Origin: Melastoma dodecandrum
Taxonomy: Eukaryota; Streptophyta; Magnoliopsida; Myrtales; Melastomataceae
Reading direction: 5' to 3'
Assembly: GCA_029817715.1 (NCBI GenBank)
Contig: JARUPY010000090.1
Location: forward strand, 186,001-250,000
DNA: 64,000 bases
Shown: piece by piece, positions 1-64,000 of the stretch
Layout of the letters: the number at the start of each line of letters is the position of its first letter
Numbering within the stretch: position 1 is the stretch's first letter
The notes under the pieces: model-generated
Told to the model about the DNA's origin: nothing
Databases searched by the model: none
Seen by the model: only the letters and a program-made list of their open reading frames with translations
Position numbers and translations under genes: made by a program

Positions 1-1530
1 GTCCGGCCCCAGGAAGTCGACGGCGCCAGCCCGCATGACCCTGACCGCGACATTGACGTCGACGTCGCTGTCGGCGACGACGACCACGGGCATTTCCAGG
101 CCCAATGCCTTCAAGGCCTGCGGCAGCAACTGCCCGTTGATCTCGAGGGATCCGAGGCCGGCGATGATGCAGCTGGGGCCGAGGGTCGGAGCCAACCTCA
201 CGAAGTCGCGTGGGGACGAGAAATCATGCACGTTGTAGCCGCCCTGCTGCAGCGTTTCATGGATCGTCCGGCGGCATCCGGTGTCGGTCTCGACGAGGTA
301 GACGAGCGTCGCGTCGTGCCGCGTCACGTCTTCGGCGATGCCGGCGATGCGATGGATCTCGCCGTTGTCGTCCTGCATGGGGAAGAAGCTGTTGCGGATC
401 CACCGCATGCTCCGATCGGGCCGCAGGATGCGGTATTCGCAGATCATGCACTCGCCCTTGAGCGCGCCCTCGACCGCCGACTTCGTGGCATCGAGATCTT
501 CCGGGTAGACGGTATCGAGGCAGAGGCTGAATTGCGGGCGGTCGGGATCGATCGGCTTCTGCCAGATGCGCTCGAACGCCGGACTGCGATACTCGAACTC
601 CATCCGGTCGACGTTGAGGATCCAGAGCATGTTGGTGGAATTCTCGGCGAAATACCGAAACCTGCTCTCGTTCGCGGCAAGGGCGTCCTGCGCTCGCTTG
701 GCCTTGGTGACATCGAGCACGGCGCCGTAGAAGCACACCGGCTTGCTGTTTTCGAAGACGGTACGGCCGTAAGTGGACACCCAGCGCTCGACGCCGTCGG
801 TGATGCCGATCACCCTGTACTCGACGGAATAGACGCCGTCCCCGGCGGGATCCAGGCAGTGGTTGACGGCCGCGTCGACCCTGCTCAGGTCGTCCGGATG
901 AATCGCGTCATGCCAGATCTGAGCGGTCACCTCGGCATTGGCGGGCAGGCCCCACATCGCCTTCAGTCGGGCGTCCCATTGCAGTTCGTCGGTCTGCGGG
1001 TCCCAGGTGTACGAGCTCAAGCCGACGAGTTCGGTCGCAGCTCTCAGCTGCGCTTCTCTCTGACGAAGCGCCGCTTCGATGCGTTTTTGCTCGGAGATGT
1101 CGATGGCGATGGTGGCGAGGCCGAGAAACGCACCGTCGTCATCGAAATGCGAGTAGGTCCGCTGGATGGTCGGCACCCAGGCGTCGTCGTTGTCGAAACG
1201 TCTGAAACGGGTCTCGCCCTGCCAGCTTCCGTTCTTGAACGTGCAAGGCAGGATCTCATCGATGACCTTGGCGCGGTCTTCGTGGAAGACGAAGTCCGCA
1301 ATGGCGATCGCGCTGACGTCCGCCTCGCAATCCAGCCGCAACATCCTTCGGCCGGCCTCGTTGACGAAGACCGAATTCGCGTCCCTGTCGGCGATGCCGA
1401 TGAAGCACGGCGAGTGGCGGATCATGGCACCGAAGCGCGCCTGCTCGATATCGAAGGGCTCGCCCGGAGCTTCTCGAGGTCGACCGGCCTCGCGCAGGAC
1501 GCTGGCCGCCGTCTCGCGGTATCGTTCCAT
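1..1530 (-). CDS. Triple-PAS sensor protein with degenerate receiver domain (partial, runs off left edge)
   Basis: About 510 residues are visible, reading leftward from an ATG at 1530 that has a GGGAGG ribosome site six bases upstream. Three PAS domains follow one another (about residues 15-145, 158-280 and 287-406), each ending in the usual PAC-like segment (for example ISEQKR, LDVTKAKRAQ and AEDVTRHD). From about residue 409 there is a FixJ-like response-regulator receiver fold ending in RAGAVDFL at the edge. The expected phospho-acceptor Asp is Gly (CIIAGLG where FixJ has a Asp-containing strand end) and the conserved Thr after strand 4 is Ala (VVVVADSD). This points to a pseudo-receiver controlled by PAS signalling rather than phosphorylation. 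No histidine kinase domain is seen between PAS3 and the receiver. A LuxR-type output domain beyond the edge is likely but not visible. Confidence 0.8.
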   Translation of the reverse strand, partial: MERYRETAASVLREAGRPREAPGEPFDIEQARFGAMIRHSPCFIGIADRDANSVFVNEAGRRMLRLDCEADVSAIAIADFVFHEDRAKVIDEILPCTFKNGSWQGETRFRRFDNDDAWVPTIQRTYSHFDDDGAFLGLATIAIDISEQKRIEAALRQREAQLRAATELVGLSSYTWDPQTDELQWDARLKAMWGLPANAEVTAQIWHDAIHPDDLSRVDAAVNHCLDPAGDGVYSVEYRVIGITDGVERWVSTYGRTVFENSKPVCFYGAVLDVTKAKRAQDALAANESRFRYFAENSTNMLWILNVDRMEFEYRSPAFERIWQKPIDPDRPQFSLCLDTVYPEDLDATKSAVEGALKGECMICEYRILRPDRSMRWIRNSFFPMQDDNGEIHRIAGIAEDVTRHDATLVYLVETDTGCRRTIHETLQQGGYNVHDFSSPRDFVRLAPTLGPSCIIAGLGSLEINGQLLPQALKALGLEMPVVVVADSDVDVNVAVRVMRAGAVDFLGPD

Positions 1531-1897
1531 GTGCGCCTCCCGAGTGGAAACCGCTTTCAATACAACGCGCCACAATTGATTAGCATAGGTGGCGCTAGGG
1601 GAGTGCGGTGAATCCCTTAGGGCAATCCCACGAGGCAAAGAACCTTAGACTGGACAATACGGCGGCTCAGCTTGCGCCAGCGGTTGGCTTGACCCGACTC
1701 TGCTGTCCCGTTCGCCCTCGCCGAGGACAGGACGCTCTGCGCGGCAAGCCGGCAATCTGAGGGGCCACGGCTAGTGCTGCAGCACTAGCCTGTCCGCGGC
1801 CTAGGCCTGCCGCCTCGTTGAAAAGGAACGCGTATTCCTACACCTCCAGACAAGGAGCGTTGCTGTCGGGCGCTTCGAACACGTTTTGGAGCAAGCT
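1531..1897. other. Intergenic region with a perfect palindrome
   Basis: This 367-base gap lies between two divergently transcribed genes and has no convincing coding sequence. It must hold the promoters of the PAS sensor (minus) and of the GlsB-type membrane protein (plus). The only strong structure is the 22-base perfect palindrome at 1769-1790, listed separately. Confidence 0.6.
1769..1790. promoter_or_regulatory. Perfect 22-bp palindrome, candidate regulator site
   Basis: The sequence GGCTAGTGCTG followed by its exact reverse complement forms a spacerless dyad. It sits about 110 bases before the GlsB-type gene and about 240 bases before the divergent PAS sensor gene. There is no T-run after it, so it does not look like an intrinsic terminator. 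A dimeric regulator operator is the simplest reading; this is inference. Confidence 0.45.
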
Positions 1898-2158
1898 ATG
1901 TCCATACTCGCCTGGATCGTCCTGGGTCTAATTGCCGGTTTCGTCGCCAGCCAGATCGTCAACAAGAGCGGCGAAGGTCTCATCCTCGACATCGTGCTCG
2001 GCATCGTCGGCGCGTTTGTCGGCGGCTATCTGTTCACGCTTTTCGGTGCCGCGCCTGTCACCGGCCTCAACCTCTACAGCATGCTGGTCGCCATCGTCGG
2101 CGCCGTGGTGGTGCTGGTCGTTTATCACCTGATCATGGGCGGCCGCAGCCGCATCTGA
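1898..2158 (+). CDS. GlsB/YeaQ/YmgE-type stress-associated membrane protein
   Basis: An 86-residue, almost wholly hydrophobic protein with three membrane segments (about 2-20, 27-48 and 58-80) and glycine-rich turns, typical of the GlsB/YeaQ/YmgE (transglycosylase-associated) family. Members are inner-membrane proteins induced in stress or stationary phase; their biochemical role is unknown. The ATG at 1898 was chosen because a GGAG ribosome site lies at 1888-1891; an in-frame TTG at 1886 would overlap that site. A small secreted protein gene follows 11 bases downstream, probably in the same transcript. Confidence 0.85.
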   Translation: MSILAWIVLGLIAGFVASQIVNKSGEGLILDIVLGIVGAFVGGYLFTLFGAAPVTGLNLYSMLVAIVGAVVVLVVYHLIMGGRSRI

Positions 2159-2169
2159 GGAGACACCAA

Positions 2170-2349
2170 ATGAAGTCCTTTTCTCTCCTCCTCGCCGCAG
2201 TCCTGCTGCTAGCGTCGGGCGTCGCCAGCGAGGCGGGCCGCATCGGCTCGCACCGCGTCGGCGGCCACGGACCGCACGGCAAGGGCTCGCACTACGTCGG
2301 CGGCCACAAGTCGACCGCCGTCGGCCGCTTCCTGCATCGGCACCTGTGA
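2170..2349 (+). CDS. Small secreted His/Gly-rich protein (59 aa)
   Basis: This 59-codon gene starts 11 bases after the GlsB-type gene and has a GAGGAG ribosome site spanning that gene's stop codon. It begins with a clear signal peptide (basic MKS, hydrophobic core to about residue 19, VASEAG cleavage area). The mature part of about 40 residues is rich in His, Gly and Lys and contains two related units, SHRVGGHG and SHYVGGHK. Clustered His suggests metal or polyanion binding, which is inference. I do not recognise a family. A hairpin at 2373-2402 lies just downstream. Confidence 0.65.
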   Translation: MKSFSLLLAAVLLLASGVASEAGRIGSHRVGGHGPHGKGSHYVGGHKSTAVGRFLHRHL

Positions 2350-2372
2350 GCCACCGCCACCTGTGAGTCTTG

Positions 2373-2402
2373 GTCCGGGCTGCGTTCCGACGCGGCCCGG
2401 AC
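2373..2402 (+). terminator. Hairpin, probable terminator of the 1898-2349 unit
   Basis: An 8-bp GC stem (GTCCGGGC at 2373-2380 pairing with GCCCGGAC at 2395-2402) closes a 14-base loop. No T-run follows, so termination efficiency is uncertain. Confidence 0.4.
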
Positions 2403-2460
2403 TGATTGAGCGTGCCAGCCGGCGGCGCTAGGCTCGCACGCCTCCAGCGCGAACGATCAG

Positions 2461-3960
2461 ATGACCCGCACCGCACCAGCGCCGCTGCCCCACGCCGACC
2501 CGGCGCATCTGAAGACCAAGTCGCGGCATCTCCGCGAGATCGTCGCCGCTTTCAGTGACGGGGTCATCCTGCTCGACACCCATCGTCGCATCTTGTGGGC
2601 CAACCCCTATGCGTTGCAGATGCATGGGGTGGAGACGGTCGAAGCGCTCGGCGCTGACGCCGCCGACTACGCCGCCCGCTTCGACATCCGGTATCGCTCT
2701 GGCAGCCCCGGCGCGGCCGACGGCCGTTCGCCGCTGGAGCGACTCGTCTCCGGCGACCCGCTCGAGGAGACGCTGATCGACGTCAATCCGCACGGCTCGA
2801 ACAAGCGGCATTGGACGTACCGCGTCCGCTCGCTCGTCCTGCGCGACGACGACGGCCGCGCCGAGAGCTTCGTCCTCATCCTCGACGACGAGACCGAGCG
2901 CTACGACGCCGAGGCGCGCTTCGAGCAGTTCTTCCGCGCCAACCCTGCGCCCGCCGCGATCCTTCGTCTCGACGACCTGCGCTTCTTGCGGGTCAATTCC
3001 GGCTTCTGCGAAATGACCGGCTACGACGAGGACGAGGTCGTCGGCCGCTCGATCTACGAGGTCGACGTCCTGGAGGGCGCCGCTCGCCGCGAGCTTGCGA
3101 TCGAGCGGCTCAAGGCCGGTCGCACCATCCCGCAGATGGAGGCGTTGCTGCAGTTGCCGAGAGGCGGCGACAAGGGCGTGATCGTCGCCGGCCAGCCGAT
3201 CGCCGTCGGCGACACGAACTGCATGCTGTTCACCTTCGCCGACCTCGACGACCGCCGTCAGGCCGAGGCGGCGCTGAAGGAGAGCGAGGCGCGCTTCGAG
3301 ATCGCCTTCAGGCTCGCCCCCGCGCCGAGCCTTGTCTGCTTGCGCGAGCGCTGCAACATCCTGCTCGTCAACGCGGCCTTCGAGCAGGAGACGGGGTTCA
3401 CCGCTCGCGAGGTCATCGGCAAGGATGCCGTCGAGCTGCCGCTGTGGGCCAACGCCTCGACCGGCGCCGAGCTCGAGGCTCAACTGAAGCGCGACGGCCG
3501 CGCGCGGGGGCTCGCCCTGCCGCTGCGCACCAAGGCCGGCGCCGCGCTGGACTGCCTGGTCTCCGCGGAGGCCGTCGAGATCAACGGCAAGCGTTGCGTG
3601 CTCATCGTCGCGCAGCAGACCGCCGAGCGGAACCGCTCGCACAGCGAGATCGCGCAGGCGATCGCTGCGGTCATGCAGGACACCGACTGGTTCACCGGCG
3701 TCGTGCTCGACAAGCTCGCACGCATGCGCCGGCCCGAGGGCGAGCGCGACCACGGCGTCGCCCTGGTCGACATGCCGCCGCGCGCCCGCGAAGTGCTCAC
3801 CCTCGTGTGCCAGGGCTTGGACGATGCGACGATCGCCGCCGAGCTCGACATCTCGCGCAACACCGTCCGCAACCACGTGACCAGCCTCTTCAAGAAGACC
3901 GGCGTGTCCAGCCGCGCAAAACTCGTTGTGTGGGCGCGCGAGCGGGGACTCATGGGCTGA
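2461..3960 (+). CDS. PAS-domain LuxR-family transcriptional regulator
   Basis: A 499-residue soluble protein with three PAS domains (about residues 26-150, 155-270 and 277-390) and a C-terminal LuxR/FixJ-type helix-turn-helix (about 435-495, with PPRAREVLTLV, ISRNTVRNHV and the GVSSRAKLV recognition region). It has no kinase or receiver domain, so a ligand, redox state or chromophore bound by the PAS modules presumably controls DNA binding directly. This is the second triple-PAS protein within 4 kb; the two genes may belong to one signalling circuit, though that is inference. The ribosome site is weak. Its target is unknown. The gene is followed by AT-rich DNA of different origin. Confidence 0.85.
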   Translation: MTRTAPAPLPHADPAHLKTKSRHLREIVAAFSDGVILLDTHRRILWANPYALQMHGVETVEALGADAADYAARFDIRYRSGSPGAADGRSPLERLVSGDPLEETLIDVNPHGSNKRHWTYRVRSLVLRDDDGRAESFVLILDDETERYDAEARFEQFFRANPAPAAILRLDDLRFLRVNSGFCEMTGYDEDEVVGRSIYEVDVLEGAARRELAIERLKAGRTIPQMEALLQLPRGGDKGVIVAGQPIAVGDTNCMLFTFADLDDRRQAEAALKESEARFEIAFRLAPAPSLVCLRERCNILLVNAAFEQETGFTAREVIGKDAVELPLWANASTGAELEAQLKRDGRARGLALPLRTKAGAALDCLVSAEAVEINGKRCVLIVAQQTAERNRSHSEIAQAIAAVMQDTDWFTGVVLDKLARMRRPEGERDHGVALVDMPPRAREVLTLVCQGLDDATIAAELDISRNTVRNHVTSLFKKTGVSSRAKLVVWARERGLMG

Positions 3961-4135
3961 CGCGGCTGAGGACGTACTGAGATGGGTATATCTCCGCAAG
4001 CCGCGCTCGAATTAGCGCTCGATAACTCAGAATTATAGAGAAAGAAAAGCGGGTTAGAATGAGATATTCTCTTCTTACGACGGTTAGGTCTTCTTCTATA
4101 AAGGCTTCAGAATTGATACGGAACGGAGATATTTC

Positions 4136-4436
4136 ATGCGCCTTGCTGATAATGGACCAGCATTCGTTTTGCATGATGGCTTCGTATTTTAGCAAGACTT
4201 AATTGCCCGACGTCCATCTTGATGACAGTTATTCTCTTGCGGGTTCGCCGCTGCCCTATGCCATGAGAGGGCTACAAATGGGCGAGGTTTACTTTAAAAT
4301 AAGAAGCGCGATCGAGCGATACGGTCGCGATCGCGGATTGAATCCAGCCGTCGATTACGCGATAGGGAATATGGCGGGCGATCCGATCCGGCATTATTCA
4401 GAAGTCTATATGACGCCTTCAGCTTCCTTCTTGTGA
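4136..4436 (+). pseudogene. Probable disrupted gene in an AT-rich patch (function unknown)
   Basis: An ATG at 4136 with a well-placed GGAG site (4124-4127) opens a frame that stops after 18 codons at 4192. A second open frame in another phase runs from about 4203 to 4436 (about 77 codons from a TTG), with no ribosome site of its own. Both pieces lie in DNA with GC near 35-45%, far below the surroundings. The simplest reading is one foreign gene broken by a stop and frameshift; no family was recognised, so this is inference. The downstream piece contains a plausible helical stretch (GEVYFKIRSAIERYGRDRG). If the break is real, no full product is made. Confidence 0.4.
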
Positions 4437-4538
4437 AAATTTACCGCGAAGTCGATGCGTCCATATTGTGATCGGCAACGTGGAGGGCGGCCGGTCTTCG
4501 GTCTAGAGTTCCCTTGATGACAATAATATCTTGCTCGC

Positions 4539-4841
4539 ATGTCCCTGGTTCGGCGAAGGCGAGCGCGAAGGCTGCGGCTCGGGCAAGACCCGCGATCCCA
4601 AGGGACGCGCGGCGCGCCATCGGGCGGCTCAAGCGCGGCGAAGTCGACGCCGCACTCGGCGCGGGCCGCAGTCGATCGCGCGGTCAGACAGATCAAGCGG
4701 CGGCTTGCCGAACGCAGTGAGATCGGGACGGAACGGATCGCCGGCAACGAGCTTCCGAGCATGTCGAGGCGTATGGCGCGCAACACGCCCTATGATGCGG
4801 ACTGGTACGCCGACCAGGCAACGCGCGATCAGACCGAGTAG
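4539..4841 (+). CDS. Hypothetical protein, doubtful
   Basis: A 100-codon frame opening at an ATG without a good ribosome site. The first half is Arg/Ala-rich and could be noise; the second half (from about AVRQIKRRLAERSEIG to the end, with NTPYDADWYADQATRD) has protein-like composition. Its C-terminal third includes the first copy of the 53-bp direct repeat, so the same short peptide (EIGTERIAGNELPSMSRR) would be encoded again in a different phase at the second copy. This may be a remnant of a gene tail that was duplicated. Function unknown; coding status uncertain. Confidence 0.25.
   Translation: MSLVRRRRARRLRLGQDPRSQGTRGAPSGGSSAAKSTPHSARAAVDRAVRQIKRRLAERSEIGTERIAGNELPSMSRRMARNTPYDADWYADQATRDQTE
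4717..4769. repeat. 53-bp direct repeat, copy 1
   Basis: Matches 4862-4914 at 52 of 53 bases, the single mismatch being C at 4745 against G at 4890. Flanking bases (4698-4716) are more loosely similar to those before copy 2. The copy-to-copy period is 145 bases, not a multiple of three. Confidence 0.85.
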
Positions 4842-4861
4842 GCGGCGGCCTGCCGATTGCC

Positions 4862-4914
4862 GTGAGATCGGGACGGAACGGATCGCCGGGAACGAGCTTC
4901 CGAGCATGTCGAGG
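4862..4914. repeat. 53-bp direct repeat, copy 2
   Basis: Second copy of the repeat at 4717-4769. It ends in GTCGAGG, which together with the next bases (GAGGAGGA, 4911-4918) forms the ribosome site of the exported-protein gene at 4925. Confidence 0.85.
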
Positions 4915-4924
4915 AGGACACGTC

Positions 4925-5236
4925 ATGGCATTCAGAAGCACGCTCGTTCCCGTTTGGCTCGTCGCCTCCATCTGCGTCGCCCATGCGGGCTGCAAGGAGG
5001 ACGTGGCGCAGCTCGAGGACCAAAGCCAGCACAAGGCGACGGCGGCCGTCGCGAACTCGTCGGGAGGTCAGGCCACCGCCGCGCGCCGCGAAGCCCCGCA
5101 GCAAGGCCAGGGCGCCGGCGACCAGGCGATGCAGGCGAAGGTCGCCCTCAACGATGCGAAGGTCGCGCTCGGCAAGGGCGACCAGGCCGGCTGCGAAGCG
5201 GCGATCCAGCGCGCTCGCGGTCACGTCGATAAGTAG
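4925..5236 (+). CDS. Small exported protein of unknown function
   Basis: A 103-residue protein with an N-terminal signal peptide (MAFRSTLVPVWLVASICVAHAG); AHA-GC gives either a signal peptidase I site or a poor lipobox. The mature part is hydrophilic, rich in Ala, Gln, Lys and Asp, probably helical (VALNDAKVALGKGDQAGCEAAIQ), and has a second Cys near the C terminus that could pair with the first. The ATG at 4925 was chosen because the strong GAGGAGGA site ends seven bases upstream. The gene lies directly after repeat copy 2 and before a strong terminator. No family recognised. Confidence 0.6.
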   Translation: MAFRSTLVPVWLVASICVAHAGCKEDVAQLEDQSQHKATAAVANSSGGQATAARREAPQQGQGAGDQAMQAKVALNDAKVALGKGDQAGCEAAIQRARGHVDK

Positions 5237-5282
5237 TCCGGCACGCTCGCGGCAGAGCCGACACCGGACGCTCCACGAAAAG

Positions 5283-5309
5283 AGGGCCGCAGTTCAACTG
5301 CGGCCCTTT
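5283..5309 (+). terminator. Rho-independent terminator
   Basis: An 11-bp stem (AGGGCCGCAGT at 5283-5293 with its complement at 5297-5307), tiny TCA loop and a short T-run. It ends the 4925-5236 gene and may also act on the minus-strand gene that stops at 5345. Confidence 0.8.
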
Positions 5310-5344
5310 GGCATTGAGTGATCGAGCGACGGGGTCAGGGGCGC

Positions 5345-5674
5345 TCACTTCTTGTCGGGCACCGGACCCAAGGCGGGCCGCAGCTCGGACCACTTTCGCT
5401 CAAGAAGAACTTCGACGAAGTCGCCGCCGACGTATCGGTCGCTGAGACGATCGTTGATGCCGGGTGCTTCATCCAGCCGTTGCCGCAGCGAGCGGCCGCC
5501 GTGTGCCTCGTTGCTCATGCGTGTGGTCGCCGAGGCACGATCCTCCGCGACACGCTTCGCGGCCTCGCGATTAGCTGGACTTCTCAGCTGAAAACCGACG
5601 TGAAAGATGGCAAGGCCAAGTGTCCCGCCGATCGTGATGAAGGCCAGCGCGCCGATTACCCAGTCTGAGGACAT
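5345..5674 (-). CDS. Small single-pass membrane protein, hypothetical
   Basis: A 109-residue protein that starts with MSSDWVIGALAFITIGGTLGLAIFHVGF, one membrane segment, followed by a charged cytoplasmic or periplasmic tail ending in PVPDKK. The ATG at 5674 follows a purine-rich GAGAGGGG site; a further in-frame ATG at 5686 is possible. The open frame extends much further upstream, but that part is shadow. I do not recognise the family. Confidence 0.55.
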   Translation of the reverse strand: MSSDWVIGALAFITIGGTLGLAIFHVGFQLRSPANREAAKRVAEDRASATTRMSNEAHGGRSLRQRLDEAPGINDRLSDRYVGGDFVEVLLERKWSELRPALGPVPDKK

Positions 5675-5839
5675 GCCCCTCTCCATTGCCGATATCGGCG
5701 TGAAGCTCCGCCCGGCGCGAACGGTTGCAGTGGCTTGAGGCGCCAGCCCAGCGGCCAAGTAGCGCAGCCGGACGAGGGACCAATTACACCGCGGGCCACC
5801 TGGCCTCATGTTCTTCCCACCACGTGGGGGAGCGAGAGA

Positions 5840-6019
5840 ATGATGCAGTTCTGGCCGTTTGCGCTCGGCATCGTTGCATCGGGGGGCGCGACGCTCGCCG
5901 CGATCGCCTTGTTCATCAAGCTGCGCCCCGATGGCGAGGGAAGAAGCCCGCATCATCAATGGAACCGCGACACCGATATGAGGCTCGCGAGGAAGAACCG
6001 CGATCGCGACCAGCAGTGA
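5840..6019 (+). CDS. Small membrane protein, hypothetical (59 aa)
   Basis: MMQFWPFALGIVASGGATLAAIALFIKL forms one membrane helix, followed by about 30 charged residues (RKNRDRDQQ at the end). The start at 5840 follows a GGGGGAGCGAGAGA purine tract. It faces the ClC gene, whose stop is 38 bases away. No known family; short length keeps confidence modest. Confidence 0.45.
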   Translation: MMQFWPFALGIVASGGATLAAIALFIKLRPDGEGRSPHHQWNRDTDMRLARKNRDRDQQ

Positions 6020-6056
6020 GCCGCCGAGCCCGTTGGTCGGTCCTGCGCCCAACTTT

Positions 6057-7898
6057 TTAGCTCGCGCTTGGGTGCTGGTTCGACGCTGAGGCGGGTGCAT
6101 GTCGCCGTAAGGTTCGGGTGAAGAAGCGGGCACGTTCGCGCTCGAGCGCGCCAGCCTCTCGCTGCACGACGAGCAGATCCTTGCGCGTAACGATGCCCGC
6201 GAGCTTGCCCGTCGCGCGCTCGGTGACGGCCACGAGATCCTGATCACCTGCAATCATGAGATCGACGACCCGCGCGGCAACATCGTCAGGATGTGCGACG
6301 TCGGGCATTGTCGCGCGCGCGGCAAGCGTGTCGTGCGGGTCATCCGCGCCGCCGATCTCCTGTCGCAGACGCAGCGCCTGCGTCCGGTCGAGCGCGCCGA
6401 CAAGCGTGCCGTCCGTCGCGACGACCGGGAACGCGACGTGGCGTGCGTCGGGCGAGAGCGTCCGGGCCAGCGCCTCGGCAACCGGCATCTCGGCGGCGAG
6501 CGTCTCGACCCCGCGCACCATGATCTCGCCGACGCGCGTAAGCTGGTTGCGGTCGATCGCGTACTCCTGGGTGATGTGCTGGCCGCGGCGGGCGATCTTC
6601 TCGGTGAGGATCGAGCGCGGCAGCAGCAGCACCGAGATCGCGAAGGCGCAGACCGTCGCGGCGAGCAGCAGCGGCAGCGCATGCAGATCGCCGGTGAGCT
6701 CGACGGCGAAGATCGCGGCCGTCAGCGGCGCGCGCAACGCGCCGCCGAGCATCGCCGCCATGCCGAGCAGCGCCCAGACGGACGGCGCGCCCGGCAGCAG
6801 GAGGCCGAGGAGATAGCCGAGAGCGCCGCCGATGATCAGCAGCGGCGCCAGCACGCCGCCTGACGTTCCCGAGCCAAGCGCGACGAGCCAGATGCAGGCT
6901 TTGACGAGGAGGATCGCCACGAGGGTGGCTATGGCGAGCTGTCCGCTGAGCGTCGACGTGATGACGTCGTAGCCGACGCCGAGGGCGCGTGGCTCGACGA
7001 GTCCGCCGAGCCCCACGACCAAGCCGCCAAGCGCCGGCCACCACATCCAGTGGATGGGCAGCCGATGGAACGCATCTTCCACGCGGTAGAGCGCCAGCGT
7101 GAGGGCGATCGAGGCGAAGCCGACGGTCATGCCGAGACCGCCGGCGAGCGGGATGGTCCACCACTGCGCCGGCAGACGGGTCGCGAAGGGAAACAGCGGC
7201 GCGGCGCCGAAGACGAGCGGCCGCCAGGCGATGGCGACGAGGGCCGCCACGGCGGCGGGAATGAAGCTGCGCGGCTTCCACTCGAAGAGCAGGAGCTCGA
7301 TGGCGAGCAGGCAGGCGGCGATGGGGGTGCCGAAGATCGCCGTCATGCCGGCGACCGCGCCGGAGACGAGGAGCACCTTCCGCTCCGCCGAGGACAGGTC
7401 GAAGAATTGCGCGAACAGCGAGCCGAGCGCGCCGCCGGTCATGATGATCGGCCCCTCGGCGCCGAACGGGCCGCCGGTGCCGATCGCGATCGCCGACGAC
7501 AGCGGCTTGAGGATCGCGACGCGCGGCGCGATGCGGCTGTTGCCGATCAGGATCGTCTCGATCGCCTCGGGGATGCCGTGGCCGCGGATCTTGTCGGAGC
7601 CGTAGCGCGCCATCAGCCCGACGATGAGCCCGCCTAGTGGCGGCGCAATCACCATCCATGGGCCGCGATGCGCCTTCGCCAGAGACACGAGCGAGCCGCT
7701 GATCGTGCCGTACCACACGAGATTGGTGACGAGCGCGATGAGCTTCACGAGCACGAAGGCCGCCACGACCCCGATCGTCCCGACGATGCTCGCCATCCCT
7801 GCCAGCACGAGCATGCGCGGGTCGGCCGTGAAATCGGCAAGGCGTCGTGGCGCGAGCGATGCGGGGACTGGCGCCGGTGGTCTCTTTGATCGTGTCAC
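6057..7898 (-). CDS. ClC-family chloride/anion transporter with CBS domain pair
   Basis: A roughly 613-residue integral membrane protein with the ClC signatures: GHGIPEA, GPFGAEGP (the Glu is the gating/proton-coupling residue) and GTSGGVLAP, plus a conserved inner Glu in AIELLLFEWKP. A cytoplasmic pair of CBS domains occupies the last 150 residues. The conserved gating Glu favours Cl-/H+ exchange over a channel, judged from known ClC families. GTG at 7898 is preferred because the upstream ATG at 7934 would lie inside the divergent MarR gene; neither has a strong ribosome site. The two genes start 13 bases apart, so the MarR protein probably controls this transporter. Confidence 0.9.
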   Translation of the reverse strand: MTRSKRPPAPVPASLAPRRLADFTADPRMLVLAGMASIVGTIGVVAAFVLVKLIALVTNLVWYGTISGSLVSLAKAHRGPWMVIAPPLGGLIVGLMARYGSDKIRGHGIPEAIETILIGNSRIAPRVAILKPLSSAIAIGTGGPFGAEGPIIMTGGALGSLFAQFFDLSSAERKVLLVSGAVAGMTAIFGTPIAACLLAIELLLFEWKPRSFIPAAVAALVAIAWRPLVFGAAPLFPFATRLPAQWWTIPLAGGLGMTVGFASIALTLALYRVEDAFHRLPIHWMWWPALGGLVVGLGGLVEPRALGVGYDVITSTLSGQLAIATLVAILLVKACIWLVALGSGTSGGVLAPLLIIGGALGYLLGLLLPGAPSVWALLGMAAMLGGALRAPLTAAIFAVELTGDLHALPLLLAATVCAFAISVLLLPRSILTEKIARRGQHITQEYAIDRNQLTRVGEIMVRGVETLAAEMPVAEALARTLSPDARHVAFPVVATDGTLVGALDRTQALRLRQEIGGADDPHDTLAARATMPDVAHPDDVAARVVDLMIAGDQDLVAVTERATGKLAGIVTRKDLLVVQREAGALERERARFFTRTLRRHAPASASNQHPSAS

Positions 7899-7927
7899 GA
7901 TACAATTTATTATGTCGCAACACGATA
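7890..7927. promoter_or_regulatory. Candidate MarR operator between clc and marR
   Basis: TCGTG-T-CACGA at 7890-7900 is a perfect short dyad covering the ClC GTG start. The unit CACGATA recurs directly at 7896-7902 and 7921-7927, flanking an AT-rich stretch (TACAATTTATTATG) that includes the MarR start. The position suits autoregulation and co-regulation of the divergent pair; no binding data exist. Confidence 0.4.
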
Positions 7928-8346
7928 TAATCAAGCCCGAAGACGCGCTGACCCAGGCGGACTACGAGACGCTGGCTGCTTTCCGGCACGCGCTTCGTCG
8001 CTTCGCGAGCTTTAGCAGCGAGGCCGCGAAGCAGGCTGGCCTGACGACGCAGCAGCACCAAGCGCTGCTTGCGATCAAGGGCGCACCGGCCGGCACGCCG
8101 ATGACCGTCGGCCGCCTCGCCGAAGGCCTCATGCTCGCGCCGCATACGGCAGCCGAGCTGGTGACGCGACTTGAAGCGGCCGATCTGGTAGCCAAACGCG
8201 CCGACCCTGCCGACCGCCGTCGCACGGTGCTGATGTTGAGGTCGCAGGCCGAGGACAAGCTGCGCGCGCTAACGCTCGTGCATCGGCGCGAGGTGCGTCA
8301 GCTTGCACCGCGCCTGCTCGCGCTCTTCAGGGACTTGGAGGCGTGA
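7912..8346 (+). CDS. MarR-family transcriptional regulator
   Basis: A 144-residue winged-helix protein. The core (about residues 35-110) has LTTQQHQALLAIKG, MTVGRLAEGLMLAPHTAAELVTRLEAADLV and the wing KRADPADRRRTVLMLR, all typical of MarR. The start lies 13 bases from that of the divergent ClC gene and a dyad covers the shared promoter region, so autoregulation plus control of the transporter is likely. The inducing ligand is unknown. No ribosome site is visible, suggesting a leaderless or weakly translated message. Confidence 0.85.
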   Translation: MSQHDIIKPEDALTQADYETLAAFRHALRRFASFSSEAAKQAGLTTQQHQALLAIKGAPAGTPMTVGRLAEGLMLAPHTAAELVTRLEAADLVAKRADPADRRRTVLMLRSQAEDKLRALTLVHRREVRQLAPRLLALFRDLEA

Positions 8347-8435
8347 GGCAGGGCAGCTGCTTCTCAGGCATCCGGCTCGAGCTTAACGCTGAGCCAAGGT
8401 GTCTCCCATTGCTCCTCGTTGACGAAGCTGCGCTG

Positions 8436-9119
8436 TTAGCGCGCGCTCGCAGAGTTGAAGGTATTCACGACCTCGTCGTAGTGAGCAAGAAGATCGGCGG
8501 GGTCTTTGTAGACGGCAACACAGCCGGCCTTGCGCAGCTCAGCTTCCGGGAAACCGCCGCACAGAAGGCCTATCGTCCGGAGACCAACCTTGCCCGCAGC
8601 CTCGGCGTCGTAGGGCGTGTCCCCGACAACGATCGCGTCTTCGCAAGCGACGTCGCCGAGCCGCCCGAGCGCCGCCTGGAAGATGTCGCCGTGGGGCTTG
8701 GAGCGCTCGGCATCATCGGATGACGTCTGGTGTTCGATGAGGTCGGCGGCTTCGGCCTTATGCTTATACGTATCGAGCTGATCGCCGTGCGCCGACGACG
8801 CGAGCGCGATCTTGAAGCCGTCGTCGCGTAGCCGCTGAAAGAGCGCGCGCACCATTGGGAACGCTTCGATCTTCTGCAGATATCCATCTTTGAGGATCTC
8901 GGCACGGCGCGCGTTGATCGCTTCGCCCTTCGCTTCCACCTCCTCGCGCGAAAGAGATACCGGCATCAGCTCGTCGCCGCTTTTGCCGATCTGGCCGCGA
9001 AGCTTCTCGAAGCCGATCTCGTGGCCGAAATCGCGAAACGCCTTCCGCCATGTCTCCGTGTGGATCGCGACGGAATCAACAAGCGTGCCGTCGACGTCGA
9101 AGATGAATGCTTTTGCCAT
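8436..9119 (-). CDS. HAD-superfamily phosphatase
   Basis: A 227-residue Rossmann-like HAD hydrolase with motif I FDVDGTLVDS (nucleophile Asp8), motif II around LASSAHGDQ, motif III Lys in SKPHGDIF and motif IV VVGDTPYDAEAA. A helical cap follows motif I, as in phosphoglycolate phosphatase/beta-phosphoglucomutase relatives (subclass I cap). The substrate cannot be set from sequence; sugar phosphates or 2-phosphoglycolate are typical. The start at 9119 follows GAGATC, and the upstream open frame is not supported. It lies 80 bases downstream of the SDR gene on the same strand. Confidence 0.8.
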   Translation of the reverse strand: MAKAFIFDVDGTLVDSVAIHTETWRKAFRDFGHEIGFEKLRGQIGKSGDELMPVSLSREEVEAKGEAINARRAEILKDGYLQKIEAFPMVRALFQRLRDDGFKIALASSAHGDQLDTYKHKAEAADLIEHQTSSDDAERSKPHGDIFQAALGRLGDVACEDAIVVGDTPYDAEAAGKVGLRTIGLLCGGFPEAELRKAGCVAVYKDPADLLAHYDEVVNTFNSASAR

Positions 9120-9199
9120 CGGATCTCGTAAGTGCGGAAGCGGCTCGTGGTTCCCGGCGGCGAGCTCCGGTGCATGCCGAAGCTCGCTGCCAAGGCGTC

Positions 9200-10096
9200 T
9201 CACGCCGTGCCGTTGCCGCCGGTGGCGCCGTAGACCTCGCCGGTGACGTAGCTCGCCTCCTGGCTCGCCAGGAACACGTAGACCGGCGCGAGCTCGACAG
9301 GCTGCCCCGGCCGACCCAGCGGCACGCTCGAGCCGAACTTTTCAACCGCTTCCTGCGGCTGACCGCCGGAGGGCTGGAGCGCGGTCCAGAACGGGCCCGG
9401 CGCCACCGCATTCACGCGGATGCCCTTCTCGATCACCTGCTTGGCCAGCGCTTTCGAGAAGGCGACGATGCCGGCCTTGGTCGTCGAATAATCGACGAGG
9501 ATCGCCGGCGGATTGTAGGCGACGACGGACGCGGTGTTGATGATCGACGCCCCCGGCGGCAGGTGCGGGATGGCGGCCTTGGTGATCCAGAACATCGCGT
9601 AGAGATTGGTCTTCAGGGTGCGATCGAACTGCTCGCTCGTGATGTCGGCGATGTCGGACTGGTTGGTCTGCTTGCCGGCATTGTTGACGAGGATGTCGAG
9701 GCCGCCCAAGGCGGCGATCGCCTTGTCGACGAGGCTGTCGCAAAAGGCCCGGTCGGTGATGTCGCCAGGCAGCAGCACGGCCTTGCGACCATCGGCCCGG
9801 ATGAGATCGGCGACCTGCCTGGCGTCGGTCTCTTCGCTCGGCAGGTAGCCAAGCGCGACATCGGCGCCTTCGCGAGCGAAGGCGATGGCAGCTGCGCGAC
9901 CGATCCCTGAGTCCGCTCCGGTCACGAGCGCGCGGCGGCCGCGAAGCCGGTCGGAGCCGCGATAGGTGTGCTCCCCATGATCGGGGACCGGATCCATCTC
10001 GGCGGCAAGCCCCGGCGCCTTCTGCGGCTGGCGCGGGAAGGGCGGTGTCGGGTACTGCGTGCGGGGATCCTGCAGGTCTGTTCGGCTCGCCGGCAA
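9200..10096 (-). CDS. SDR-family oxidoreductase (YghA-like)
   Basis: A 298-residue short-chain dehydrogenase/reductase. The NAD(P)-binding [10 protein letters not shown] is at about 59-68, NNAG at about 137-140, and the catalytic YSTTK at about 203-207. An N-terminal extension of about 45 residues with [14 protein letters not shown] is characteristic of the YghA/general-stress-protein-39 type. Members reduce aldehydes or ketones; the physiological substrate is often unknown. The gene is monocistronic or heads a unit with the HAD gene. The 178 bases upstream contain a small dyad (GTTCG-6-CGAAC at 10151-10166). Confidence 0.85.
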
Positions 10097-10274
10097 GTTC
10101 GTTCTCCGTCAGCTGATGCCAAGTCACCGGAAGTGCCACCTAACTTTTTGGTTCGAACGTACGAACGCCCAAGGCTGCGACATTTAAGCGCGATGTTGCC
10201 TCTGCGATGAGCCGTCGATCAGGCGCCGTTGCGTCGTCGAACTGAGGCCGCGCAAAAGACGAGACAGTTTGCCA

Positions 10275-11015
10275 CTATACCATCTTCGCCAGGCGACCGT
10301 CGCTGGCGTCGAGCACCAAAAAGCTTTCCTGCGTCTCCATGGAGAGCGTCGAGCGTGCGGCGTCGACGCCGCCGAACTGGAACGGGAGCTGGCTCGCATA
10401 GCTCAGCGCGGCAGAGACCTTGCGGTCTGACGCGGCCGCACCGAGCGTGACGACCCGCCTCTCGAAGCTGGCGAGCTCGTGCACGAAAGGACTCTGCCGC
10501 GCCGCAGGTCTCGTTGCGTAAGGCGCGTCCGTCCAGAGCCAACAGGCCGAGCCGCCCCGGTGAAGCGCAAGGAAGGTCGCGACATGATCGACGTGAGCCC
10601 CGATCGCCTGCGGTGCGAGGACGAGGTCCGGCTCGTAGCCTTTGCGCAGCTCAGCAAGATGAGCCGCGATCTCCGCCACGATCTCGTCGGCCGGCAGAAG
10701 GCCGGCGAACAAGTCCGCGGCCGAGTTGTAGCCGCGGTGCGGCGCTTCGCGGAAAGGCAGCCAGATCGGCTCGGCGCCGATTGCGGCGCAGGCCTGGCGG
10801 TCCTCTTCGCGGCGCAGCGCCATGTAGTCGATGTCGGCGGCAAGCCCCTTGTCGAGCTGGCAGGCCAGGGCGAAGCCCTGCGGATGCGGCACGCTCGCGG
10901 TGAATACCGTTGCCACGATGACGCGCCAGCCGAGCTCGCTCAGCCGGGCCAGCGTGCCGCCGGCGGAAAAGATCGCGTCGTCAAGATGCGGAGAGATCGC
11001 GAGCGCGGTCGGCAT
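10275..11015 (-). CDS. LmbE/PIG-L-family N-deacetylase (MshB-like)
   Basis: A 246-residue zinc hydrolase of the LmbE fold. The zinc ligands are placed as in MshB: SPHLDDA (His10, Asp13) and GAHVDHVA (His144), with Asp12 as the likely general base. Relatives remove acetyl from GlcNAc linked to inositol (MshB, PIG-L) or malate (BshB). It is the last gene of the eight-gene inositol operon and starts one base after the stop of the GT4 gene, so it plausibly deacetylates the GlcNAc-type glycoside made by that enzyme (inference). Confidence 0.85.
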   Translation of the reverse strand: MPTALAISPHLDDAIFSAGGTLARLSELGWRVIVATVFTASVPHPQGFALACQLDKGLAADIDYMALRREEDRQACAAIGAEPIWLPFREAPHRGYNSAADLFAGLLPADEIVAEIAAHLAELRKGYEPDLVLAPQAIGAHVDHVATFLALHRGGSACWLWTDAPYATRPAARQSPFVHELASFERRVVTLGAAASDRKVSAALSYASQLPFQFGGVDAARSTLSMETQESFLVLDASDGRLAKMV

Positions 11016-11016
11016 T

Positions 11017-12240
11017 TCAGAGCAAGTGCGGCTGTTCGCGGAAGCGGCACGGCGTGCGCTCGATGTCGCGATGGAAGCTCTTGGCCGGTACGGTGCCGAT
11101 CACGCTCTCGTAGACGCCGACGATTTGGCGACCAATGACTTTCCAGGAGTAGGTTGCACGACACTCCTCGAGCGCGCGGGTGGCGAGGCGTTTGCGCAGC
11201 GCAGAGTCTGCGATGAGCTGCGCCAGGGCCTCGGCATGCGCCGCGACGTCGCCGGCTTCGGTGAGCACGCCATTCTCGCCGTCGCGAAGGCAATCGGTCA
11301 CGCCGACGACCTCGCAGCTGGCGACCGGGAGCCCCGCGGCCATCGCCTCGAGGATCGTGTTCGAGAAGCCCTCGGCGTAGGTCGGCGAGGCGAAGATGTC
11401 GGCGGCGCCGTAGACGGCGGGCGTCGACTCGTAGCTGCTGGCTCCGGTGAAGCGCAGCATCGGTGCCGCGAAGCCGAGTTCTGCCGCCAGCGCCTCGGCG
11501 GCCGCCACATCCGGGCCGATGCCGGAGATGGTCGCCTCGAAATCGATGCCGCGCCTGCGGAGCAGAGCGAGCGCCTCGATGAAATCGAGCACGCCTTTCC
11601 GGCGGTCGATCCTGCCGTGGTAGAGAAGGCGCGGCCGTGCCGCGATCCTGCCGACGTCCTGCCGCGGCGTGAAGCGGGTGGTGTCGACGGCGCCGGGCAC
11701 GCGCGTGAAGCGCGAGGGCGGCACGCCCATGCGGTCCGACACCTCAGCGACGAAGCTTTCACCGCCGATGAGCAGCGCGCCGGCGTGATCCAGCACCCGT
11801 CGGAACGCCTTGAAGTGCGTCTCGCAGCACGAGCCGACCCAATGGCCGTCGCCGCCCTGGATCGACACGACGCTGGGAACGGCGAGATCGGCCGCCGCGA
11901 GGACCGTGGCCCAGCCGGTCGGGTAGCCGTATTGCGCGTGCAGGATGTCGAAGGGCGCGGCGGCATGTTCGCGCGTCACCGTGGCGATGATCGTCTCGAT
12001 GTCGCGCTCGAAGTCGCCGCCGTCCTGCTCGCCGCGCGCCGGGAGCCCGATGACCTTGACGCCCGGCACGTCCGGCGGCGGCCCGCCGCCATACACCGTC
12101 GAATGCGCGCCGTCGTAATACTGGCTGATCATCGTGACGTCGTGGCCGTCGGCGACGAGCTCGCGCAGCAGGTTGACGGCATAGATGCTCATGCCGCTGA
12201 CGGCCGGGAAATAGCGCCGGGATACGAAGCAGATCCTCAT
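11017..12240 (-). CDS. GT4-family glycosyltransferase (MshA/BshA-like)
   Basis: A 407-residue GT-B retaining glycosyltransferase. The N-terminal domain opens with FVSRRYFPAVSGMSIYAVNLL, analogous to the glycine-rich acceptor loop of MshA. The C-terminal donor domain has Arg210 and Lys215 in HGRIDRRKG and the EX7E motif Glu290-Glu298 (EGFSNTILE). These are donor diphosphate and sugar contacts in the family. Sitting downstream of an inositol-phosphate synthase and upstream of an LmbE deacetylase, it could join a UDP-sugar (perhaps UDP-GlcNAc) to inositol phosphate. The donor and acceptor are inference. Confidence 0.85.
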   Translation of the reverse strand: MRICFVSRRYFPAVSGMSIYAVNLLRELVADGHDVTMISQYYDGAHSTVYGGGPPPDVPGVKVIGLPARGEQDGGDFERDIETIIATVTREHAAAPFDILHAQYGYPTGWATVLAAADLAVPSVVSIQGGDGHWVGSCCETHFKAFRRVLDHAGALLIGGESFVAEVSDRMGVPPSRFTRVPGAVDTTRFTPRQDVGRIAARPRLLYHGRIDRRKGVLDFIEALALLRRRGIDFEATISGIGPDVAAAEALAAELGFAAPMLRFTGASSYESTPAVYGAADIFASPTYAEGFSNTILEAMAAGLPVASCEVVGVTDCLRDGENGVLTEAGDVAAHAEALAQLIADSALRKRLATRALEECRATYSWKVIGRQIVGVYESVIGTVPAKSFHRDIERTPCRFREQPHLL

Positions 12241-12250
12241 GCTCTACTCC

Positions 12251-13078
12251 TCACGCGACGCGACACTGGCGCAGCCATTCGAGCGAGCCGCGTATCGCCT
12301 TGTCGGCCTGCGGGCTCTCGCGCGACAGCTCGACGCAGACGAGCTTCTCGAAGCGCGTGGCCTCCAGCGCGGCGAGGATCGACGGCACGTCCATGTCGCC
12401 GGTCCCGAACGGCAGATGCAGATGGACGCCGCGCTTCATGTCCTCGATCGAGACGGTGCCCAGATGCCCTGCCCATCGATGCACGGCTTCCGCCGGATCG
12501 ATCTCGCCCGTGACGAGGCAATGGCCGGTGTCGAGCGCCAGGCGAAGCCCCTCGACGCCGAGCATCTCCCACTCGGCCGGCGTCTCGATCAGCATGCCGG
12601 GCTCGGGCTCGAAGGCGGCCGTGACGCCGGCGCGCTCGGCATAGGCGACGACCTCGGCAAGACCGTCGCGAAGCCAACCGTGTGCTTCCGCACGATCGAC
12701 GCCCGGCTTCGGCACGCCGGCCCAGAAGGAGACGGCCTCCGACTGCAGGATCGCCGCGATGTCGATGGCTCGCTTGAGGAAGGCCACGCGCCGGGCGCGC
12801 CCCTCGGGATCGGCGGTCACGAGGGTCGGCTCGTGCTTGGCACGCGGATCGAGCAGGAACCTCGCACCGGTCTCGATCACCGAGTCGAACGACAGCGCGT
12901 CGAGCCGACGGCGCAGCGCAAGCGCTGCCTCCTGCCAGGAGGGCGCGAAGGGATCGAAATGATGATGGTCGAGCGTGAGCGCGACGCCCGCGTAGCCGGC
13001 CTCCGCCATAAGGTCGAGCGCGTCGTCGAGCCGGTGGCTGCCGCAACCGTTGGTGTTGTAGGCGAAGCGCAAGCTCAC
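12251..13078 (-). CDS. Sugar phosphate isomerase/epimerase, TIM barrel (AP endonuclease 2 family)
   Basis: A 275-residue TIM barrel of the xylose-isomerase-like group (IolE/IolI/IolH relatives). Probable metal ligands are Glu157 (FEPEPG), Asp183/His186 (LDTGHC), Glu212 (SIEDMKRG) and His219 or His221 (VHLHLPFG). The protein starts at a GTG at 13078 that overlaps the TGA of the YcaO gene (GTGA), so the two are translationally coupled. Family members isomerise, epimerise or dehydrate inosose and keto sugars, which fits the adjacent Gfo/Idh dehydrogenase and inositol-phosphate synthase. The exact reaction is unknown. Confidence 0.8.
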   Translation of the reverse strand: MSLRFAYNTNGCGSHRLDDALDLMAEAGYAGVALTLDHHHFDPFAPSWQEAALALRRRLDALSFDSVIETGARFLLDPRAKHEPTLVTADPEGRARRVAFLKRAIDIAAILQSEAVSFWAGVPKPGVDRAEAHGWLRDGLAEVVAYAERAGVTAAFEPEPGMLIETPAEWEMLGVEGLRLALDTGHCLVTGEIDPAEAVHRWAGHLGTVSIEDMKRGVHLHLPFGTGDMDVPSILAALEATRFEKLVCVELSRESPQADKAIRGSLEWLRQCRVA

Positions 13079-14568
13079 GCCGCGACCTCTGCGGCCGCGA
13101 CATGATGCGCCTCGGGCTCCCGATAAAGCGGGTAGAGCGGGCCGACCACGGCCGCGAGACGCTCCATGTCCAGCAGCGGCTGTCGCCCGAAGCGACCGAG
13201 GGCCTCCGGCGACAGGCGGATCGGCTTTCGCGTCTCGCTCGGCGCCCCGAAGACGACGAGCGGGTCGTCGCGCTCGATCAGCCTGCGCGTGTTGCGCTCG
13301 CCGATGCGCCCATAGCTCATGGTCTCGACCTCGAGGCCCGGCGCGATCGTCTTCGCGACGCTGACCGGGGCACCCGGCGGGGTGAGGTCGACGCTGAGGA
13401 CGTCGATGCCGGCCGCCTCGACGCGGACCCGCGCAATGCGTCCGGCTTCGCGCGAGCCGGTCGCGGGTGTCGACGGCAGATCGTTCAAACGCTTGCTGCC
13501 GCGCACCGCGTGCACGCTGTTGGCGAGCCAGGCGCGGATGTCGGCGGGCCGTCGCAACGACCAGTCGCGCATGGCCTCGAAGGCCCGGCCCTCCTGGGCG
13601 CCGACACCCGCTCCGGCCTGGCGCAGGAAGCGATCGACGTACCCCTGCGGCGCGATACGATCGACGACGGCGGCCGGCCCCTGCGCGAACGCCTTGCGGG
13701 CGCGGGAGGCTGCGAATTCGCAGAGACATTTGGCGAGGGCGCGCTCGCGATCGGGATGGCAGGCTTCGCCGCAGCCCGTCAGCATGATCGGCAGCGGCGG
13801 ATCGCGGCCGTCGCGCTCGAAACCCACGCAATAGACGTTGGCGAGGCCGAACTCGTCGGTGGCGAACTTGGGGATGACGCGGATGCCGGCCCGCTCGAAG
13901 CGATCGAGGATCGGCGTCACCGCGGCCGGGGGCGGCGTCGGAAGGTCGAGGGCGATGCCGCGATCGAGCGCCTTGAAGCCGAGCCCGTTGCCGTCGCGCT
14001 GCAGCAGCTCGAGCAGGCCGTGCCCCATCGCCCAGTCGCGGTCGGGACCGGCGCCCATGCCGTTGGTGATGAGCGTCGTGAACGGCGTGTAGCCCGCGGA
14101 CAGATCCTTCCGCGCAAGCGCGACGACGTCGATCGGCACGAGCACCGTGGCGCCGTCACGCGCGCGGCGGCTCTCCACCCAGTCGAGCCGCGTCTCGCGA
14201 TCGACCGGCGAGCCGGCGGGCAGACCGAGCGTGAACGGGTCGGCGACCGCGTCGGCGCCGTGCACGGCGACGAGCTCGGTCCAGCTCGCGCCGATCCTCT
14301 TCATGCCGGGAAGCGTCAAGGCAGGAAACACCATCTCCATGCACTCGCCGAGCGCTCCGAGCGCGGCCTGCGCATCGCTCGTGCCGTAGCCGACGCCGTA
14401 GGGCATGATGTCGGCCAGGCGATCGTCGTCGGGAAACAGCGCGACGATCCACACCGGCAGGCCGATCGTGTCGATCGGCGAGATCGGGAACGCGACGATC
14501 TCGCCCTTCGGCATGGCTTCGACATAGGCCCGGCCCGCGTCGCCCAAGTCGTCAGGCAATCCGGTCAT
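13075..14568 (-). CDS. YcaO-domain protein
   Basis: A 497-residue protein with the three YcaO ATP/Mg signatures: GTSDAQAALGALGECMEM (about 62-79), TNGMGAGPDRDWAMGHGLLE (about 168-187) and GCGEACHPDRERALAKCLCE (about 265-284). Most acidic ligands are kept (Glu75, Glu187, Glu284); the usual ER after the first motif is EM and the usual ERD is QRD. Known YcaO enzymes phosphorylate amide oxygens to make azolines, thioamides or amidines. No precursor peptide, TfuA or cyclodehydratase partner was seen nearby, so a small-molecule substrate is likelier (inference). It overlaps its neighbours on both sides by four bases. Confidence 0.8.
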   Translation of the reverse strand: MTGLPDDLGDAGRAYVEAMPKGEIVAFPISPIDTIGLPVWIVALFPDDDRLADIMPYGVGYGTSDAQAALGALGECMEMVFPALTLPGMKRIGASWTELVAVHGADAVADPFTLGLPAGSPVDRETRLDWVESRRARDGATVLVPIDVVALARKDLSAGYTPFTTLITNGMGAGPDRDWAMGHGLLELLQRDGNGLGFKALDRGIALDLPTPPPAAVTPILDRFERAGIRVIPKFATDEFGLANVYCVGFERDGRDPPLPIMLTGCGEACHPDRERALAKCLCEFAASRARKAFAQGPAAVVDRIAPQGYVDRFLRQAGAGVGAQEGRAFEAMRDWSLRRPADIRAWLANSVHAVRGSKRLNDLPSTPATGSREAGRIARVRVEAAGIDVLSVDLTPPGAPVSVAKTIAPGLEVETMSYGRIGERNTRRLIERDDPLVVFGAPSETRKPIRLSPEALGRFGRQPLLDMERLAAVVGPLYPLYREPEAHHVAAAEVAA

Positions 14569-15587
14569 GATGCTTGCCTCTCAAAGGAGTTCGTTGTGGC
14601 CGGCTCCGCGACCGGACAGGTCGACAGAAGCAGACCCAGCGCCGCCACGTCGCGCGCGATGTCGAAGTCATGCGGCTCGCCGCGCACGGCGGCCGCGAAG
14701 GCGCGGGCCTGCGCCGTAAACGGCGACAAGCCCGCGTCGAACTGCAGCGTGCGGCCGGCACCCGTCGTCGCTTCGATCAGCTCGACACGGCCGCCGGCGT
14801 CCTGCCCCATCGTGTCCGTCGCCACGATCTGGCCGCCGGTGCCGCAGATCTCGAGACGGCGGCGCGGCAGGGTTTCGGGCATGTTGTAGGCGACGTGCAG
14901 GCTGACGAGCACGCCACCGGCCGTTCGGCCGATGAGCATGCCGCCGTCGTCGACGTCGTAGAGTTGGACGCGGCGCTGCAGCAGGCCGGCGAGCTCGACG
15001 ATCGGCTCGCCCAGCAGCATGCCCGCGAGATCGAGCCCATGCGGCGCGAGATCGATCACAGCGCCACCGCCGGCGCGCGCGCGATCGATCCGCCAGTTGT
15101 CTTGCGGGCGCGCCGTGGCGTTCCAGCCGCGATCGAGCCAGCAGGCGTAGACGATACGGACTGCCGTCGGCAGGCCGATCGCGCCCCTCGCGACGGCATC
15201 GCGGATGGCGACATGCGCGGGATGGTGGCGCTGGTCGAACGCCACGGCGAGCAAGGTGCCGGACCGTCGTGCCGCCGCCTCCATTGCGACCGCGTCCTCC
15301 AGCGAGGCGGCGACGGGTTTCTCGCAGAGGACGGGCACGCCCGCGGCAAGGCAGGCCTCGACCACCGGACGGTGGAGATGGTTCGGCGTCGCGACGTAGA
15401 CTGCATCGAGTTCCTCGCGAAGCAATGCGCCGACATCGCGATGCGATCGCGCGCCAAGCGCCGCAGCGGCCTCGAGCGCGACGGGGTCAAGGTCGCAGAC
15501 CGCGACCACACGGCCGCCGGCCGCGACGATGCCCGGCGCCATGTAGTCGCGCGCGACCCAGCCGAAGCCGACGATGCCCCAGCGCAT
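14565..15587 (-). CDS. Gfo/Idh/MocA-family oxidoreductase
   Basis: A 340-residue NAD(P)-dependent dehydrogenase. The Rossmann motif IVGFGWVA is at 5-12, the signature CEKPVA at 88-93 (catalytic Lys90), and the substrate-domain DLAPHGLDLAG includes the usual catalytic His. Relatives oxidise a hydroxyl of inositol (IolG) or nucleotide sugars. In this operon an inositol or inositol-glycoside substrate is a reasonable guess. ATG 15587 shares a base with the stop of the methyltransferase gene; GTG at 15590 is an alternative that would overlap as GTGA. Confidence 0.85.
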   Translation of the reverse strand: MRWGIVGFGWVARDYMAPGIVAAGGRVVAVCDLDPVALEAAAALGARSHRDVGALLREELDAVYVATPNHLHRPVVEACLAAGVPVLCEKPVAASLEDAVAMEAAARRSGTLLAVAFDQRHHPAHVAIRDAVARGAIGLPTAVRIVYACWLDRGWNATARPQDNWRIDRARAGGGAVIDLAPHGLDLAGMLLGEPIVELAGLLQRRVQLYDVDDGGMLIGRTAGGVLVSLHVAYNMPETLPRRRLEICGTGGQIVATDTMGQDAGGRVELIEATTGAGRTLQFDAGLSPFTAQARAFAAAVRGEPHDFDIARDVAALGLLLSTCPVAEPATTNSFERQAS

Positions 15588-16729
15588 CACCACCGCTCCG
15601 GCAGATCGACGAGCTCGCGCGATCGTGCACGCGCCTCGATGACGGTGGCATAGTTGGGAACGTGCGTGCCAAACACCGGAGGATATGTCACGCGCGCGGC
15701 ATACTCGTCGCGATAGCGGTCGGATGGCCAACGAATGCGATCGTCGCGGCCGTAAAGCGGGTTCTTGCGAAGCGGCGCGCCGCTCGGCGGCAGCGCGAGG
15801 CCGGCGACGATGGGACGCGGCGTCGGCGCGCCGCCGAGCGCGATCGAAAACGCTTCGACTGACGAGAGAGGCTCCGGCGTGCTCGGCACAGGCGCGCGGG
15901 CCTCGGCAAGCGCGCGCGTCAGCTCGTCGTCGTCGTAGAAGACAGCGCCCTCGAACATCTCCGCGAGCGTCGCCGCCGTCATGGCGGCGCCGGCCGAGAA
16001 GTTTGCGTGGTCGGCATTGTGGATGTGGGCGAGCGCGAGCAGGCCGCCCGGCGCCGTCGCCTCGCGCAGTCGCGCCGCCACGTCGGTTTTCGGCTCGAGG
16101 AAGTAGAAGGCATCGTGGCAGAGCACCACGCCATGCGTACGCCCGGCGATCGGCCAGGGCGAGCCGGCGTCGAAGCAGACCAGCTCGACCTCGGGACCGA
16201 CGATCCAGTAGCGCGCAAGCCAAAGCTTGGCGAAGACCACGTCGCCGCCGCAGCACCGCACGCCGCGCCGCGACAGCTCGCGGAGATAGGCGCCGGTGCC
16301 GCAGGCGAGCTCGAAGGCGCTCGCCGGCGCGCTCCAATGCGCCTCGAGCAATGCGAGGCCCGCAAGGTAGGTCGGATCGCTCCAGCGATGCGCGAGGTAA
16401 TGCCCGACGCGCCCGAAGCCGAGGCTTTCCATGGCGTCGCGGAAGCTCATCGCATCGCGCTTCGAGACCAGATCGAAGATGCGCGCGGGATCGGCCGGCG
16501 CCCCGGTCCACCAATCATCCTGGTCGGCGAGGAGAGCGACAAGGGCCTCGATCTCGCGGCCATCGTCCAACAGCTTCAGCACGTCCGCGACGAGCGCCTC
16601 CCGCCCGGTGCGTAGATAAGCGATGCCGTCGATGACCGGCCACCGTTCGCCGCTGCCGTCGGAGAGCGAGTAGGCGGTATCTTTCGCGAGGGATCGTCCC
16701 GAGATCGGCGAGAGAAGCGGATCGCTCAT
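15587..16729 (-). CDS. SAM-dependent methyltransferase
   Basis: A 380-residue class I methyltransferase. The first 45 residues resemble a Trm112/UPF0434-type segment (LLSPISGRSL and PVIDGIAYLR) without zinc cysteines. Motif I FELACGTGAYLREL is at 139-152, followed by an acidic strand end (GGDVVF) and a post-motif HDAFYFLEP. The C-terminal 130 residues form an extra domain of unknown role. The ATG overlaps the stop of the HD-type gene by four bases. The acceptor atom and substrate are unknown; an O- or N-methylation of the operon's product is inferred from context. Confidence 0.8.
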   Translation of the reverse strand: MSDPLLSPISGRSLAKDTAYSLSDGSGERWPVIDGIAYLRTGREALVADVLKLLDDGREIEALVALLADQDDWWTGAPADPARIFDLVSKRDAMSFRDAMESLGFGRVGHYLAHRWSDPTYLAGLALLEAHWSAPASAFELACGTGAYLRELSRRGVRCCGGDVVFAKLWLARYWIVGPEVELVCFDAGSPWPIAGRTHGVVLCHDAFYFLEPKTDVAARLREATAPGGLLALAHIHNADHANFSAGAAMTAATLAEMFEGAVFYDDDELTRALAEARAPVPSTPEPLSSVEAFSIALGGAPTPRPIVAGLALPPSGAPLRKNPLYGRDDRIRWPSDRYRDEYAARVTYPPVFGTHVPNYATVIEARARSRELVDLPERW

Positions 16730-17640
16730 GCGAGGCCGATCTCGGCGAGCACGCCGTCGTGGAATGGCTTCACCGGCCCGTCGTGCACGAGCGCCCAGTC
16801 GACGAGGAGGTCGTGCATCGTGACGCTCGCCGGGCGAAGATGCTGCGCGAGCTGCAGGACGCGGTCGATCACGTCCGCCGCATGAAACGCACGGCCCTCC
16901 GCGGTCGACGCGTCGGCGAGGATCTTGCGGGCCTCAACGACGTCGCGCCGGAGGCCATCGGGAAGCTCTTCCAGCGCACGCGATGTCGCGGCCGCACAGA
17001 CGCGATCGAGGTGATCGCCGAGCAGGACCTCACCGGTGAAGCCGCTGTCCGGCATGAAGGCGTTGTGGAGGTGATGCGCCAGCCCGGCGAGGAACACGAC
17101 CTCGGGGTCTGCGGCGTAGTGCGACGCGAGAAGGACCCCATAGACCGCCACCATCCAGCAATGCTCGGCGTGGTTCTCCGCCGGCTCCAGCACGAGGCGC
17201 GGCTTGCCCGGACAGGTCGCGCCGGCACGCGGCTGTGCCGCCAGCGCGACCGCGAAGCGCGGCGGCGTCGCATCGGCGTGTTCCCTATGAAAGGCTCCAC
17301 GGAGCGACTCCACGAGAGCGCCGTCGACGTCCGCGCTCACGTCGACGAGAGCGCGGTCGAGCACGCTCAGGCACTCGTCGACGGTCAGCCCCAGCTCACG
17401 CAGCTTCGCGTTATCGAGGTCGCCGAGGCGCGCAGCGGCCAGCGCACGCGCGGTCGTCGCCCTCATCACGCTTGTCGTGGTATCGCCGGCCATCAGCGCC
17501 GACCATGCGCTGAGGAACTCGCGCTCGGCGATCGATCCGTGTTGTCCCGCCGAGCGGATCCGCTTGAGATCGCCGAGCTCGCCCAAGAGGTCACGCAAAC
17601 CAGCAAGCGACCCCATGGGCGATACAAGACCCGCGGTCAC
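16726..17640 (-). CDS. HD-domain-like protein with altered metal motif
   Basis: A 304-residue protein starting at a GTG that overlaps the TGA of ino1 (GTGA). The second half resembles an HD-domain fold: His157 and His160 in ENHAEHCWM, then LAGLAHHLHNAF (His189-His190-x-His192) where a classic HD protein has His-Asp, and Asp257/Asp260 in AADVIDR. The HH in place of HD is unusual. HD folds include phosphohydrolases and diiron oxygenases such as inositol oxygenase and PhnZ. In this operon a role as inositol-phosphate phosphatase or oxygenase is possible but is inference. The N-terminal 145 residues are helical and unrecognised. Confidence 0.6.
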   Translation of the reverse strand: MTAGLVSPMGSLAGLRDLLGELGDLKRIRSAGQHGSIAEREFLSAWSALMAGDTTTSVMRATTARALAAARLGDLDNAKLRELGLTVDECLSVLDRALVDVSADVDGALVESLRGAFHREHADATPPRFAVALAAQPRAGATCPGKPRLVLEPAENHAEHCWMVAVYGVLLASHYAADPEVVFLAGLAHHLHNAFMPDSGFTGEVLLGDHLDRVCAAATSRALEELPDGLRRDVVEARKILADASTAEGRAFHAADVIDRVLQLAQHLRPASVTMHDLLVDWALVHDGPVKPFHDGVLAEIGLA

Positions 17641-18875
17641 GCCGCGTCGTCCTCCGCGCCGTCGACGCCGAGCCAACCCATCAGCGCGTCCTGCTGGGCA
17701 TGGAACGCGTGTTCCGGCAGATGGCCGTTGCCGGTCATCGGCGCCTTGAAGAACACGCCGAGCTGCTCCTGGACGCCGCCTTCGCCGCGCCGCGCCGCAA
17801 GACCGAGGCAGCGCACGATCTCGATCGCCAGCGGCGCCGCGAGGATCGAGTCCTTGCAGAGGAAGTTGACCTTGAGCTGCATGCGCTGGCCCATGAAGCC
17901 AGAGATGTCGATGTTGTCCCAGGCCTCCTTGTCGTCGCCGCGGGGACGATAGTAGCGGATGTCGATGATGTGGTCCTCGACCTCGTAGCCGAGCATCTGG
18001 TCGAGCACGCTCTTCTTGGTGCCGAGCTTCGACTTCAGCGAGTTCGGATCGTCAAGCGCAAGGCCGTCGCGATTGCCGAGGATGTTGGTCGAGAACCACC
18101 CGTCGACGTGCAACGCGCGCTGGCGCAAAGCCGGCGCGATCACCGTCTTCAAGAACGTCTGTCCGGTCTTGCCGTCCTTGCCGGCGACGGCGACGTTGCG
18201 CTCGCGCGCCATCTCGATCAGCGGCTTGGCGTCGGCGGCGACGGAGGGCGTGAAATTGGCGTAGGACGCGCCGTTGCTGATCGCGGCGTAGGCGTACAGC
18301 ATCGCGGGGCCGACGTCCGGATCGGAACTGTCGAGCGCCTTCTCGAAGCTGGCGAGGTCGCGCAACGCGGCGGCGTCGGGGTCGGGATAGCGCTCGGTCG
18401 AGGCGAGGTTCAGCATCACGACGCGGTCGACGCCGCTCTCGGACTTGAAGCGCGCCAGATCGTCGCCGATCCGCTCGACGGCGGCGCGATGGCTCTTCAC
18501 GACGATCTTGTTGTCGCCGTCGACGTTGCGGCAGAACGCGGCGGATCCCACGGCGGCCATCGGACGGATGCCGCGCAGCGACGATCCGGCGTCGTCGACC
18601 TGTGCGCGGTCGAGCACGCCGTGCTTCTCGGCAGCGACGCCGAGGTCGTCGCCGTTGACGTCCCACCCCGTGAAGACGATGTCGCGGTAGTCGGCGAGGC
18701 CGGGCACGGACAGGCCGGCCAGCGGCAGCCCGGTGCGCTCGTTGCGACCCGACTTGATCATCTCGATGCCGGCGATGGCCGTCGTTGCGACCGCGCCACC
18801 CAATCCGACGACGGCCACACCAATCCTCTCACGACCGTCGTCACTGGTCGACTGTGACTGTCCGGCAGCTCGCAT
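17637..18875 (-). CDS. ino1: myo-Inositol-1-phosphate synthase
   Basis: A 412-residue NAD-dependent enzyme that converts glucose 6-phosphate to inositol 1-phosphate. It has the Rossmann VGLGGAVATTAIAG (23-36), NLASTE, the GKDGKTGQTFLKT segment, and the SKLGTKKSVLD / NxxGNxDG region (NILGNRDG) of the catalytic domain. ATG 18875 is chosen because AAAGG lies nine bases upstream; a TTG at 18890 is the alternative. It heads the operon. The 92 bases before it contain a TTGACG -35-like hexamer on the minus strand (18958-18953) without an obvious -10. Inositol-phosphate synthase is sparsely distributed in Proteobacteria, so its presence marks a dedicated pathway. Confidence 0.92.
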   Translation of the reverse strand: MRAAGQSQSTSDDGRERIGVAVVGLGGAVATTAIAGIEMIKSGRNERTGLPLAGLSVPGLADYRDIVFTGWDVNGDDLGVAAEKHGVLDRAQVDDAGSSLRGIRPMAAVGSAAFCRNVDGDNKIVVKSHRAAVERIGDDLARFKSESGVDRVVMLNLASTERYPDPDAAALRDLASFEKALDSSDPDVGPAMLYAYAAISNGASYANFTPSVAADAKPLIEMARERNVAVAGKDGKTGQTFLKTVIAPALRQRALHVDGWFSTNILGNRDGLALDDPNSLKSKLGTKKSVLDQMLGYEVEDHIIDIRYYRPRGDDKEAWDNIDISGFMGQRMQLKVNFLCKDSILAAPLAIEIVRCLGLAARRGEGGVQEQLGVFFKAPMTGNGHLPEHAFHAQQDALMGWLGVDGAEDDAA

Positions 18876-18967
18876 GGATAGGCCTTTCAAAAGTTCGGGC
18901 GGCCTCTGTAACTAGCCAGGACGTCGAACGGCGATGCGGCAAAAGGGGGCTGCGTCAAGTTGCCATT

Positions 18968-20791
18968 TCACCCGACCGTCATGCCGACCGCGCTGCGATT
19001 GCTGCGGAGGTTCAGGCATTGTGTCGGCATGTCGAGCCCGCGCGGTGGCGGAAGCGGGGCCGGGACGGCATCAGGCTCGATCTTCCTGCCGGCTCGTAGC
19101 TGCGCCTCGATGTGCTGCCGTCGAAGACGAAGCCGATGCGGCGTCGTCTCCTCCGGCGTCGCGAAGAGCGGCCAGCGCCGGCTGCGGCTCGTCTCGAGCG
19201 CCAGCGGAATGGCGGCCGCCGCCCCGACAGCAAGCCAGGCTGCGGCAAGCGGCGTCGCGCGCGCCAGCGCAAGCGCGGCAAGGGAGAGGACAAGGGTAGC
19301 CGGCGTCAGCGCGCGAAAGGACTCGTGGCGCGAAAGATTGCGATCCTCGCGTGATTGCGCCGCCCAGCGCGAGGCGCCTGCGAACATCATGGCGACGAGA
19401 TCGATGAGGTGCGAGACGGCGACGACAGGGTAGATCAGGGCGGCGAAGAGCTGGCTCGCCGTGGCGCTGGCGATCAATCTGGCGCTGCCGCCGTAGCCCG
19501 CGGCGTCGCCGCCGGCGAGTGCCGCGATCAGGCCGAGCCCTCGCGGCAGCGTGAGAAGCACCGCTACAAGGACGACGAGACCGTCGAGCCCGACGCGCCG
19601 ATCGAGAAGCGCATAGGCGAGGAGCCAGATGGCGAGCAGCGGCGCATAGAGGAAATGCGCGAGCCCGCGGATCAGATGATAGAGCGAGGCGACCTTGAGC
19701 CCGCTCGCCGCGAGCACCTCGCCGTGCTGCAGGTTGCCGCGCAGCCAGCGCCGGTCGCGCGCGAGATGATCGGCGACATTGGTGGGCGTTTCCTCCCAGG
19801 AGCCGTCCGGGCGGCCGTCCGGCCCCGCCGGCATCATCCACACCTCGTATCCACGGCGCAGCAGGAGCGCGGCCTCGACCGTGTCGTGCGACAGGATCTC
19901 GCCGCCGAAGGGCGGCCGGCCCGACAGCTCCGGGAGCCCGCAGCTCGCCGCGAAGGCGGCGCAGCGGATGATGGCGTTGTGGCCCCAGAAATTGCCGCGG
20001 GAGCCCTGCCAGAAGGCGGCGCCGGCCTGGAAGACCGGGCCGATCAGGCGGGCGTCGAATTGCTGGATCCGCGCGAAGGTCGTCAGTCGCCCCACGGGGT
20101 AGCACATCGCCTGGATGAGCCCGGCGCGCGGGTTCGCCTCCATCGCGCCGACGAGGCGGCCGATGCAGGCCGCGGTCATCAGGCTGTCGGCATCGAGGAC
20201 GACCATGAAGTCGTAGGCGGCGCCCCAGCGCGTCACGAACTCGGCGACGTTGCCGGCCTTGCGACCGCAGTTGTCATGGCGGCGACGACACAGCAGGCGC
20301 GGCCCGCCCGTCCGGCTGGCGCGGTCGAGCATCGCCTCCTCGATCGCGATGGCGCCGGGCGTGCGCGAGTCGCTCAGCACGAACACGTCGCTCGTCCCGA
20401 TGCCCGCGTCGGCGACATCGTCGGCGATGGCGCGCGCCGCCGCGAAGACCTGCGCCGCGTCTTCCTCGTGGATCGCGAACAGGATCGCCACGCGGGCGGC
20501 GCCGGAGGGCGGCTGCATTTTGAGGCCGGCGACATCTATGACCGGTCGCCGGGACAGGACCACGAGTAGGCCAAGCCCGGTGCACCAGCTCGACATCGCA
20601 AGGACGAGGACGTTGAGGGCGACAAGGAGCGCATAGGCGACCCGTGCCGGCGGCGACACACCGTCCGGCAAGCGGGCGAGCGCGAGACAGAAGGCGGCGG
20701 TGGCGATCACCGCGAGAGGACCGAAATTTGCGAGATGCCGCGCAAAGATTGCGGCGTGTCGTGGCTGCGGCCGCGGCGCGCGCACATCCAT
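18968..20791 (-). CDS. opgH: Glucan biosynthesis glucosyltransferase (OpgH/MdoH family)
   Basis: A 607-residue inner-membrane GT2 enzyme that polymerises the beta-glucan backbone of osmoregulated periplasmic glucans. Two N-terminal membrane helices precede the cytoplasmic domain with the acidic motifs SDSR (140-143), LDADS (199-203) and SHD (301-303), followed by RDRRWLRGN (345-353), the QxxRW equivalent. Several helices follow at the C terminus. The start at 20791 has a GGAGGTGA ribosome site. There is no opgG partner here. It sits 92 bases upstream of ino1 on the same strand and could be read through into the operon. Confidence 0.88.
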   Translation of the reverse strand: MDVRAPRPQPRHAAIFARHLANFGPLAVIATAAFCLALARLPDGVSPPARVAYALLVALNVLVLAMSSWCTGLGLLVVLSRRPVIDVAGLKMQPPSGAARVAILFAIHEEDAAQVFAAARAIADDVADAGIGTSDVFVLSDSRTPGAIAIEEAMLDRASRTGGPRLLCRRRHDNCGRKAGNVAEFVTRWGAAYDFMVVLDADSLMTAACIGRLVGAMEANPRAGLIQAMCYPVGRLTTFARIQQFDARLIGPVFQAGAAFWQGSRGNFWGHNAIIRCAAFAASCGLPELSGRPPFGGEILSHDTVEAALLLRRGYEVWMMPAGPDGRPDGSWEETPTNVADHLARDRRWLRGNLQHGEVLAASGLKVASLYHLIRGLAHFLYAPLLAIWLLAYALLDRRVGLDGLVVLVAVLLTLPRGLGLIAALAGGDAAGYGGSARLIASATASQLFAALIYPVVAVSHLIDLVAMMFAGASRWAAQSREDRNLSRHESFRALTPATLVLSLAALALARATPLAAAWLAVGAAAAIPLALETSRSRRWPLFATPEETTPHRLRLRRQHIEAQLRAGRKIEPDAVPAPLPPPRGLDMPTQCLNLRSNRSAVGMTVG

Positions 20792-20951
20792 TCGCGTCAC
20801 CTCCCCCAGGGTCGCCGGACGCGGCCTTACACCGAGGCGAGAGGTCGTGCGACCTGCCTTCGTGTCGCGGTGGCGGAAGGACCAATGGGTCGATTTGCCG
20901 CTCGACGCGACCGAGCACGCTGCCCATGATCGTCGCGTAACGGACAAAAAG

Positions 20952-21833
20952 ATGCCCGGCCTCACGCCCTTCCTCGACGCGCTCCGCCAGCCGGCCTTCT
21001 GCTGCACGAATTGCGGGTTCTGGCAGCGCCATTTCGAGCGGCCCGCGTCCTGCCCGATGTGTCTCGATGCGCGCCACGTGGTGCCGCGGGACGGGTGGCG
21101 GTTCCTGTCGCTCGCCGAGGCGCAGGCGGCATGGCCCACGCATTTCGAGGAGCTGGAGCCAGGCGCGTGGCGCTTCTGGAACGAGCCCGTCGAGGGGATC
21201 GGTCCGTCCGGCTACCTGCTGGCCGGCGAGACCGGCAACATCTTCTTCGAAGGCTGCAGCGTCTTCGACGAGGCCGCGCTCGCGCAGATCGACAGGCTCG
21301 GCGGGATCGCGGTGCTGTCGGCCTCGCATCCGCATTCCTACGGGGCGCTCTGGCAGCTGCAGGACAGGTTCGAACCTGAGTTGGCGCTGCCCGCGGCCGA
21401 CTTCGCCTGGTCGCCGGCACTGCGGGTGACGTGGCCGTGGGACGATGCGCTGGAGCCCCTGCCCGGCTTCGCGCTGCATCGGACGGCCGGGCACTTCGAC
21501 GGGCACGCCGTGCTGCACGACGTTGGCCGCCGCCTGCTGCTCTGCGGCGACGCGCTGAAGTTCGAGCTCGATGCCGACGACCGCCGGCGTGCGACGACGA
21601 TCTCCGCCCACAAGGCCTTCGTGCGCGCCGTGCCGCTGACGCCGATGGAGCTGCGCCGCTACCGCGACGTCTTCGCGCCGCTCGACTTCGTCGCGACCTG
21701 GACGCCGTTCGAGCAGGTCCGAAACAGCGGACGCAGCGAGGCGCTGGCGCTGATCGACGCGCAGCTCGCGACGCGGCCGCATGCCGCGCAGGTCCCTCTC
21801 GACGCATTGCGGTCCGATCGCGGCCGACAGTGA
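20952..21833 (+). CDS. Zinc-ribbon plus metallo-beta-lactamase-like protein
   Basis: A 293-residue protein. Residues about 15-40 form a zinc-ribbon/rubredoxin-like knuckle (CCTNCGFW and CPMC). The rest resembles the metallo-beta-lactamase fold: SASHPHSYG stands where HxHxDH is expected, TAGHFDGH supplies a further His, and LLCGDALKF the bridging Asp. Because the DH pair of HxHxDH is missing, the metal site is probably incomplete or mononuclear. The substrate is unknown. The gene is divergent from opgH with 160 bases between. The ATG at 20952 lacks a strong ribosome site, but the reading frame upstream is not convincing. Confidence 0.65.
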   Translation: MPGLTPFLDALRQPAFCCTNCGFWQRHFERPASCPMCLDARHVVPRDGWRFLSLAEAQAAWPTHFEELEPGAWRFWNEPVEGIGPSGYLLAGETGNIFFEGCSVFDEAALAQIDRLGGIAVLSASHPHSYGALWQLQDRFEPELALPAADFAWSPALRVTWPWDDALEPLPGFALHRTAGHFDGHAVLHDVGRRLLLCGDALKFELDADDRRRATTISAHKAFVRAVPLTPMELRRYRDVFAPLDFVATWTPFEQVRNSGRSEALALIDAQLATRPHAAQVPLDALRSDRGRQ

Positions 21834-22250
21834 CCCTTACGTCGCCGCGCGCGGGCAAGCTCTGCAACCAATGGTTGCCGATCAGGACGATTGGAAGGTT
21901 GCCAGGTCTAGCGCGCCAGCTGCGAAGACGTCGGCTGCGCTGGTCGCTTCCTCCTGCGGATAGTGGCGATTACCGGGCGAGCAGGACGGCACGAACACGA
22001 GTCTGTCAGCACCATCCGGAGGCGTCATAGCCCTGGCAAAGGCGTCCTTGGGCAGGCTGCGCAACCTTAGGGCGAGCGGCACATGTGTGGCGCCCCTGTG
22101 CTGACCTTGTGGCACTCCTGCATCAGAGGCGGCAAAGCAGGGGCAGCGAGCCCCTCTTAAAGAAAATGTCATGAAACCATTGCAATGCGCGGGGTACCCA
22201 CGTCCCGTCGGCTCGGGGGAGCCGGAGTAAGACGTACGACGGGGGATCCA
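21834..22250. other. Intergenic region upstream of the porin
   Basis: A 417-base gap with no convincing gene. It contains a weak hairpin at 22139-22155 (AGGGGC-5-GCCCCT) that may terminate the upstream gene, and a 6-bp stem with a GGGG loop at 22209-22224 close to the porin start. The porin promoter must lie here but no clear -35/-10 pair was identified. Confidence 0.5.
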
Positions 22251-24098
22251 GTGACCATTTCGGCCACAACGAAGCGCACGCTGCGCTACAGCTTGGCAGC
22301 GACTCTGCTGCTGTCCTGCGCGCCTGGCGCGCTTCACGCCGAACCGTCCGACAAGGACGAAAAGATCCGCAAGCTCGAGTCGATGATGCTGCAGATGCAG
22401 TCTCAGATCCGCTCGCTGAAGGCCGCCGTCGGCGAAGACCGCGTCGAAAATCGCCGCACCCGCGAGAAGGTTCGCGAAGTCGCCTCGAAGGGCTACACGC
22501 TGCCGCCGCCGGCCATGGCGATCCCGGCCGGCGCCACGCCGGCCTTCGTCACCGCCGACAAGAAGCTCCAGTTCGGCGCCCTGACCATCACGCCCGGCGG
22601 CTTTGTGGCGGCAGAATCCGTGTTCCGTTCGCGCACCGAGCAGGCCGACATCGGCTCGCAGTACCAGGGCATCCCATTCGGGCCGCAGGCCGGCACCAAC
22701 GAGTTCCGCTTCTCGGCTCGCCAGTCGCGCGCCGCGTTGCTGTTCGAAGCGCCGATCACGCCTTCCGTCCTGGCCTCGGGCTACGGCGAGTTCGACTTCC
22801 TCGGTTCGGGTGTCACGTCGAACGAGAACGAGTCGAACTCCTTCGTGCCGCGCATCCGTCATCTCTACGGCGCCCTGGACTTCACCGACTACGGCGTCCA
22901 CGTCCTCGCCGGTCAGACCTGGTCGCTGGCGACGCTCAACTCGAAGGGCATCACGCCGCGCAACGAGGTCACGCCGCCGACGATCGACGCGCAGTACGTT
23001 CCGGGCTTCGTCTGGAAGCGTCAGCCGCAGGTCCGCCTGACCAAGGACTTCGGCAAGAAGCTCTGGCTGTCGCTTGCGGCCGAAGCACCGCAGGACACCT
23101 ACACGGGTTGCGCTCCCGGTGTGAACGGCACCGCGATCGCGACTAGGAATACCAGCCAGTTCAACGTTACCAACCGCACCCAGGCGACGACTTGTGACTT
23201 GCTCGGCAACAACAATCTCAACGGCGTCGTGCCGACAGTCGGCGGCGTCGCCGGCACGAGCAACACAACCGCGTTCTCGCTCAACCACGTTCCGGACATT
23301 ATCGGCAAGGCCGCCTACGAGGCGAAGTTCGCCGACCGCGACGTCCACCTCGAAGGCTTCGGCATGTATCGCGATCTGTATGATCGCGTGTCGACCGTGA
23401 ACACGGTCGCCGCCACTCCTGCGCAGCCTTTGCATGCCACCGCAGCCGCCTCGAACTTCGACTCGACGGGCTACGGCTTCGGCGGCAGCGTGATCGCCGC
23501 GGTCATCCCGAAGCGGCTCGATTTCCAGGCTTCGGTCATGTCCGGTCGGGGCATCGGCTCGTACGGCACGGCGCAGTTCACCGACGCGACCTTCTCGCCG
23601 AACGGCGCGCCCTCGCCGATCCGCGAGACCATGCTGCTCGGCGGCCTGACGGCTCACGTGACGCCGTCCATCGACGTCTACGCCTTCGGCGGCGAGGAAG
23701 TCGTTCAGCCCGATTACTATCGCACGACCGGAAACGGCTTCGTCGCCGCCGGCACACAGCTTCCGGGCTACGCTGGCTACGGTGCGCCGAACGCCAACAA
23801 CACGGGCTGCTTCAACTCGATCATCGCCACGACGACGACGGGCACCTCCTGCGCGGCCAACGCCAAGCGGGTGTGGCAGCTCACCGGCGGCATGTGGGAC
23901 AAGATCTACAAGGGCTCCTTCGGCGAGGTCCGCGTCGGCGTGCAGTACTCCTACACGCAGCGCGAACTCTTCGCAGGCAGCGGAAGCCTTGCGGCAGGCA
24001 ATGGCCAGGCTGGCGCGTTCCAGACCCCGTTCCGCGGTTCGCCGCACCAGAACGAGAACACCATCCTGACCAGCCTGCGCTACTACCCCTTCCAGTAA
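22251..24098 (+). CDS. Outer-membrane porin with N-terminal coiled coil
   Basis: A 615-residue exported protein starting at a GTG after GGGGGATCC. The signal peptide ends near residue 36 (GALHAEPS). Residues about 40-80 form a heptad-rich coiled coil (DEKIRKLESMMLQMQSQIRSLKAAV), as in trimeric alphaproteobacterial porins whose N terminus reaches toward the cell wall. The remainder is beta-barrel-like, with alternating aromatic strands and a C-terminal aromatic residue followed by Gln (TSLRYYPFQ). Loops contain Cys pairs that could form disulfides. The substrate is unknown. A strong terminator follows immediately, so the gene is monocistronic. Confidence 0.85.
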   Translation: MTISATTKRTLRYSLAATLLLSCAPGALHAEPSDKDEKIRKLESMMLQMQSQIRSLKAAVGEDRVENRRTREKVREVASKGYTLPPPAMAIPAGATPAFVTADKKLQFGALTITPGGFVAAESVFRSRTEQADIGSQYQGIPFGPQAGTNEFRFSARQSRAALLFEAPITPSVLASGYGEFDFLGSGVTSNENESNSFVPRIRHLYGALDFTDYGVHVLAGQTWSLATLNSKGITPRNEVTPPTIDAQYVPGFVWKRQPQVRLTKDFGKKLWLSLAAEAPQDTYTGCAPGVNGTAIATRNTSQFNVTNRTQATTCDLLGNNNLNGVVPTVGGVAGTSNTTAFSLNHVPDIIGKAAYEAKFADRDVHLEGFGMYRDLYDRVSTVNTVAATPAQPLHATAAASNFDSTGYGFGGSVIAAVIPKRLDFQASVMSGRGIGSYGTAQFTDATFSPNGAPSPIRETMLLGGLTAHVTPSIDVYAFGGEEVVQPDYYRTTGNGFVAAGTQLPGYAGYGAPNANNTGCFNSIIATTTTGTSCAANAKRVWQLTGGMWDKIYKGSFGEVRVGVQYSYTQRELFAGSGSLAAGNGQAGAFQTPFRGSPHQNENTILTSLRYYPFQ

Positions 24099-24120
24099 GC
24101 GCAATCAGGTCGACATTCGG

Positions 24121-24151
24121 GGGCCACGCGAGAGATCGCGTGGCCCTTTTT
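24121..24151 (+). terminator. Rho-independent terminator after the porin gene
   Basis: An 11-bp stem (GGGCCACGCGA at 24121-24131 with TCGCGTGGCCC at 24136-24146), GAGA loop and a run of five T. It may also serve the convergent cobF, which stops at 24182. Confidence 0.92.
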
Positions 24152-24181
24152 CTGTTGCGGTCGGCGCGGCCGCCGGATCGC

Positions 24182-24940
24182 CTAGCCGTCGCCGCGGCGT
24201 CTGCGCAGGAGGTAGGTGTCCATGATCCAGCCTTTCGCCGCCCTCGCTTGCAGGCGGGTCGCCTCGATCTCATCCGCAACCTCGGCGAGACGCCCCGACA
24301 CCAGGCGCTGGTCCTCGCTCCCGACGTAGGCGCCCCAGTAGATGTCGAAGTCCCCGGCTGCGCGTCGGTAGGCGGCGTCGCCGTCGAGGACGACGACGAC
24401 ATTGTCGACGCCTTTGGCGAGGGCCTCCTCGAGCCGGCGCCCTGGCACGATCGCGACGGGCTCGCCGATCCGATTCAACGGCAGGCGATGGGCGGCGGCG
24501 AGCGCCTGGATGCTGCTGATGCCGGGAATGACGTCGTAGTCGAGCGGCAGCCCCTTGGCGTGCAGCTTCTCGATGATCCGCAGCGTGCTGTCGTAAAGAG
24601 CGGGGTCGCCCCAGACGAGGAAGGCGCCGCATTCGCCGTCCTGAAGCTCATCCATAAGCATGCGTTCGTAGATGTCCAAGATCGCCGCATGCCACGTCGC
24701 TACGTCGGCGCGATAGGACGGCGAGCGGTCCCGCCGCGGCACGTCGAACCCGTGCGTCCGATAGGTCCTGTGCGCGATGTGGCGCGCGCAGATCTCCATG
24801 CGCAGCTGCTTGAGGTCCTGCTTCTCGCTGCCTTTGTCCGGCACGAAGACGACGTCGACCGCGTTCAGCGCCTTGACCGCCTGGATCGTCAGGTGATCGG
24901 GATCGCCGGCGCCGATGCCGATGATGCGGAGCTTTCGCAT
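24182..24940 (-). CDS. cobF: Precorrin-6A synthase (deacetylating)
   Basis: A 252-residue tetrapyrrole methylase that methylates C-1 of precorrin-5 with loss of acetate in aerobic cobalamin synthesis. It has the family N terminus RIIGIGAGDPDHLT, the FVPDKGSEK strand end, WGDPALYDST and PGISSIQALAAAH, which form the SAM pocket. Family length is about 250 residues, so it looks complete. No other cob gene is present in the window; cobF is often found apart from the main cluster. It is the marker of the oxygen-dependent route. Confidence 0.9.
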   Translation of the reverse strand: MRKLRIIGIGAGDPDHLTIQAVKALNAVDVVFVPDKGSEKQDLKQLRMEICARHIAHRTYRTHGFDVPRRDRSPSYRADVATWHAAILDIYERMLMDELQDGECGAFLVWGDPALYDSTLRIIEKLHAKGLPLDYDVIPGISSIQALAAAHRLPLNRIGEPVAIVPGRRLEEALAKGVDNVVVVLDGDAAYRRAAGDFDIYWGAYVGSEDQRLVSGRLAEVADEIEATRLQARAAKGWIMDTYLLRRRRGDG

Positions 24941-25109
24941 GCGCCTTCACCTTTCGTCACAAGTCCAAGTTCTGTGAGACTTGTCGCTGGCGCGTCCACC
25001 AAAACGCAACACTCTCGACGCCATGCTCTCGCGACGAATTTGCGCCGGTTCGCCGGTTTCGTCGGCGGGCCCCCGTCCGCCCTTATTTGAGGCAAAGCGA
25101 TTGAGAAGC

Positions 25110-25730
25110 ATGGCGCCGTCTGACCTCGCGTCGGGCACGGATAAGATGGAGCTGTTTACGGGAGATTGGCGAGCGTACCCGCGCCTGCAGGTCGATCTCG
25201 TCGGCATCTGCTCCGTCGCCGGACGGCCCGACGTGTCGTGCCTCGCGCGAGACCTGTCGGTCGGCGGGATGTCCCTGCTCTGCGACGACCGCGCGGCCAC
25301 CCTCGACACCGAGGTGGTCGTCTCCCTGCCGCAGGTCGGGCTCCTGCGCGGGCGGGTGGTTCGCGTCTTTCCCGGCGGCTTTGCGATGACTCTCGCCGAA
25401 GGGCGCGCTCAGCGCGAGCGGGTCAGCAACTTCCTGACGTGGCTCGGCGAGCGCGAGACGGATGGCGGCCTCGAGGACCGCGCGCACGCGCGGATTGTAC
25501 CGCTTCGCCGCCTTGTATCGCTCGGCGCATCCGGCGAAAGCTCGATGGCGCGGATTGTGGACGTCTCGCGCTCCGGCGTCGCTCTCACCTCGACGGCTAG
25601 CGTGCAGGTTGGCGACGAGATCGTGGTCGGGAGCAAGGCGGCGGTCGTGGTGAGAACGCTCGAGGGCGGCTTCGCAGCGCGGTTCGCCGAGCCACTCGGG
25701 CCCGACTTCGACGCCTCGATCATCCTGTAA
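25110..25730 (+). CDS. Tandem PilZ-domain protein (c-di-GMP effector)
   Basis: A 206-residue protein with two PilZ-like beta-barrels. The first (about 14-105) has RAYPR (RxxxR) and DLSVGG (D/NxSxxG), the complete cyclic-di-GMP binding signature. The second (about 120-205) keeps DVSRSG but its Arg motif is imperfect (RIVPLRR), so it may not bind the nucleotide. No output domain is attached, so it probably acts by protein contact. The ATG at 25110 is favoured; MELF at 25146 is possible. It is a lone gene, convergent with the DUF3126 gene. Confidence 0.8.
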   Translation: MAPSDLASGTDKMELFTGDWRAYPRLQVDLVGICSVAGRPDVSCLARDLSVGGMSLLCDDRAATLDTEVVVSLPQVGLLRGRVVRVFPGGFAMTLAEGRAQRERVSNFLTWLGERETDGGLEDRAHARIVPLRRLVSLGASGESSMARIVDVSRSGVALTSTASVQVGDEIVVGSKAAVVVRTLEGGFAARFAEPLGPDFDASIIL

Positions 25731-25747
25731 GACGCGGAGCGCGCCTC

Positions 25748-26143
25748 TTAGAAGTCCTCGAGGTCGAAGTCGAGGATGGCCATCTGCAGGGTGTAGCTTT
25801 TGCCCTTGGGATCGTCCGCCGAAATGACGCCGAGGAAATCGTCGCCGGAATTCAGCTCGACCGAGTCCGTCTTCTTGGCGCGAGCCATGATCTTGAGCTT
25901 GTCGTTCTCGAAAAGCCGCCGCAGGTAGTCCTGCAGCACCTGCCGCTCGACCGGGATCTTCATGTCGAAGGCGAACGAGCGGTCGCCGTCCTCGTCGTCG
26001 ACGACGATCGAGCCGATGGCGCGCTCGCCGAGATGCACGTCGGCATGCTCGGGATCCTTGCGCGCCTGGGTGACGCGAATGCCGTCGTTGCCGAACGACT
26101 GGCGCAGGAAATCCTGCAGCTTGCGCATCTCGGTCTTGTCCAA
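25748..26143 (-). CDS. DUF3126 family protein
   Basis: A 131-residue acidic soluble protein of a family confined to Alphaproteobacteria. It has two related halves, each with a short helix and sheet (LQDFLRQSFGND... and LQDYLRRLFENDKLKIM...), suggesting an internal duplication. The TTG at 26143 is chosen: GAGGGAGA lies six bases upstream and it gives MDKTEMRKLQ, typical of the family; ATG at 26128 is the alternative. Function unknown. It lies downstream of cysE on the same strand, 95 bases apart. Confidence 0.75.
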   Translation of the reverse strand: MDKTEMRKLQDFLRQSFGNDGIRVTQARKDPEHADVHLGERAIGSIVVDDEDGDRSFAFDMKIPVERQVLQDYLRRLFENDKLKIMARAKKTDSVELNSGDDFLGVISADDPKGKSYTLQMAILDFDLEDF

Positions 26144-26238
26144 GGCTATCTCCCTCGTCGCCGGCCCAGTGTGGCAACGCGCCACGGGCCGGTCGGTTGG
26201 CTGCGGCCGTCGCTTATCCGGGCCTCGGAACCGGAAGT

Positions 26239-27105
26239 CTAGCGCCGCGGCTCGATCACCGAGCGCCCCTCGATCATCTCGAACGTGGGCTTGGCCGCCA
26301 GGATCTGATCCATCGTGCGCGCCGGCTCGGCGCAGCCGGCCTCGCCGACGATCCGGGCCGGCACGCCCGCCACCGTCTTGTTGTGCGGCACGGGGTGCAG
26401 CACGACAGAGCCCGCGGCGATGCGCGCGCAATGGCCGACCTCGATATTGCCGAGGATCTTGGCGCCGGCGCCGATCAGCACGCCGTGCCTCACCTTCGGG
26501 TGGCGGTCGCCGGAATCCTTGCCGGTGCCGCCGAGCGTCACGTCCTGCAGCATCGAGACGTCGTCCTCGATGACCGCCGTGGCGCCGACGACGAGCCCGG
26601 TGGCGTGATCGAGGAACACGCCCTTGCCGATCTTCGCTTCGGGATTGATGTCGGTCTGGAAGATGACCGAGGAGCGGCTCTGCAGGTAGAGCGCGAAATC
26701 GTGCCGGCCGGCGTTCCACAACGCATGCGCGAGGCGGTGGGCCTGGATGGCGTGGAAACCTTTGAAGTAGAGGATCGGCTGGACGAGGCGCGTGCAGGCG
26801 GGATCGCGATCGAAGACCGCAAGAAGGTCGGCGCGGAAGGCCTCGGCGAAGGACGGGTCGCCGACGACGAAATCGGTGTAGGCCTGGCGGATCAGGTCGG
26901 CCGGCACGTCGGCATGCGCGAGCCGCGCGGCGACGCGGTGCACCACCATGCTCTCGAGCGACTCGTGGTTGAGCACGGTCGAGTAGATGAAGCCGGCGAT
27001 CTCCGGCTCACGACGGATGATCTCGTGCGCCTCGCCGTGCATGCGGGTGAACACGGGATCGCGCTCGGTGAGCGAGACGACGTTGCTCTGGGCTTTGGCG
27101 GCCAT
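26239..27105 (-). CDS. cysE: Serine O-acetyltransferase
   Basis: A 288-residue enzyme that acetylates L-serine with acetyl-CoA, the first step of cysteine synthesis. The N-terminal helical domain precedes a left-handed beta-helix of hexapeptide repeats, with the catalytic FLDHATGLVVG and DVTLGGTGKDSGDRHPKV motifs. The ATG at 27105 follows GGAAGGA. The C-terminal tail (about 25 residues) is the segment that in homologues binds cysteine synthase and mediates feedback inhibition; it ends EPRR rather than Ile, so complex formation is uncertain. Confidence 0.93.
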   Translation of the reverse strand: MAAKAQSNVVSLTERDPVFTRMHGEAHEIIRREPEIAGFIYSTVLNHESLESMVVHRVAARLAHADVPADLIRQAYTDFVVGDPSFAEAFRADLLAVFDRDPACTRLVQPILYFKGFHAIQAHRLAHALWNAGRHDFALYLQSRSSVIFQTDINPEAKIGKGVFLDHATGLVVGATAVIEDDVSMLQDVTLGGTGKDSGDRHPKVRHGVLIGAGAKILGNIEVGHCARIAAGSVVLHPVPHNKTVAGVPARIVGEAGCAEPARTMDQILAAKPTFEMIEGRSVIEPRR

Positions 27106-27164
27106 CAGTCCTTCCGTACGCGTCACGCGAGATTTTTCCCCGAACGACCCTTCATATAGACCAC

Positions 27165-27935
27165 CTACGCGCGTTCTACGAGGAAATCGAGAACGGCCTC
27201 CTTGTAGGTCTTGTCGCCGACCGCCTTGTTGTGGTCGCGGCCCTCGATGTCGAAGGCTTCGGCATGCGGCATGAGGGCCGCCAGACCGACGGGGTCACCA
27301 GCGATGTCGTCGTCGGTGCCGACGCAGACAAGGGTCGGGCAGGCGATCTGGGCGACTTCGTCGGGCGGCATGAGCGCGCGGGCCCCGCGGATGCAGGCGG
27401 CGAGCGCCCGCCTGTCGCTCTTCGTCGCGTCGGCGAAGGCGCGGAACATGCGCTGGTGGGGATCGGTCAGGCTCTCCAGCGCCGGCGCGTCCATCGCGTC
27501 GGCGATGCCCATCGGCAACGTGCCGCCCTCGACCAGCCCCATGCCGAGACCGCCGAGCACCAGGGCGCGCACCCGCTCCGGCGCGAGGCGCTCGAGGAAG
27601 GCGGCGATGCGCGCCCCCATCGAGTACCCCATGACGTCGATGCGCCCGAGGCCGACGTGGTCCATCAGCGCCAGCGCGTCGGCGGCGAGGCGGCGGATCT
27701 CGTAGGCGGCGGGGTCGTAGGGCTTGTCGCTGCGCCCGTGCCCGCGCACGTCGTAGAGGATCACCCGGCGCCCCGCCGCGGTCAGCGACTTGACCCAGGT
27801 CGGGAACACCCAATTCACGGCGTGGCTCGAGGCGAAGCCGTGGATCAGCAGGATCGGCGCCTCGCGATCGGGGGCGGTCGGCGGCTCGTCGATGTAGGCG
27901 ATTGTGACGCCGTCGGGCGTGGTCATGCGCTGCAT
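27165..27935 (-). CDS. Alpha/beta-fold hydrolase
   Basis: A 256-residue alpha/beta hydrolase. The oxyanion-loop motif LIHGFASS, nucleophile elbow GYSMGA (Ser near residue 104), acid in CVGTDDDIAG and His in EGRDHNKAV make up a full catalytic set. Family members include carboxylesterases and epoxide or carbon-carbon hydrolases; the substrate cannot be assigned. It lies 33 bases downstream of the exported UbiC-like gene on the same strand, so the two may be co-transcribed. Confidence 0.82.
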   Translation of the reverse strand: MQRMTTPDGVTIAYIDEPPTAPDREAPILLIHGFASSHAVNWVFPTWVKSLTAAGRRVILYDVRGHGRSDKPYDPAAYEIRRLAADALALMDHVGLGRIDVMGYSMGARIAAFLERLAPERVRALVLGGLGMGLVEGGTLPMGIADAMDAPALESLTDPHQRMFRAFADATKSDRRALAACIRGARALMPPDEVAQIACPTLVCVGTDDDIAGDPVGLAALMPHAEAFDIEGRDHNKAVGDKTYKEAVLDFLVERA

Positions 27936-27968
27936 GGCGCCTTCCTAGCCGCGGGCCGTGGCCTCCGG

Positions 27969-28625
27969 CTAGGGCCCCGCCGGGTGCATGAAGTCGAGCA
28001 GCTCGCTGGTGTAGTGCTCGGCGACCTCGCTGAACGGTCGGTTCGCGGCATCGCGGAGCACGGCGTGGTGGGTGAAAAGGATGTGCGGGATCGCCAGCTG
28101 CGCGTCGGGGTGATCCGCCGTCGGCGGCTTGATCTGCCAGTCGTCCGGCAGCGGCGACCAGACGCCGTCGACGGCGAAGGTCTGGCGCGTGAAGCCGAGC
28201 GCCGCGACGGCCTTGCCGAAGGGCACGTCGGTCGTCTCGAGCACATGGTTCATCTCCGGCGTCAGCCGGGCGGGCACGTACCAATTGTCCGCCTCCGACA
28301 GCACGTGGCCGCCGCAGGTCAGCCGCACGCGGCGATATTTGACCGGCTCCGCCGCGAGCCCCAGACGCTTGCGGGCGGCGTCATCGAGCGGCAGGTCCAC
28401 GCCGCGCACCAGCTCCGCACGGACCTTGGGGTCGGCCGCCATGGCGTGGACGGCGCACCAATGCTCGAGCGCCCGGGTGGCGCTGGAGCTCGCCAGGATC
28501 TCGGCGTCGAGGCTCTCGATCGAGGCGAGCGTCTCGACGCGGGCGAGATAGGTGTCGGGCACGGCGGCGGCGGGGCCGGCCATAAGAGCAAGCGCGAACG
28601 TGAGGGACGGGAGGCGAAGGGTCAC
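27969..28625 (-). CDS. Exported protein, chorismate-lyase-like
   Basis: A 218-residue protein with a signal peptide (MTLRLPSLTFALALMAGPAAAVP). The mature part resembles the UbiC-type fold: VKYRRVRLTCGGHVLSEADNWYVPARL and TTDVPFGKAVAALGFTRQTF match the general pattern of chorismate lyases and their regulatory relatives. The likeness is by eye. An exported location makes ubiquinone synthesis improbable, so a ligand-binding role is likelier. It is divergent from lutA with 77 bases between. Confidence 0.5.
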   Translation of the reverse strand: MTLRLPSLTFALALMAGPAAAVPDTYLARVETLASIESLDAEILASSSATRALEHWCAVHAMAADPKVRAELVRGVDLPLDDAARKRLGLAAEPVKYRRVRLTCGGHVLSEADNWYVPARLTPEMNHVLETTDVPFGKAVAALGFTRQTFAVDGVWSPLPDDWQIKPPTADHPDAQLAIPHILFTHHAVLRDAANRPFSEVAEHYTSELLDFMHPAGP

Positions 28626-28702
28626 GGGGGCGACATCAAGGGGCTTGCGCTCGAAGGGGCGGAGCGCTTCTTAGCCGGGTCGCCCACACCTGTCAGGATG
28701 CC

Positions 28703-29446
28703 ATGCGCGTCGCCCTCTTCGTTCCCTGTTACATCGATGCCTTCTTTCCCGAGGTCGGGGTCGCGACCCTGGAGCTGCTCGAACGCGTCGGCTGCGAGGT
28801 CGAGTACCCCTTCGACCAGACCTGTTGCGGGCAGCCGATGGCGAATTCCGGCTGCCAGGCCGAGGCGGCGGCGACCGAACGCCTCTTCGTCGAGAATTTC
28901 TCCGGCTACCAGCACATCGTCTGCCCCTCCGGCAGTTGCGTGCATCACGTGCGCTCGAAGTTCGACGCGATCGAGCAGACCGACGCCGTGCGCGCGGTCC
29001 GTTCGCGAACCTTCGAGCTGGTGGAGTTCCTGCACGACGTCCTCAAGGTCGAGGCGTTTCCCTGGGCGCGCTTCCCGCACAAGGTCGGCTACCACAACGG
29101 GTGCGGCTCGCTGCGCGGGCTCGGCCATGCCAGGCCCTCCGAGCTCAACGCGCCGTTCTTCTCGAAGCCGCTCGATCTCCTGCGCAAGGTCGAGGGCATC
29201 TCCTTCGTCGAGCCGGCGCGCCCGGACGAATGCTGCGGCTTCGGCGGCACGTTCTCGGTCTTCGAGGAGGCGGTGTCGGTCAAGACCGGCCAGGACAAGG
29301 TCGCCGACCATGCGCAGGCCGGTGCCGACTACATCGTCTCCGCCGACACCTCGTGCCTGATGCACCAGAAGGGATGCGCGGAGCGGATGGGGACGCCGAT
29401 GCGCTTCCTGCACATCGCGCAGGTTCTGAACGGGGCGGCGGCATGA
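28703..29446 (+). CDS. lutA: L-lactate oxidation complex subunit LutA (YkgE-type Fe-S protein)
   Basis: A 247-residue cysteine-rich protein with two CCG domains (TCCGQP near residue 38 and ECCGFGG near residue 177), which bind iron-sulfur clusters in heterodisulfide-reductase-like proteins. LutA works with LutB and LutC to oxidise L-lactate to pyruvate in the cytoplasm. AGGA precedes the ATG, and the stop overlaps lutB (ATGA). No lutR or lactate permease gene is adjacent. Confidence 0.9.
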   Translation: MRVALFVPCYIDAFFPEVGVATLELLERVGCEVEYPFDQTCCGQPMANSGCQAEAAATERLFVENFSGYQHIVCPSGSCVHHVRSKFDAIEQTDAVRAVRSRTFELVEFLHDVLKVEAFPWARFPHKVGYHNGCGSLRGLGHARPSELNAPFFSKPLDLLRKVEGISFVEPARPDECCGFGGTFSVFEEAVSVKTGQDKVADHAQAGADYIVSADTSCLMHQKGCAERMGTPMRFLHIAQVLNGAAA

Positions 29447-30951
29447 CCCGCCCCTCCGATTCCGATCGCGGCCAGGACGGGCGGCGTCTGCAGAACGCCG
29501 AGGGCACGTCGCGCCCGCTCGATGCCGACCAGCGCGAGCGACAGGTGAAGGTCGCGCCGGTGCGCGTAGGTCGCCGCATCGATCATGCCGAGGCGGCGAA
29601 GCGCTTCATTGCCGCGCCGGAGCATCTGAAGTTCCACGACGAGCGGCTGTGGGACATGCGCAAGAAGCGCGACGCGCAGGCGCATGCGATGCCGGAATGG
29701 GAGGAGCTGCGCGGGCTCGCCTCGCGGATCAAGGAGCACACGCTCACCCACCTCGACACCTATCTCGAGCAGTTCGAGGCGGCGGCGAAGGCGAACGGCG
29801 TGACGGTGCACTGGGCCGCCGACGGCGCCGAGCACAATCGCATCGTGCTGGGCCTGCTGCGCGACCACGGCGCCAGGACGCTGATCAAGTCGAAGTCGAT
29901 GCTCACCGAGGAATGCGGGATGCGCGAGCATCTCGTCGAGAACGGCATCGAGATCACCGAGACCGACCTCGGCGAGCGCATCCAGCAGCTCGACAGCGAG
30001 GCGCCGAGCCACATCGTCGTGCCCTCCGTGCACAAGCTCAGGCGCGACGTCGCCGAAGTGTTCGCGCGCACGCTCGGCACCGATCCCGAAAACGACGATG
30101 CGCACTACCTCGCCGAGAGCCAGCGGCAGACGACGCGCCCGCGCATCCTCGAGGCCGACGCCGGGCTCACCGGCTGCAATTTCGCGGTGGCCGAGACGGG
30201 GGCCGTCGTCACCTGCACCAACGAGGGCAACGCCGATCTCTCGGCCAACACGCCGAAGCTGCACATCGCGTCCGTCGGCATCGAGAAGCTGATCCCGCGC
30301 GTCTCCGATCTCGCGGTCTTCATCAGGCTGTTGTCGCGCAGCGCGCTCGGCTCGCCGATCACGCAGTACACGTCGCATTTCAAGGCCGCGCGGGCGGGCG
30401 CCGAGATGCACATCGTGCTCGTCGACAACGGCCGCTCGGCGCGGCTCGGGATGGAGAAGTTCTGGACCTCGCTGAAGTGCATCCGCTGCGGCGCCTGCAT
30501 GAACACCTGCCCGGTCTACCGGCGCTCCGGCGGCCTCTCCTACGGGTTCACCTATGCCGGGCCGATCGGGCTCGTCATCGATCCGACCTTCGACAAGCAC
30601 AGGTTCTCCAACCTGCCCTTCGCCTCGACGCTCAATGGTTCGTGCACCAACGTCTGCCCGACGAAGATCAATCTGCACGAGCAGATCTACGCCTGGCGCG
30701 AGGTGATGGCGAAGGAGCACGAAGTGCCGTTCGCCAAGAAGACGGCGATGGCGGCGGCCGGCGCGGTGCTCGCCAACCCGAAGCTCTACCGCGTCGCGAT
30801 CAAGGCGGCGGACGGGGCGCTCGCCGGTCTCCCGCGGTTTGCGACCTACAGCAAGGTCAACGCCTGGGGGCGGGGCCGCGAGAACCCGGCGCCGCCGCGC
30901 CGCAGCTTCCACGACTGGTGGGCGGCAAACCGCCAGGGCGAGGGCCGATGA
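29443..30951 (+). CDS. lutB: L-lactate oxidation complex subunit LutB (4Fe-4S)
   Basis: A 502-residue iron-sulfur protein. The N-terminal two thirds carry the LUD domain (SKSMLTEECGMREHL, AETGAVVTCTNEGNADL). The C-terminal third has two ferredoxin-like cluster motifs, CIRCGACMNTCPVY and NGSCTNVCP. Together with LutA and LutC it forms the lactate-oxidising complex. The first 35 residues are polar and longer than in Bacillus homologues. Overlap with lutA and lutC by four bases each shows one operon. Confidence 0.92.
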   Translation: MTRPSDSDRGQDGRRLQNAEGTSRPLDADQRERQVKVAPVRVGRRIDHAEAAKRFIAAPEHLKFHDERLWDMRKKRDAQAHAMPEWEELRGLASRIKEHTLTHLDTYLEQFEAAAKANGVTVHWAADGAEHNRIVLGLLRDHGARTLIKSKSMLTEECGMREHLVENGIEITETDLGERIQQLDSEAPSHIVVPSVHKLRRDVAEVFARTLGTDPENDDAHYLAESQRQTTRPRILEADAGLTGCNFAVAETGAVVTCTNEGNADLSANTPKLHIASVGIEKLIPRVSDLAVFIRLLSRSALGSPITQYTSHFKAARAGAEMHIVLVDNGRSARLGMEKFWTSLKCIRCGACMNTCPVYRRSGGLSYGFTYAGPIGLVIDPTFDKHRFSNLPFASTLNGSCTNVCPTKINLHEQIYAWREVMAKEHEVPFAKKTAMAAAGAVLANPKLYRVAIKAADGALAGLPRFATYSKVNAWGRGRENPAPPRRSFHDWWAANRQGEGR

Positions 30952-31535
30952 GCAGCCGGGACGCCATCCTCGCGCGCATCCGGGCCAACAAGCCCGCGCC
31001 CGTCGCGCTCCCCGAGGTGCCGCTCTTCGACGCCGGTCTGCGCGACGGCCTCGTCGAGAGGTTCGCCGAGGCGCTGAAGGCGATGGGCGGCCTCTGGCTG
31101 GAGCCGGGTGTCGACGATCCGCTGGCCCCGGTGCGCGAGCGGATCGCCGACGCGGCCGTCGTCGTCTCGATGGTGCCGGAGATCGCCGGCAACCGCGTGA
31201 TCGCCGGCGCGGAGCCGGCCGCCCTCGCCGATGTCGACATCGCGATCGTGCGCGCCGCCTTCGGCATCGCCGAGACGGGATCCGTCGCGCTCACCGAGCG
31301 CCAACTCGGCGTCAACACGCTGGCCTACCTCGCCCAGCACATTATCGTCCTGCTCGATCCCGCCGACATCCTCGTGAACCTGCACCACGCCTATCTGCGG
31401 CCGGAGTTCGAGGACGCGCGCTACACGGTGTTCCACACCGGCCCGTCTGCGACGGCCGACATCGAGGGCGTGCTGATCCGCGGCGCCCAGGGCGTGCGCT
31501 CGCTCGCCGTGCTGCCGCTGGCGCGGCCCGTTTAG
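30948..31535 (+). CDS. lutC: L-lactate oxidation complex subunit LutC
   Basis: A 195-residue LUD-domain protein, the third subunit of the lactate oxidation system. The diagnostic VRAAFGIAETGSVAL and LAQHIIVLLDPADI segments are intact, and the C-terminal GPSATADIEGVLIRGAQGVRSL is typical. It starts inside the end of lutB (ATGA) and its stop overlaps that of the convergent psiE-like gene. Confidence 0.9.
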   Translation: MSSRDAILARIRANKPAPVALPEVPLFDAGLRDGLVERFAEALKAMGGLWLEPGVDDPLAPVRERIADAAVVVSMVPEIAGNRVIAGAEPAALADVDIAIVRAAFGIAETGSVALTERQLGVNTLAYLAQHIIVLLDPADILVNLHHAYLRPEFEDARYTVFHTGPSATADIEGVLIRGAQGVRSLAVLPLARPV

Positions 31536-32026
31536 CCCGCCGCCTTGCGGCTGCGCCGCGACAGGTAGATCGACAGGATCAGGATCAGCGTCAGGCCGCC
31601 GAGCACGCCGAGCTCGATCATCGACTGGTCGAAGTGCAGCTGATCGGCCTGCTTCGACTTGTCGGCGACCTCGACGGTGACGATGAGGATGCGCCGCACC
31701 GAGGCGATCAGCCCGACGATCAGGAACGGCTCGATGGCGATCTGGTCGGAGGTGATCGACTGGCGGACCGTGTGCAGGATCTCGACCAGCATCAGCACGA
31801 ACAGAAGCTTGTCGACGATGAGGAACACGCCGCTCGTCTCGGGCCAATGCTTCAAGGCATCCGCGACGCCCGCCACCGAGCCGGTGAGCAGGATCAGCGT
31901 CACGATGATCAGCGCGGCGCCGATGCCGATGGTGATCCAGTGCTCGATGCGCGTGAACCAGCGGGCGACCACCTCGTTCTCGTCGCCGCCCTCATGGTCC
32001 GTATCGACCTGCGCACGCTCGTCCAT
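31532..32026 (-). CDS. PsiE-like phosphate-starvation-inducible membrane protein
   Basis: A 164-residue inner-membrane protein with four predicted helices (about 28-48, 66-85, 103-120 and 138-157), matching the PsiE family in size and layout. The family is induced by phosphate starvation in E. coli; its function is unknown. The ATG at 32026 gives a short acidic cytoplasmic N terminus. The stop overlaps that of lutC on the other strand. Confidence 0.75.
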   Translation of the reverse strand: MDERAQVDTDHEGGDENEVVARWFTRIEHWITIGIGAALIIVTLILLTGSVAGVADALKHWPETSGVFLIVDKLLFVLMLVEILHTVRQSITSDQIAIEPFLIVGLIASVRRILIVTVEVADKSKQADQLHFDQSMIELGVLGGLTLILILSIYLSRRSRKAAG

Positions 32027-32133
32027 CGGCACTGCCCCCGTTTTCAAGACAACGCCGAGATGCGCGTTTCGTTTGGGCGAGCGGCGGCCGACGCAAAAAT
32101 TGGAGCTGATGAGCTGGCGCGATGGATGAAGAA

Positions 32134-32164
32134 AGCCCCGCGTCCGGACGATCGGAGCGGGGCT
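32134..32164 (-). terminator. Rho-independent terminator of the Met-rich protein gene
   Basis: An 8-bp stem (AGCCCCGC at 32134-32141 with GCGGGGCT at 32157-32164). Read on the minus strand the stem is followed by TTTCTTC. Confidence 0.7.
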
Positions 32165-32199
32165 GAGGTTCGTCGTGCTCTCGCGAAAGGCCGTGAACG

Positions 32200-32469
32200 C
32201 TAGTTCCTGGCGCCGCCGCGCTCGGTCGAGCCGGTGCCGCGTCCGCTGCCCGCCGCGCGGGTCGCGCCGTCGGACATCGCGCTGCCGGACTTCATGGCGC
32301 CGGACGACATCGAATGGCCCGACATGCCGCCGCCCTGCTTCATCGAGCCGTTGGACATCGAGCTCGAATTCGGCGTGCCCTGCGGGGACGTGCCGCCCTG
32401 CGCCATCGCGGCCGGGGCCGCGAGCAAGCAGGCAGCCGCCACCATCGTCGAAAGCTTCATCACGTTCAT
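32200..32469 (-). CDS. Small secreted Met/Ser/Gly-rich protein
   Basis: An 89-residue protein with a signal peptide ending at AMAQ (about residue 24). The mature chain is low-complexity Gly/Ser with methionines at residues 38, 43, 49, 54, 59 and 65, spaced five to six apart, and one His in MSGHSM. Regularly spaced Met suggests soft-metal (copper) binding, by analogy with Met-rich copper proteins; this is inference. The ATG at 32469 follows GAGGAGA. It is divergent from adhC and has its own terminator. No family recognised. Confidence 0.6.
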   Translation of the reverse strand: MNVMKLSTMVAAACLLAAPAAMAQGGTSPQGTPNSSSMSNGSMKQGGGMSGHSMSSGAMKSGSAMSDGATRAAGSGRGTGSTERGGARN

Positions 32470-32746
32470 GGAGTCTCCTCGTGCGAGTCGCGGGGGCGGA
32501 AGGCCTCGCGGGCGGCTCGGACGCAGCGAACAGCACCGACGGCGCAAGGTTTCGGGGTTCTCGGAAGGAATTTTCGCGGCAGGCTGTTTCGGCAGCGCTT
32601 TCGTCTCTCGACGCCCTGCCGCCCCGCTATGCCGCGGGCGCGCTTTGGCGTCGGCTGCAAAAAAATTTGCGCCCTTCCCAGCCTTTCCCGGCGCGCTAAA
32701 CCTGTGTAGGGACAGGCCAAACCGACAGAAGAGGGAGTTGACGCCG

Positions 32747-33316
32747 ATGAAGACCCGTGCCGCCGTTGCGTTCGAGGCGCAGAAGCCGCTGGAGATCGTC
32801 GAGGTCGATCTCGAGGGTCCGAAGGAAGGCGAGGTCCTCGTCGAGATCAAGGCGACCGGGCTCTGCCACACCGACGCCTACACGATGTCGGGCCAGGATT
32901 CGGAAGGCATCTTCCCGTCGATCCTCGGTCACGAGGGCGCCGGCGTCGTCGTCGACGTCGGTCCCGGCGTCACGTCGCTGAAGAAGGGCGACCACGTCAT
33001 CCCGCTCTACACGGCCGAGTGCCGCGAGTGCGACTACTGCCTCTCGCAGAAGACCAACCTCTGCCAGAAGGTGCGCGCCACGCAGGGCCGCGGCGTCATG
33101 CCTGACGGCACCAGCCGCTTCTCCTACCAGGGCAAGCCGATCTACCATTACATGGGCTGCTCGACCTTCTCGAACTTCACCGTGCTGCCCGAGATCTCGC
33201 TCGCCAAGGTGCGTGAGGACGCGCCCTTCGAGAAGATCTGCTACATCGGCTGCGGCGTCACGACGGGCGTCGGCGCGGTGCTGTTCACGGCCAAGGCCGA
33301 GTACGGCTGCCGCGCG

Positions 33317-33361
<45 letters not shown>

Positions 33362-33556
33362 CTGAAGATGATCGGCGCCGAGCAGATCGTCGGCGTCGAC
33401 CTCAACAACGGCAAGCGCAACATCGCGACCCAGTTCGGCATGACCGACTTCGTCAACCCGAAGGAGCTTCCCGAGGGCACGAACATGGTCAACCACCTCG
33501 TCGAGCTGACCAAGGGCGGCGCCGACTACACGTTCGACTGCACCGGCAACGTCGGC

Positions 33557-33601
<45 letters not shown>

Positions 33602-33658
33602 TCGATCATCATCGGCGTGGCGCCGGCGGGTGCGGAGATCGCGACGCGTCCCTTCCAA

Positions 33659-33711
<53 letters not shown>

Positions 33712-33862
33712 CACCGACGTGCCGAAGATCGTCGACTGGTACATGGACAAGCGCATCAACATCGACGACCTCATCACCGACGTGATCCCGCTCGAGAAGA
33801 TCAACGACGGCTTCCACGACATGCACGAGGGCAAGGGCATCCGCACCGTGGTGAAGTACTGA
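32747..33862 (+). CDS. adhC: S-(hydroxymethyl)glutathione dehydrogenase / class III alcohol dehydrogenase
   Basis: A 371-residue zinc, NAD-dependent enzyme that oxidises the glutathione adduct of formaldehyde to S-formylglutathione. Catalytic-zinc ligands Cys40 and His62 (GLCHTD, GHEGAG), four structural-zinc cysteines (92, 95, 98, 106) and the Rossmann GLGGIGLN are all present, and the sequence follows class III enzymes throughout. The ATG follows GAGGGAG (32731-32737). Its stop shares a base with the fghA start, so the two steps of formaldehyde detoxification are coupled. Confidence 0.95.
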
Positions 33863-34716
33863 TGGCGGCCGCTCCGGAGAAGACCGGCAGTCACGTCTGC
33901 TTCGGCGGCGACAACACGTTCTTCAAGCACCAGTCGACCTCGGTCGGCGGCCCGATGAACTTCACGGTCTATCTGCCGCCGCAGGCCAAGGACGGGACGA
34001 AGCTTCCCGTCCTCATGTACCTCGCCGGTCTCACCTGCGATCACACGACCTTCATCATCAAGGGCGGGGCGCAGCGGCTCGCGGCGCAGCACGGGATCAT
34101 TCTCGTCGCGCCCGACACCAGCCAGCGCGAGAAGCGCTACGAGGGCGACGCCGACAAGTACGATTTCGGCATCGCCGCCGGCTTCTACGTCGACGCGACG
34201 CAGGCGCCGTGGAAGGACGGCTACCAGATGGGCTCCTACGTCTCGAAGGAGCTGCCGGACCTGATCAACGAGCATTTCCCGGCCGACCCGGCGAAATGGG
34301 GCGTGTTCGGCCATTCGATGGGCGGCCACGGCGCGCTGGTCACCGGCCTGCGCAACCCCGACCGCTTCAAGTCGGTCTCGGCCTTCGCGCCGATCTCGTC
34401 GCCGTCGCAGGTGCCGTGGGGCGAGAAGGCGCTCGGCAACTATCTCGGCCAGGACAAGAGCGCCTGGAAGGAATGGGACGCCACCGAGCTGGTCAAGGCC
34501 GGCCGGAAGACCTCGCACATCCTGATCGACCAGGGCACGGCCGACCAGTTCCTCGAGCAGGAGCTGCGGCCCGAGATCTTCAAGCGGGCCTGCGAGGAAG
34601 CCGGCCAGCCGCTCGTCTCCCGCCTGCAGGAGGGATACGATCACTCCTACTACTTCATGCAGACCTTCATGGAGGACCATTTCGTCCACCATGCCAAGGT
34701 GCTCGGCGTCGCCTGA
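33862..34716 (+). CDS. fghA: S-formylglutathione hydrolase
   Basis: A 284-residue esterase-D family hydrolase that releases formate and glutathione from S-formylglutathione. The nucleophile is in GHSMGGHGAL, the acid in IDQGTADQF and the His in GYDHSYYF. Length and order match the family. It overlaps adhC (TGATG). The formate produced would need a formate dehydrogenase that is not in the window. Confidence 0.95.
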   Translation: MAAAPEKTGSHVCFGGDNTFFKHQSTSVGGPMNFTVYLPPQAKDGTKLPVLMYLAGLTCDHTTFIIKGGAQRLAAQHGIILVAPDTSQREKRYEGDADKYDFGIAAGFYVDATQAPWKDGYQMGSYVSKELPDLINEHFPADPAKWGVFGHSMGGHGALVTGLRNPDRFKSVSAFAPISSPSQVPWGEKALGNYLGQDKSAWKEWDATELVKAGRKTSHILIDQGTADQFLEQELRPEIFKRACEEAGQPLVSRLQEGYDHSYYFMQTFMEDHFVHHAKVLGVA

Positions 34717-34742
34717 GGCGCCTTGAAGAGGCCGAAGCACGA

Positions 34743-35258
34743 ATGGCCGTCGGCGCCGGGACAAGCCCGGAGATCAGGCTCACGATTGGTTCGCACGGCA
34801 CGACGCTGTGCACCCGCAGCAAGTCGATCCTCGCGATGATCATCGACAGCCACCGCCGCGTCGTCGGTCGTCCTCTCGCCGACGAACGGCTCGCGCCCGC
34901 CGCGCAGGCGGAATGGTTGAACGACGACGCGCCGTTCGGCCTGCTCGCGCACGACACGCAACCCGATCCGCGCTTCATCTACGCCAACCTCGCGGCACTC
35001 TCGTGCTTCGAATATCCCGACGACGAGCTGATCGGCCTGCCGTCGCGGCTCACCGCCGAGCCGCCGGACCGCGACGAGCGCCAGCGCCTGCTCGACGCGG
35101 TGGCGCGCGACGGCTTCGTCGACGGCTACCGCGGCCTGCGCATCGCCAAGTCCGGCCGCCGGTTCTGGATCGAGGACGTCACGGTGTGGATGCTCGTCGA
35201 CGCCGCAGGCACGACGCTGGGGCAGGCCGCCGTCTATCGCCGCTGGCGGGACGTCTGA
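34743..35258 (+). CDS. MEKHLA (PAS-like) domain protein
   Basis: A 171-residue soluble protein built from one PAS-related MEKHLA domain: FGLLAHDTQPDPRFIYANLAAL and FEYPDDELIGLPSRLTAEP, then a C-terminal sheet (GRRFWIEDVTVWML). It starts 26 bases after fghA and is probably in the same transcript, hinting at a sensing role linked to C1 stress, which is inference. The start is uncertain; a later ATG at 34837 would shorten the polar N terminus. Confidence 0.75.
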   Translation: MAVGAGTSPEIRLTIGSHGTTLCTRSKSILAMIIDSHRRVVGRPLADERLAPAAQAEWLNDDAPFGLLAHDTQPDPRFIYANLAALSCFEYPDDELIGLPSRLTAEPPDRDERQRLLDAVARDGFVDGYRGLRIAKSGRRFWIEDVTVWMLVDAAGTTLGQAAVYRRWRDV

Positions 35259-35267
35259 TCGTCAGTC

Positions 35268-35302
35268 AGCAGTTTCTTTCGCGCTTGCGAAAAAATTGCT
35301 GC
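35268..35302 (+). terminator. Imperfect hairpin after the formaldehyde operon
   Basis: TTTCGC-GCTT-GCGAAA forms the inner stem, extended outward by an imperfect CAGCAGTTT/AAATTGCTG pairing. No T-run follows, so termination is only probable. Confidence 0.4.
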
Positions 35303-35399
35303 GTTGCGGAATGACCCATCCTTCGTCATATCTCGCAATTCGTCGCGCGCGGCCGGGATTTAGGCCTAGTCTGCGCGTGCCTTCGCCTGGAACACGAGC

Positions 35400-36755
35400 A
35401 TGCCGACCGAGCAGACCACCGTCCTCTTCTCGCGCGAACAGGCCAAGAAGCCGATCGTCGTCGTCGTCGGCTGCGGCTTCGGCGGCCTGCAGGCGGCGAT
35501 GCATCTCCACAAGCTCGACATCGAGCTGGTGCTGATCGACCGCACCAACCATCACCTGTTCCAGCCGCTGCTGTACCAGGTGTCGACGGCCGCGCTGGCG
35601 CCGTCCGACATCGCCTCGCCGATCCGCTCGCTGCTCGGCACCAAGCCGAACGTGTCGGTGATCCTCGGCGAGGTCGACGGCGTCGACAAGGTGGCGCGCA
35701 CCGTCTGCATCAAGGACACCGGCGTCGTGCCCTACGACTACCTGATCCTGGCGACGGGCTCGGCCTACGCCTGGTTCGGCCACGACGAATGGTCGAGCCA
35801 TGCGGCGGTGCTCAAGACGCTGCCCGACGCGCTGCAGATCCGCCGCCGCATCCTCGAGGCGTTCGACTGGGCCGAGACGCGCACCGATCCCGAGGACGTC
35901 AAGGCGCTGATGACCTTCGTCGTCGTCGGCGGCGGCCCGACCGGTGTCGAGCTGACCGGCTCCCTCGCCGAACTGGCGCGCGCCACGCTGAAGTCCGAGT
36001 ACCGCCACATCGACCCGTCCAAGGCGCGCATCGTCCTCGTCGACGCCGCGCCGCGCATCCTCGGCGAGTTCCCCGAGCATCTTTCCGCCTACGCCAAGAA
36101 GGCGCTGGAGGATCTCGGCGTCGAGGTGAAGCTGAACACGCCCTGCGAGGAGATCGACGCGCGCGGCATCACGCTGAAGGGCGAGCGCATCGACACCGCC
36201 AACGTCTGCTGGTGCGCGGGCACGCGCGCCGAGCCCGCCGGCCAGTGGATCGGCGCCGCGACGGCCCGCAACAACGGCGTCGAGGTCACGAGCGATTGTT
36301 CGGTGCCGAACCATCCCGAGATCTTCGCGATCGGCGACGTGGCGAGCTACAAGACCAGCGACGGCAAGATCCTGCCGGGCCTCGCGCCCGTCGCCAAGCA
36401 GCAGGGCGCCTACGTGGCCAAGGTGGTCGCCAGCCGCATTGGCGCGCGCAAGCATCCGGGCCCGTTCAAGTATACCAACCTCGGCACGATGGCGGTCATC
36501 GGCCGTTCGCACGCCATCGCCGTGATGTTCGGCATGAAGCTCAGGGGCCGCCTCGCCTGGCTCGCCTGGTCGCTGGTCCACCTGCTGCTGCTGATCGGCT
36601 TCCGCAACCGGATCATGGTGTTCACCAACTGGGCGTGGGCGTTCTTCACCTACGGCCGCGGCTCGCGCCTCGTCGTCGGCAAGGCGCGCCGGCTTGTCGA
36701 GGACGATCATCTCGCGAGCCCGGAGCGCACGATGCAGAAGCAGGCGGCGGAGTAG
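35400..36755 (+). CDS. ndh: Type II NADH dehydrogenase (NDH-2), FAD-dependent
   Basis: A 451-residue single-subunit NADH:quinone oxidoreductase. The FAD site GCGFGGLQAA is at about 23-32, the NADH site GGGPTGVELTGSLAE at about 178-192, and the second FAD contact AIGDVASY near 310. The C-terminal 90 residues hold hydrophobic, aromatic-rich helices (LAWSLVHLLLLIGF, WAWAFFTYGRG) for membrane attachment. It passes electrons to quinone without pumping protons. It is monocistronic and convergent with the next gene, their stops one base apart. Confidence 0.9.
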   Translation: MPTEQTTVLFSREQAKKPIVVVVGCGFGGLQAAMHLHKLDIELVLIDRTNHHLFQPLLYQVSTAALAPSDIASPIRSLLGTKPNVSVILGEVDGVDKVARTVCIKDTGVVPYDYLILATGSAYAWFGHDEWSSHAAVLKTLPDALQIRRRILEAFDWAETRTDPEDVKALMTFVVVGGGPTGVELTGSLAELARATLKSEYRHIDPSKARIVLVDAAPRILGEFPEHLSAYAKKALEDLGVEVKLNTPCEEIDARGITLKGERIDTANVCWCAGTRAEPAGQWIGAATARNNGVEVTSDCSVPNHPEIFAIGDVASYKTSDGKILPGLAPVAKQQGAYVAKVVASRIGARKHPGPFKYTNLGTMAVIGRSHAIAVMFGMKLRGRLAWLAWSLVHLLLLIGFRNRIMVFTNWAWAFFTYGRGSRLVVGKARRLVEDDHLASPERTMQKQAAE

Positions 36756-36756
36756 G

Positions 36757-37260
36757 CTACTTCGTCGGCTTGGAGGCCTGGTCGACCAGGTAGCGCCAAT
36801 GGCCGCCGACGGCGACGGCCGCGTCGGTGAAGCGCGTGTGCGAGACGACGTCGGCGCCCCCGGCCTTCGGATGCAGGGTCAGCGTCGTCAGCCCCCACGA
36901 CACCACGAGCGGGGGCACCTCGACCCAATGGGCGTCCTCGACCTTCACGCCGACGCTGTAATGCGCGAACAGGTCGGCATAGCCGGCCATGATCGCCGCC
37001 GCGCCCTTCACCTGCACCGCGCCCGGCGGATAGGCGATCGTCGCGGTATCGTGCATCGCCGAGAGCGCCGCGAGGTCGCCGTGCTCCATGGCGCTGCGCC
37101 ACGCCGCGGCGGGCGGACTCTCGCCGTCGTGCACCTGCGGTTCATCGGCGGAGACGGTGTGCGAGCTCAGGATCAGGGCCGCCGCGGCCGTCGCCCGGCG
37201 CAGCGGGACCAGCCTTTTCCGCCATAGGGAGATGGCGAGCGGCGGTATCAGCGAAGACAA
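36757..37260 (-). CDS. Exported SnoaL/DUF4440-like protein
   Basis: About 167 residues: a long signal peptide (WRKRLVPLRRATAAAALILSSHTVSA) and an NTF2-like cone domain (AWRSAMEHGDLAALSAMHDTATIAYPPG, HWVEVPPLVVSWGLTTL, GHWRYLVDQAS). Such domains are ligand pockets or enzymes; the role is unknown. No in-frame ATG precedes the signal peptide; TTG 37260 is used tentatively and lacks a ribosome site. It begins five bases after the stop of the DUF882 gene, so coupling to that gene may supply translation. Confidence 0.55.
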   Translation of the reverse strand: MSSLIPPLAISLWRKRLVPLRRATAAAALILSSHTVSADEPQVHDGESPPAAAWRSAMEHGDLAALSAMHDTATIAYPPGAVQVKGAAAIMAGYADLFAHYSVGVKVEDAHWVEVPPLVVSWGLTTLTLHPKAGGADVVSHTRFTDAAVAVGGHWRYLVDQASKPTK

Positions 37261-37264
37261 GGAT

Positions 37265-38836
37265 TTACAGCGCGTCGGCGGCGGCGAGCTGATGCGCGGC
37301 GCGGCGCAGGCCGGTGACGTGCGGGCCGACCACGGCCGACGGCGCATCGAGGTCCTCGATCGCGCTGGGCGCGGGTGCGTCGACGCTACGTGCCATCGCG
37401 GTGACGGCAGCGACGGGGGCCGCAGCGGGCCTTTTCGCGGCAAGCTCCTGGCGCCGCCGGCGCGCGCCGGCGCGCAGGCCGACCGGCCGCAGCGCGCCTT
37501 CGATCGGACGCATGTCGCTGCCGACCGGCTCGCCGGCGAAGGCGAGGACGTTGGCCGGCCGCGACCGGTCGCCGGTGATGATGTCGGGCAGCGCGCTCCG
37601 ACGCAGCGTCGGCGTTTCGGGTGCCTCGAGGCTGGCGATCTGCTCGGCCGGGTGGGCCGGCGCGGCGTCCTGCGGCGCGGCAGCGGCGACGAACTCGGGG
37701 CGTGCCGGCGGCAGCGGCACGTCGGGCGCGACCGCGAACTCCGAGGGGCGACGCGGCGGCAACGGCGCGGGCGGCGCGTCGCTTGCGGGCGTCGCGAGGC
37801 TCGCGACCTCCTGCGGCGCGGGCTGCTGGCCGGGGGCGGGCTGTCCGGCGGCTTGGGCCTGCTGCGGATCGACCGCGCGCGGCTCCTGCTGCGGAGCTTG
37901 CGGCTGCGGCGCATAGGCGATCGCGCCGGCCGGCGGTGCCGCCTGGGCGACCTGCTGCGGCTGCGGAGCGGGCTCGGGCGCCGCCTGCTGCTGCACGGGG
38001 GGCGTCGGCGCGGGCGCCGCGCTGGCCACGGCCGTGCGGCGGTCTTCCTCGTCCTCGCGCGCCGCGCCGGCGCCGCTGCTGCCGCCACCGAACAGCCAGG
38101 CGAAGAAGCCGCCCGAATCCTGCTGCGCCGGCGGCAGATCGGTCTGGCCGCGCTGCGCAAGCTCGAGGCGGGCCTGATCGTAGCCGGGCAGCGTCTGCCC
38201 GTTCGAAGCGATGTGCACCGTCTTGCCGTCGGGGAACAGCGCGGCGAGCTGGTCGTAGGGCATGCGCGGCCAGGATCGCACGCCGCCGACGTCGATGTGC
38301 ACGAAGTTCGCCGACGGATACCAGCCGACGCCGCCGTGCTGGAGCTGCATCGCCACCTCGCGGATGCGATGCATCGGGAAGCCGGGCATGGTCGTGTCCA
38401 TCGCCTTGCCGAGCATGTGCTGCGAGTGCTCGGCGACCGCCTTCGAGCGGCGACGCAGCATCGCGTTGGTCTCGGGCGAGCGGTAGGCCGAATAGATCTG
38501 GATGCGGTCGGTGGCGCCGGCGGTGCGATAGGCTTCCCAGATCGCGTCGAACAGACGCGGATCCATGTTGATCTCGTCGTTGTTGCGCCAGTCGCGCAGG
38601 AAATGGTTCAGCTGCTGCAGCACCGCGGGATCGTAGTGGCCGTCGACGCGGAAGGTGGCGTCGATCGTCTCCAGCGTGTGCGTGTGGTAGAGATGGAGCG
38701 TGCGGGTCTCGCCGTCGGCGACGCAGTTCTGGGTCGCGGTCGGCGCGGCAAGCCAAGTGGCCAGGGAGAACAGCAGGCTCGTCGCGACGAGATTGCGCAG
38801 TCGTCTCGCCCCTTGGCGTAGATCCAGACGTCGCAA
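37265..38836 (-). CDS. DUF882 (YcbK/M15-like) exported protein with long Pro/Ala/Gln-rich tail
   Basis: About 523 residues. After a signal anchor, the first 200 residues form a DUF882 domain related to M15 peptidases: TLHLYHTHTLETID, SAYRSPETN, HMLGKAMD and FVHIDVGG contain the His/Asp set expected for zinc. The remaining 320 residues are low-complexity Pro, Ala and Gln, probably spanning the periplasm. The domain suggests a murein endopeptidase (MepK-like). TTG 38836 was chosen because GGGGGG lies just upstream and it gives a normal signal sequence; this start is uncertain. It is divergent from envC. Confidence 0.75.
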   Translation of the reverse strand: MRRLDLRQGARRLRNLVATSLLFSLATWLAAPTATQNCVADGETRTLHLYHTHTLETIDATFRVDGHYDPAVLQQLNHFLRDWRNNDEINMDPRLFDAIWEAYRTAGATDRIQIYSAYRSPETNAMLRRRSKAVAEHSQHMLGKAMDTTMPGFPMHRIREVAMQLQHGGVGWYPSANFVHIDVGGVRSWPRMPYDQLAALFPDGKTVHIASNGQTLPGYDQARLELAQRGQTDLPPAQQDSGGFFAWLFGGGSSGAGAAREDEEDRRTAVASAAPAPTPPVQQQAAPEPAPQPQQVAQAAPPAGAIAYAPQPQAPQQEPRAVDPQQAQAAGQPAPGQQPAPQEVASLATPASDAPPAPLPPRRPSEFAVAPDVPLPPARPEFVAAAAPQDAAPAHPAEQIASLEAPETPTLRRSALPDIITGDRSRPANVLAFAGEPVGSDMRPIEGALRPVGLRAGARRRRQELAAKRPAAAPVAAVTAMARSVDAPAPSAIEDLDAPSAVVGPHVTGLRRAAHQLAAADAL

Positions 38837-39081
38837 AGCCGGCCCCCCAGTCGCGCTACGGGCTACCGTAGGGCGGCCCGGAGACGACAGACAAGCTTCA
38901 AGCGGCAACAAGGGGGCAGGGGCCGCGCCGGCAGCGAGATTGTGGCCGGCTGTGGCCAAAATGCATCTGAGCTGCGGCCGTCCGCGCTCAAGATTGATTC
39001 GCGGCGCTCGCCTCGCCACCTGCCGACGCCGTCATAACGACAAGATCAGGACGTCTCTGAAGCCTGCGGCGGAGAGAGGCG

Positions 39082-40392
39082 ATGCGGGGCGAAGCGAGGC
39101 GGGCGTTGGCGTTGGCCCTGCTTGCAACGCTCCAATCTCTGGCGACGCTCCCGGCACGAGCCGACCCCGCGCCGACGCCGCTCGACCAGAAGCAGTTCGA
39201 GCTGCGCGGGCTGCAGGGGACGATCGACGCCAGCGCGGCGCGGCGTGCGGCGCTGTCGAGCGAGATCGCCGGCATCGAGGCCGACCACGCCAAGCTGTCG
39301 GCCGCGCTGATCGACACGACGGCCAAGGTGAATGCGTCCCAGGCGAAGATCGCCGATATCGAGAAGCGGCTCGATGCGCTCGGCGAGCGCGAGGCGGCGG
39401 CGCGGCGCACGCTCGACAGCCGCAAGGCCGTCGTCGCCGAGGTGCTCGCCGCGCTCCAGCGCATGGGGCGCAAGCCGCCGCCCGCGCTGCTCGTCGCGCC
39501 CGAGGACGTGCTGAAGGCGATCCGCACCTCGATGCTGCTCGGCGATCTCCTGCCGGCGATGCGCTCCGAGGTCGAGCGCCTCGTCGCCGACCTCACCGCA
39601 TTGACCGATGCGCGCAAGGCGGTGGAGTCGGAGCGCCGTGCGCTCGACGCCGAGGTCGTCTCGCTCGCCGCGGAACGCGAGCGCCTGTCGGCGCTCGTCG
39701 CGGCGCGGCAGGCCGCGCTCGGCAAGGCGCAGGGCGAGATGGCGGACGAAGCCGGCAAGGCCAAGCGTCTCGCCGAGGAGGCCGGCTCCCTCAAGGATTT
39801 GATCGCGCGCATGGAGCAAAACGACGCGGCGGCGGCCAAGGGCGCCGCGGCGGCGCGGCAATCCGACGCGAAGCTCGCTGCGATCACTCCGGACGCCGGC
39901 CTCGCTGCGCAGCCGTTCCGGGACCCGGCGCGGCTCGCCCCGGCGGTGGCCTTCGACAAGACCAAGGGTCTGTTGCCGATGCCGGTTTCGGGCTCGCTGC
40001 TGCGCGGCTTCGGCGACGACGACGGGCTCGGCGGCACGGAGAAGGGGATGCTGCTCGCCACCCCTGTCACGGCACCGGTTACTGCTCCGGCCGACGGCTG
40101 GATCGCCTACGCCGGCCCCTATCGGTCTTTCGGCCAGTTGCTGATCCTCAACGTCGGCAACGGCTACTACATAGTGCTTGCCGGCATGGATCGGATCAAC
40201 GTAGGCTCCGGGCAGTTCGTATTGGCCGGCGAGCCGATCGGCGCGATGGGAGACGGTTCGACCAAGACCGCCGCCGCCGTGGCGCTCGGTGCGGCACAAC
40301 CTCTCCTCTACGTAGAGTTTCGTAAGGACGGGGCGACGATCGATCCGGGCCCATGGTGGGCGAGACCGGAGCTTCAAAAGGTTCGCGGATGA
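39082..40392 (+). CDS. envC: EnvC-like murein hydrolase activator
   Basis: A 436-residue periplasmic protein with a signal peptide, a long coiled coil (about 30-260, split by a short helical break) and a C-terminal LytM/M23 domain. As in E. coli EnvC, the LytM domain lacks the zinc-binding His and Asp (for example the usual HxH is replaced near VNVGSGQFVLAG), so it should activate amidases rather than cut murein. GGAGAGAGG precedes the ATG. The stop overlaps ctpA (ATGA), the usual alphaproteobacterial arrangement. Confidence 0.88.
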   Translation: MRGEARRALALALLATLQSLATLPARADPAPTPLDQKQFELRGLQGTIDASAARRAALSSEIAGIEADHAKLSAALIDTTAKVNASQAKIADIEKRLDALGEREAAARRTLDSRKAVVAEVLAALQRMGRKPPPALLVAPEDVLKAIRTSMLLGDLLPAMRSEVERLVADLTALTDARKAVESERRALDAEVVSLAAERERLSALVAARQAALGKAQGEMADEAGKAKRLAEEAGSLKDLIARMEQNDAAAAKGAAAARQSDAKLAAITPDAGLAAQPFRDPARLAPAVAFDKTKGLLPMPVSGSLLRGFGDDDGLGGTEKGMLLATPVTAPVTAPADGWIAYAGPYRSFGQLLILNVGNGYYIVLAGMDRINVGSGQFVLAGEPIGAMGDGSTKTAAAVALGAAQPLLYVEFRKDGATIDPGPWWARPELQKVRG

Positions 40393-41271
40393 TGCGGAAA
40401 GTCTCGCTTGTGTTCCTGGGTGCGGCGCTCGGTGCCGCGTCCGTCTCGGTCGGCACGCAGATGCACGTGCTCGGCCATGCGAATGCGGCCGCATCCGACA
40501 CCTACCGCAGCCTGAACCTGTTCGGCGACGTCTTCGAGAAGATCCGCACCGACTACGTCGAGAAGCCCGACGATCAGAAGCTCGTCGAGGCGGCGATCAA
40601 CGGCATGCTCACCTCGCTCGACCCGCACTCGTCCTACATGGACGCCAAGGGCTTCCGCGAGATGAACGTGCAGACGCACGGCGAATTTGGCGGGCTCGGC
40701 ATCGAGGTCAGCCAGGACGACGGCCAGATCAAGGTCGTCACCCCGATCGACGACACGCCGGCATCGAAGGCCGGCATCCTGTCCGGCGACATCATCGACG
40801 CGATCGACGGCGATCCCGTCTCCGGCATGACGCTCAACCAGGCCGTCGACAAGATGCGCGGCGCCGTCAACACCCCCGTGACCCTGAAGATCCTGCGCGG
40901 GCCGAAGAAGGAAGCGAAGGACTACAAGCTCACCCGCGCCGTCATCACCATCAAGTCGGTGCGCAACAAGATCGAAGGCGGCGACATCGGCTACATCCGC
41001 ATCACGCAGTTCAACGAGCAGACCTACGACGGCGTGAAGGAGGCGATCGACAAGTTCGACAAGCAGATCCCGCAGGACAAGTTCAAGGGCTACATCCTCG
41101 ACCTGCGCAACAACCCCGGCGGCCTGCTCGACCAGTCGATCGCGGTGTCGAACGCCTTCATCGACAAGGGCGAGATCGTCTCGACGCGCGGCCGCAATGC
41201 CGACGAGACGCAGCGCTACAACGCGCGGCCGGGCGACATCTCGCACGGCAAGCCGCTCGTCGTGCTGATCA

Positions 41272-41302
<31 letters not shown>

Positions 41303-41834
41303 CGCCGGCGCGCTGCAGGACCACAAGCGCGGCACGATCATGGGCACGCGCTCGTTCGGCAAGGGCTCGGTGCAGACGATCATCCCGCTCGGCGGCAGCA
41401 ACGGCGCGATCCGCCTCACCACGGCGCGCTACTACACGCCGTCGGGCCGCTCGATCCAGGCGCGCGGCATCGAGCCGGACGTCGTCGTCAACGAGGACAT
41501 CCCGAAGGAATTCGTCGGCAAGGACGAGGTCAAGGGCGAGGCCTCGCTGAAGGGTCACCTGACCCAGACGGGCGAGGAGGGCCACGGCTCGTCGGCCTAC
41601 GTGCCGCCGGATCCCGCGAAGGATATCCAGCTGATCGCGGCCGAGGACCTGCTGCGCGGCATCAAGCGCGCCGCCAACGCCACGCCGTCGAACCCGACGC
41701 CGGCGGCGCCGATGCCGGCCGGCGCCCCGACGACCACCTTGCCGCCCGGTGCGCCCGCCCCGGCTGCGCCGACGACGGGCGGAACGCCGGCCAAGGCGCC
41801 GCCGTCGAAGCTGCCCTCGACCAAGATGCCGTGA
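40389..41834 (+). CDS. ctpA: Carboxy-terminal processing protease (S41 family)
   Basis: A 481-residue exported serine protease. After the signal peptide come an N-terminal helical domain (SLDPHSSYMD), a PDZ domain (about 85-170, EFGGLGIEV) and the S41 catalytic core with the Ser/Lys dyad in GGSASASEIVAGA and GTRSFGKGSVQ. The last 70 residues are a Pro/Ala-rich tail. These proteases trim periplasmic and envelope proteins, including murein hydrolases. It is translationally coupled to envC. Confidence 0.93.
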
Positions 41835-41982
41835 TCCGAGCCGACGCGGGATAGAGGTCCCGCCGTCGTTTCGCGCCTCGGCTTGCAAGCTATAAGATCG
41901 GCGGCATGCTTCAATGTGCCGCCGGCACGAGCTGATTCGCGACAGAGGCGAGCGGACGGCGGGACGGACGAGGATCGCCCCG

Positions 41983-43128
41983 ATGGATCTCAATGCGCCG
42001 CTCGGAAAGACGCCACCGCCGACAGGCGGCGACCGCGCGTCGGGCCGTGGCGCTTTCGGATCGCGTCGCCTCCGGCCGTTCCTGATCGGGGCCGGCGCGC
42101 TCGTCGCGGTCGCTGCTCTTGTCGCGCTCGGCGCGACGCTGTGGACCGCCGATCCGCACGGCGGCGAGCCCTACGTCGTCGCGTCGATCCCGCCGCGTGA
42201 AGCCAAGCCGGTGCCGGTGCCGAAGCCGGCTCCGCTCGATCCGGTGACGACGGGCTCGATCCAGCCGGGCGTCGCTAACGCCCCGGCGGCACCGCTCCCG
42301 CCTGCGCATGCCGCGCAGGGTGCGGGCACCCCTCTCATCATCGACGTGGCCAAGGTGCTGGCCGAGCGCGAGCATGGCGCCGCCGGCGCATCGGGCGACG
42401 GCGGGTCGATGCCGCCCGCCGCACAGCCCGCCGCCGACGTGAAGCCGCGGATCGCGATCTTCGTGTCCGGCATGGGCCTTCCCGGGCCGGCGACCCGGAC
42501 CGCGATCGAGCTGATGCCCTCGGCCGTCACCCTGGCCTTCATGCCGTATGGCGAGGGTGTGCCGGCCGCCGTCGCGTCGGCGCGCGAGCGCGGGCACGAG
42601 ATCCTGCTCCAGGTGCCGATGCAGAACGCCGGCGGCGCGCCCTTGCCGGGTCCGCACGCCCTGCAGGCGAGCGAGCCGACGCCGCAGGTCGAGGTGGATG
42701 TCGCCTGGCTGATGGGCCGGATCGACGGCTATGACGGTGTCGTCAACATGCTCGGCGCGCCGGTCACGTCGGATCGCAACGTGATGGGCGAGCTCATGAA
42801 GGCGATCCGGGCGCGCGGCCTGTTCTATCTCGACGACGGCACGTCGAAGCGCAGCCTCGGCCCCGCCCTGGCCCTGGCCCAGGGCATGCCCGCGCTGCGC
42901 GCCGACGTCGTCCTCGACGCGACCGCGGACCCCGCCGTCGTCCATGCCAATCTCGAGGCCCTGGTCGCCGTCGCCAAGCGCAACGGCAGCGCGATCGGCA
43001 TGGCGAGCGGCCTGCCGGATCATCTCGCGGCGATCGCCGCCTTCGCCGCCGGGTTGTCGGCGCGGGGCATCGATCTCGTGCCGGTCTCCGCGCTCGCCGG
43101 CCGCATGACACGGACGGTCGCCAAATGA
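41983..43128 (+). CDS. Divergent polysaccharide deacetylase family protein (YibQ-like)
   Basis: A 381-residue protein with one N-terminal membrane anchor (about 24-48), a Pro-rich linker, and a catalytic-type domain (from about 150) with [31 protein letters not shown] and LDATADP, the pattern of the DUF610/YibQ divergent polysaccharide deacetylases. The usual Asp after the first strand is Ser (FVSGMG in place of the family's IDD-type motif), so activity is unsure. It stands between ctpA and rppH as in many Alphaproteobacteria. Confidence 0.82.
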
Positions 43129-43164
43129 GGCGTCGACGGGCGAACGGACGGATAGGTCGGTAAA

Positions 43165-43669
43165 GTGCGTGGTTTCGAACAGTACCGGCCCTGCGTCGGC
43201 ATCATGCTCCTCAATGCCGAGGGCCTCGTGTTCGTCGGGCGGCGCAAGACGAAGCGCGCCTCCGAGCATCTCGGCAGCGCATTACCTGTGGCAGATGCCC
43301 CAGGGCGGCATCGATCCCGGCGAGGATCCCTATCGCGCCGCACTGCGCGAACTGACCGAGGAGACCAACGTCACCTCCGTCGAGCCTCTCGCCGAGGCGC
43401 CCGACTGGTACACCTACGACCTGCCCGTCGACGCCAGCAAGAAGGCGTGGCGCGGCCGCTACCAGGGCCAGCGGCAGAAATGGTTTGCGCTGCGGTTCAC
43501 GGGGGCGGACGACGAGATCGACGTCCTCAAGCCGGCCGGGGGCGTCAAGCCCGAGTTCGACGAATGGCGCTGGGCGCGGATGGAGACGCTGCCGGAGCTG
43601 ATCATCCCGTTCAAGCGCGAGGTCTACGAACGCGTCGTGCAGGCGTTCAAGCCCTACGCGGCGCCGTAA
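43165..43669 (+). pseudogene. rppH: RNA pyrophosphohydrolase (Nudix) with an apparent frameshift
   Basis: RppH removes pyrophosphate from mRNA 5' ends to start decay. The N-terminal segment ([20 protein letters not shown]) lies in the frame of a GTG at 43165. The Nudix box and remainder ([20 protein letters not shown] and beyond, to 43669) lie in the next frame. The switch falls between about 43255 and 43290, in or before AGCGCATTACC; a missing GC pair or one extra base would explain it. The Nudix glutamates (RELTEETN) are intact in the second frame. Either the gene is broken or the base call is wrong; no slippery site was seen. Confidence 0.85.
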
Positions 43670-43679
43670 GCGGCGTGGG

Positions 43680-44186
43680 CTATTCGAACGCGAAGGCCGC
43701 GCGCATGCGCATCTCGGAACCGAAGCGCTCCTGCGCCTCGCGCACGAACTTGCCCCCGAGCCTTTTGTAGAACCCAATCGCGCGATCGTTCTCCGCCAGG
43801 GCCCAGACGACGAGCGACTTGTAGCCGTGGTCGACGAGGTCGTTGCGGGCGACGTTGAACAGCCGGCGACCGAAGCCGAGGCCCTGGAATTCGGGCGCGA
43901 TATAGAGCTCGAAGATCTCGGCGCCGTACGGCATCGAGGGGACGCGGTTGCGTCCGTAGCTGGCATAGCCGCCGATCGTTTCGTCAAAATCGAGCACGAC
44001 GAGGCGGGACCGGCGCACGATCGCCGAATGCCACCAGCGCGGCCCGCGTCGCGCGATCATCTTCTCGAGCTCGCGGCCGGGGATGATGCCGCGATAGGCG
44101 TCGCGCCACGCCGCGTCATGCACCTCCGCGATGCCCTCGGCATCGTCTTCGCGGGCATTGCGGATCGTGATGAGCGTCTCGACCAT
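43680..44186 (-). CDS. GNAT-family N-acetyltransferase
   Basis: A 168-residue GNAT enzyme. Strand 4 and the acetyl-CoA pyrophosphate loop are clear in FELYIAPEFQGLGFGRRLFN (about 97-116), and the C-terminal motif B is AENDRAIGFYKRLGG. Substrate unknown. It is convergent with rppH and lies 48 bases upstream of nothing recognisable on its own strand, so it is probably monocistronic. Confidence 0.85.
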   Translation of the reverse strand: MVETLITIRNAREDDAEGIAEVHDAAWRDAYRGIIPGRELEKMIARRGPRWWHSAIVRRSRLVVLDFDETIGGYASYGRNRVPSMPYGAEIFELYIAPEFQGLGFGRRLFNVARNDLVDHGYKSLVVWALAENDRAIGFYKRLGGKFVREAQERFGSEMRMRAAFAFE

Positions 44187-44234
44187 GGACCCGAGATTAG
44201 GCTTGGAATTGCTCAGCCGGCAAGGGATTTCGCG

Positions 44235-45518
44235 TCAGGTTTCGAGGGCGTGTCGACCCGCCATCATCGCACCTGTTGCGGCCGCATCGGGAAGGCTGTC
44301 GAGCGCCGCCGCGGCCGGCCTGTCGCCGCGGCTCGAGCGGGCGAGCAGGCCGAATGCGATCGCCTGCAGGCTGGCGAGCGTGACGAACCAGAGTTCGGCC
44401 GTGGCGACGCCGAACAGCGCGATCGACAGGGTCGCGACGAGGCCAGCGAGAAGCGCCGGCGCGACGAAGCTCGCGGCCCGTGCCGCGGCGATTAGCCCGA
44501 GCACGAAGACGGCCGCGAAGGCGGCCGCGCCGATGACGCCGAGGTCGTACCAGATCTCGAACAGGATCGAGCGCGGCGTGTGCGGCGGCAGGAAGCCGAG
44601 GGCGGCGCCGTAGCGCGCGAGGTCGAGCCCGTGCCCGGTGATCAGCCGGATCGGATCGGAGGCGACGAGGGTCCGCCAGTCCTGCATCGCGGCGACGGTG
44701 CTGCGGCCGACGATCGCGATGCGCTCGGCGAGCGGCGCCAGCGCGAAGGGCAGGAGCGGCGCGACGGCGACAAGCCCGCAGAACACCGCCGCGATGACGA
44801 CGGCGACACGACGCGGCGCATCGCCGGTCAGCGCGAAGGCGACGGCGCCGAGCATGAAGGCGGCCATCGCCAGCGGCGCCTGCGTCACCATGACGACATC
44901 CGCGACAAGGATCGCCAGCAGCACGGCGAGGAGCCAGCGGCCGAAGGCGGCGAGCGCGCCCAGCGCCGGCCAGACGAGCACGACGATGGTCAGCACCGAA
45001 TGTTCCAGCAGCGAGGAGTCGAACTCGCTGCTGCCGCGAAACGAGGCGGGGCCGAGAAACGCCATCGCGAGGGTCGACAGCGACGTGATCGCGACGCCGG
45101 CCGGCAGCAGGTAGAGCGCGGGCCGCGCGCGCCGTTCCGGCAGATAGGCGACGACCAGGGTCGCGAGCGCGGCGATGACGAGCGTTGCCGCGTAATGCGG
45201 CACGGCGACCCAAGGATAGGGCGTCCAGACGATCGACAGCCCCATCCAGCCGACGAGGATCAGCGCGGCGATCGCGATGGGCTGGCGGACGAGGTCGCGC
45301 AGCGAGCCGAGCCCCTCGCGCGACAGGGTGATGAGCAGTGCCGCGAGCAAAACGCAGGCGCCGATCGGCAGCAGGATGAACAGCGCGCGCCGCGACACGA
45401 CGCCGATGAGCGGCGCGCCGACCATGAGGATCGTCATGCCCGTCCAGCCGAGCAGCCGCGCGGCGTCCCGAGCGGGATCGAAGCGGCGGGAGGGCGCGGG
45501 CTCGGACATCTGGAGCAT
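44235..45518 (-). CDS. O-antigen ligase/polymerase-like membrane protein (WaaL/Wzy family)
   Basis: A 427-residue polytopic protein with about 11 membrane helices. The periplasmic loop region near residues 290-325 reads GHGLDLARYGAALGFLPPHTPRSILFEIWYDLGVIG, corresponding to the catalytic loop of O-antigen ligases; the usual His-Asn is His-Thr. It likely ligates or polymerises surface glycan in the inner membrane. Start 45518 or 45509 (MSEPAP). There is no other LPS gene in the immediate neighbourhood. Confidence 0.72.
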   Translation of the reverse strand: MLQMSEPAPSRRFDPARDAARLLGWTGMTILMVGAPLIGVVSRRALFILLPIGACVLLAALLITLSREGLGSLRDLVRQPIAIAALILVGWMGLSIVWTPYPWVAVPHYAATLVIAALATLVVAYLPERRARPALYLLPAGVAITSLSTLAMAFLGPASFRGSSEFDSSLLEHSVLTIVVLVWPALGALAAFGRWLLAVLLAILVADVVMVTQAPLAMAAFMLGAVAFALTGDAPRRVAVVIAAVFCGLVAVAPLLPFALAPLAERIAIVGRSTVAAMQDWRTLVASDPIRLITGHGLDLARYGAALGFLPPHTPRSILFEIWYDLGVIGAAAFAAVFVLGLIAAARAASFVAPALLAGLVATLSIALFGVATAELWFVTLASLQAIAFGLLARSSRGDRPAAAALDSLPDAAATGAMMAGRHALET

Positions 45519-45606
45519 GATGGCCCACCCATAGCACGCCGTTCGCGCCGGCTGTCATGCACAGGTGCGATGCGTCTTGCGGGATGGTTTCCGCCGAGCG
45601 GCGCCG

Positions 45607-48093
45607 CTACAGCGTCGGCGCCTGCCAGATCTCGTCGGCGTATTCGCGGATCGTGCGGTCGGACGAGAACCAGCCCATGCCGGCGATGTTCTTCGTCCGC
45701 GCCGCCGCCCATCCCGCCGGATCGGCCCATAGATTGTCGACGTCGCGCTGCCGCTTGAAGTAGAACTCGAAGTCGGCCGCCACCATGAACGTGTCGTAGC
45801 CGAGCACGGCATCGACGAGCGGATGGTAGCGCGCGCGATCGTCCGGCGAAAATTGGCCGTCGTAGATCGCGTCGAGCACGTCCTTCAGGCGATAGGAGTT
45901 GATGAGCGCGTCGCGGCCGCGGAAGCCCTGCTCGCGTCGCGCCTCGACCTCGGGCGTCGTCATGCCGAAGATGAAGATGTTGTCGAGCCCGACGGCCTCC
46001 GAAATCTCGATGTTGGCCCCGTCCATCGTGCCGATCGTCAGCGCGCCGTTCAGCGCCATCTTCATGTTGCCGGTGCCGGAGGCCTCCATGCCGGCCGTCG
46101 AGATCTGCTCGGAGAGGTCGGCGGCCGGAATGATCACCTCGGCGAGCGAGACGTTGTAGTTCGGCAGGAACGCGACCTTCAGCCGGTCGCCGATGTCCGG
46201 GTCGTTGTTGACGACGTTGGCGACGTCGTTGGCCAGCTTGATGATGAGCTTGGCGCGCGCGTAGCTCGCGGCCGCCTTGCCGGCGAAGATCTTCACCCGC
46301 GGCGCGTATTCGGCCGACGGGTTGAGCTTCAGCTCGCGGTAGAGCGCGGCGGTGGAGAGGATGTTCAGAAGCTGGCGCTTGTATTCGTGAATGCGCTTGA
46401 TCTGCACGTCGAACAGCGCGTCGGTCGAGACCTTGACGCCGAGCCGGTCGTGGATCACCGCGGCGAGCGCCTCCTTCTTGCGCTTGCGCACGCGCTTCAT
46501 CTTGTCCTGGAACGCCTTGTCGTCGGCGTAGGCGGCGAGGCCCGTCAGTTGCGTCGGATCGTCGAGCACCTTCGGCGACAGGGTCTCGACGAGCAGCTTC
46601 GTCAGCTCCGGGTTCGCCTCCATGAGCCAGCGGCGGAAGGTGATGCCGTTGGTCTTGTTGACGATGCGGCCGGGATAGATCGCGTCGAGGTCCGAGAAGA
46701 TCGTCTGCTTCATCAGGTCGGTGTGCAGCGCCGACACGCCGTTGATGCGGCGCGAGCCGATGAAGGCGAGGTGGCCCATGCGCACGCGCTTCTGGTCGCC
46801 TTCCTCGATCAGCGACACCGCGGCGAGCTTGGCGACGTCGTTCTTCATCTCCTCGGGCACCTGCTTCAGGTGCTTGTGGTTGATGAGGAAGATGATCTGC
46901 ATGTGCCGCGGCAGCAGGTCGTTCATCAGGGCCAGCGGCCACGCCTCGAGCGCCTCGGGCAGCAGCGTATGGTTGGTGTAGTTCAGCGTCGACTGGGCGA
47001 TCTTCCAGGCCTTGTTCCAGAGCATCCCGTGCTCGTCGACGAGGAGGCGCATCAGCTCGGCGACGGCGATCGCCGGATGCGTGTCGTTCATGTGGATCGC
47101 CGCGTGCTCGGCGAGATTGTCGAGCGACGCGTGCATCGACAGGTGCCGCCGCACGAGGTCCTGCAGCGACGCCGACGTGAAGAAATATTCCTGGCGCAGG
47201 CGCAGCGCCTGGCCCGACGACGTCTCGTCCGAGGGATAGAGGACGCGCGAGATCGATTCGGCGTAGGCGCGCGCGGTGAACGAGCCGACGTGATCGCCGC
47301 GGTTGAAGCCGATGAGGTCGATCGGGTCGACGGCGCGGGCGGACCACAGGCGCAGCGTGTTGGCGTGGCGCCCCTGCCAGCCGATGATCGGCGTGTCGTA
47401 GGCGACGGCATTCACCGTCTCGCGCGGATGCCAGACGTTCTTCAGCGGCGCGTCTTCGGTGTCGCCCCCGACCTGTTCGACGAAGCCGCCGAAGTGGACG
47501 GGATAGGTGACCTCCGGCCGCTCGAACTCCCACGGGTTGCCGTGCGCCAGCCAATCCTCGGGCGCCTCGTGCTGCCAGCCCTCCGAGATCATCTGGCGGA
47601 ACAGGCCGTGTTCGTAGCGGATGCCGTAGCCGTAGGCCGGCAGGCCGACGGAGGCCATGCTCTCCATGAAGCAGGCGGCGAGCCGGCCGAGGCCGCCGTT
47701 GCCGAGCGCCGCGTCGGGCTCCTCCTGGCGGATCTGGTCGAGGTCGACGTCCAGCGCCGCGAGGGCCTCGCGGGCCGGCTCGGTGAGGCCGAGGTTGTTG
47801 AGCCCATCCATCAGCAGGCGGCCGATCAGGAACTCGACCGAGAGGTAATAGACCTGCTTGGCGTCGGCCTTATGGCTGCGCCGCGTCGCGCTCATCCAGC
47901 GGTCGACGATCCGGTCGCGCGTCGCCAGTGCCAAGGCGACGAACCAGTCGCGCGGGCTCGCCGTCTTGATGTCCTTGCCGACCGAATAGATGAGCTTGGC
48001 GAGGATCGCCTCGCGCAATTCCTCGCTGTCCGTCGGCGCCATGCGGCTCTTCATAGGCTCGGGCTTGCGGCGTTCGACCACGGGAGCTGTCAT
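45607..48093 (-). CDS. glgP: Glycogen/starch phosphorylase
   Basis: An 828-residue pyridoxal-phosphate enzyme that releases glucose 1-phosphate from alpha-glucans. The family core is present throughout, including NGGLGRLAACFM, the active-site loop INDTHP equivalent (HMNDTHPAIAV), RIHEYKRQLLN and the PLP-lysine segment EASGTGNMKMALNG. The ATG at 48093 gives the normal family length. No other glg gene is nearby; it stands between the envelope block and rsfS-rlmH. Confidence 0.95.
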   Translation of the reverse strand: MTAPVVERRKPEPMKSRMAPTDSEELREAILAKLIYSVGKDIKTASPRDWFVALALATRDRIVDRWMSATRRSHKADAKQVYYLSVEFLIGRLLMDGLNNLGLTEPAREALAALDVDLDQIRQEEPDAALGNGGLGRLAACFMESMASVGLPAYGYGIRYEHGLFRQMISEGWQHEAPEDWLAHGNPWEFERPEVTYPVHFGGFVEQVGGDTEDAPLKNVWHPRETVNAVAYDTPIIGWQGRHANTLRLWSARAVDPIDLIGFNRGDHVGSFTARAYAESISRVLYPSDETSSGQALRLRQEYFFTSASLQDLVRRHLSMHASLDNLAEHAAIHMNDTHPAIAVAELMRLLVDEHGMLWNKAWKIAQSTLNYTNHTLLPEALEAWPLALMNDLLPRHMQIIFLINHKHLKQVPEEMKNDVAKLAAVSLIEEGDQKRVRMGHLAFIGSRRINGVSALHTDLMKQTIFSDLDAIYPGRIVNKTNGITFRRWLMEANPELTKLLVETLSPKVLDDPTQLTGLAAYADDKAFQDKMKRVRKRKKEALAAVIHDRLGVKVSTDALFDVQIKRIHEYKRQLLNILSTAALYRELKLNPSAEYAPRVKIFAGKAAASYARAKLIIKLANDVANVVNNDPDIGDRLKVAFLPNYNVSLAEVIIPAADLSEQISTAGMEASGTGNMKMALNGALTIGTMDGANIEISEAVGLDNIFIFGMTTPEVEARREQGFRGRDALINSYRLKDVLDAIYDGQFSPDDRARYHPLVDAVLGYDTFMVAADFEFYFKRQRDVDNLWADPAGWAAARTKNIAGMGWFSSDRTIREYADEIWQAPTL

Positions 48094-48359
48094 GAAGAGG
48101 GTCCGTTCCTGGGAAGGCTCGAAGGGGCAGGCTAACAACATTCGCGCCACAGGCGGCAGACGGAATGAAGCCGCGGTATGTGAAATCCTAAAGGGGAGGA
48201 TTTGCGGCCACAGGCGCGCGAAATTTGCGGGGCGCGGCGAGAGCTGTCCTTGGGTCAATCGGACGTTGCATTGAAATGGTCACGGAGTTGGGTCATCTTG
48301 GCGGGGTACCGGTCCGATGACCGGGTGCACCGAGGACGGAAGAACTGATCACTCCGGTT

Positions 48360-48746
48360 TTGAGCGAAGCGGCCGTGCGGCAGCTTCCCCCGTTGACGGG
48401 CTTGGCGCCCGAAGACGGTTCGCTTGTGCAGACCGTGATGGCGTGTCTCGACGATGCCAAGGCCGAATCGACGACCTTGATCGATCTGCACGGAAAGACC
48501 TCGATCGCCGACGCGATGATCATCACGACGGGGCGCTCCAACACCCACGTCAACGCGATCGCCGATCGGGTCCTGAAGGCGCTGAAGGCGGCCGGGTTCG
48601 GGGTTCCCCGAACGGAGGGCCTGATCAACGGCGACTGGGTGCTGATCGACGCCGGCGACGCGATCATCCACGTCTTCCGCCCAGAGGTGCGCGAGTTCTA
48701 CAATCTCGAGAAGATGTGGGGCGCCGACCGGCCGAACGCGGCCTGA
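48360..48746 (+). CDS. rsfS: Ribosomal silencing factor RsfS (Iojap family)
   Basis: A 128-residue protein that binds uL14 on the 50S subunit and blocks subunit joining under starvation. The family core (TLIDLHGKTSIADAMIITTGRS, HVNAIADRVLKALK, NGDWVLIDAGDAIIHVF, REFYNLEKMWG) is complete. The start is a TTG at 48360; no in-frame ATG exists before the conserved domain. It is followed 31 bases later by rlmH, the standard pairing. Confidence 0.92.
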   Translation: MSEAAVRQLPPLTGLAPEDGSLVQTVMACLDDAKAESTTLIDLHGKTSIADAMIITTGRSNTHVNAIADRVLKALKAAGFGVPRTEGLINGDWVLIDAGDAIIHVFRPEVREFYNLEKMWGADRPNAA

Positions 48747-48777
48747 GCGCTTTCTCGCCAGACGTCTGACGGCCGCG

Positions 48778-49260
48778 ATGTTGCGCATCGCGCTCGTCTG
48801 CGTCGGCCGGCTCAAGGCCGGTCCCGAACGCACCCTCGCCGAGCGCTACCTCGAGCGCGCCGTTGCCGCCGGCCGCACGATCGGCCTCGGCGTCGAGATG
48901 CGCGAACTCGCCGAATCACGTGCGCGCCGCGCCGAAGACCGCAAGGCCGAGGAGGCGGCGGCGATCCGCGCGCTGCTGCCGCCGGATGCTGCCCTGATCG
49001 CGCTCGACGAGCAGGGCGCTGCCTTGGATAGTGCCGGCTTCGCGCGGCTCGTGGGAGCGCGGCGCGACGAAGGGGCGCCTGTGCTCGCTCTTGTCATCGG
49101 CGGCGCCGACGGGCTCGACGACGCGTTGCGCCGCGCGGCGACTGCGACCATCGCGTTCGGCGCGATGACCTGGCCGCACCAGCTCGTCCGCATCATGGCC
49201 GCCGAGCAGATCTACCGCGCGGTGACGATCCTGGCGGGGCACCCGTACCATCGCGCGTGA
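48778..49260 (+). CDS. rlmH: 23S rRNA (pseudouridine1915-N3)-methyltransferase
   Basis: A 160-residue SPOUT (trefoil-knot) methyltransferase that modifies pseudouridine 1915 of 23S rRNA on assembled ribosomes. The SAM-binding knot is LALVIGGADGLDDAL and the C-terminal MTWPHQLVRIMAAEQIYRAVTILAGHPYHR is nearly invariant in the family. In many Alphaproteobacteria envC-ctpA follow; here they lie 9 kb away, and the next gene is a convergent SDR. Confidence 0.95.
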   Translation: MLRIALVCVGRLKAGPERTLAERYLERAVAAGRTIGLGVEMRELAESRARRAEDRKAEEAAAIRALLPPDAALIALDEQGAALDSAGFARLVGARRDEGAPVLALVIGGADGLDDALRRAATATIAFGAMTWPHQLVRIMAAEQIYRAVTILAGHPYHRA

Positions 49261-49266
49261 CGGCGG

Positions 49267-50112
49267 CTATTCCACCACGTCCGGCGTTCGCCAGCCGAGG
49301 TGCTGGCCGGCATCGACGGCGATCATCTGGCCGGTCACCGCGCGCGCGCCGGCGAGATAGAGCACGGCGGCGGCGATCTCGTCCGGCTCGACCGCGCGAT
49401 GCAGCGGCACCCCCTTCACCTCGATCGAGAAGCCGTCGCCGCCGTCGGTGGCGTTCGGCAGCACCGGGCCGGGGCCGATCGCGTTCACCCGCACGCCGCG
49501 CTCGGCGAAGGCCTGCGCCATCGTCCGCGTCGCCGTCCACAGCGCCGATTTCGCCAGCGTGTAGGAGAAATATTGCGGCGTCGGCCGCAGCACGCGCTGG
49601 TCGATGATGTTGACGATCGAGGCCTCGTCGCCGGCCACGACCTGCGCCGCGAAGGCGCTCGCCAGGATGACGGGGGCGCGCAGGTTGATCGCGATCTGCC
49701 GGTCGAACAGCGCAAGGTCGAGGGCGTCCGCGGCATCGGGCTCGAAGACCGCGGCATTGTTCACGAGCAGGCGCAGCGGACCGAGCGCGGCTCGCGCGCC
49801 CTCGACGAGCTTGGCGCACTCGTCTGCAATCGCGAGGTCGGCGGCCAGCGCCACCGCGCGGCAGCCGTGCGTTGCGGCGAGCCGCGCGGCTTCCGCTTCG
49901 GCGCGGGCGATCGACCGCGCGCTGGCGTGCAAGGCGAGGTCCCAGCCCGCGGCGGCGAGGCGGGTCGCGATCTGCAGGCCGATCCGTCGCGCGGCGCCGG
50001 TCACCAGCGCCGTGCGGCGGCCCTCGTGGGGGAGATCGTCCGGCGCAGTCACGTCGCGTCCTTCTGCAGTGTCGCCGGCACCTTCATAGGGAAGCGCCGC
50101 GACGGAAACCAT
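49267..50112 (-). CDS. SDR-family oxidoreductase (FolM/pteridine-reductase-like)
   Basis: A short-chain dehydrogenase of up to 281 residues. The cofactor motif TGAARRIG, NNAAVFEPD, and catalytic YTLAK (Tyr-x3-Lys) follow the pattern of FolM/PTR1 dihydromonapterin or pteridine reductases, where Arg replaces the usual Gly in TGxxxGIG. Substrate is not certain. The start may be the ATG at 50112 or the GTG at 50052, which has a better AAGGA site and gives the usual N-terminal length. Confidence 0.78.
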   Translation of the reverse strand: MVSVAALPYEGAGDTAEGRDVTAPDDLPHEGRRTALVTGAARRIGLQIATRLAAAGWDLALHASARSIARAEAEAARLAATHGCRAVALAADLAIADECAKLVEGARAALGPLRLLVNNAAVFEPDAADALDLALFDRQIAINLRAPVILASAFAAQVVAGDEASIVNIIDQRVLRPTPQYFSYTLAKSALWTATRTMAQAFAERGVRVNAIGPGPVLPNATDGGDGFSIEVKGVPLHRAVEPDEIAAAVLYLAGARAVTGQMIAVDAGQHLGWRTPDVVE

Positions 50113-50332
50113 CCGTTCACCACACCATATTGCCGCACATAAAGCGACGACAATCGAGCCCTCCAGCAGGGGAGGCTATACTTAGGGCAGGGCAGCGATA
50201 TTGCGTCAACGTGAACAAATCCACACCGTCGCCACTATGCTTAAGAAACGTCAAGCATAACCACTCGGATTTTCGTAACCCTGACGGCCTATCCCGGAGC
50301 CACCGGCACGACCCGCTGCCCCGGAGATCGAC

Positions 50333-51013
50333 ATGAACCGCCTCGCCCTCGCCGTCTCGGCTCTGAGCCTCGCCGTCGCCGCGCCGGCGCTCGCCGCCGA
50401 CCTTCCCTCGCGCTATGCCCCGTCCGCGCCCTACTACGCCCCGGCGCCGCTCTTCACCTTCAACGGCCTCTACGCGGGCGTGAACGGCCAATTCGGCTTC
50501 GGCTCCATCTCGACCTACGGGGGCGCCGCAGGCTTCGGCGGCCCGGTCGGCGGTCTCGGCGGCGCCACCGTGGGCTACAATTACCAGCAGGGCACGCTGC
50601 TCGTCGGCGCCGAGGCGGACATCGGCTTCGGCACGATCTCGAGCCCGTCGAGCGCCGGCACCATCAACAGCGGCGCCAACATCCACGGCCTCGGCACCGC
50701 CCGCGCCCGCCTCGGCTACGTGTGGGATCGCACGCTGTTCTACGTGACCGGCGGCTATGCCGGCGCGAGCATGAACGGTTCGGTCGCGGACTTCACGGGC
50801 CGCCCCTCCTATGTCCTCAACGAGAGCCATTACCTCAACGGCTACGCCGTCGGCGCCGGCGTCGAGTTCGCGGTGACGACCAAGATCACCGTGAAGGGCG
50901 AGTACCTCTACACCGACTTCGCGAGCCAGGGCTATTTTCCCGGCACTCGCGACGGCCTCGTCGCGAGCCCGCACATCAACCTGCTCCGCGCCGGCGTGAA
51001 CTACCACTTCTAG
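50333..51013 (+). CDS. Outer-membrane beta-barrel protein (Omp25/Omp31 family)
   Basis: A 226-residue eight-strand barrel with a signal peptide ending APALAAD. The mature start LPSRYAPSAPYYAPAP then FNGLYAGVNGQFGFG and VGYNYQQGTLLVGAEADI are typical of the alphaproteobacterial Omp25/Omp31 type, and the chain ends in Phe (GVNYHF), the assembly signal. CGGAGAT precedes the ATG. The 220-base upstream gap is AT-richer than its surroundings and probably holds the promoter. Confidence 0.9.
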   Translation: MNRLALAVSALSLAVAAPALAADLPSRYAPSAPYYAPAPLFTFNGLYAGVNGQFGFGSISTYGGAAGFGGPVGGLGGATVGYNYQQGTLLVGAEADIGFGTISSPSSAGTINSGANIHGLGTARARLGYVWDRTLFYVTGGYAGASMNGSVADFTGRPSYVLNESHYLNGYAVGAGVEFAVTTKITVKGEYLYTDFASQGYFPGTRDGLVASPHINLLRAGVNYHF

Positions 51014-51043
51014 GCCGGAGCCCTCCCCAAGCGGTTGGAAGGG

Positions 51044-52942
51044 TCATGCGCGGCGTCCGCGCCAGGCCTCGGCGATGACGTCGAGCGTCGCCGGATCCTC
51101 GATCGTCGCCGGCATCGCGTACTCTTCGTGCTCGGCGATCTTCTTCATCGTGCCGCGGAGGATCTTGCCGGAGCGCGTCTTCGGCAGCCGCTCGACGACG
51201 AGCGCGGTCCGGAACGAGGCGACCGGGCCGATCTTGTCGCGGATCGCGGCAACGGCCTCGGCCTCGATGGCCGCGGCATCCTTGGTGACGCCGGCCTTCA
51301 GCACGACGAAGCCGCACGGCACTTCGCCTTTGATCGGATCGGCGACGCCGATGACCGCGCATTCGGCGACGTCGGGCAGCGTCGCGAGCACCTCCTCCAT
51401 GCCGCCGGTCGAGAGACGGTGGCCGGCACAATTGATGATGTCGTCGGTGCGCCCGAGCAGAAAGAGATAGCCGTCCTCGTCCATCATTCCGGCATCGGAC
51501 GTCGCGTAATAGCCGGGCATGGCGTCGAGGTAGCTCTCGCGCATCCGCGCGTCGTTCTGCCAGAGCGTCGGCAGGCAGCCGGGGGGCAGCGGGAGCGCGA
51601 CGACGACCGAGCCCATCGTGCCGCGCGGCACCGGCGTTCCCGCCTCGTCGACGATCTCGACGCGGTAGCCGGGCATCGGCACCGCCGCGGAGCCCGGCTT
51701 CACCGGCAGCGCGCCGAGGCCGAACGGGTTGCCGGCGATCGCCCAGCCGGTCTCGGTCTGCCACCAATGGTCGATCACCGGCAGGTTCATATGGTTCGTC
51801 GCCCAATCGACGGTGGTCGAATCGGCGCGTTCGCCGGCGAGGAAGATCGCGCGCAGCTTGTCCGGTGCGTGCTCGCTCCAGAGCTTCGCCTGCGGATCCT
51901 CCTTCTTGATCGCGCGGAAGGCGGTCGGCGCGGTGAAGAGAGCGACCGCGCCGTGCTGGGCGCAGACGCGCCAGAAGGCGCCGGCGTCCGGCGTGCCGAC
52001 GGGCTTGCCCTCGTAGCAGATCGTCGTCGCGCCGATCAGCAGCGGCGCATAGACGTTGTAGGAATGGCCGACGACCCAGCCGACGTCCGAGGCCGTCCAG
52101 AAGACCTCGCCCGGCGCGATGCCGTAGAAGTTCGTCATGGTCCAGGCGAGCGCGACGAGGTAGCCGCCGATGTCGCGCACCACGCCCTTCGGCACGCCGG
52201 TCGTGCCGGACGTGTAGAGGATGTAGAGCGGGTCGGTCGCGCGCATCGGCACGCAATCGGCGCCCCTGCCGGCCTCGTCCGCGGCCTCGACGAGCGCCTC
52301 CCAGTCGTGATCGCGGCCGGGGATCAGCTCGGCCTCCTCGCGCCGCTGCCAGATCAGCACGGCCTCCGGCTTCGCCGCGGCCATCTCGATCGCCTGGTCG
52401 ATCAGCGGCTTGTAGGCGACGACGCGGCCCGGCTCGATGCCGCAGGACGCGGTGAGGATCACCTTCGGCTTGGCGTCGTCGATGCGCGCCGCCAGCTCCT
52501 TCGCCGCGAAGCCGCCGAACACGACGGAATGGATCGCGCCGATCCGCGCGCAGGCCAGCATCGCGACATGCGCGCGCGGGATCATCGGCAGGTAGATGAT
52601 GACGCGGTCGCCCTTGCCGACGCCGAAGTCCTGCAGCACGGCCGCGAGCACCTGCACCTCGCTCAGCAGCTGCGCATAGGTGATCGTCTTCTCGAAGGCG
52701 ATGACGGGAGCGTCGTAGATGATCGCCGCCTGGTCGCCGCGCCCCGCGAGCACGTGGCGGTCTATACAATTGTAACAGGCATTGAGCGACGCATCGGGGA
52801 ACCAGCGGCCGTAGACGCCGCTCGTCGCGTCGAAGATCGTCTGCGGCGGCTCGATCCAGTCGATCGCCGTGGCCGCCTGCGCCCAGAATGCCTGCGGGTC
52901 GCGCAGCCATTGCGCATAGACCTCGTCGTAGCGGCTCGCCAT
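51044..52942 (-). CDS. prpE: Propionyl-CoA/acetyl-CoA synthetase (PrpE-like)
   Basis: A 632-residue AMP-forming acyl-CoA synthetase. The ATP loop YTSGTTGVPKG, the adenylate-forming motif WWQTETGWAI, GYYATSDAGMMDEDGY and the C-terminal RSGKILRGTMKK (site of regulatory lysine acetylation in homologues) are all present. The N-terminal YDEVYAQWLRDPQAFW and the length fit PrpE better than Acs, so propionate is the likely substrate. GGGAGGACGGG precedes the ATG. No methylcitrate genes are adjacent. Confidence 0.85.
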   Translation of the reverse strand: MASRYDEVYAQWLRDPQAFWAQAATAIDWIEPPQTIFDATSGVYGRWFPDASLNACYNCIDRHVLAGRGDQAAIIYDAPVIAFEKTITYAQLLSEVQVLAAVLQDFGVGKGDRVIIYLPMIPRAHVAMLACARIGAIHSVVFGGFAAKELAARIDDAKPKVILTASCGIEPGRVVAYKPLIDQAIEMAAAKPEAVLIWQRREEAELIPGRDHDWEALVEAADEAGRGADCVPMRATDPLYILYTSGTTGVPKGVVRDIGGYLVALAWTMTNFYGIAPGEVFWTASDVGWVVGHSYNVYAPLLIGATTICYEGKPVGTPDAGAFWRVCAQHGAVALFTAPTAFRAIKKEDPQAKLWSEHAPDKLRAIFLAGERADSTTVDWATNHMNLPVIDHWWQTETGWAIAGNPFGLGALPVKPGSAAVPMPGYRVEIVDEAGTPVPRGTMGSVVVALPLPPGCLPTLWQNDARMRESYLDAMPGYYATSDAGMMDEDGYLFLLGRTDDIINCAGHRLSTGGMEEVLATLPDVAECAVIGVADPIKGEVPCGFVVLKAGVTKDAAAIEAEAVAAIRDKIGPVASFRTALVVERLPKTRSGKILRGTMKKIAEHEEYAMPATIEDPATLDVIAEAWRGRRA

Positions 52943-53104
52943 CCCGTCCTCCCGGCGCGCTTCTGTCGGCGCGGCTCGGCGAAGGGGCCACACATTCCCC
53001 TCGGCTGGCAAGAGGGCTATGCCATGCCCCGTCGGGAACTTTTGACAAGGGCCCGGCGTCTGACAAAAAACGCCGCCGAACGCGCGGGCTAAGGGAGGGA
53101 TGCA

Positions 53105-53404
53105 GTGGGTCGCAGCGCGCGGTTGGCTTGGGCCTTGGGCATCGCTCTACTCATCCCCTGTACCGCACATGCGGACGCCCGGCGCGAGGCCTGCAAGGCG
53201 GCGATGAACGAGCGCATCCAGAGGTGCACCGACGACTGCACCAGCCGCGCGCTCGCCGCGGCGTCGAACTACAAGGACACCAACAACAACGTGAAGTTCG
53301 GCTGCCTCAAGGGCTGCGCGGTCGGGCAGATCATGCAGATGCGCGCCTGCTCCCAAGGCAAGGACGACGGGACGGCCGATCCGGTCGAAACGAACCGGCA
53401 CTGA
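53105..53404 (+). CDS. Small exported cysteine-containing protein
   Basis: A 99-residue protein starting with GTG; the signal peptide ends at AHADARRE. The mature part has six Cys (CK, CTDDC, CLKGC and C near MRAC), an even number that could form three disulfides, and a CxxxC/CxxxxC pattern. GGAGGG lies about ten bases before the start. Divergent from prpE. No family recognised. Confidence 0.6.
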   Translation: MGRSARLAWALGIALLIPCTAHADARREACKAAMNERIQRCTDDCTSRALAAASNYKDTNNNVKFGCLKGCAVGQIMQMRACSQGKDDGTADPVETNRH

Positions 53405-53429
53405 GGCGCAAGGCGCGGCGGCGCGTCGT

Positions 53430-54131
53430 TTACGCCTTGGTCACGTCGTAGCGCAGCCAGACGACGCCGCCGTCCATCGCCTCGAGGTTACGCAGCGTCA
53501 GCGCCATCGACTTCGGCGCGTCCTCGTGGCCCTCGTAGTCGAACACCGCCGGCGTGCCCATCAATCCGTCGACGGCCGGCGCGACGAGCAGGCTGACCTC
53601 GTCGACGAGCCCCTCGGCGAGGAAGGCGCCGTTGATGCGGCCGCCGCCCTCCAGCAGAAGCCGTTTGATGGAAAACGTCGCGGCGAGCTTGTCGAGGACC
53701 CGGCCGAGGTCGATCGAATCGCGGCCGCCGAAGAGATACGAGACGCCGGCGCGGCGCAGCGCGTCGAGATGCGCATCGGGCGCCTGTTCGGTGAGAACCA
53801 TCACGACATGGTCGCCGGTGATGTCGTTGCGCGTGCCCCAGTGCATGCGGGCATGCGCATCGAGGCCGATCGCGTAACCCCCGCCCTCGCGCGTCGCGAT
53901 GAAATCCTCGCGCGGGATCGGCGCGCCCGCATAGGGCTGCGGCGGCTCGCCCGACGCGTAGCCGGCCATGGTGACGCGACCGCACATCCAGGCGTCGCCT
54001 TCGAGCTTGTCGTGCACCGCCTCGTAGGCTTTCTCGACGACGCCGTCGACGTCGATCCGGCTCCAGCGCTTGATCTTGACGCGCCCGTCGACGCTGCTCG
54101 CCATGTGGCAGATCACGTGCGGCCTCGGCAT
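53430..54131 (-). CDS. RibD C-terminal/dihydrofolate-reductase-fold protein
   Basis: A 233-residue NADPH-dependent reductase-fold protein. PHVICHMASSVDGRVKIK at the N terminus, DAWMCGRVTMAGYA, and LLLEGGGRINGAFL then EVSLLVAPAVDG are the usual RibD-C landmarks. It lacks the deaminase half, so it is a standalone homologue rather than RibD. It might act in pteridine or riboflavin-type chemistry; the substrate is not known. Confidence 0.8.
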   Translation of the reverse strand: MPRPHVICHMASSVDGRVKIKRWSRIDVDGVVEKAYEAVHDKLEGDAWMCGRVTMAGYASGEPPQPYAGAPIPREDFIATREGGGYAIGLDAHARMHWGTRNDITGDHVVMVLTEQAPDAHLDALRRAGVSYLFGGRDSIDLGRVLDKLAATFSIKRLLLEGGGRINGAFLAEGLVDEVSLLVAPAVDGLMGTPAVFDYEGHEDAPKSMALTLRNLEAMDGGVVWLRYDVTKA

Positions 54132-54194
54132 GCTCGACCTTTCTCCTGTTCCCGGCTGAGAAGCTTCAGCGGTGCCGGATCGTTCCCGTCGCGC

Positions 54195-55631
54195 TCAGGC
54201 TGCGTCCGTGTCGCGCGCGGCGACGAGGCCGCTACGCGGCTGCGGGCGCCAGGCGCGGTCGCCGGTCAGGAACGCGACCCAGCCGAGCGCCGCTCCGATC
54301 TGACGCAGGATCTCGAACGAGACGAGGCCGACAAGCGCCGTCAACAGCCCGGCACCGACGTTGATCGGCTGCCGCGCAGCTCTCTTCTGAACGACAACGT
54401 CGAAGACGGCCTTCACCACGAGCAGCGCCGCGGCGACGAGCAGCGTGCTCCAGTGACCGCGCAGCGCGAGCACCGGCAGCAGCGCCAGGGCGAGCAGCCC
54501 GTGCAACGGCTGCAGCGTGTCGAAGGCCTTGATCGGCAGCATGACGCGCCCGATCCGGCCGTAGCGCGCATCGCCGACCATGTCGCGGTACCTGAGCTGG
54601 GTCGCGAGGAAACCGCAGAACCAGCGCCGCCGCTGGCGCAGGAAGGCGCGGATCGTCGCCGGCGCGTCGGTGGTCGCGTGGGCGGCGACCATGCCCGTCG
54701 ACCAGTCGAGGCCGTGCCGCGCAGCGTGCCGGCGCAGGCGGTGGATCAACTCGTAATCCTCGACGAGGCCGTCGGGATCGAAGCCGCCGACGGCGAGCAG
54801 CGCGTCGCGCCGGAAGCCGGCCAGGGCGCCGGGGATGTGCAGCAGCATGTCCATCCGCGCCCACGCCGTGAAGAAGAGCGCGTTGCGCGCGTATTCGCGC
54901 TGCTGGAAGGCCTGCAGCAGCCGCCCGACGCCGGTCGCCTCGCAGACGGGAGCGAGCGCAGCGCCGGCCGCGACGAGGTTTGGATCGGCGGCGAAGGCGG
55001 CGCGGAACGCGCCGACCGCGTCCGCCGCGGGCAAGGTGTCGGCATCCACAGTCAGGACGATGTCAGCCTCCGCGACGAGCAGCGCGGCGTTCAGCGCGCG
55101 GGCCTTGCCGCCGTGCGGAAGCTTCAGCCAGCGCAGCGTGGGATGCGTCGCGCTTGCCGCGATGCCACCGAGGGGCGGCGGCACAAAGGCGAAGTCGCGC
55201 GCAAGCACCGCCGCCGTGTCGTCGCGCGAGCCGTCGTCGGCGACGATGATGAGATCGGGCGCATCCGTCTGATCGAGCAGGGCCTTAAGCGTGCGCGGCA
55301 GCGCGTCGACCTCGTTGCGCGCGGCGACGACGACCGCGAGCGTCGGCGGCGGCGCTTCGGTGCGGTGCATGACCGAAGCTTGCCGTCCGGTCGCGACAAG
55401 CACGAGGATCGTAAGGGCGACGTCGTAGGCGACGTAGACGAAGCCGGGCGCCCAGGCGAGGGCGTTGGTTGCGAGCGCGGCGCAGAGGCAGGCCGCGACG
55501 AACAGCAGGGTGGCCGCGCCATGGATCGCGAGGCTCGCCGGCGTGATCGGCGGCGGCGACAGGCGCGGCGAGGCGGCGGCGAGCGCGCGTTCGAGGGATG
55601 TGGCGGACGTCAGCGGAGAGCTCCGGGTCAC
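54195..55631 (-). CDS. Membrane GT2 glycosyltransferase
   Basis: A 478-residue inner-membrane processive-type GT2. Two N-terminal helices precede the catalytic domain with VVAARNEVDALPRTL, VADDGSRDDTA, LTVDADTLP (DxD), EDYELIHRL and the QRRRW motif (RQRRRWFCG); four more helices follow. Members make cellulose, poly-GlcNAc or Nod-type chains, but no partner gene is near. It occupies the position after rimM where trmD-rplS would be expected. Confidence 0.82.
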   Translation of the reverse strand: MTRSSPLTSATSLERALAAASPRLSPPPITPASLAIHGAATLLFVAACLCAALATNALAWAPGFVYVAYDVALTILVLVATGRQASVMHRTEAPPPTLAVVVAARNEVDALPRTLKALLDQTDAPDLIIVADDGSRDDTAAVLARDFAFVPPPLGGIAASATHPTLRWLKLPHGGKARALNAALLVAEADIVLTVDADTLPAADAVGAFRAAFAADPNLVAAGAALAPVCEATGVGRLLQAFQQREYARNALFFTAWARMDMLLHIPGALAGFRRDALLAVGGFDPDGLVEDYELIHRLRRHAARHGLDWSTGMVAAHATTDAPATIRAFLRQRRRWFCGFLATQLRYRDMVGDARYGRIGRVMLPIKAFDTLQPLHGLLALALLPVLALRGHWSTLLVAAALLVVKAVFDVVVQKRAARQPINVGAGLLTALVGLVSFEILRQIGAALGWVAFLTGDRAWRPQPRSGLVAARDTDAA

Positions 55632-55699
55632 GGCGCCCTTCTAGCCCCGCGCCAGGAGATATGGGTGCGCGTTGTGTCGCGGTCGGCCCTGCGGTGGGC

Positions 55700-56218
55700 T
55701 CAGGCCTCGTCGCCCTCGACCTCGTCCGGCGGCACGATCGTCACGCGGCGGCCGGCGAAGTCGATCGTCGGCACGACGAGCTTGGTAAAGGGATAGAGCA
55801 GGCTCTCGCCGCCTTGCGCGGGTCGCACCTCGATCAGGTCGCCGCCGCCGTAGTTCGGGACGGCGATCACCGTCCCGAGCGGCGTGCCGTCAGCCTCGAC
55901 GGCGGCCAGCCCGACGAGGTCGGCGACGTAGAACTCGTCCTCGTCGGGCGGCGGCAGCACCGCGCGCTCGACCGAGAGTTCTAAGTTGGTCAGCGCCTGC
56001 GCCGCCTCGCGCGTGGCAACGCCGACGACGCGGGCGACCAGCATGTTGTCCTTGACGTGCCGCACGTGCGCGAGCGTGAACGCGCGCCCGTCCGCGGTGG
56101 CGAGCGGCCCGTAGCCGGCGATCGCCAGCGGGTCGCCGGTGAAGCTCTGCAGGCGCACCTCGCCGCGCACGCCGTGCGGCGCGCCGAAGCGGCCCACCAC
56201 GATGCGGGCCATGGCCAA
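55700..56218 (-). CDS. rimM: Ribosome maturation factor RimM
   Basis: A 172-residue 30S-assembly factor. The N-terminal RimM beta-barrel (VVGRFGAPHGVRGEVRLQSFT) and the C-terminal PRC-barrel (DEFYVADLVGLAAVEADGTPLGTV, LLYPFTKLVVPTID) are both complete. It binds uS19 and helps 30S head maturation. ATG 56218 or 56212. It begins three bases after rpsP, in the ffh-rpsP-rimM operon. Confidence 0.95.
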   Translation of the reverse strand: MAMARIVVGRFGAPHGVRGEVRLQSFTGDPLAIAGYGPLATADGRAFTLAHVRHVKDNMLVARVVGVATREAAQALTNLELSVERAVLPPPDEDEFYVADLVGLAAVEADGTPLGTVIAVPNYGGGDLIEVRPAQGGESLLYPFTKLVVPTIDFAGRRVTIVPPDEVEGDEA

Positions 56219-56221
56219 GCC

Positions 56222-56620
56222 TTAGGCGGCGGCCTCTTCGCCGGCCGGCGCCTCGGCGGCGGCTGCCTTCTCGGCGGCGGCCTTCTCCGCGGCGGCCGCG
56301 GCAGCCGCGGAGCGCTCCTGCGCCTTCTTCTTCGGCGCGCCCTTGGTCGGGTTGCTGCCGGTCTTGTGCTCGCCGACGCCGAGCGAGGCGAGCAGGCGGG
56401 CGACGCGGTCGGTCGGCTGCGCGCCCTTCACCATCCAGGCCTGCGCCTTCTCGGTATCGAGAACGAGGCGGTCGGCGGCGTCCTTGGCCTTGATCGGGTC
56501 GAACGTGCCGATGCGCTCGATGAAGCGGCCGTCGCGCGGCATGCGCGAGTCGGCGACGACGATGCGATAGAACGGACGCTTCTTGGCGCCACCGCGGGAC
56601 AGGCGAATCTTCAGGGACAT
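56222..56620 (-). CDS. rpsP: 30S ribosomal protein bS16
   Basis: A 132-residue protein; the first 80 residues ([36 protein letters not shown]) are bS16. A tail of about 45 residues is rich in Ala, Lys and Glu, a common alphaproteobacterial extension. It lies between ffh and rimM. Confidence 0.97.
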
Positions 56621-56666
56621 GTCTTGTGGTCTTTCTCTAGTTTGGTTGAGTGAGGAGGTTTGGACT

Positions 56667-56690
56667 CCTTCTCCCGCCGGCGGGAGAAGG
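56667..56690. repeat. 24-bp perfect palindrome between ffh and rpsP
   Basis: CCTTCTCCCGCC followed directly by its reverse complement. It sits in the 85-base gap between the ffh stop and the rpsP start. It could form a strong hairpin in the mRNA that tunes relative expression or protects ends, or be a copy of a dispersed REP-like element. No T-run is present. Confidence 0.7.
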
Positions 56691-56705
56691 CAGGGGCTGC
56701 GGCCA

Positions 56706-58256
56706 TCATTTCTTCTTGCCGAACGGGAAGCCGCCGCCCATGCCGGGCAGGCCGCCGGGCTTGCCCAGTCCGGGGAAGCCGCCGGGCATGCCCGGCATGT
56801 TGGGCAGTTTGCCGCCCATCTGCTTCTGCAGCGCCTCGATCTGCTCGGGCGTCGGTTGCGGCAGGCCGCCGCCCATGCCGGGCATGCCGCCGCCGCCGAG
56901 CATCTTCGCCATGCCGGCCATCTTGCCGAGGCCGCCGAGGGGGCCCTTGCCGCCGCCCATCAGGCCGCCCATCGACTTCATCATGTCGGCCATCATGCGG
57001 TGCTGCTTCAGGAGCTTGTTGACGTCCTCGACCTTCATGCCGGAGCCGGCGGCGATGCGCTTCTTGCGCGAGGCCTTCATCAGGTCGGGGTTGCGGCGCT
57101 CCTTCGGCGTCATGGAGAGGATGATCGCGCGCTGGCGCTTGATCGTCTTGTCGTCGATGCGGCCGGCCATCTGCTCCTTGAGCTTGCCCATGCCGGGCAT
57201 CATGCCCATCAGGCCGCCCATGCCGCCCATCTTCTCGACCTGTGCAAGCTGGTCGGCGAGGTCGTCGAGGTCGAACTTGCCCTTGGCCAATTTCTTGGCC
57301 ATCGCCTGCGCCTTCTCGGCGTCGATCGACTCGGCGGCCTTCTCGACCAGCGAGACGATGTCGCCCATGCCGAGGATGCGGTTGGCGACGCGGTCGGGAT
57401 GGAAATCCTCGAGCGCGTCCATCTTCTCGCCGGTGCCGAGCAGCTTGATCGGCTTGCCGGTGACGTGGCGCATCGACAGCGCGGCGCCGCCGCGCCCGTC
57501 GCCGTCGGTGCGGGTCAGCACGATGCCGGTGATGCCGACGCGCTCGTCGAAGTTCTTGGCGAGGTTCACCGCGTCCTGGCCGGTGAGGCTGTCGGCGACG
57601 AGCAGGATCTCGTGCGGGCGCGCGGCGGACTTGATCTCCGCCATCTCCGCCATCAGCGCTTCGTCGATGTGCGTGCGGCCGGCGGTATCCAGCATCACCA
57701 CGTCGTAACCCTGCAGCCGCGCCGCCTGCTCGGCCCGCTTGGCGATCTGCACGGGGGTCTGGCCCGGCACGATCGGCAGCGTGTCGATGCCGACCTGCTT
57801 GCCGAGCACGGCGAGTTGCTCCTGGGCGGCCGGGCGCTTGACGTCGAGCGAGGCCATCAGCACGCGGCGCTTCTGGCGCTCGGCGAGGCGCTTGGCGATC
57901 TTCGCGGTGGTCGTGGTCTTGCCGGCGCCCTGCAGGCCGACCATCATGACGGCGACGGGCGGCGCGGCCTCGAGGTCGATCATCTCGACCGTGTCGCCGA
58001 GCGTCTCGATCAGCACGTCGTTGACGATCTTGATGACCATCTGGCCGGGCGTCACCGACTTGACGACGTTGGCGCCGACGGCACGACCCTTCACCTTGTC
58101 GACGAAGCTCTTCACCACGTCGAGCGCCACGTCGGCCTCGAGCAGCGCGCGGCGCACTTCGCGCATCGCGTTGTTGACGTCGTCCTCGGACAGCGAGCCG
58201 CGCTTCGTCAGGGCATCGAAGATGCCGGAAAGTCGATCGCTGAGGCCTTCGAACAT
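56706..58256 (-). CDS. ffh: Signal recognition particle GTPase Ffh (SRP54)
   Basis: A 516-residue SRP protein that binds signal sequences and 4.5S RNA. The N domain, the G domain with [20 protein letters not shown] and [10 protein letters not shown], and the Met-rich M domain ([32 protein letters not shown]) are complete; the end is Gly/Met/Pro-rich. First gene of the operon with rpsP and rimM. Confidence 0.97.
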
Positions 58257-58520
58257 GCGGGTCCTTCAAGTCGGTCGCAACGCAAAACGCGCCCGGGGGC
58301 GCATCGCGCTGCCGGGCGGGCCGCCGGCGTCGGGCCGGTCGGAAAGGTCCTCGGGACTGAGGAAGGATGGACCTTTACGCGCTCGGGCGCGGGATGACAA
58401 CAGTCAGGGCCGGCTGAAGTGCGAAGCCGGCAGGCCGCGGCAGGGCGCGAAGTACAGTCGCCGGTGCCGGGTGGTTCACATTTCAGCTCGAGCCACGCCT
58501 TCCTCGGGACGCGCGGCCTC

Positions 58521-59813
58521 TCACGCGCTCGTGCGCGCAACGACCACCGCGGACCGCGTCCCGCCACGGCCGATCAGCAGGCACGCCGCGGCGGCGACGA
58601 GGCAGATCGCGCCGGACAGCTGGAAGGCGAGGGCGTAGTGGCCGGTCACCGTCCGCAGGTAGCCGGCGCCCCAGGCGGCGACGGCGGCGCCGACCTGGTG
58701 GGCGGCGAGGATCCAGCCGAACATCACCGCGGCGTTCTCGCGCCCGAACGCCTTCTCGGCGAGCTTGAGGGTCGGCGGCACGGTGGCGATCCAGTCGAGG
58801 CCGTAGAAGACCGCGAAGAGGGATAGGCCGTAGAACGTCATGTCGAGGGCGAAGGGCAAGTACATCAGCGAGAGGCCGCGCAGGCCGTAATACCAGAACA
58901 AGAGGACGCGATTGTCGAGGCGGTCCGAGAGCCAGCCCGAGGCTGTGGTGCCGATGAGATCGAAGATGCCCATCAGCGCGAGCAGGCCGGCGGCGCGCAC
59001 CTCCGGGATGCCGTGGTCGACGCAGGCGGGGATAAGGTGGGTGCCGACGAGGCCGTTGGTCGACAGGCCGCAGACGAAGAAGGTGCCGGCGAGCAGCCAG
59101 AAGTCGCGCGACTGCAGCCCGACGTTCAACGCCTTGATCGCGCGCACTGCCGGGTTGACGGTGGCCGACGGCGCCGGCTCGATCGCCGTGCCGCCGTAGG
59201 GCGGCAGGCCGACATCGGCGGGCCGGTCGCGGACGAGGAGCGCAACGAGCGGCACCAGGAGCAGGGCAGCGGCTGCCACCATGAGCGATGTGGCGCGCCA
59301 GCCGATGTCGGTGGCGGCCTTGGCGAGCAGCGGCAGGAACAAGAGCTGGCCGGTGGCGCTGCTCGCGGTCAGCACGCCGATGACGAGACCTCGGCTCCTG
59401 TCGAACCAGCGGTTGGCGACGGTGGCGCCCAAAACCATCGCGACCATGCCGCTGCCGAGCCCGACCAGCACGCCCCACAACAAAGTGAGTTGCCAGGCCT
59501 CGCGCATGAACACCGTCAGGCCGGCGCCGAGCGCGAGCAGCAGGAGCGCGCCGCAGACGGCGCGGCGCAGGCCGAAGCGCTCCATGATCGCCACGGCGAA
59601 CGGCCCGACGAGGCCGTAGAGCATGATGTTGACCGCGACGGCGCCGCTGATCGTCGCGGTCGACCAGCCAAATTCGGTCTTCAGCGGCACGATGAGCACG
59701 CCGGGTGTCGAACGCACCGACGCGCCGACGAGCAGGACGAGGAAGGTGACGGCCGCGACGACCCAGGCGTAGTGCGGCGTGGGCAGCCGATGGGAGGAAG
59801 GATCGGAGCGCAT
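58521..59813 (-). CDS. MFS transporter
   Basis: A 430-residue major facilitator with 12 predicted helices; the loop 2-3 motif is degenerate (AIMERFGLRRAV). The overall pattern (GWSTATISGAVAVNIMLYGLVGPF near the N terminus) resembles the monocarboxylate/oxalate-formate antiporter group. The start ATG shares a base with the stop of the MarR gene, so the two form one unit and the transporter is presumably under MarR control. Substrate unknown. Confidence 0.82.
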   Translation of the reverse strand: MRSDPSSHRLPTPHYAWVVAAVTFLVLLVGASVRSTPGVLIVPLKTEFGWSTATISGAVAVNIMLYGLVGPFAVAIMERFGLRRAVCGALLLLALGAGLTVFMREAWQLTLLWGVLVGLGSGMVAMVLGATVANRWFDRSRGLVIGVLTASSATGQLLFLPLLAKAATDIGWRATSLMVAAAALLLVPLVALLVRDRPADVGLPPYGGTAIEPAPSATVNPAVRAIKALNVGLQSRDFWLLAGTFFVCGLSTNGLVGTHLIPACVDHGIPEVRAAGLLALMGIFDLIGTTASGWLSDRLDNRVLLFWYYGLRGLSLMYLPFALDMTFYGLSLFAVFYGLDWIATVPPTLKLAEKAFGRENAAVMFGWILAAHQVGAAVAAWGAGYLRTVTGHYALAFQLSGAICLVAAAACLLIGRGGTRSAVVVARTSA

Positions 59814-60253
59814 CAAACCGCCTGCCGTCCAAGCTCGACGCTCTCGACGCGCTTCAGCGTCCGGCGCAGCGCCGCCGCCTCGGCGACGCCGAAGGACTCG
59901 GCGAAGCCGGCCTCGACGCCGGCCCACAGGTCGTAGGCACGCGCGGCGAGGTCGAGGCCCGCCGCCGTGAGCTGCAGCCGCCGGCTGCGGCGATCGTCCG
60001 GTCCGACGGCCAGCGCGACGAGCCCGCGCCGCTCGAGCGGTCGCACGAGGTGCCCGAGTGTCGAGCGATCGGTGACGAGGTTGTCTGCGAGGTCCTTCAG
60101 CCGCATCGGCCCGTGCCGCTTCAGCCGCGCCAGGATCGCGTATTGGTTCAGGCTCAGGCCCACCGGCGCCAGGGCGGCGTCGTAGAGGCGCGTGACGTGG
60201 CGGGTCGCCTGGCGCAGCGCCGCGCAGCTGCAGACTTCGGGATCGCTGACCAT
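59813..60253 (-). CDS. MarR-family transcriptional regulator
   Basis: A 146-residue winged-helix protein: LSLNQYAILARLKRHGPMRLKDLADNLVTDRSTLGHLVRPLERRGLV and the wing VGPDDRRSRRLQLT. Co-transcribed with the MFS gene downstream. A near-perfect 24-base dyad with CAATTG at its centre lies eight bases before the start codon, consistent with autoregulation. Confidence 0.88.
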   Translation of the reverse strand: MVSDPEVCSCAALRQATRHVTRLYDAALAPVGLSLNQYAILARLKRHGPMRLKDLADNLVTDRSTLGHLVRPLERRGLVALAVGPDDRRSRRLQLTAAGLDLAARAYDLWAGVEAGFAESFGVAEAAALRRTLKRVESVELGRQAV

Positions 60254-60260
60254 GTCGGCT

Positions 60261-60284
60261 AATTACGGGCAATTGCCCCGAATT
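60261..60284. promoter_or_regulatory. Candidate MarR operator
   Basis: An interrupted dyad: 10 of 12 positions match between arms, with a perfect 12-base core GGGCAATTGCCC at 60267-60278. It lies immediately upstream of the MarR start, between it and ribokinase. Confidence 0.55.
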
Positions 60285-60289
60285 GCAAG

Positions 60290-61201
60290 CTACCCTTGTT
60301 GGCGACGAGCGAGGCCGTCGCGATAGGACGCTTGCGCGCCCGCCCGCGTCGTCGTGTCGGCGGCATACGCGACGGCGGCGGCCACCGCGGCGTCGATGTC
60401 GGGCCTCGCGACAAAAGCAGCCGCGAACGCGCCGATGAACGCGTCCCCGGCGCCCGTCGTGTCGCGGACCGCGACCTGCGGCGCCGGGACGTGCCGGGCG
60501 CTTTCTGCCTCGACGATCAGCGCGCCTTCGCTGCCGAGCGTGACGATCACCGTGCCGGCGCCGCGCTTGACGAGGCTGCGCGCCGCTGCCTCCACGTCCT
60601 CGATCGTGTCGGCCAGCAAGCCGGTCAGCAGCGCCAGCTCGCCGCGGTTCGGCACGAGGAAGCGGGCGCGGCAGGCGAGGTCGAGATCGAGATCGGCGTG
60701 GGCCGGGGCGGGATTGAAGAGCACGTCGACGCCGGCCGCGCCGCAGATATCGAGGGCGCATGTGACGGCGTCGAGCGGCACCTCGAGCTGCAGCACGACG
60801 AGCGTCGCCCTCTGCAGCAGGTCGTCGGCGGCCTCGACCGCTTCCACCGTCAGTGCCGCATTGGCGCCGCCGGCGACGAGGATGCGGTTCTCGCCGGACG
60901 GCTCGACGAGGATCGTTGCCGTCCCGGTCGGCCTGTCGGCCACCGTCAGCGCATGCGAGAGGTCGAGACCGACGGCGCGATAGCCGCCGAGCAATGCGTG
61001 CCCGAAGACATCGTCGCCGAGCCGCGTCACCAGCGCCACGTCGGCGCCGCAGCGCGCGGCGGCGACGGCCTGGTTGGCGCCCTTGCCGCCGGGGCCGGTG
61101 GCGAAGCCCTCCGCCGCCAACGTTTCGCCGGCCTCCGGCATCCGCGGCACGCGCGTGACGAGGTCCATGTTGGAGGAGCCGACGACGCAGATGCGGCTCA
61201 T
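60290..61201 (-). CDS. rbsK: Ribokinase (PfkB family)
   Basis: A 303-residue sugar kinase. GPGGKGANQAVAAARCGA near residue 38 and the ATP/anion-hole motif DTTGAGDAFIGAFAAAF (catalytic Asp) are typical of ribokinase, as is NPAPA. Phosphorylates D-ribose at O-5 or a related pentose or nucleoside. The start overlaps the TetR stop (ATGA), so it is expressed with that regulator; no ribose transporter is nearby. Confidence 0.85.
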   Translation of the reverse strand: MSRICVVGSSNMDLVTRVPRMPEAGETLAAEGFATGPGGKGANQAVAAARCGADVALVTRLGDDVFGHALLGGYRAVGLDLSHALTVADRPTGTATILVEPSGENRILVAGGANAALTVEAVEAADDLLQRATLVVLQLEVPLDAVTCALDICGAAGVDVLFNPAPAHADLDLDLACRARFLVPNRGELALLTGLLADTIEDVEAAARSLVKRGAGTVIVTLGSEGALIVEAESARHVPAPQVAVRDTTGAGDAFIGAFAAAFVARPDIDAAVAAAVAYAADTTTRAGAQASYRDGLARRQQG

Positions 61202-61809
61202 GCGTCCTCTCCCACGACATGCGCGACATAGAGGCGGATCGCGGTGCGCAGCGCGGCGAGCGGACCTGCGCCGGCGTCGGCGAGCGGGCGGGCGCCCTTC
61301 AGCATCTGCAGCAGGGCGGCGGCGGCCTCGTCCAGGCCTTCGGCGCGGGGCGCGCGGCGCCGAAGCGCTGCGGCGATCCCCTCCCGCGCGGCCTGGCGGA
61401 TCGCGGCGCGACGATTGGGGCCGTCCGGCCGCAGATCGACCAGGGCGACGGCGGCGGCGCTGTCCGGGCGCGTGTCGAGCATGCGCTCGATGAGCGCGTC
61501 TGCCAGGATCTCCGCCGTCATCGCCGCCGCGCGCGCCTCGATGGCGGCGAACCCTTCGGCGACGGTCTCGGCATAGCGGGCAAGCAGGGCGTCGGCGAGC
61601 GAGGCCTTGGTCGGAAAGAAGCGGTAGAGCGAGCCGATCGCCGTCGCCGAGCGGGCGGCGATCTCGGTCATCGTCGCGGCATCGAACCCTTTTTCCGCGA
61701 AGACGACGGCCGCCGCGTCGAGGATCGCCTCGACGCGGGCATGGCCGCGGGCGCGCTTCGGGGCGCGCGCTTCGAGCGATGCGGCCGGGCTTGACATTTG
61801 CGAGGACAT
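61198..61809 (-). CDS. TetR-family transcriptional regulator
   Basis: A 203-residue regulator. The N-terminal HTH is AILDAAAVVFAEKGFDAATMTEIAARSATAIGSLYRFFPTKASLADAL; the C-terminal ligand domain is Ala-rich. The ATG at 61809 is used; TTG 61815 and ATG 61797 are alternatives. It is divergent from the isochorismatase-like gene, and two inverted repeats lie in and before its start, so it likely represses both itself and the divergent operon. It is in one unit with rbsK. Confidence 0.85.
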   Translation of the reverse strand: MSSQMSSPAASLEARAPKRARGHARVEAILDAAAVVFAEKGFDAATMTEIAARSATAIGSLYRFFPTKASLADALLARYAETVAEGFAAIEARAAAMTAEILADALIERMLDTRPDSAAAVALVDLRPDGPNRRAAIRQAAREGIAAALRRRAPRAEGLDEAAAALLQMLKGARPLADAGAGPLAALRTAIRLYVAHVVGEDA

Positions 61810-61815
61810 CCTCAA
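61800..61815. promoter_or_regulatory. Second, degenerate TetR half-operator overlapping the tetR start
   Basis: GCGAGG-ACAT-CCTCAA has the same core and four-base spacer as the perfect operator at 61823-61850, with two mismatches in the right arm. The dyad centres are 29 bases apart, close to three helical turns. Confidence 0.5.
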
Positions 61816-61822
61816 CTTACGC

Positions 61823-61850
61823 AGATATGCGAGGCTATCCTCGCATATCT
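61823..61850. promoter_or_regulatory. TetR operator, perfect inverted repeat
   Basis: AGATATGCGAGG and its exact reverse complement are separated by CTAT. It lies in the 67-base gap between the divergent tetR and isochorismatase-like starts. Confidence 0.8.
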
Positions 61851-61876
61851 CGCCATGCCGTCAACAGGGAGGCCCT

Positions 61877-62461
61877 ATGGCTCTCGACACCCCCGTCACG
61901 CTCGATCCGAAGTCCACGGCGCTCGTCCTCATCGACCTGCAGAACGGCATCGTCGGCATGCCGACCCAGCCGCGCGGCGGCGCCGACACGCTCGCCGCCG
62001 GCAAGGCCCTGGCCGAGCGCTTCCGGGCCGCCGGCGCCCCCGTCGTCCTGGTCAATGTCGCCTTCGCCCCGGATTTCTCCGATGCGCCGCCCGCCAACGT
62101 CGACGAGCCGATGCGCGCGACCGGTGGCATGCCGGCGAACTGGAGCGAATTGGCGCCCGGGCTGGCGCAGCACGGCGATCTCCGGGTCACCAAGCGCAAC
62201 TGGGGCGCCTTCCACGGTACCGAGCTCGACACGATCCTGCGCCGGCGCGGCGTGACGACCATCGTGCTCGGCGGCATCGCGACGAACATGGGCGTCGAGG
62301 GCACCGCCCGCGAAGCCTGGGCGCATGGCTACGACGTCGTCGTCGTGGAGGATGCGACGTCGGGTTTGTCGAGCGAGCTGCACGAGATGGCGATCCGCCA
62401 CATCCTGCCGCGCCTCGCCCGCATCCGCGCCAGCGCCGCCGTCCATCTCTCCCATGGCTGA
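61877..62461 (+). CDS. Isochorismatase-family hydrolase lacking the catalytic cysteine
   Basis: A 194-residue protein of the cysteine-hydrolase fold. Asp20 (LVLIDLQNG) and the Lys in VTKRNWGAF are in place. The position of the nucleophilic Cys is Gly in IATNMGVEGTAREAW, as in YecD-type members, so amidase chemistry by thioester is excluded. Its function is unknown. AGGGAGG precedes the ATG. It is the first gene of a unit with the AbrB-type transporter, controlled by the TetR operators. Confidence 0.8.
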   Translation: MALDTPVTLDPKSTALVLIDLQNGIVGMPTQPRGGADTLAAGKALAERFRAAGAPVVLVNVAFAPDFSDAPPANVDEPMRATGGMPANWSELAPGLAQHGDLRVTKRNWGAFHGTELDTILRRRGVTTIVLGGIATNMGVEGTAREAWAHGYDVVVVEDATSGLSSELHEMAIRHILPRLARIRASAAVHLSHG

Positions 62462-63527
62462 GGCGGCGGCGACGCGGTTCGCCGGTAGCCCTGTCTGGCT
62501 GCGCTGGACCGCGCTCGTCTTCGGCTCGGCGGTCCTCGCCGGCACGCTCACCGCGCTGCACGTCTCGGCGGCGCTGCTGCTGGGCACCATCGTCGCAGCC
62601 GTCGCGCTGGCGGCTGCGGGCGCACCCGTGAGCGTGCCGCAGCCCGTCTTCATGGCGGCCCAGGCGCTGATCGGCGCGATGATCGCGCGGACCTTCACGC
62701 CGGCGCTGTTCGGCGAGTTTCTTCGCCGCTGGCCGTTGTTCCTCGTGGCGACCGGCTCGGTGCTCGTCGCCGCGGCGGCGATCGGCTGGCTGCTGACGCG
62801 CTTCCGCGTGCTGCCCGGCACGACCGCGGCCTGGGGCACGTTCCCCGGCGCCGCCACCGTCATGGTGCTGATGGCCGGCGATTTCGGGGCCGACATGCGG
62901 CTCGTCGCCTTTATGCAATATTCCCGCGTGCTGCTCGTCGCGCTCGCCGCCACGGTTGTCGCGCATGCCTTCGACATAAAGGGGGCAGCCGCGGCATCCG
63001 CTGCGCCCCCGCTGCATATCGGAGCGGTCGTCGCGACGCTGCTCGTCGCCGCCGCGGTGGCGCTCGCCGCGCTGCGCCTCAAAATCCCAGCCGGCCCCCT
63101 GATCGGGTCGATGGTCGCCTGCGCCGCCCTGCAGCTGACGGGCGTCCTGTCGATCGAGCTGCCGCGCCCGCTGCTCGGCCTCGCCTATGCGATCGTCGGC
63201 TGGTCGATCGGCCTTCGCTTCACCCGCGAGATCCTGATCCACGTGCTGCGGGCGCTGCCCCGCGTCCTCGCGTCAATCGCTGTCCTCATCGCGGTCTGCG
63301 GCGCCTTCGCCGCGGCGCTGGTGGTGTTCGCCGGGCTCGATCCGCTCACCGCCTATCTGGCGATGAGCCCGGGCGGCGCGGACTCGATCGCCATCATCGC
63401 GGCCGCGTCGCCGCATGTCGACGCGCCGTTCATCATGGCGCTGCAGGTGTCGCGCTTTCTCGCGATCTTGGCCTTCGGCCCGTCGCTGGCGCGGCTCGTG
63501 GCGCATTCCGCCGCCCGCGACGCTTAG
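62454..63527 (+). CDS. AbrB-family membrane transporter
   Basis: A 357-residue protein with about 10 membrane helices arranged as two repeats (each with a PGA/SPGGAD-type motif: GTFPGAATVMVLMAGDFGADMRLVAF and AMSPGGADSIAIIAA), the pattern of Gram-negative AbrB duplicated-domain proteins. Related proteins are thought to move small metabolites; in E. coli AbrB was named for a regulatory effect. It overlaps the hydrolase gene by eight bases, suggesting shared substrate or regulation. Confidence 0.82.
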   Translation: MAEAAATRFAGSPVWLRWTALVFGSAVLAGTLTALHVSAALLLGTIVAAVALAAAGAPVSVPQPVFMAAQALIGAMIARTFTPALFGEFLRRWPLFLVATGSVLVAAAAIGWLLTRFRVLPGTTAAWGTFPGAATVMVLMAGDFGADMRLVAFMQYSRVLLVALAATVVAHAFDIKGAAAASAAPPLHIGAVVATLLVAAAVALAALRLKIPAGPLIGSMVACAALQLTGVLSIELPRPLLGLAYAIVGWSIGLRFTREILIHVLRALPRVLASIAVLIAVCGAFAAALVVFAGLDPLTAYLAMSPGGADSIAIIAAASPHVDAPFIMALQVSRFLAILAFGPSLARLVAHSAARDA

Positions 63528-63537
63528 ATAGTCAAAA

Positions 63538-63573
63538 GTCGGCTCTTAAACGAGAGTTCTGGCACGAGCCGAC
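63538..63573. terminator. Hairpin between convergent genes
   Basis: An 8-bp stem GTCGGCTC/GAGCCGAC with an inner CTC/GAG pairing. It lies between the AbrB-type stop (63527) and the PilZ stop (63579) and can act in both directions. No strong T-run. Confidence 0.5.
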
Positions 63574-63578
63574 GCGCG

Positions 63579-63929
63579 CTAGGCGCCCGGCGGCACCGGC
63601 GTCAGCCGCACGCCCGCATCGCAGCCGTGCTGCCAGACGAGCAGCGCATGGTAGCGGGCGCGGCTGCCGGCATCGGTGAGCAGGAACATCCGCGGCAGGG
63701 CGCAGGGCGCATCAAGGCGCAGGCGCGCGCCGCCCCGCGAGCGATCGCGGATGCGGCATTCGACCAGCACGTGGCCGCGCCGCATGCCGAGCGTCGCGTC
63801 GCGCAGTCGCGTGCGCAGGCGCTGCTCGCCGCGCCGCTCGCCGGCCGCCGGCTCGACCACCGTGTAGGTGAAGTCGCCGAGCGTCGCATCGCCCGCGGCG
63901 ACGCGGCGGGCTGCAACCTCCGCGCTCAT
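63579..63929 (-). CDS. Single PilZ-domain-like protein
   Basis: A 116-residue protein with RxxxR (RLRTR) and D/NxSxxG (RDRSRGGARLRLD), so the PilZ signature is present and cyclic-di-GMP binding is possible. The C terminus supplies the closing strands (FLLTDAGSRARYHALLVW). The start overlaps the stop of the gene entering from the right edge (ATGA). Confidence 0.6.
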   Translation of the reverse strand: MSAEVAARRVAAGDATLGDFTYTVVEPAAGERRGEQRLRTRLRDATLGMRRGHVLVECRIRDRSRGGARLRLDAPCALPRMFLLTDAGSRARYHALLVWQHGCDAGVRLTPVPPGA

Positions 63930-64000
63930 GCCGCGTCGCGCGCCGCCGCCGGGCGGACCGCGGCGAGCGCCTGCGCGAAGATCCGCGCGCCCGCATCCTC
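63926..64000 (-). CDS. C-terminal fragment of an unidentified gene (right edge)
   Basis: Only 24 residues are visible (ending RPAAARDAA). The stop overlaps the PilZ start by four bases, so both belong to one operon. Too short to identify. Confidence 0.6.
   Translation of the reverse strand, partial: EDAGARIFAQALAAVRPAAARDAA

Follow-up and report, generated by a model that had tools for sequence, protein, structure and literature searches.

An ino1-YcaO operon and a co-inherited MBL-fold gene as a candidate pathway for a modified aminosugar-inositol

Eight minus-strand ORFs at positions 10275-18875 of the window (the whole 64,000-nucleotide stretch of DNA analysed) form an operon that is one conserved unit, and an MBL-fold protein encoded outside it is a ninth component of the same pathway (Table 1). 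Together, the nine enzymes would make a small, non-peptide, modified aminosugar-inositol (a glucosaminyl-cyclitol), a reading to which we give an even chance and in which reactions and product are predicted from enzyme families.

Operon organization and genes outside it

Inspection of the ORFs agreed with the initial annotation of an eight-gene operon, down to the junctions. The ino1 and HD genes share a four-base GTGA overlap if the GTG start of the HD gene is used, or are separated by a 20-base gap if its ATG start is used. ATGA overlaps join the HD gene to the methyltransferase gene and the Gfo/Idh gene to the YcaO gene, TGATG joins the methyltransferase and Gfo/Idh genes, GTGA joins the YcaO and TIM-barrel genes, and the GT4 gene is preceded by a 10-base gap and followed by a 1-base gap. 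The gene order, which the initial annotation had proposed to search for across genomes, recurred across further genera and in plasmid records, including a Bacteroidota plasmid that retains it minus the methyltransferase gene. This recurrence implies that the arrangement is not due to chance. When nine loci were compared with all 41, a Crp/Fnr-like regulator was conserved beside the operon and no other neighbor gene was; in the nine loci, this covered transporters, uptake systems, lipid genes, proteases, and partner proteins.

Table 1. Features of the operon and of two nearby genes in the window.
Feature	Length (aa)	Coordinates	Strand	Basis or remark
ino1, inositol-3-phosphate synthase	412	17637..18875	-	Pfam
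HD-fold protein, probable phosphohydrolase		16726..17640	-	Start GTG 17640 or ATG 17616
SAM methyltransferase	380	15587..16729	-	Pfam Methyltransf_25/11
Gfo/Idh/MocA dehydrogenase	340	14565..15587	-	Pfam
YcaO without partner gene	497	13075..14568	-	Pfam YcaO
Xylose-isomerase-like TIM barrel	275	12251..13078	-	Pfam AP_endonuc_2
GT4 glycosyltransferase	407	11017..12240	-	Pfam
LmbE/PIG-L deacetylase	246	10275..11015	-	Pfam PIG-L
MBL-fold protein, N-terminal CxxC...CxxC ribbon	293	20952..21833	+	Pfam Lactamase_B
OpgH/MdoH-like GT2 glucosyltransferase		18968..20791	-	NCBIfam MdoH; ATG 20791 is the suggested start

The eight-gene set was nevertheless incomplete, because it ended short of the MBL gene, which in most other loci sits inside the operon between the Gfo/Idh and YcaO genes. 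In one sampled family (n = 248 genomes), the MBL gene was present in 26 of the 27 genomes with YcaO and in 0 of the 221 others. Of these 26 copies, 22 lie away from the operon (17 on a different contig and 5 more than 400 kb off on the same contig), and a gene that in this family is co-inherited yet mostly remote offers a clean genetic handle on the pathway. Moreover, the gene was present in 8/8 whole genomes tested and in 0/2 single plasmid records, and no ORF besides MBL was common to all six stretches around non-operon copies. The MBL gene occurred without YcaO in 2 of 111 Methylobacterium-type genomes (G919 and G944), which we count against the preferred reading. The protein, whose N-terminal ribbon is of the zinc type, matched Pfam Lactamase_B (8.7e-06), and its predicted model, of moderate confidence (pLDDT 74.1), was most similar to 2p97, an uncharacterised hydrolase (TMt 0.77).

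The initial annotation had also overlooked the gene immediately upstream of ino1, which is OpgH/MdoH-like (NCBIfam MdoH, 5e-140). This gene is a lineage-specific associate of the operon: it adjoins the operon in the window, L084, L065, and a Roseomonas plasmid, relatives near the operon were found only in L065, L067, and L084, and no match was present in the stretches examined for 41 genome-contig loci or for Methylobacterium loci. Its position would fit a role of the operon in surface or periplasmic glycan or lipid modification, with an inositol lipid or osmoregulated glucans as substrates of GT4 and LmbE. The closest solved relative of Ino1, 7nwr (2.8e-81), points the same way, since we take it to be a Bacteroides enzyme of inositol-lipid synthesis. 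We consider this role unlikely, given the narrow occurrence of the OpgH-like gene and the lack, across the nine loci compared, of a conserved transporter or lipid gene next to the operon.

Distribution and promoter type

The operon is near-universal in the sampled genomes that appear to belong to leaf-dwelling Methylobacterium, where YcaO was present in 108 of 111 Methylobacterium-type genomes, and it also occurs in scattered other bacteria as far as Bacteroidota. The ino1 gene was present in 36/36 genome-contig loci with the ino1 side intact. Likewise, among 151 Sphingomonas genomes, YcaO occurred in 16, each of which also had operon-type Ino1, and the remaining 135 contained no operon-type Ino1 (0/135) and a weak, partial Ino1-like match in 19. 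YcaO, GT4, and LmbE genes occurring usually without ino1, which would have spoken against a shared pathway, were thus not seen, as Ino1 accompanied YcaO in 16/16 Sphingomonas genomes. A link to aerobic phototrophy was rejected in Sphingomonas, because the reaction-centre family PF00124 was present in 24/151 genomes and in 0 of the 16 with YcaO. Anti-phage defence was also rejected: nine of ten proteins had no PADLOC match at E<=1e-5, and the methyltransferase matched PADLOC mad2 at 29.9 bits over the methyltransferase part.

Of 46 Methylobacterium/Beijerinckiaceae-type operons, 30 had an EcfG-like motif, GGAA[CT]-N16-18-GTT, in their upstream sequence, compared to a mean of 1.7 in shuffles drawn as first-order Markov samples; the pattern was framed after some upstream sequences had been inspected, and related genomes among the 46 operons are not independent. 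A looser [GA]TT pattern (43/46) was picked post hoc, and the GTT count is the usable figure. The published M. extorquens EcfG consensus, GAAC-N16,17-C/GGTT, is stricter and matched 3 of the 46 promoters. The EcfG-like motif was found in 1 of 32 genome-contig loci and was absent upstream of the window operon and its near relative L084. We count the low match to the stricter consensus, the single occurrence among genome-contig loci, and the absence from these last two loci against the preferred reading. In Methylobacterium and its kin, the general stress response probably turns on the operon; the product would accordingly most likely be a stress protectant. The stress-type promoter also makes a role on leaf surfaces testable.

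The pathway looks uncharacterised. No description of the operon was found in the open literature on YcaO, as judged by titles and abstract openings of the matches listed, and no cluster recognisable as the operon appeared among the antiSMASH results of a study on the comparative genomics of Methylobacterium (PMC8561711). The great majority of Methylobacterium-type genomes, 108 of the 111, together with scattered relatives, devote nine enzymes to a product without a name in the literature searched.

Enzyme families and predicted reactions

A modified inositol-sugar product, as the initial annotation had proposed, remains the most economical reading of the gene set. Ino1 (Pfam, 2.5e-58; Inos-1-P_synth, 1.5e-33), with a mean column identity of 78% in 12 sequences, would form inositol phosphate, to which GT4 would add an N-acetylhexosamine. 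GT4 (Pfam, 1.5e-30) has invariant R210, K215, E290, and E298 in 16 sequences, and its closest solved relatives are of the MshA, sucrose-phosphate synthase-like, and BshA types. The MshA-like acceptor loop ascribed to it was not borne out, because the MshA matches do not begin until residue 146-147, which belongs to the donor domain; a direct MshA-type GT4 was rejected on the same grounds. This confinement to the donor domain, with donor and acceptor both only predicted, weighs against the preferred reading.

The HD protein (Pfam HD_3, 1.5e-06) has an HD fold as in the HDDC2/YfbR phosphohydrolases, which makes it the candidate for removal of the phosphate. The residues considered for a canonical His-Asp metal pair, H181-H182 at the likely motif together with H149, H152, H245, and D248, were invariant in 40 sequences. 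Sequences of solved structures gave two matches, neither credible (E 0.035 and 0.18). PhnZ ranked 22nd of 50 Foldseek matches listed and MIOX was absent from the matches listed, and the HD protein may yet be a MIOX- or PhnZ-like oxygenase. To our knowledge, no enzyme has been assigned to the phosphatase step of mycothiol synthesis, and the HD protein would provide the kind of step missing there.

LmbE (Pfam PIG-L, 2.4e-18) would then remove the acetyl group. Its closest solved relatives are Dbv21 (1.6e-32, profile positions 2-219 of 228) and teicoplanin Orf2, and weaker ones at E<=0.001 include PH0499, diacetylchitobiose deacetylases, and TT1542. This proximity to N-acyl-glucosaminyl deacetylases was counted in favor of the glucosaminyl-inositol reading. 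The zinc ligands H10, D13, and H144, which had been called MshB-like, were indeed invariant in 14 sequences including that of the window, but no solved relative at E<=0.001 is named MshB.

Gfo/Idh (Pfam, 1.2e-23), in which E89-K90-P91, D179, and H183 were invariant in 13 sequences, and the TIM barrel (AP_endonuc_2, 1.1e-35; weak solved relatives including UlaE, IolE, and IolI) would oxidise the cyclitol or sugar and reshape it. DgpA, which works with TIM-barrel partner proteins, is among the Gfo/Idh relatives, as would be expected if the pair broke down an inositol glycoside or C-glycoside in the manner of DgpA/DgpBC. Such catabolism is highly improbable, since both Ino1 and GT4 serve biosynthesis, the nine loci compared share no conserved uptake system, and the closest solved Gfo/Idh relative is 1,5-anhydrofructose reductase (2.4e-53). 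In the proposed synthesis, the MBL-fold protein may carry out a hydrolytic or redox step, and the methyltransferase (Pfam, 1.9e-07; solved relatives weak) would methylate. The methyltransferase had no match in the Hymenobacter copy of the operon and thus seems dispensable, a further point counted against the preferred reading.

The YcaO domain (PF02624, 1.3e-45) scored 156.6 bits against a cut-off of 25.7 over positions 2-325 of 325, and 2148 of 7999 candidates scored were homologues at E<=1e-20. With ATP, YcaO would activate a carbonyl or amide oxygen for attack by nitrogen or another nucleophile, giving an amidine, azoline, thioamide, or enamine. YcaO enzymes are known to us so far for peptide and protein modification, and we know of none with a sugar or cyclitol as substrate; if this one has such a substrate, the chemistry of the family extends past peptides and proteins. 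YcaO and methyltransferases are frequent RiPP enzymes, and the window YcaO scored 80.7 bits with the SagD model. Both points would suit a RiPP cluster in which YcaO modifies a ribosomal peptide decorated by the sugar genes, an arrangement that we hold to be very unlikely. The SagD score lies below the curated cut-off of 219.25, as do those of the YcaO proteins of L008, L066, and L067 (100.7-111.7). Within the 800-bp flanks of 33 operons, no ORF of 15-89 aa recurred in more than 8 loci, and the small ORFs shared most widely were found in eight loci that belong to a single close Sphingomonas group; a precursor gene may still lie farther away. Together with the mostly overlapping operon genes, this result gives no sign of a precursor peptide. 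Moreover, no protease, partner protein, or transporter was conserved in the nine loci compared, and Ino1 is always present.

Comparison with known systems

Mycothiol synthesis opens with Ino1, a GT4, and a PIG-L deacetylase. The operon likewise joins these three, with an expected GlcN-inositol intermediate, but adds the HD protein, methyltransferase, Gfo/Idh, YcaO, TIM barrel, and MBL-fold protein. The likeness to mycothiol synthesis drawn by the initial annotation held in that these enzymes share one pathway with ino1, but failed at the level of subfamilies. Ino1 scored 33.9 bits with the mycothiol-type model TIGR03450 (cut-off 638), GT4 scored 86.3 bits with the MshA model TIGR03449 over residues 146-381 only (cut-off 462.5), and LmbE scored 25 bits with the NCBIfam model for BshB1 (cut-off 182.5) and 18.6 bits with that for Mca (277.15). 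Neither an MshC ligase nor an MshD acetyltransferase was conserved in the neighborhoods adjoining the operon (nine loci compared with all 41). A mycothiol-like low-molecular-weight thiol, with YcaO or a distant gene attaching a thiol-bearing group to GlcN-inositol, would account for the common front end and for MshA ranking with the best solved GT4 relatives. We judge it quite unlikely, because the three enzymes fall far below the thiol-pathway cut-offs, the regulator is the only extra conserved neighbor in nine loci compared with all 41, and patchy occurrence in Sphingomonas (16/151) is odd for a central thiol.

The operon YcaO shares the full YcaO domain with SagD-type cyclodehydratases and the enzymes of McrA-glycine thioamidation, but at about 70-120 bits it lies under both curated cut-offs, and it is found instead in a sugar/cyclitol operon with no precursor or partner found. 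The YcaO proteins of L066 and L067 also score above the cut-off of TIGR00702, a general model of the YcaO kinase domain. Similarly, LmbE matches the glycopeptide deacetylases Dbv21 and Orf2, whereas no glycopeptide genes were seen with the operon and its acceptor is predicted to be a cyclitol.

In kasugamycin-type and other cyclitol aminoglycosides, the imine group is made by other enzymes. The proposed product would nonetheless resemble these aminoglycosides in combining inositol, an amino sugar, and an imine-type group, as kasugamycin does according to PMC8869731. Methylobamine, described as a UVA compound of Methylobacterium, comes from the same genus and habitat as operon carriers. Mycosporine-like sunscreens combine a cyclitol, methylation, and ATP-driven amine condensation, and the proposed operon chemistry would follow the same logic. 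The product could be imagined as a new glycosylated cyclitol protectant, made with YcaO acting on a sugar or cyclitol: a mycosporine-like UVA absorber derived from myo-inositol in sun-exposed leaf, lichen, and air bacteria. Gfo/Idh would form an inosose, the TIM barrel would dehydrate it, and O-methylation and a YcaO-driven amine condensation would complete the chromophore. We regard this form of the product as distinctly unlikely; if correct, it might explain the orphan UVA-absorbing compounds of phyllosphere Methylobacterium.

Conservation of the operon

The eight open reading frames and seven junctions described for the window by the initial annotation were all reproduced, and its enzyme-family assignments were confirmed. 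Genome contigs were scanned with a 23-sequence YcaO alignment, which yielded 41 loci, and the window proteins were then used as tblastn queries (see table). The recurrent order in other loci is ino1-HD-MT-Gfo/Idh-(MBL)-YcaO-TIM-GT4-LmbE, where MT is a methyltransferase and MBL a metallo-beta-lactamase-fold protein. Each of the five Ino1-less loci (L004, L006, L007, L009, and L024) starts at a contig end that falls inside the operon, and L044 stops within the operon. With script-picked starts, 4-base and 1-base overlaps are the commonest junctions, and the Gfo/Idh-MBL overlap is 10 bases in 33 of 33 cases. Plasmid records from Roseomonas, two Methylobacterium species, and Hymenobacter (Bacteroidota) carry the unit, and the Hymenobacter copy gave no methyltransferase match. 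Locus L040 retains only part of Gfo/Idh and a 42-bit MBL remnant; its long shared reading frame looks as if intervening sequence had been deleted, either really or by assembly error.

Components of the pathway and associated features
Feature	Sequence	Position (strand)	Genome-contig loci with component (of 41)
Operon, ino1 to LmbE	Window	10275-18875 (-)	
Ino1	Window		36
HD	Window		36
MT	Window		38
Gfo/Idh	Window		40
YcaO (query of scan)	Window		41
TIM	Window		40
GT4	Window		40
LmbE	Window		40
MBL	Window	20952-21833 (+)	39
OpgH/MdoH-like glucosyltransferase, adjoining ino1	Window	18968-20791 (-)	
Partial Gfo/Idh, MBL tail, and YcaO in one long frame	L040 (Parapontixanthobacter aurantiacus)	9206-11494	
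Pair of genes of the spore photoproduct lyase family, just past operon, after mdoH	L067 (Roseomonas plasmid)	15810-17931	

The window comes from contig C126 in a 373-Mb assembly of 607 contigs, and because its gene content is bacterial we regard it as bacterial sequence within a eukaryote-sized assembly. The operon is present on three contigs of this assembly, C126, C142, and C591 (loci L060-L063), with YcaO proteins 54% (C142) and 52% (C591) identical to that of the window; several pathway-carrying bacteria may therefore live with the sequenced organism. The closest fetched relative, L084 from genome G1033, shows 84-96% protein identity across the entire neighbourhood, which is kept as in the window (porin-like gene, MBL, OpgH, ino1 to LmbE, SDR, and HAD). 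Relatives of the OpgH/MdoH-like gene are likewise found close to the operon in L065 and L067, but in none of the stretches examined for the 41 genome-contig loci.

MBL as a ninth component and distribution of the pathway

In most loci, Gfo/Idh and YcaO are separated by an MBL-fold gene whose product has a CxxC...CxxC ribbon; in the window this gene is apart from the operon and divergent from the OpgH-like gene. MBL also accompanies the pathway in genomes where the two are not side by side. In a family sample of 248 genomes around G898 (the genome of L004, a Beijerinckiaceae MAG, with G1033 among its members), 27 contained YcaO and 26 contained MBL (E<=1e-50), every one among those 27, and MBL was found at this threshold in none of the 221 genomes without YcaO. 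In G1173, the sole exception, the YcaO match contains a stop, and the contig numbers indicate an assembly of at least 600 contigs. MBL lies on a different contig from YcaO in 17 of the 26, which does not itself prove distance, more than 400 kb away on the same contig in five (G036, G910, G957, G999, and G1014), and nearby in four (G005, G1033, G1079, and G1138). The 27 genomes are not 27 independent events, because 15 are in the Methylobacterium-type genus list; outside that list, MBL occurs in 11 of 12 YcaO-bearing genomes. Among records examined individually, it was found in 8/8 whole genomes and 0/2 plasmids. The initial observation is correct and is extended: there are nine co-inherited enzymes, not eight.

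We took the genus of G036 as Methylobacterium because its locus L056 and a Methylobacterium bullatum record share 94.6% identity across 18.9 kb. The pathway is near-core in this genus sample (n = 111), with YcaO in 108 genomes and MBL (E<=1e-80) in 109; G919 and G944 have MBL without YcaO, so the pairing is imperfect. In Sphingomonas, the genus of G001, YcaO occurs in 16 of 151 genomes. A finding that the YcaO, GT4, and LmbE genes usually occur without ino1 had been named beforehand as a possible refutation of the pathway; strong Ino1 matches (E<1e-230) were found in the same 16 genomes, leaving the proposal unrefuted, and this co-occurrence is partly expected because of linkage. In another 19 Sphingomonas genomes, all Ino1-like matches were weak and partial (E 1e-12 to 1e-15), and we take them as a different paralogue. 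No link to phototrophy was found in Sphingomonas. The unit is rare in wider samples: the phylum-wide sample of 398 genomes gave six strong matches (the centre genome and five others, each of these five from the Methylobacterium-type genus) and a single weak one at 26% identity, and the class-wide sample contained the unit in 3 of 385 genomes, centre genome included.

Upstream motifs and possible stress role

Upstream sequence was searched within 350 bases of 46 operons (39 fetched stretches plus seven loci). GGAA[CT]-N16-18-GTT occurs upstream of 30, compared to a mean of 1.7 and a maximum of 5 in 200 shuffles, always 99-130 bases from a reference point near the ino1 start. The motif of EcfG, the general-stress-response sigma factor, is given as GGAAC-N17-20-GTT for Sphingomonas melonis (PMC6599016) and GAAC-N16,17-C/GGTT for M. 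extorquens (PMC4814048); the strict M. extorquens form fits only 3 of the 46. The CCAGTT end frequent among these upstream motifs also appears in one EcfG-dependent S. melonis entry (transcript 2534; PMC6599016). The window and L084 have GGAA[CT]-N16-18-GTT on neither strand. In one Methylobacterium-type group (L086-L095, L101, L055, and L068), GGAAC-N17-ATT replaces the GTT form at about the same position, possibly reflecting a shift in sigma-factor specificity. An Fnr/FixK/Crp-like regulator gene lies upstream of ino1 in 23 of 41 genome-contig loci (including L005, L013, and L014), and perfect GTGA-N6-TCAC sites occur in 6 of 32 genome-contig upstream regions (shuffle mean, 0.1). A role in stress is therefore plausible, although regulation is not the same in all lineages; in Methylobacterium-type genomes the pathway has a predicted stress-type promoter.

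Methylobacterium produces UVA-absorbing compounds, one being methylobamine (PMC12573535, PMC7821382, PMC9664959, PMC8822675); a link to this pathway is speculation. The spore photoproduct lyase family genes beside the L067 operon are suggestive of a UV context.

Proposed chemistry and comparison with mycothiol synthesis

In the open papers that we searched, we found no description of the operon. Ino1, GT4, HD, and LmbE would produce glucosaminyl-inositol, and Gfo/Idh and TIM would remodel a ring. YcaO would activate an oxygen for attack at the expense of ATP, and MT and MBL would perform finishing steps. A peptide is an unlikely substrate, since at most 8 of 33 loci share any one small open reading frame beside the operon. 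The initially proposed analogy to mycothiol synthesis does not carry beyond the front half of the pathway, for which it is useful.
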